Shown here: in pieces, positions 1-20,127 of the stretch
Position numbering within the stretch: the stretch's first letter is position 1
Layout of the letters: every line of letters begins with the position of its first letter
From: Ophryocystis elektroscirrha
Lineage: Eukaryota; Apicomplexa; Conoidasida; Neogregarinorida; Ophryocystidae
Direction of reading: 5' to 3'
DNA length: 20,127 nucleotides
Assembly (NCBI GenBank): GCA_030141585.1
Contig: JAQIFP010000009.1
Location: forward strand, 123-20,249
Program-made: the position numbers and the translations under genes
Notes under the pieces: generated by a model
Databases searched by the model: none
The model's input: only the letters and a program-made list of their open reading frames with translations
What the model was told of the DNA's origin: nothing

Positions 1-736
1 TTAGCATTAACTCGAAAACACTTTTAGCATTAACTCGAAAACACTTTTAGCATTAACTCGAAAACACTTTTAGCATTAACTCGAAAACACTTTTAGCATT
101 AACTCGAAAACACTTTTAGCATTAACTTGAAAACACTTTTAGCATTAACTCGAAAACACTTTTAGCATTAACTTGAAAACACTTTTAGCATTAACTCGAA
201 AACACTTTTAGCATTAACTCAAAAACACTTTTAGCCTTAACTCAAAAACACTTTTAGCCTTAACTCGAAAACACTTTTAGCATTAACTCGAAAACACTTT
301 TAGCATTAACTTGAAAACACTTTTAGCATTAACTCAAAACCACTTTTAGCAATAACTATAAAACACTTTTAGCATTAACTCAAAACCACTTTTAGCAATA
401 ACTTGAAAACACTTTTAGCATTAACTCAAAAACACTTTTAGCCTTAACTCGAAAACACTTTTAGCATTAACTCAAAAACACTTTTAGCATTAACTCGAAA
501 ACACTTTTAGCATTAACTCGAAAACACTTTTAGCATTAACTCGAAAACACTTTTAGCATTAACTCGAAAACACTTTTAGCATTAACTCGAAAACACTTTT
601 AGCATTAACTCAAAAACACTTTTAGCATTAACTCGAAAACACTTTTAGCATTAACTCGAAAACACTTTTGGCATTAACTCGAAAACACTTTTAGCATTAA
701 CTCGAAAACACTTTTAGCATTAGCTCGGAAACACTA
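1..736. repeat. 23-bp minisatellite array, 32 units
   Basis: Thirty-two head-to-tail units of exactly 23 bp, beginning TTAGCATTAACTCG, with no insertion or deletion across the array. The array is cut by the left edge of the window, so its true size is unknown. Variation is concentrated at one CpG (unit positions 13-14): by my count CG in 20 units, TG in 4, CA in 7 and TA in 1. A few units carry other changes (AGCC for AGCA, AGCAATAAC, TTGG). Each frame meets stops and 23 is not a multiple of 3, so it is not coding. It lies about 140 bp downstream of the stop codon of the neighbouring gene. It may be subtelomeric, but that is inference only. Confidence 0.97.
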
Positions 737-874
737 CTAAATTAGTACTAATTTAAAATATTGTTAGCATTAGCTTAAAACCACTTTTAGCACTAACTTG
801 AAAACACTTATAGCAGTAATTCGATGTATATTTTATAAATAAGTATTTTAATTTATGTTAATATATATCGCTGC
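737..874. repeat. Decayed array flank and 3' flank of the cNMP-fold gene
   Basis: After a 27-bp interruption rich in TAGTACTAATTT, two and a half degenerate copies of the 23-bp unit follow at about 764-786, 787-809 and 810-832. Simple AT-rich sequence then runs to the stop codon of the minus-strand gene at 875. The decayed copies mark the old edge of the array. No gene is seen here. Confidence 0.8.
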
Positions 875-1480
875 TTACTCTAACTTATACTGTTTAAGTA
901 CAGGAACAATAATTTCTTTTAATTTGTCGCGTATTCTTTCTTCAGCTTCTAAAAAAAAGAAAAAAAAATAAAAAAAAGTAAAAAAAATTACCTTCAACAC
1001 AATAAGTAATTTCCCTTTTATGGATAGAGAATAAATATGTATTAGTTGAATTTATAATAACATTTGCTGGAGAAGGAAGTTCGTGTAAAAACTCATCAGA
1101 AAAGATTAGAGAACCTTTTTTCGCTATACAATCTCCGGTCTAATATAACAATAATATTTCTCAGAAATACCTCATTAGTAATCAAAACATCTCCATCATA
1201 AATCACGTACAAGTAATTTAAAGGGTCTCCCTATAATTTTTTTTTTTTTTTTTTTTTACTTTTTTAAATAATACAAGATCTTTTTCGTAAAGTGAAAGCA
1301 CAAAAGGCTTTGTTAAATTACAAGTTTCCTCAAAAGTTAAGACCGTTGAAGTTAAATTGCGGTATAAGAAATATGCTAGCTGTAGTTTAGAAGTATTCAA
1401 AGAATTTAGATTTGTAAGATTTTGATGGACACTGGAAGGGGTTACGAAATTATCTTTTTTTAAATTGGATTCTTTTAAAT
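875..1480 (-). other. cNMP-binding-like domain, C terminus of the coiled-coil protein
   Basis: Spread over four exons separated by introns of 29, 31 and 43 nt. Once spliced, residues 959-993 read FVLSLYEKDLVLFKK followed by GDPLNYLYVIYDGDVLI, which matches the family's kGDxxxxLYVIxxGxV core. A phosphate-cassette equivalent follows (about 1006-1020). Aligned without gaps to FGELALIYGTPRAA of protein kinase A regulatory subunits, the glycine is Ser, the ligand-binding Glu is Asp (1008) and the phosphate-binding Arg is Pro (1017). A final helix and a short charged tail end at the TAA at 875-877. Known of the family: loss of that Arg abolishes or greatly weakens cAMP/cGMP binding. Inferred: this domain is structural, or binds something else. 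Confidence 0.78.
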
Positions 1481-4400
1481 CTTCAAAGCAATGTAAAAAA
1501 AAAAAAAAAAAATTACCTGGAAGGCTTAAAGAAACTGAATCTGTGAAGTCCATGTTACTTAGTTCATTTTTATCGTCAATACTTGTTTTAGTTGCATCTT
1601 TATTAACATCGTAATCTTCCATTCCAAATCTAGGAGAGGCTTCTAATGCAAAATGTGTTGGAGTTTTATTGCTTTCAATTCCTTTAATCAGTAAAGCATC
1701 TTTCTTATTATTCTTATGTTTCTTTTTTGTAGGGAGCATAGATATTGCTCTCTGTATTTTTGATTTTTTGTATTCTTCTTTTTCTTTTTTGTTAGTTTTT
1801 TCTTTTTCTTTAGTTCTTTCTTTTTTTTTTAATATTTCTTTTTCCTTAGACTTTTCCTTATCTTTAGGTTTTTTTGTTGAAAATATTCCTAGCATACTTT
1901 TCTTTTTTTTTAGTTCAACGTTGCCTGGGTTATTATAGTCGTTATTTGACTTGATAGAATGAGTTTCACTAACTAGAATGCTATCATCAGATCCCTTATA
2001 GGGGACGCCTATGACTCTTATTGCGGGTAACTCTTCTTTTGAAATATTTAGAGACGCTACATCAGACTCCGAATTGATTTGGGCTCTATCACACTTTATA
2101 GGATGTTTTGTTTCTAGTTGCAACTCCTTTTTATTTTTTTTTGGAATAATTGCATTCTTAAGGTAAGAATAGACGTTTTTACTTTTTTTCTTTTCCTCCT
2201 TAGCGTCTTCTCTTGAACCTATGATAATTATATAACTTGGAATTCGTGCTAGTTACTTATTATTATATAATTACATATAGTAATAAGTAATGTTATTTGT
2301 AAGTGTTCTATGAAGTTTCTAAAAACCTTATTTGTATCTAAATAGTAATATTTTCATAAAAAAAAAAAAAAAAAATTACACTTATAGTAGGAATATATAT
2401 ATATATATATACTTGTAAAGCTTTATGTGTATCTTTATAATAATTTATATTTTTAAATAATATATTTATCTCGTTATTGTTAATACGGCAATATATATTA
2501 ACAATATATTAATATATATGTCCAAATATATATTTGACGAACTGTGTATATACTATAATATGAATAAAAAAAAAAAAAAAACTTATTGCGTAAATTATTA
2601 AATTTAGATTAATTAATAAAAAAACTTACAGACTGAAGCTGTTGAAGCAGAATAGTTTTGCCTCTCTAAAGTTGCATCTTTTGAATAAAGAGTTCTTGAA
2701 CTTTGAACATTTGAAGAGTTTGTTTTGATTTCTGCTGAACTTTCTTGCGCACTTAAAGCCTCTGGAATTTTTTTTAAATCCATTAATCTGGTTAATGAAG
2801 AGCTTTTCAAAGATGGAGAAAAAGCAATATTCGACTCAGTTTCTTTATCTTGACTCGACATAACTTTATCTTCGATCGACTTTTTATGATTTGCTTTGAA
2901 GGGCTTCACTATAAATCGAGCGAATTCCTCCACTTCAAAAACTAACTTTTTTTTTTCAGTTTGTAATACGGACAATATTTCACAAGCATCTTTATAATTA
3001 TTTTTTAAGGCATTATATGCTTCATTTATTACATCGTATTCTGAATTTGCTTTATCAAGGTTTTTATATTTTTTTATGCTGTTTTCGTACATTTCCGTTA
3101 GAGCCTAACTTTATCATTTAATCAAACATTCAAGCAATACTCTTTATAAAAATGTTTATTAACGTATACACACATTTATTTGTTCAAATTAAAACAAAAA
3201 AAAAAAAAAAAAAAATATATACATACATATGTATATATACATTAATAGTATATAGTTACACTATTATAAGCATCAACAAATCTATAACAATTTAAATATC
3301 TATAACTATAAGTGCATATACATGTATGCAAGTGTTAGCAAGATATCATTTAGAAAGTCTACATATAACTCTTACAAATACTTTTTATAAAAAGTTATAA
3401 AAAAAAAAAAGAGATGATATTGTGCCATGTTATAACAATTTAATAATTAATTTTGAACCCCATTATTTTTATACATATTTACCTTTACTTTCGACTGCAG
3501 ATTATTATATTTGTTTTTAATAGACTTTTCACGACTTTCAAGCTCAGATTCCCTTTCTTTTACTGATTTAGATAATGTTTGCAGTTTTGTTTTCAGCTTA
3601 GGTGTTTCTTTTCTGTAAACGTCGGTTTTCTAAAAAAAAAAAAAAAAAAAAAAGTTACCTCAAACTCAGAAATTTTTTTTTTTAAATTTATACATTTGTC
3701 AATAATATCGTCTAATTGATTAGTGGTAAGAGAATCAGACGGGATATTCGATGGCAGCAATTTGTGATCAATAACGCATTCTTCTCTAAGATATACGTAT
3801 ATATATATAATATATATATATATATATGCAAGAGTTTATAATGAAGTTTTTAATTGTATATGTAAAGCTGCGTATTAATTACAAATGGTGCTTAGCAATA
3901 ACGCTATGCTTTGATAATATAATACTAAAATTTAACTTAAAAAAAACCATCTATATGTTCGATATATATATACATGTACAAATAATATATTGATATAAAC
4001 ATTATATAAGAAATTATTTACATATTATTGACAACGTAGTTATATATTTTGCGTATTTAATTATTTCTCATCATGTCCACATTCGCTCTAATAGACATGT
4101 ATATAAGTGTATACATTTATTTGTTTACTTTTATAGTTTTTTTTTTATTTGCAAGATGTACTTATTGATATATAGAGTATAGATTATGAAATATAAAGTA
4201 TGCAAATTGATATTAGATACACAATTATATATACAAATATATATACACATACATATACACATATATATAGACATATATAGACACATATATATGCACATAC
4301 ATATATACACATACATATACACATATATATATACACACATATATGTATGTATGCATATAAAAAAATATATAAATATTTGAAAAAATGTAGTTAAATGTAG

Positions 4401-7400
4401 ATATATGTATGTGTATATATTGATATATATGTATATATAAATAATTATATATACATAAATATTTTGATATATTTATATGTTTTTATATAAATTTAGTGAA
4501 TATATATATATAATATAATCTAGTGATGGATATGCTGAAATATTATATAATATTCTAATAAAGTGTATTTTTAAACGATTACTTTGGAGGTACTTTCAAG
4601 ATAACCAATCTGTCGTATTCCTTAACTAATTTTTCATATTTCTTTGTAATATCTTCGAGCTTTTGTTTAAGATGAAAATTTTGATGATGTTCTGGATAAG
4701 TTAATTTTTCTGTAAATGCATTGTTCATTGATTTATCAAATTTCTTAAGAGCATTTTTTTGTATTTCTAAAAGCCTCGAATCCCCTAAAAAAAAAAAAAG
4801 GTTTTTTTTTTCCGACACAAATTGACGTGATAAACGTACATAAGCGAGCCAATCGGCGATTCACTTCAGTTATGTAATAATCAATTTTATTTTTTACTAA
4901 CTAGAGCACTATAAAACTTCAATATCCTCACGTTTTCTAATGTAGATTTTTCATTTATTAGACGCTGTTTTGATTGAATATCCATCCACTGCCAACGAGC
5001 AGAGTCAGATAACCATCTACTCATGTAGATTATTAAAGCGTTATTTGTGTAATTTAATGAATAAATATTGAAATACATAAATACAGTACATAGTTCGAAA
5101 ATAAAAACTAATATATACTGTACTATCGATATTAGTTTGACAGCTGTTAATAAGAATGCAACAATAATAATATTATAATATAATATAACTTCATATATTG
5201 ACTATAAAATGATATAACAATATAATATAAATTATAATATAACTATATATTTAATATAACTATACATATAACATAACCATATATATAATATAACTATATA
5301 TAAAATATAAGCATATATCTAATATAACTATATATATAATATATAACTATATATATAATATAAATATGTATATAATATAACTATATATAAAATATAATTA
5401 AGTCTATCACTAATTCATAAGACGATATGATTGAATTATACTGCCAGCTGTATACAGTATAATACAATAATATTGACATATATGTATTAATATATATCAT
5501 CATTTTTTAATAACTTTTAGTTTAAATATACTTGATAAGCTAACTTTATATTATTTCAACCACAATGAATGTATAAATCTGGCAATATGACATATATATG
5601 TCTTAAAAATAATGATTAGTTTTTGTATATATTCAGTCGTATATGTACGAGAAAAATGTCTTTGCACATGTATTTAATATTTTTGCGCTATTTTATATAT
5701 ATTTTATGTTTATATTTACATATGTATTCGTCTATAAATGTAAATATGTATGCATAAACTTATATCTATACATAACTATATATGTATACAATTATATATG
5801 TATATATAGATGTAATATACATACTAATGTATATGTATATATAAGTATATGTGTATATAATTATATATTTATATATAAATCTATACTTATACATAAATAT
5901 ATTTGTATGTATAGATGTATATGGATATGACTATATATGTATATATAAATATATATGTATATAACTATATATGTGTATATAAATATATATGTATATAATT
6001 ATATATGTATATATAAATATATATGTATACATATATATATGGATATTTTCACAGCGTAGATACAAGTTATATGCATATAATTATATTTATATATCTATAT
6101 GTTAATATGTCTATATTGATATACTCTAAGTGTATATATGTAATGAGTATAGATGCTTTATAAAGGCTAGTATATGTTTACTGATAAAAGTAAAATAATT
6201 ACTGTTGATAAAGATTACAAGAGCCCCAATGTCCGTCCAGAGCTGTTTCGAGACTCTCAAGTTCTTCTTTAGAACTTTGAAGAAGGAAACCAGATTCGCC
6301 TTCCATGTTTATGTATTTTTCATACGCAGGATCGATGCGACATTGTGGTATAGTTGCTACTTTAAACTTGGTCTCAAGAAATACAGGGAGTACAAAAGCA
6401 TCAGACTCTATTATTTTTTTGAAGCCAGTTTGAACAATTTCAAATAAATAAAGCTTTAAATTATCAACATCTTTTTTTAGATTAATCATTTTTGCTTGTA
6501 TAGCTTGAAGCTCTTTGGACTTAGATAAGTCTGTCTGTAATAATATTACACAATCAATTAATTTATAATATATATATATATATATGCAATTGCGCCTATA
6601 GTTTGCTATCTATTGAAGTGTCTGATTATGTATATAAATGTCGTTATATATATTCCTACGCGTATCATATATGCACACGTATATAAATGTGCATATATGA
6701 ACATGTATATCCAAATAATTACAATTCGGACTTTCTTAGATATATTGTTCCACTTATTCTAATTCTTCTATATTAACTATCGAATGCTTATAACTATTTT
6801 TACCCTTGTTTGCATTTCTTTCAACAAAGAATGCTCAAATTCAAGCTTATTTGGCTCTGACCAGCTCTTGTAAATGTTAATTTCGCTCTATAAATTCAAG
6901 AAAACTTACCATAAATTAATAACACTTATATGTTTATATTTATACATACGGTTAGTTTTATGACACAAACGCTTATATTTATAAAGTTATAATTTGTTAA
7001 TATATATATATATATATATATATATCTATAACCGTATAAAGTATATACTTACTTATATACACATTACATGCTAATAAATACTTAATAAAATAATAATATG
7101 ATACACGAATGTCTACATAAATATAAATGGCATTATATCACTTTTTTTTTATATAAATACTATTATAAGTATAAATCAAATATTTGTTGATATATATGAA
7201 TATATACAAGAAAAAGCACATAAACTGATATTAAGCATTATTTAAAATTATATAAATCCATAAATATTATATAATCATATTCTTATATAAAAATATCAGT
7301 GTAACTATATAGGAATAAGAAGATACGTATAATAATATGAAAACATCTAATACCCAAATGCATATATATGCATAAATTATACTCATTAATATATGCATAA

Positions 7401-8070
7401 ATATATTTTACATTAAAAATAATGTAACTGAAACTATATATATATAAATATGTATACATACATATATAAATATATATATATATATATATAATAAGTTATA
7501 ATAATAAGTTAGAGAGTTTTAAGTAGTTGTATGAGGTTATGAATATTTAAAACATATTGTATATGTACTGAGTAGTTAAAAGACCTGCTGAAGTTTTTCT
7601 AAACAATCTCTAGTAAGCTGCCTATCTGTTGTCGATAAAGAAATAGTTCGAAGTGCGTCTAAAATAACGGAAATGTTGAAAATTTCGTCTCTAAAATCTG
7701 CAGGTAAGCCTTTCCATATAGTTTCTGATGTAACCAAGAAGTTATTAAATGATTGACATGAATCAAAGATTCCATTTTGCGTATATTTTCGAGCAATCAA
7801 TTTAAAATTATATAGTAGCTCGTTTTCAAAATTATTTATAAATTCGGATAGTTTCGATTGATGATCAGAAAAATTTATATTTATTGGATTTTCTTTTTTT
7901 TTTTTTTCCCATTCATCTAAATTTTTTGTCATTAAATGATCACGTGTGGAAGATAGACAATCATGAGAATATATATCCTTATCACTTATAACTAAATGGT
8001 TGTTATTATGCATTGTCAAATTGGATATTGGTGATCTAAAATCTGAAAAATTATTTATTGTATTATTCAT
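875..8070 (-). CDS. Coiled-coil protein with C-terminal degenerate cyclic-nucleotide-binding fold (14 exons)
   Basis: Exons on the minus strand: 8070-7585, 6887-6804, 6534-6203, 5016-4898, 4863-4840, 4784-4583, 3785-3659, 3629-3483, 3104-2630, 2218-1517, 1480-1260, 1230-1171, 1139-992, 948-875. All introns are GT-AG and all phases agree, giving 3201 nt and 1066 residues. The N-terminal 160 residues (start ATG at 8070) are Asn/Ser-rich then helical. The middle (about 160-660) is mostly charged helix and coiled coil. A Lys/Glu-rich stretch covers about residues 710-770. The C terminus (about 930-1050) is a cNMP-binding fold. I do not recognise the whole protein. The fold suggests descent from a cyclic-nucleotide sensor; the coiled coil suggests a scaffold. 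Weak points: the first donor is GTCTTT, unlike the GTAA/GTAT/GTAC elsewhere, so exon 1 could instead end at the TAA at 7576. The acceptor of exon 4 may be 5019. Small exons inside the long introns cannot be excluded. Confidence 0.75.
1517..2218 (-). other. Highly charged Lys/Glu-rich exon of the cNMP-fold gene
   Basis: This 702-nt exon encodes about residues 666-899. A run of roughly 45 residues is almost only Lys and Glu with a few Ser and Thr (for example KEKSKEKEILKKKERTKEKE). It is followed by a basic KKKHKNNKK patch, then a Ser/Thr-rich linker. Such segments commonly form single alpha helices or bind acidic partners, but no specific role can be read from it. The exon starts in phase after a 411-nt intron and ends at a GTAA donor followed by 18 T. 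Confidence 0.75.
2219..2629 (-). other. 411-nt intron of the cNMP-fold gene
   Basis: Donor GTAAGTTTTT, acceptor ATCATAG. It contains two A/T homopolymers of about 17 nt and an AT dinucleotide tract near 2394-2411. A GTAATTTT...TTTAG pair inside (about 2335-2377) looks like another short intron, so an extra small exon is possible, but none has a convincing reading frame. Confidence 0.55.
3105..4582 (-). other. Introns of 378 and 797 nt around two coiled-coil exons, with CA/TA microsatellite
   Basis: Coiled-coil exons at 3483-3629 and 3659-3785, separated by a 29-nt poly-T intron, sit between introns 3105-3482 and 3786-4582. The 797-nt intron holds a TA/CA microsatellite (about 4205-4345, units such as ACATATATATAC). 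This produces spurious Tyr/Ile/Cys-rich frames on both strands. I see no gene in it. Confidence 0.7.
4840..4863 (-). other. 24-nt microexon
   Basis: A tiny exon between a 34-nt intron (4864-4897) and a 55-nt intron (4785-4839). It supplies the last two bases of one codon, seven codons (NRRLARL) and the first base of a Trp codon. Including it joins the flanking exons in one frame. It keeps a basic/hydrophobic helical pattern with both neighbours. Confidence 0.65.
5017..6202 (-). other. 1186-nt intron made largely of TATATGTA-type microsatellites
   Basis: The longest intron in the window (donor GTAATTATTT, acceptor GAGTAG or CATGAG three bases earlier). About 5160-5400 repeats ATATAACTATATAT-like units. 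About 5640-6060 repeats TATATGTATATA-like units. Open frames here encode only Tyr/Ile/Cys-rich low-complexity peptide and are not genes. Confidence 0.65.
6535..7584 (-). other. Introns of 269 and 697 nt flanking an 84-nt exon
   Basis: Exon 6804-6887 (28 codons, phase 0 at both ends) encodes helical sequence including SEINIYKSWSEPNKLEFEHS. The 697-nt intron (6888-7584) holds AT dinucleotide tracts near 6997-7024 and 7464-7491. A GTAAG at about 6905-6909 would give a 22-nt intron, but the sequence before it has an in-frame stop, so I prefer the long intron. Confidence 0.55.
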
Positions 8071-8905
8071 ACATTGTTTTTTTTTTTTTTATGTTTAATA
8101 ATGCCTTAAACCATAGCATAATAGTTTTCGACTTCTTTTTTTTTTTTTAATTATTTTGAATGGTTGTTACAAAATAAAAAAGGTAAAGTCTATTATTGAA
8201 TAAGTTTATCACTGATATTTGTGGGAGTATTTCCTTTGAATTTAGCTGAATTGTAAATTTTACAATAATACTGCACATAATTGATATTAATATTTATGTA
8301 CATTATTCTTGATATGTGGGGCTTAATCTTTTTTTTTTTATAGATACATTACTTTATGACAAGTATAAATAATCCTCTTATTTTTTTTTTAGGATACTAT
8401 TTAATATGTTTTATAGTTATTTTTGAAAACATTATAAAACATATTACTACTATTTATAATAATATGTATAATATTTATTATTATATATATATGTATAATA
8501 TATATTATAATATATATATGTATAATATATGTTATAATATATATTAACATAATTATATATAATATATATAATATATAATATTTTATTTATGTATAATATA
8601 TATAATATACACTATTATATATATGTATAGTATATATAATATTATATTATAACAACACATCTAATAAATCATTACTAAATATATATTATCAAATAAAGAT
8701 GCATAAGAAGTATAATTAATGTATACAAAACTTTATTCTGATTATTATTCTATAAGGGTTCATATTATTAATTTTGATAAGACATTAAGTTATATGTATA
8801 CTTAATGCATTTTGTTAGCTTAATTATTGTCAAGTAACGGCGTAAATAGCATTAAAATAGTGAAAGTAGTTAAATAGCAAAATATAGACTTTAAATTACC
8901 CTTTT
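8071..8905. promoter_or_regulatory. AT-rich intergenic region upstream of the cNMP-fold gene
   Basis: It lies between the 5' end of the minus-strand gene at 8070 and the 3' end of the myosin gene at 8906. It should hold the promoter of the former and the polyadenylation region of the latter. It contains poly-T runs (8079-8090, 8137-8148, 8331-8339), and about 8440-8650 is a tract of units like TATATATGTATAATATAT. No defined promoter motif or gene is seen. Confidence 0.55.
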
Positions 8906-9665
8906 TTAAAAATATGTCAAGAGTGTTCTTGCGGTATTGACAACAGAAAATATATCGTCTGTCGTTAAACCCGTAATCGGTGTATCTTTTTCTAGTCGTT
9001 CAAAATCGTCAATATCCAAATATTCATCTTTTTGTTGAATTACTGGTTTTTCCTCAACCGTTCTTTTTGGTATTGTTTCATTGATATTTGGTTTTGGAGC
9101 AGAAGTGTTTCGAGAGAAATATAACGCCTTGCGATCAATTTTTTTTATTGAAGACCTTTTATCTGTTTCCCGTTTATATGTCGCATATTTTTGAGGTTGT
9201 GAAACGTTTATTATTCTTTGCTGGTATGGAGTGAATTCAAGAAAACTCTTGGCGTCACCTTCAGAAACTTTCTGTTTTGTTTTAATTATTTCATCTTCTA
9301 ATTTTCTGCAGGTTGCTTTGACAGACTCCAAAGTAATATTATCATTATAAGATGACATTATTTGCATTGGACATATCATACGAGAACTGAAAGAAAAAAA
9401 AAAAAAAAAAAGTATATTTTTATAATTTAAATATTAAGACTTACGAGCATTTTTTATAAGCAAATAAATTGGCTTCTAAATAATATATTCCATTAACAAC
9501 TTCATATTGCTGTTTTGCTTCTTTATCTCTGCTCAAATTTATATAAGTAAAAGAGGTTTACATATTAAATCGGACTTTTGGTTTAGCTGTTGTTTCTGTA
9601 GGCTTATGAATCCATTTTATGGCTACCTCATCAAATGAATGTATTATGTGTCTTGAGTTTAATAC
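8906..9665 (-). other. C-terminal tail of the myosin, family unknown
   Basis: Three exons (9665-9562, 9528-9445, 9386-8906) encode about 222 residues after the last RCC1 strand. The first part (SRHIIHSFDEVAIKWIHKP) may close the propeller. A helical segment follows (EAKQQYEVVNGIYYLEANLF and LESVKATCRKLEDEIIKTKQ), then a charged linker rich in Lys, Pro and Glu, and an acidic EYLDIDDFERLEKDTP segment before the TAA at 8906-8908. I recognise no domain. Confidence 0.7.
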
Positions 9666-12376
9666 CTAAGTTTATTGAAAACAACGATTTGTGATTTGTG
9701 TAATAATATACAATAATTTAGTAATATAATAATGTAATAATTTAATAATATAATAATACATTAATATAATATTGCAATAATATAATATAGTAATACAATA
9801 ATATTATAATACAATAATATAATAATACAATAATATAATATTATAATAATATAATAATAGAATATTATAATAATATAATAATATAATAATAGAATATTAT
9901 AATAATATAATAATATAATAATATAATCATATAATAATATAATAATATAATAATATAATAATATAATAATATAATAATATTATAATATAATAATATAATA
10001 ATATAATAATATAATAATATAATAATATAATAATATAATAATATAATAATTTAATAATATAATAAAGTAATAATATATTACTATATTAATATAATAATAT
10101 AATGGTATATATATATATATATATATATATTACTTTGCACAAACTAATTACTATGTATATAGATACTCAAGTAAGATATGATTATTTAGCAACATTAATT
10201 AACATAAAGCACAATTTGAAGCTATAATAATAACAATTTTTTAAACTTACAGAAACGTGTGGTTCTAATCCACAAGAAATGTCTAAGAACTCATGTTCTC
10301 GTTTCCAAAGAGGATGGATTATAGCTGTGGGAACAGGTATAATTTTCTTGACTTTTTGAGCTATTTTAGGAGTTTTTTGAGTGTTTTTGAACTCTAATGC
10401 AGACTTCATGAAACCTCTGTATTTTTCGTATATTTTCTCTACAGAGGGAGGCTGGTTATTTTGTATTTCAACTATGTTAAATTTCCCCCATAAAAATATT
10501 CGACCATATGCAGGTTTTACTATAGCACAAACGTATTCCATTCCACAAGCAAGTTTTTCGATACGAAGCATAGTTTGTATGGCTTTTGGTATGTCTATAA
10601 TTCTAAGTGTTATTGGATGTTTAGACGGTTTAAAGTTAGTATTTACCCCCAATTGATTACATGAATTAATACCCCATACTAATGCCTCTATTTTAGTATT
10701 AGTTATAAGAACCATAGAAAATCTGTAACTGCAATAAATATCTCGTATAAGTTTTCCGTTGAAATCCAATTCTAATGGGCTGTGTATGTTTTCCGTAGAA
10801 TATTCAGATAAGCCTAGATGCACACTTGAACCCCATACGTAAACAATTCCATGATTACTTAATACCATATTTTGAAATTTACCCACACTAGCCCTAAAGT
10901 TAGTATACATAATGAAACATTATAATAATTAATCAATTAATTATTATTTATTAATTGTAATGAAATAATATATATAGACAGTAAAGATTATTGAACTGCA
11001 TACACGTGAAAAATGTATTAAAATTATAATGAGAGGTTATTTAATTTAGTATATTAAAATAATAGTACACTATAAATCATATTATAAAAAAACTTAATTT
11101 TTATTCAACATTTCAAAAATATATTTAATTTGCTATCTAATTATAATATTCCAAATAAATTCTAGTTGTATATATTACTTTGCTCTATGAATGAATTTTA
11201 TCTTCATATTTAAAACAAAATCTTATTATATACTTTTCACTAATATTAATATTATTATTACAATTATTACTGTTATATTATTATTTATATTATTGTTATA
11301 ATTATTATTATAATTATAATAATATTATAAATAATAATTTAATTATTATAATTTATATTATTATTGTTATAACTATTAGTATTATTATTAATTTTATTAT
11401 TATTATTATTATTACTTATATTATTACTAATATAATTAGTATTAATTTTATTATAATTAGTATTATTATCATTAATATCATTTTTTTTTTTTAATTTATA
11501 GAATTACTGATATATAATATTACTTTTGAATAAACTTTGATTGAAGCTGCTCTACTAGTTGAGGTTTAGTAATCATTAAAGAACTATAAAGAATTAAGTT
11601 TTTTTTTTTTTGATCAAGTACTTGTAAACTTGAGCACATTGACCGTAGCGATTATCACCCCAAGCGAAAACTAATCCACTTTCTGATAAAGCAAGGCAGT
11701 GAAAGTTTCCTGTATATACAGAGCTAATTCTATTCTTTAAATTAGGCTGGCTGTAGAAACTTAATGGGACAAAAAAAGTATTTATAGGATTTTCGTTTGA
11801 GTGATATCTTCCTAGCTGTCCATAATTATTAAGTCCCCATGTATATATATTATTATTCCATTCAATATTAGAGTTAACTGATTCAGGTTCCTTTAGCATA
11901 ATTAGAGAAAAATTAGAGCCAACAAGAATAGTCTCTATTTTGAACAATAAAGGAAATATAGTGAAAATTTCTGAAGCCAAATAATCGTATTCATCTATGT
12001 AATGATCCTCCAATTGTCTATTTGTTAAAAGAGCTTTTATATCTTCTAAAAGGGGTTTGAAGTAGCTGATATTTAGAGTATAGAAAATTAAACTAGCCTT
12101 TCTTGCTTTTTCTAATAATAACCGATATAACTTATATGACCATCCTTGATAATAATTACTTAAGCACAAGGGTTTCGCCTAAAAGTTTTGTATGGATTAT
12201 TGTATACCTTTATGTTTAATATCAAAAGAGATTGTTCTTTAGGATTCAATTGAAATCCCTGGTATAACTGGGAGGGTACCCACAAGTTTTTAAACAAAAT
12301 CTTTTCTCGGTTTATAACGATGTTTTTCGTATTCTGAAACAATTATATACATGTATATAAATCGTATTAAATATTT

Positions 12377-12417
<41 letters not shown>

Positions 12418-15400
12418 TTATATAATTATATGAGTATTTATTGATCCATAGTATCAAATTATGACGTTAACGACACATTCTGTTACTTCATATTCTAAAA
12501 ACTGAATATTTACATATAGTTAAACGCAGTCATACAGCCATATAAATGTAACAACTGAAATTATAAGTAAAAAAAAAAAATTATATATACAAAATAATAA
12601 TTTTATTAATATTTATTGAATATAGATATAGATATATATTATATATATTAATAAAAATACAAATATAAATGTATTTTGCTTTATTAATTCAAAAATATTT
12701 GGGCAACATTTTAAAGTATAATTTTATAATATAATATTATAATATAATTTTATAGTATAATTTTTTTAGTATAATTTAATACTATAGTAATAAATTATGA
12801 ATATTTATGTAAAAATACCTCATCTAAAACATTGTATTGACGCCGAATAACAAGTGATTTAATTTGGTATTTCTTAAGTGACATATAAGCTTTCCACCAA
12901 CGCTGTATTTTAATTGTCTGTTTCATAAGAATGTAGAATTTAGTCTATATTTAAATAATTTGAAGACATAAATTACTCTGTAAAGAACGGTAAGGGCTAC
13001 AGCTTGACAGTTCATTACGGCTATTTTCAGTCTTTTATATTGAGTCCTTATACGGTAACTTTTCCACACTTTTTGTATATATATAGCAGCTTTGGATATT
13101 TTGAGTTCATTACTAAAATTAATTAATACAAGTATATATTACTCATGCTTAGTACGCATTTGTTTTTGTCTTTTTAAAAGAACCCGCATGTGCAATCTTG
13201 CTTGTAATGTTAATAATCTTCCAGCTATTCGTTTAATTGGGTTAACAGCAATTTTAAGCATTTGAATTTCGCGATATCGCCTTCTTACAAGCCATCCTCG
13301 CACATTTTTCTGTATAATTATGACAACTTCCTCTATCAAGCGTTTGCTAGTAGCTGCATTTGTGACGTGGACTTGAGCTATATATCTTCGGCATACCATA
13401 GTCAAAAGTCTGCCAGTAATTAATTTGCATCTTTCTATTTGAAGAGATACAGCTTTTTTTATTGCAAGTTCTTTTCTCCACCATGCTTGTATGAATATTA
13501 CAGCAGATTCAATGTAATTCTCTCGAATTTGAGTATTAAATCTAATGAAATATTATAAACTTGTACAGTAAGAATACTTGATATCTGATTCTAGCAAATA
13601 ATGACCGATTTCGTCTAAAGACCTCACTTTGTATGCAACAAATAAACATTTTGTTATAGCTAAAGCAGAAATGTGTTTTCTTAGAACTGTAAATTCACGG
13701 TTAACTTTGATTCGTCTTAATTCACTCTGTAAAGCGATTATGCCTGTTCTGTATTTATATAAGTTATATGTTGGTTTGAAGCGTTTACAAAAATTTTGAA
13801 TTTTAATAAGACTGGGAATAACTTTTGTATGGTAATCTAGCAATCTGAAATATTCAAGATTAATTATGTTACTTTAACTAACAGTATTACGTTAATTTTT
13901 ATTATAAAATTAAATACATAATTTACAAACAACATATTCAAAAAAGTTTTCTTATATATATATATGCATATCAATTAAAATAATAACAATGGTAAATAAT
14001 AATTATTCATATAATAACAATTATAATAATAGTAATACTAATAATAACAATTACAGAAATAACAATGATATTAATTATAAGAATAATAATAATTATAATA
14101 AAAATAAGAATAATATAAATAGTACTAATAACAATAATTATACTAATAATACTTATACTTTTAATAATTTTAATATTTATTGCAATAGTTATTGCTATAT
14201 CAATAGTAACTATGTGTATATATTTATATTCAATTGTGTATGAATAATTATGGATATACATATATATATATATATATATACATTTTTATATAATTATATA
14301 TAACTAAATATAAGTAAACTTATTTGTTTCTTATTCTTATTATCGTTTTTATATTGACTTACATATATACACTGATACATAAATAAATTTATTTTTGTTA
14401 TTAAATATTTATTTAAAAAAAAAAGTATCTATATCTATCAAAAACATTACAATTTATACACTAAATTTATTTTATAAAAAAAATGTTTGTATATTTACTA
14501 AGCTAAGAATGATATTACCAAATTATGAGTGAACGTTAATATGTGAGTAATATTGATTAATATATAATTTCTTCACAAATAAATTAATTACTTGTCTTCA
14601 AGCTTCAAATATGTGTCTAAGTTAAGATATATCTTGTCTAGAAGGATTTTGATCTTATTAGCGTCTATTTTGACAATTTGAAAGATTTTTTTAATAATAA
14701 ATGGAAGTTCAAAAGTTGCGCACGGAGGTTTACTGTCACGCCGAAAGTTGTATAGCGGTTTATAGCGCTCATAAAATTCTTCATTTGTATAAATGACAGG
14801 ATAGCTTTCGTTAATAATATGATATATAACCTGACAAATAATAGTTTGAATATATATTTACATCAAGATAGTGCTGACTTAATACCCTAAATAAATCATA
14901 ATTTAATTTATTTTCTTGAGGTTTAAATGGATAGATAAAACACATACACAAAAATTGATGCTCGTGAATTTGTAAATGCCGATTAAACTCATTTATGGCT
15001 GTCCAAAATAACAGTATGGGTGAAACCCGCTTTGAATAATATTTGAGGATGTATTTTACATCAAAGCGATTCAAAATATCAAATAAAAGTGGAGGACAAT
15101 CCAGAAAATTGTTATCTTGAAAAAAATTGTTATTGAAAGAATAAATTCGCTTGAAGTTGTTTGCGGAGTAATTTATGTGTATATTGCAATTTGAATCAAC
15201 GACAGTATATTTATTATCTTTGCATTTAAGTTTTAAAAGCTGATATTCGGTATCAAATGAATCGTTGTTTCTGGATGTTGGTATTTTTTTTGATATATCT
15301 TCTATATGGAATAAAAGACTATTATTCTCATTAAATAATTCAGTTCGATACTTATCTGCATCAGCCATTATTAAGTTGTATTTTTTTTCTAGTATATTAG

Positions 15401-16463
15401 GAGGAGAATTTTGCATACGGAATACTGCACGGTAGTAATTTATGCATTCCATTTGAGAAATGTAATGACCGTATAAGTTTTGGAGTAACTGGTCTATATA
15501 TCTACAGTCTTCCTGATATGTGGGAACTTCTATAAGTTTCAAGACTTTAAACTCATTGTACACAGATGACACAGTATTTTGTTTTGTAAAGTATTCATTT
15601 ACTCTTTCTAAGAATACTCTAAGTATGTTGAAGTACAAATAGACAGCGAAATCCATAAATACGTTGATGTTTCTTCTAGCAAGAAACTCTAATACATCTC
15701 TTTCGTCTAGAATATTTAGTGCATAAGCTAACTGCAAACAAATATGTTCTTTTATAGTTATTACCATATAAAAAACGTCTTCATCCCCCATATCTTTATT
15801 AAGAGCTTCAAAACTTTCATTTTTATGTGATATATATATAACAACTGTTTTTAATATACATATATACAAACTTCTTACTAGAAAAAATAACAACAGTCAA
15901 AGTTCGATATAAATCAATTATGAAGCTGTTTGATAACTGAAAACTTCTTAATTCTGAAAACTGTTTTAGTGTTTTAGAAACTTATTGTGTGAGTTAAGTA
16001 TGAAATATATAAAGTTTTGCGTTATGTGTGCTAAATTTTCGTAATATTTTGGCAAAAAGTATATTTAATTAATATGCAGCTATATATATATTTATTATAT
16101 CATATTATATTATATTTTAAAATATTATATTATATCATATTATACTATATTATATTATATTATATTGTGTTATATTATTGTTAATGTATAACATTATAAA
16201 TATGATTATTTAGAGTCATATTACAAGTGTAACAATGTAAATTTTATTATATTTATTATTAACTGTTTTATAGTTAAGCACTTTATTGACTTCATTAAAG
16301 ATGTTTAATTGTATTCATTATACACTTTTAATATCTATATACATCAATATATTGCTTATAAAATTAACAGTGATCCTATTAAAGCAAATTACAATCATGT
16401 ATGTTAATTAATTATATATTTATCAATTTATTTTTAATTTAATTTGCACAAATAAGTTCACAG

Positions 16464-16515
<52 letters not shown>

Positions 16516-18260
16516 ATAAATTATAGAAACGAAGCTGTATTTAAAACACTGTTCCAAGCTTAATGTATGTGTCACTTGTGATAACTACAAACATAAAGCG
16601 TAAAGAAGCTACTTTTAAAGTTTCAATTATTATTGCTAGTATTATTGTATGAAGATATATAAAGAAACTTACTAAGACATTGTTCATTGAATTGCTAGAA
16701 TCCAATGATGGTAAGAATGGAATTAGTTTCTTCATATTTTCTAACGGCATAGACTCAAATATATGAGGAACTATGTCGTCAATATAATACAACAGTTGGT
16801 GAAGTATCAGAGGAAGACTCACAGATACAGTATTCCGAAAAGGCAACCTAATACAAATAGTTCATTATAGCTGTAAAATCTTTACATTATTTTACAGTAT
16901 CTTATACATACATTATATAGTTATTTAAAATAAAAGAGAATTTATATGAATGTAATACTATACATTAATTGCAATATATGTTTCATATATATATATTTGT
17001 ATATATACAACAGCTACACTAAGTTTTGTAAAAGCATTGATATTGGATTTAGTAAACTATTTTTATCAAATCTTATTATTGCGCTTATTGAAGCTTACAG
17101 TGATATTAGATTCAAGGCTATTTGAAAATTTGATACGCTTTCTGATGAATTGCGGAAAGTAATTTCAAAAGAATAGTTGACGCACGAATGTATCACAGAA
17201 TTTATTTGAAACTATAAAAATCATTGAATATTACGAATATAACAAATATAATTATTTTGGCAATATAGGAGAATAATTAATATATAGAGTATAATAAATT
17301 ATACAATTAACCATAACTAATAATGTAATAATGTCTTTCAAATCTTATGTATAGTGTGGATATATTTACTATTACTTTGGAGAATAGATCTAGCATTTTT
17401 AGTGCAAGTTCAATACTTGAAAGAGGAGTTTGGTTATTTATGTTTGAAGTAATGGGCTGTGTACTATAGAGACGGTGAATTTTTTTAGATATCACTGGGA
17501 GATTATTAGATCCATGAAATATCATGACCTGTGTTTTAAAGTTACTAAGTTGCAATATTGAAGTGTTTAATAAGTCATGAATATGTTCGGTATCACTTTG
17601 AGTGTCGAAGAATTTGCAAAATTGGATTAATACAAATTTTCCAAGATAAATGTTATTTGTATTATCGTTTAAGTTACTCAATATTGTATTCAAAAAATCC
17701 ACTTCGACATTATTCAACTTTGCTTCATTTGATTCATTGATTTTATAGATATCTATAAATCAATAAAATAAGATTTTTCTTTACTTCAATTTAGGATAAA
17801 TATAGTTAATGTATTAAAATATAAAGCATTTAATTAATAATTTTTATGTTTTAATAATATGCAGCTTAATAAATCTATCACTTCTATGACATATATTTAT
17901 TTCCAATGTCAGCTAGCACAAATATAATCATTATATTTGAATAAAGAAAATTCATAAATTCATAACACTAATAAACAATGAAGTATTATATATATGGTTT
18001 ATATATATATATACAGGTGTACATATACAGGTTTATATATATATAGGTTTATATATGTACAAGTATATATATATACAGGTTTATATATATACAAGTTTAT
18101 ATATGTACAAGTATATATATATATATACAGGCTTATATATATATGCTTATATTTAGAGGCTTATATATAGAGGCTTATATTTAGAGGCTTATATATAGAG
18201 GCTTATATTTAGAGGTTTATATATATACAGGTTTAATATATAGAAGGTTATAAATATACA

Positions 18261-18300
<40 letters not shown>

Positions 18301-18794
18301 AATTTACGTATATACACGTTTATATATATATATATATATTTCATATATATATATATATATACATTAATTTACATGTAGATATATTATTATTGTAATTGAA
18401 TGATTTACAAGATATTATGACTGGTTTGTTTGGCTAAATTTAAGGGTATATGATATTATAATGCATTTCTATAAATTAAATTTTATTTATATAATTATAA
18501 ATATTTTAATTAATAAGGCTGGTTCATTGACTTACTCTCTAAATCACTTTTTTGGTCCTGATATGTGGAATTAGTGGGGGATTTCCTTTGACTTTCATAA
18601 GGACGAATATGGTTCATGGGGATAAGTAAAGCAGCGTCATATTTTATTTCATTTAAGTTGGAAGGAGTTTCAGAAACAACATCCACGACAGCGTAAGATA
18701 AATTGGTTGACCGAGTCCTTATTTTACCGAACAGCCAAGAATTTAATTTTGGCACCCATACCCATACAAAGTCTTTCGGTTTATTTTCATGCAT
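8906..18794 (-). CDS. Divergent MyoH-like myosin: SH3, degenerate motor, IQ neck, RCC1 tail (19 exons)
   Basis: Minus-strand exons: 18794-18536, 17752-17376, 17211-17099, 16847-16673, 15936-15879, 15844-15765, 15731-14862, 14830-14592, 13844-13578, 13541-13143, 13112-12977, 12917-12819, 12333-12208, 12178-11622, 11583-11524, 10893-10251, 9665-9562, 9528-9445, 9386-8906. All introns are GT-AG and phases match, giving 5127 nt and 1708 residues. An in-frame TGA lies upstream of the start ATG. Domains: SH3-like (about 9-70), motor (about 100-724), IQ neck (725-1024), RCC1 repeats (about 1170-1486), unique tail (1487-1708). Myosin landmarks occur in family order, but the P-loop is absent and both switches are degenerate. 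IQ plus RCC1/ATS1 is the architecture of Toxoplasma MyoH, a conoid-associated class XIV myosin; orthology is inferred. The least certain joins are exon 5 (15936-15879) and the acceptor at 9528 (9531 is equally in frame). Confidence 0.82.
9666..10250 (-). other. 585-nt intron with TAA/TAATA microsatellite
   Basis: Donor GTAAGTTTAA after a Val-Ser codon pair, acceptor AACTTAG. About 9715-10100 is an expanded ATAATAATATAAT-type tract followed by an AT dinucleotide run (10107-10130). It has no coding content. Confidence 0.75.
10251..12178 (-). other. RCC1 (ATS1-like) repeats of the myosin tail
   Basis: Three exons (12178-11622, 11583-11524, 10893-10251) form an RCC1 region. Recognisable blades are IYTWGLNNYGQLGRY, NFHCLALSESGLVFAWGDNR, ITKPQLVEQL followed by FQNMVLSNHGIVYVWGSS, ALVWGINSCNQLG, and MEYVCAIVKPAYGRIFLWG: five WG strands in all, fewer than the seven blades of a full RCC1 propeller. 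The degenerate sequence before them (residues about 1025-1170) may complete it. In MyoH the ATS1/RCC1 tail is linked to association with conoid microtubules; here that role is inferred from architecture alone. Confidence 0.85.
10894..11523 (-). other. 630-nt intron inside the RCC1 region
   Basis: Donor GTAATATTATATATC, acceptor AACTTTAG. About 11240-11480 is an ATT/ATTATT-rich tract. The exons on both sides join through a split Lys codon inside an RCC1 blade, which supports the intron boundaries. No gene is seen in it. Confidence 0.75.
12334..12818 (-). other. 485-nt intron between IQ neck and tail
   Basis: Donor GTATTTTTAC after a Glu codon, acceptor TTGTTTCAG, phase 0. It holds an AT dinucleotide run (12383-12408) and ATAATTTTATAATAT repeats (12710-12780). 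Nothing in it is coding. Confidence 0.75.
12819..13844 (-). other. Myosin neck with at least six IQ motifs
   Basis: Four exons follow the converter. IQ-type segments are SLIKIQNFCKRFKPTYNLYK, GIIALQSELRRIKVNREF, AVIFIQAWWRKELAIKK, VVIIIQKNVRGWLVRRRYRE (the best canonical IQxxxRGxxxR), LLTLQARLHMRVLLKR (weak), AAIYIQKVWKSYRIRTQYKR and TIKIQRWWKAYMSLKKYQ. IQ motifs bind calmodulin-like light chains and form the lever arm. The long neck is conserved although the motor looks inactive, so light-chain binding may still matter. The first neck exon joins the converter through a shared Lys codon (AA + A) across a 747-nt intron. Confidence 0.85.
13845..14591 (-). other. 747-nt intron between myosin converter and neck, with AAT/AAC repeat
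   Basis: Donor GTAATTAATT follows the Glu-Asp end of the converter. The acceptor ATATTTCAG precedes the first IQ exon, and the split codon gives Lys. About 13985-14180 is a degenerate ATAATAACAAT repeat. It creates an Asn/Tyr-only frame on plus and an Ile-only frame on minus; neither is a gene. An AT run lies at 14262-14280. Confidence 0.75.
14592..17211 (-). other. Myosin motor, middle and C-terminal parts (L50, relay, converter)
   Basis: Landmarks in order: FQINSVIHSCVNYSFEI (family ILHLGNIxF), LAYALNILDERDVLEFLARR (aaxLLgvdxxxLxxaLtxR), FAVYLYFNILRVFLERVNEY (AKALYexLFxWLVexIN), KLIEVPTY at the switch II position (family DIxGFE), DQLLQNLYGHYISQ in the relay helix, IHINYSANNFKRIY (IxHYAGxVxY), HEHQFLCMCFIYPFK (phfiRCIKPN), LSQHYLDVIYHI (QLrYxGVLexi), ESYPVIYTNEEFYERYKPL (aGYPxRxxfxeFxxRYxxL), and IKILLDKIYLNLDTYLKLED (TKVFLRxxxxxxLExxR). 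The SH1 Cys and the CIKPN Cys-Ile-Lys are altered. A roughly 100-residue insert of unknown origin lies between the HLGNI and LLG equivalents (exons 3-6). Confidence 0.8.
15937..16672 (-). other. 736-nt intron in the motor insert, with AT runs
   Basis: Donor GTAAGTTTCT after a Leu codon, acceptor TTTTCAG, phase 0. It holds a TATTATATTATA tract (16084-16170) and an AT dinucleotide run of about 45 bp (16466-16511). Minus-strand sequence at about 16540-16592, beginning LSQVTHTLSLEQC after a GTAG acceptor, could be another small exon, but no good donor follows it before the AT run. Confidence 0.55.
17376..18794 (-). other. Myosin N terminus: SH3-like domain joined to the switch I region
   Basis: Exon 1 (86 codons) reads DFVWVWVPKLNSWLFGKI and ends near LLIPMNHIRPYES. 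This resembles the small SH3-like barrel in front of many myosin motors. Exon 2 joins in phase and carries NTNNIYLGKFVLIQF (about 117-131), aligning with NxNSSRFGKFIxIxF of switch I. Then come LLNTSILQL (family YLLEKSRV) and VMIFHG (family HIFYQL). Only about 45 residues separate the SH3 from switch I. A normal myosin has well over 100 there, including the purine-binding loop and P-loop. The Ser-Ser-Arg of switch I is not kept. Confidence 0.72.
17753..18535 (-). repeat. 783-nt first myosin intron with 14-bp minisatellite
   Basis: Donor GTAAGTCAAT, acceptor ATTTATAG. About 17990-18365 is built from related units: AGGTTTATATATATAC-like, and at 18150-18220 a 14-bp unit GAGGCTTATATTTA alternating with GAGGCTTATATATA. 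AT dinucleotide runs lie at 18268-18296 and 18321-18363. No frame on the minus strand encodes a P-loop or other motor sequence. The intron sits exactly where those motor exons would be expected. Confidence 0.78.
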
Positions 18795-19212
18795 AATGGA
18801 GATTAATCACATATTATTTATCTAAATACACATATAAAGTATAATTTCATAAAATTAAGTTTATTCTATGTATTATTTGAGCATGTTAAATAGCTTAAAT
18901 ACAAAAATATTTCTTCAGCTTAATATAATGTTTGTAGAATAATAAGCTGATATAAGAAAACTTGTATAATTATCTTGATTTTTTGAATTAATTTAGTATA
19001 TAAGCTTTATTCACATTTAATCAATTAATAGCAATTATAACTTATTTTAATTTATTCAAACACTATAAAGAAAATATTCATACATTAAAAGAAATACTTT
19101 GGAAACTTTAATAGAAAATATTTTTTTTAATAGAAATTATATTACCGTAAAAAAAAAAGAAATTGTGAAATGAAAGTTCTTTGATAATACAACAATTGTC
19201 GAATAGATTAGT
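18795..19212. promoter_or_regulatory. Divergent intergenic region between myosin and DA1-like genes
   Basis: 418 bp between the start codons of two genes transcribed away from each other. It is plain AT-rich sequence without long microsatellites, unlike most non-coding DNA here. It must hold both promoters unless there are distant 5' exons. Stop codons lie in frame just upstream of both ATGs. No specific motif was recognised. Confidence 0.6.
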
Positions 19213-20127
19213 ATGCAGTATTTAAACAGAAAGAAGAAATGTTACATTTGCGATCATTTTGAGGAAATTAATCAATTAGTTTGTCACCCGCTTTGGAAAA
19301 ATGATTATATATGTAAAAAATGTGCGAGTAATATGAAACGTTGTATTACATGTGAAAGACCTCTTAATAGATCAGAGCATGAGTATTTATAATTGATATA
19401 ACGCTTAATTTAGAAATTTGGTTGTATCTAAGTCTCAAAATAGGGAAACATTTTATCAATGCGGAGTCTGTAAGAAAGCAGGTACATTTAAATTACTAAA
19501 TAGTGATTAATTAACCATATATTTAAATGACTTCAACATTGTAGAGGATTTTCTCTAAACCGTTCAATTTTATTTATTTATTAGAAATTTATTGAAATAC
19601 GTATAATTTTATTTGATAAATAAGTATTTTTAAATAAAATATTGTGTAATTTTGCAGGGTGGGTTAAAAGCGATTCAGATGTTTTAGCAATTGTGGACGA
19701 TGTAATTAATTATTATAAGTCTATAAATGTGGACATAGACAGAGTCTTTGAAGTCAAACATCAAAGAAATACAGTAAATAAAAGTAATATTCCTCAAGCC
19801 ATAATAAGTTTGATGTGTATGCACGATTTAAACTTAAAGTGCTCCTCTCCACAGTCCGACACTTGGAGTGAAAAATTGGTTTTTGGTAAATTTTTCACTA
19901 ATCCAAGTGGGGTTCAAATATTCATGTGCAAAAACCTTCAAGAAGACGTTTTTTTTATGAGTCTTGTTCACGAATTTTTGCACGCTTATCTCTATTTCCA
20001 AGGTGACATACCAAATTATTATAATATAATTGATATACATATAATTTTGTATAATTATTTTAAGTATATACTGTTATGCATATATATAGGTAATAATAAT
20101 AATAATAATAATATATATTATTTTATT
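19213..20127 (+). CDS. DA1-like zinc-module metallopeptidase, 3' end outside window
   Basis: Exons 19213-19382, 19414-19481 and 19658 to at least about 20001, joined in phase across introns of 31 and 176 nt. Start ATG at 19213 follows an in-frame TAG. Residues 10-76 form a cysteine-rich LIM-type zinc module: C10-C13, H25 in the CHPLW motif, C34-C37, C44-C47, C73-C76. It resembles the cysteine-rich segment before the peptidase in plant DA1 (CxxC...HPFW...C...CCSCE). Residues 80-195 lead to SLVHEFLHAYLYFQG, matching LAHEMMHAWLRLNG of DA1: the HExxH zinc-peptidase site (H184, E185, H188). Plant DA1 is a ubiquitin-activated peptidase limiting growth-promoting proteins. Here no ubiquitin-interacting motif or first LIM domain precedes the module, so activation may differ. 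At 20002 the reading may splice (GTGACA) or continue (GDIPNYYN); both are open. Confidence 0.82.
19969..19983 (+). other. HEFLH zinc-metallopeptidase motif
   Basis: Codons CAC GAA TTT TTG CAC give HEFLH, followed by Ala-Tyr, matching HExxHAW/HAY of the DA1 family. The two His should bind zinc and the Glu should activate water. The third zinc ligand, expected downstream, lies outside the window, so intactness cannot be judged. Confidence 0.85.
20002..20127 (+). other. Right edge: possible intron and AAT repeat
   Basis: From the GTGACATACC at 20002 the sequence turns AT-rich and ends in an ATAATAATAAT tract (20092-20115). A TATATAG at 20084-20090 could be an acceptor, but the sequence after it is simple repeat. 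The gene continues beyond the window. Confidence 0.5.

What the first reader, a model, noticed from the sequence alone, without database searches (positions are those of the whole stretch)
17376..18794. Motor without a P-loop: likely pseudo-myosin
Exon 1 (SH3-like) splices in phase to exon 2, which already carries the switch I region. The stretch that should hold the purine loop and GESGAGKT is missing: about 45 residues replace well over 100. No minus-strand frame in the 783-nt intron between them could supply it. A myosin with lever arm and cargo tail but no nucleotide site would act as a tether or scaffold, not as a motor. I know of no described MyoH of this kind.
Basis: partly seen in the sequence, partly recalled or inferred. 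Interest (0 to 1): 0.9.

Follow-up and report, generated by a model that had tools for sequence, protein, structure and literature searches.

The report
Dead-motor myosin of apical tip
An apicomplexan parasite carries an intact gene for a myosin whose motor head has lost its ATP-using parts; its nearest named relative, MyoL of Toxoplasma, has lost them too, so this 'motor' of the invasion tip is more likely a tether or strut than an engine.

Summary
The observation largely stands, but the gene is misnamed. Window 18794-8906 (minus strand) holds an intact predicted 16-exon gene, 1642 aa, with 15 GT-AG introns and no internal stop. Layout: SH3-like start, eroded myosin head, converter, IQ neck, RCC1 tail. 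No Walker A occurs in any of six frames of the window. LIEVPTY stands where switch II should be. The seven other myosin loci found in this genome all keep a Walker A. Intron 1 offers no single P-loop exon, though it holds a tandem array where an assembly could collapse.

The nearest named relative is MyoL, a preconoidal-ring myosin of Toxoplasma; MyoH could not be compared directly. Toxoplasma MyoL, its Neospora counterpart and one unnamed relative still match Pfam Myosin_head, yet none has a Walker A, switch I or switch II motif. So this looks like a conserved pseudomyosin family, eroded furthest here. A 2025 cryo-EM paper calls MyoL a motor and suggests an actin-translocation step. Sequence argues for a tether. 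Function was not tested, and a 2026 MyoL preprint could not be read.

The parts
18536..18794 (-). Exon 1: start codon and SH3-like segment (FVWVWVPKLNSWLFGKIR)
   Evidence: ORF and GT-AG splice; matches P0001 start, score 66, 0 of 300 shuffles reach it; does not match the TgMyoL segment tested, 169 of 300
17753..18535 (-). Intron 1 (783 nt, 18% GC) with a 16-nt tandem array at 18004-18330; no single P-loop exon
   Evidence: no Walker A in six frames
17376..17752 (-). Exon 2 of the eroded head
   Evidence: not confidently alignable
17619..17657 (-).
   Evidence: 1 of 1000 shuffles vs C65 switch-I zone, but 139 of 1000 vs C2b and 352 and 737 of 1000 vs the zones of P0001 and TgMyoL
17099..17211 (-).
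   Evidence: phase-matched GT-AG exon
16673..16847 (-). Exon 3 of the head
14862..15731 (-). Exon 4 of the head (290 aa)
   Evidence: residues 303-393 match the MyoL-family HMM; the 1-600 head piece scores 7.9 bits, best of 100 shuffles -2.7; residues 301-420 vs P0001 score 79, shuffle maximum 61
15516..15536 (-). LIEVPTY at the place of switch II (DIFGFE or DIAGFE in own-genome myosins)
14592..14830 (-). Exon 5: converter
   Evidence: YPVIYTNEEFYERY recalled as converter-like; colinear; residues 599-700 alone are weak (4 of 300 shuffles reach it)
13578..13844 (-). Exon 6: start of neck
13143..13541 (-). Exon 7: neck with IQ motifs
   Evidence: PF00612 E 7.4e-11
12977..13112 (-). Exon 8: neck, IQ-like IQKVWKSYRIR
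12819..12917 (-). Exon 9: neck
12208..12333 (-). Exon 10: linker
11622..12178 (-). Exon 11: RCC1 repeats
   Evidence: PF00415 E 1.1e-14
10251..10893 (-). Exon 12: RCC1 repeats
   Evidence: PF00415 E 6.4e-9
9562..9665 (-). Exon 13: end of RCC1 domain (by position)
9445..9528 (-). Exon 14
8906..9386 (-). Exon 15: C-terminal tail with DTPITGL (DTPLSGL in P0001), and stop

Best explanation
The gene encodes the MyoL of an unnamed apicomplexan. MyoL is an RCC1-tailed myosin with a light-chain-binding neck whose head has been kept as a structural domain after losing the nucleotide site. SHOWN by sequence: an intact predicted gene; MyoL-type neck and tail; no Walker A, switch I or switch II motif here or in Toxoplasma MyoL, its Neospora counterpart and one unnamed relative. 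INFERRED: the protein cannot run an ATPase cycle. It sits in the preconoidal ring at the apical tip, binds calmodulin-like light chains along its neck, and joins ring to conoid through head/neck at one end and the RCC1 tail at the other. It would work as a strut, possibly calcium-tuned, that transmits force made by other myosins.
For: Full protein vs a four-sequence MyoL-family HMM 364.7 bits. P0001 and the tail profile hit PDB 9ya0_NA, myosin L, at 8.6e-121 and 7.4e-167. TgMyoL as query gives the window contig as best place in the genome: 3 of 5 matches, the best one included. Family heads (TgMyoL, Neospora P0143, P0001, P0002) vs four own-genome myosins: hhalign probability 99.8, E 3.1e-30, 655 columns, pairing GELDAAQD (TgMyoL) with GESGAGKT and MASTGLD with LDIFGFE. 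P0001 has GPSGAGRA. Pattern scan: 0 of 5 family proteins have a Walker A, N-x-S-S-R type switch I or DxxGF switch II. 7 of 7 other own-genome myosin loci keep a Walker A. CDS has 0 internal stops in frame against 140 and 158 in the other frames. Published: TgMyoL lies at the outer rim of preconoidal ring P2 with CAM1, CAM4 and MLC4 as potential light chains on its neck, and its depletion blocks lytic growth (PMC12819142, passages and section 15). [quoted passage not shown]).
Against: Pfam Myosin_head does not match the window head, nor does any PDB sequence up to E 10. The head is joined to the myosin fold only through colinearity, the start, exon 4 and the converter zone. hhalign of the window head alone gave probability 2.0 vs the family and 1.2 vs own-genome myosins, scores 27.5 and 25.0 against shuffle maxima of 22.9 and 24.2 in 40. 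Longer alignments: z 0.15, 2.0 and 4.7 with three profiles, 30 shuffles each; anchored alignment z 1.0, 32 of 200 shuffles reach it. P0002 begins after the P-loop zone and has no Myosin_head match, so it says nothing on the P-loop. PMC12819142 calls MyoL a motor. No location, light chain or expression data exist here for this species.
Confidence: 0.66

Rival explanations
1. Assembly artefact: a P-loop exon was lost when the repeat in intron 1 collapsed, and the real protein is an active motor.
For: A 16-nt tandem array of about 22 copies lies in intron 1; a lost 1-1 phase exon would leave the frame intact.
Against: Switch II is lost in exon 4, far from the repeat; three relatives lack a Walker A too; the PF00063 search of the genome gave 33 matches, all at the seven other myosin loci, with no orphan motor exon among the candidates scored.
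Confidence: 0.08
2. The head lost ATP use but still binds actin, so the protein is an actin cross-linker or rigor-like clamp rather than a purely structural strut.
For: Three relatives keep the overall head; T. cruzi has a described pseudomyosin lacking the P-loop (PMC7300353, passages).
Against: No positive evidence: actin-binding surfaces were not tested, and exon 4 here is strongly diverged.
Confidence: 0.2
3. It is a MyoH whose head decayed in this lineage alone.
For: TgMyoH has the same order head-IQ-RCC1 (PMC4711953, passages); no other RCC1-tailed myosin was seen in this genome, among scored candidates.
Against: Neck and tail best match MyoL. TgMyoH was not among the 120 listed of 661 hits. 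Its absence says nothing, since TgMyoL was missed there too.
Confidence: 0.04
4. A decaying pseudogene.
For: The head is extremely diverged.
Against: 1642 codons with no stop, 15 canonical phase-matched introns, codon-position GC 0.39/0.29/0.27 against introns 0.16.
Confidence: 0.02

Closest known systems
Toxoplasma gondii MyoL (TGME49_291020, 2484 aa)
   Same: Neck and RCC1 tail colinear, same order of parts, no Walker A, switch I or switch II motif
   Different: Here the head is 85-88 residues shorter between exon 1 and exon 3 landmarks than in the relatives, no longer matches Pfam Myosin_head, and lacks the long N-terminal extension of TgMyoL. Pfam finds IQ motifs here but none at E 0.1 in TgMyoL
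Toxoplasma gondii MyoH (TGME49_243250, 1513 aa)
   Same: Head, IQ neck, RCC1/ATS1 tail; conoid-associated (PMC4711953, passages)
   Different: [quoted passage not shown] sequence not available here for comparison
Trypanosoma cruzi MyHd
   Same: Called a pseudomyosin because it lacks the P-loop (PMC7300353, passages)
   Different: Trypanosome orphan myosin of the cytopharynx; sequence not compared
Vik1/Cik1 kinesin partners and MYO18A (recalled, no call)
   Same: Motor-fold domains with little or no nucleotide activity used for binding
   Different: Unrelated or distantly related proteins; recalled only

Membership tests
MyoL family | Neck and RCC1 tail colinear with TgMyoL | tested here: met
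MyoL family | Myosin head recognised by Pfam | tested here: not met
   Met by TgMyoL, P0143 and P0001; not met by the window protein or P0002. I read this as divergence and rest membership on neck and tail
MyoL family | Place in preconoidal ring P2 | not testable with these tools
   Reported for T. gondii (PMC12819142)
MyoH | Closest to TgMyoH in neck and tail | tested here: inconclusive
   MyoL is the best named match; TgMyoH itself not retrieved
MyoH | Head with ATPase motifs (as described for TgMyoH) | tested here: not met
Active myosin motor | Walker A GESGAGKT | tested here: not met
   None in six frames; 7 of 7 other own-genome loci have one
Active myosin motor | Switch I N-x-x-S-S-R | tested here: not met
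   No such motif in the protein; which residues stand in its place is uncertain
Active myosin motor | Switch II DxxGFE | tested here: not met
   None in the protein; LIEVPTY at the aligned place
Pseudogene | Stops or broken splice sites | tested here: not met

The most novel reading that the evidence does not exclude
MyoL, an essential 'motor' of the apicomplexan invasion tip, is a conserved pseudomyosin: it never runs an ATP cycle, so the proposed MyoL-driven first step of actin transport at the preconoidal ring does not exist as such, and MyoL is instead a strut joining ring and conoid. In the present species selection has let even the core of the nucleotide-binding subdomain go.
Probability: 0.6. 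Interest if true: 0.8.

Novelty: new variant of a known kind. Interest (0 to 1): 0.62.

Why it matters
A current model of apical actin flow adds MyoL as a step before MyoH (PMC12819142, section 15). If the family has no nucleotide site, that step must be rethought and MyoL joins the few described pseudomyosins. It would also bear on why an older disruption within the MyoL head had no noticeable effect on fitness (PMC5477499, passages) while depletion of the protein blocked growth (PMC12819142), though the later authors suggest partial disruption. The head's need for ATP is directly testable.

Tried and rejected
Rejected or set low: the MyoH label; pseudogene; a single hidden P-loop exon in intron 1. 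My own reading that exon 2 holds a worn P-loop strand (FKTQVMIFHGSNN) and exon 2b a worn switch I was tried: the P-loop part was no better than shuffles (103 and 285 of 300), the exon 2b part had no separate test, and neither is claimed. A look-alike of the pre-P-loop stretch in exon 3 fell within shuffle range. Profile alignments of residues 86-335 and 86-288 gave no reliable placement. In one search one of three profiles gave a best score (81.1) just above its 12 shuffles (maximum 80.1), but it paired residues 89-228 with a later zone of the head, out of order with exon 4. P0073 (Theileria equi RCC1 protein) came up; its sequence was printed and by eye it shows RCC1 repeats and no myosin parts.

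Literature searches whose listings I looked through for a statement that MyoL lacks an ATP site, with passages read from the MyoL papers, showed none. The 2026 MyoL preprint is not held and may say so.

Full report
Gene. The window is part of contig C97 (124 kb) of an 8.0-Mb, 118-contig genome; window GC is 0.24. On the minus strand, open frames from 18794 to 8906 join at phase-matched GT-AG sites into 16 exons and 15 introns, coding 1642 aa. The coding frame has 0 internal stops against 140 and 158 in the other two frames; 200 shuffles averaged 128, lowest 103. Splice sites are predicted, not shown by transcripts.

What the protein is. Pfam finds IQ and RCC1 repeats but no myosin head. A first database search with the neck and tail gave two colinear relatives, P0001 (1973 aa) and P0002 (1721 aa), both without a name from their source; most of the other 110 hits cover only a minor part and look like RCC1 proteins. 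A second search, with a three-member tail profile, gave 3 hits, P0001 and two RCC1 proteins; it scored only the 7999 candidates sharing most words. Against the PDB, P0001 and the same profile found Toxoplasma MyoL (9ya0_NA) at E 8.6e-121 and 7.4e-167; the profile includes the window's own tail. A third database search listed P0138, a Toxoplasma protein of the same 2484 aa that I take as TgMyoL, and P0143, a Neospora hypothetical protein that I take as its counterpart, among the best 120 of 661 hits. The whole window protein scores 364.7 bits against an HMM of these four. TgMyoL searched against the genome gives 5 matches, 3 of them, the best included, on C97. TgMyoH was not among the hits listed and could not be compared directly.

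Is the head a myosin head? For three relatives, yes: TgMyoL, P0143 and P0001 pass the Pfam cut-off (96.1, 95.5 and 77.8 bits against 33.3); P0002 has no match. The four-member head profile (P0002 included) aligns with four own-genome myosins over 655 columns, E 3.1e-30. For the window protein the link is weaker. The start matches P0001 (0 of 300 shuffles) but not the TgMyoL segment tested (169 of 300); residues 301-420 match P0001 (0 of 300); residues 599-700 less well (4 of 300). The head alone scores 7.9 bits with the family HMM against -2.7 for the best of 100 shuffles. Against this, hhalign of the head alone is barely above shuffles, long alignments gave z 0.15, 2.0, 4.7 and 1.0, residues 86-288 could not be placed with confidence, and a PDB sequence search of the head found nothing.

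Catalytic motifs. No Walker A lies in any of six frames of the window. TgMyoL has GELDAAQD in the P-loop place and MASTGLD in the switch II place; P0143 has the same letters there; P0001 has GPSGAGRA and IYAPGFT. The window has LIEVPTY in the switch II place. In a pattern scan 0 of 5 proteins (window, P0001, P0002, P0138, P0143) have a Walker A, an N-x-S-S-R type switch I or a DxxGF switch II; P0002 starts after the P-loop zone, so its lack of a Walker A says nothing. hhalign places ISER of TgMyoL at switch I, so a Ser and an Arg may persist there. As a control, the seven other myosin loci found by PF00063 were scanned: 7 of 7 show a Walker A (six GESGxGK, one GGTGSGKT); 5 of 7 show DIxGFE; 2 of 7 matched my narrow switch I pattern, while 4 of 4 loci used as the comparison profile show NSSRFG. 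That scan was of single open frames, so motifs split by introns are missed.

The stretch before exon 4. Between aligned Asp residues near the end of exon 1 and in exon 3 the window has 219 residues, P0001 307, and TgMyoL and P0143 304 each. If right, the P-loop stretch is truly missing; if wrong, it may survive in worn form. In both cases no working nucleotide motif is seen. A 16-nt tandem array at 18004-18330 keeps an assembly collapse in intron 1 possible, but that would not explain the loss of switch II.

Mechanism. In T. gondii, MyoL is reported at the outer rim of preconoidal ring P2, with its motor domain and neck visualised, CAM1, CAM4 and MLC4 as potential light chains, and blocked lytic growth on depletion; the authors call it a myosin motor and suggest an added step in actin translocation (PMC12819142, passages and section 15 read). 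No mention of its nucleotide site appeared in the passages seen. An earlier paper called MyoL unclassified and found disruption within the head without noticeable effect (PMC5477499, passages). [quoted passage not shown]), seen only as a title. A table lists P. berghei gene 1435500 as the MyoL orthologue and none for MyoH (PMC7951837, passages); that gene is not among the six Plasmodium myosins given identifiers in PMC6851706 (passages). Together these fit a light-chain-bound strut between ring and conoid. That the present protein does this is inference.

Novelty. Pseudomyosins have a precedent (T. cruzi MyHd, PMC7300353, passages). I saw no held paper stating that MyoL lacks a nucleotide site, but most subscription papers and the key preprint are not held. 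The new points are the loss of motifs across the relatives compared and the extreme case in this window.

Noticed in passing
window 19213-20127 (+): Start of a plus-strand gene with a cysteine-rich, zinc-binding-like first exon and, further on, a HEFLHAY zinc-peptidase-like motif; resembles DA1-type proteins (recalled). Pfam gave only sub-threshold zinc-finger matches to the first stretch and none to the second.
   Followed up: partly
window 1218-8088 (-): Several long minus-strand open frames, some lysine-rich and coiled-coil-like by eye, perhaps one intron-rich gene; no Pfam family above cut-off in 5 frames tested.
   Followed up: partly
G000:C38:56183-58009 (+): A divergent myosin in one 1024-aa open frame with an unusual Walker A, GGTGSGKT.
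   Followed up: no
window 8906-18794: The gene's 15 introns fall in three sizes: 5 of 29-36 nt, 2 of 58-59 nt, 8 of 164-941 nt; several of the long ones are largely AT repeats.
   Followed up: no
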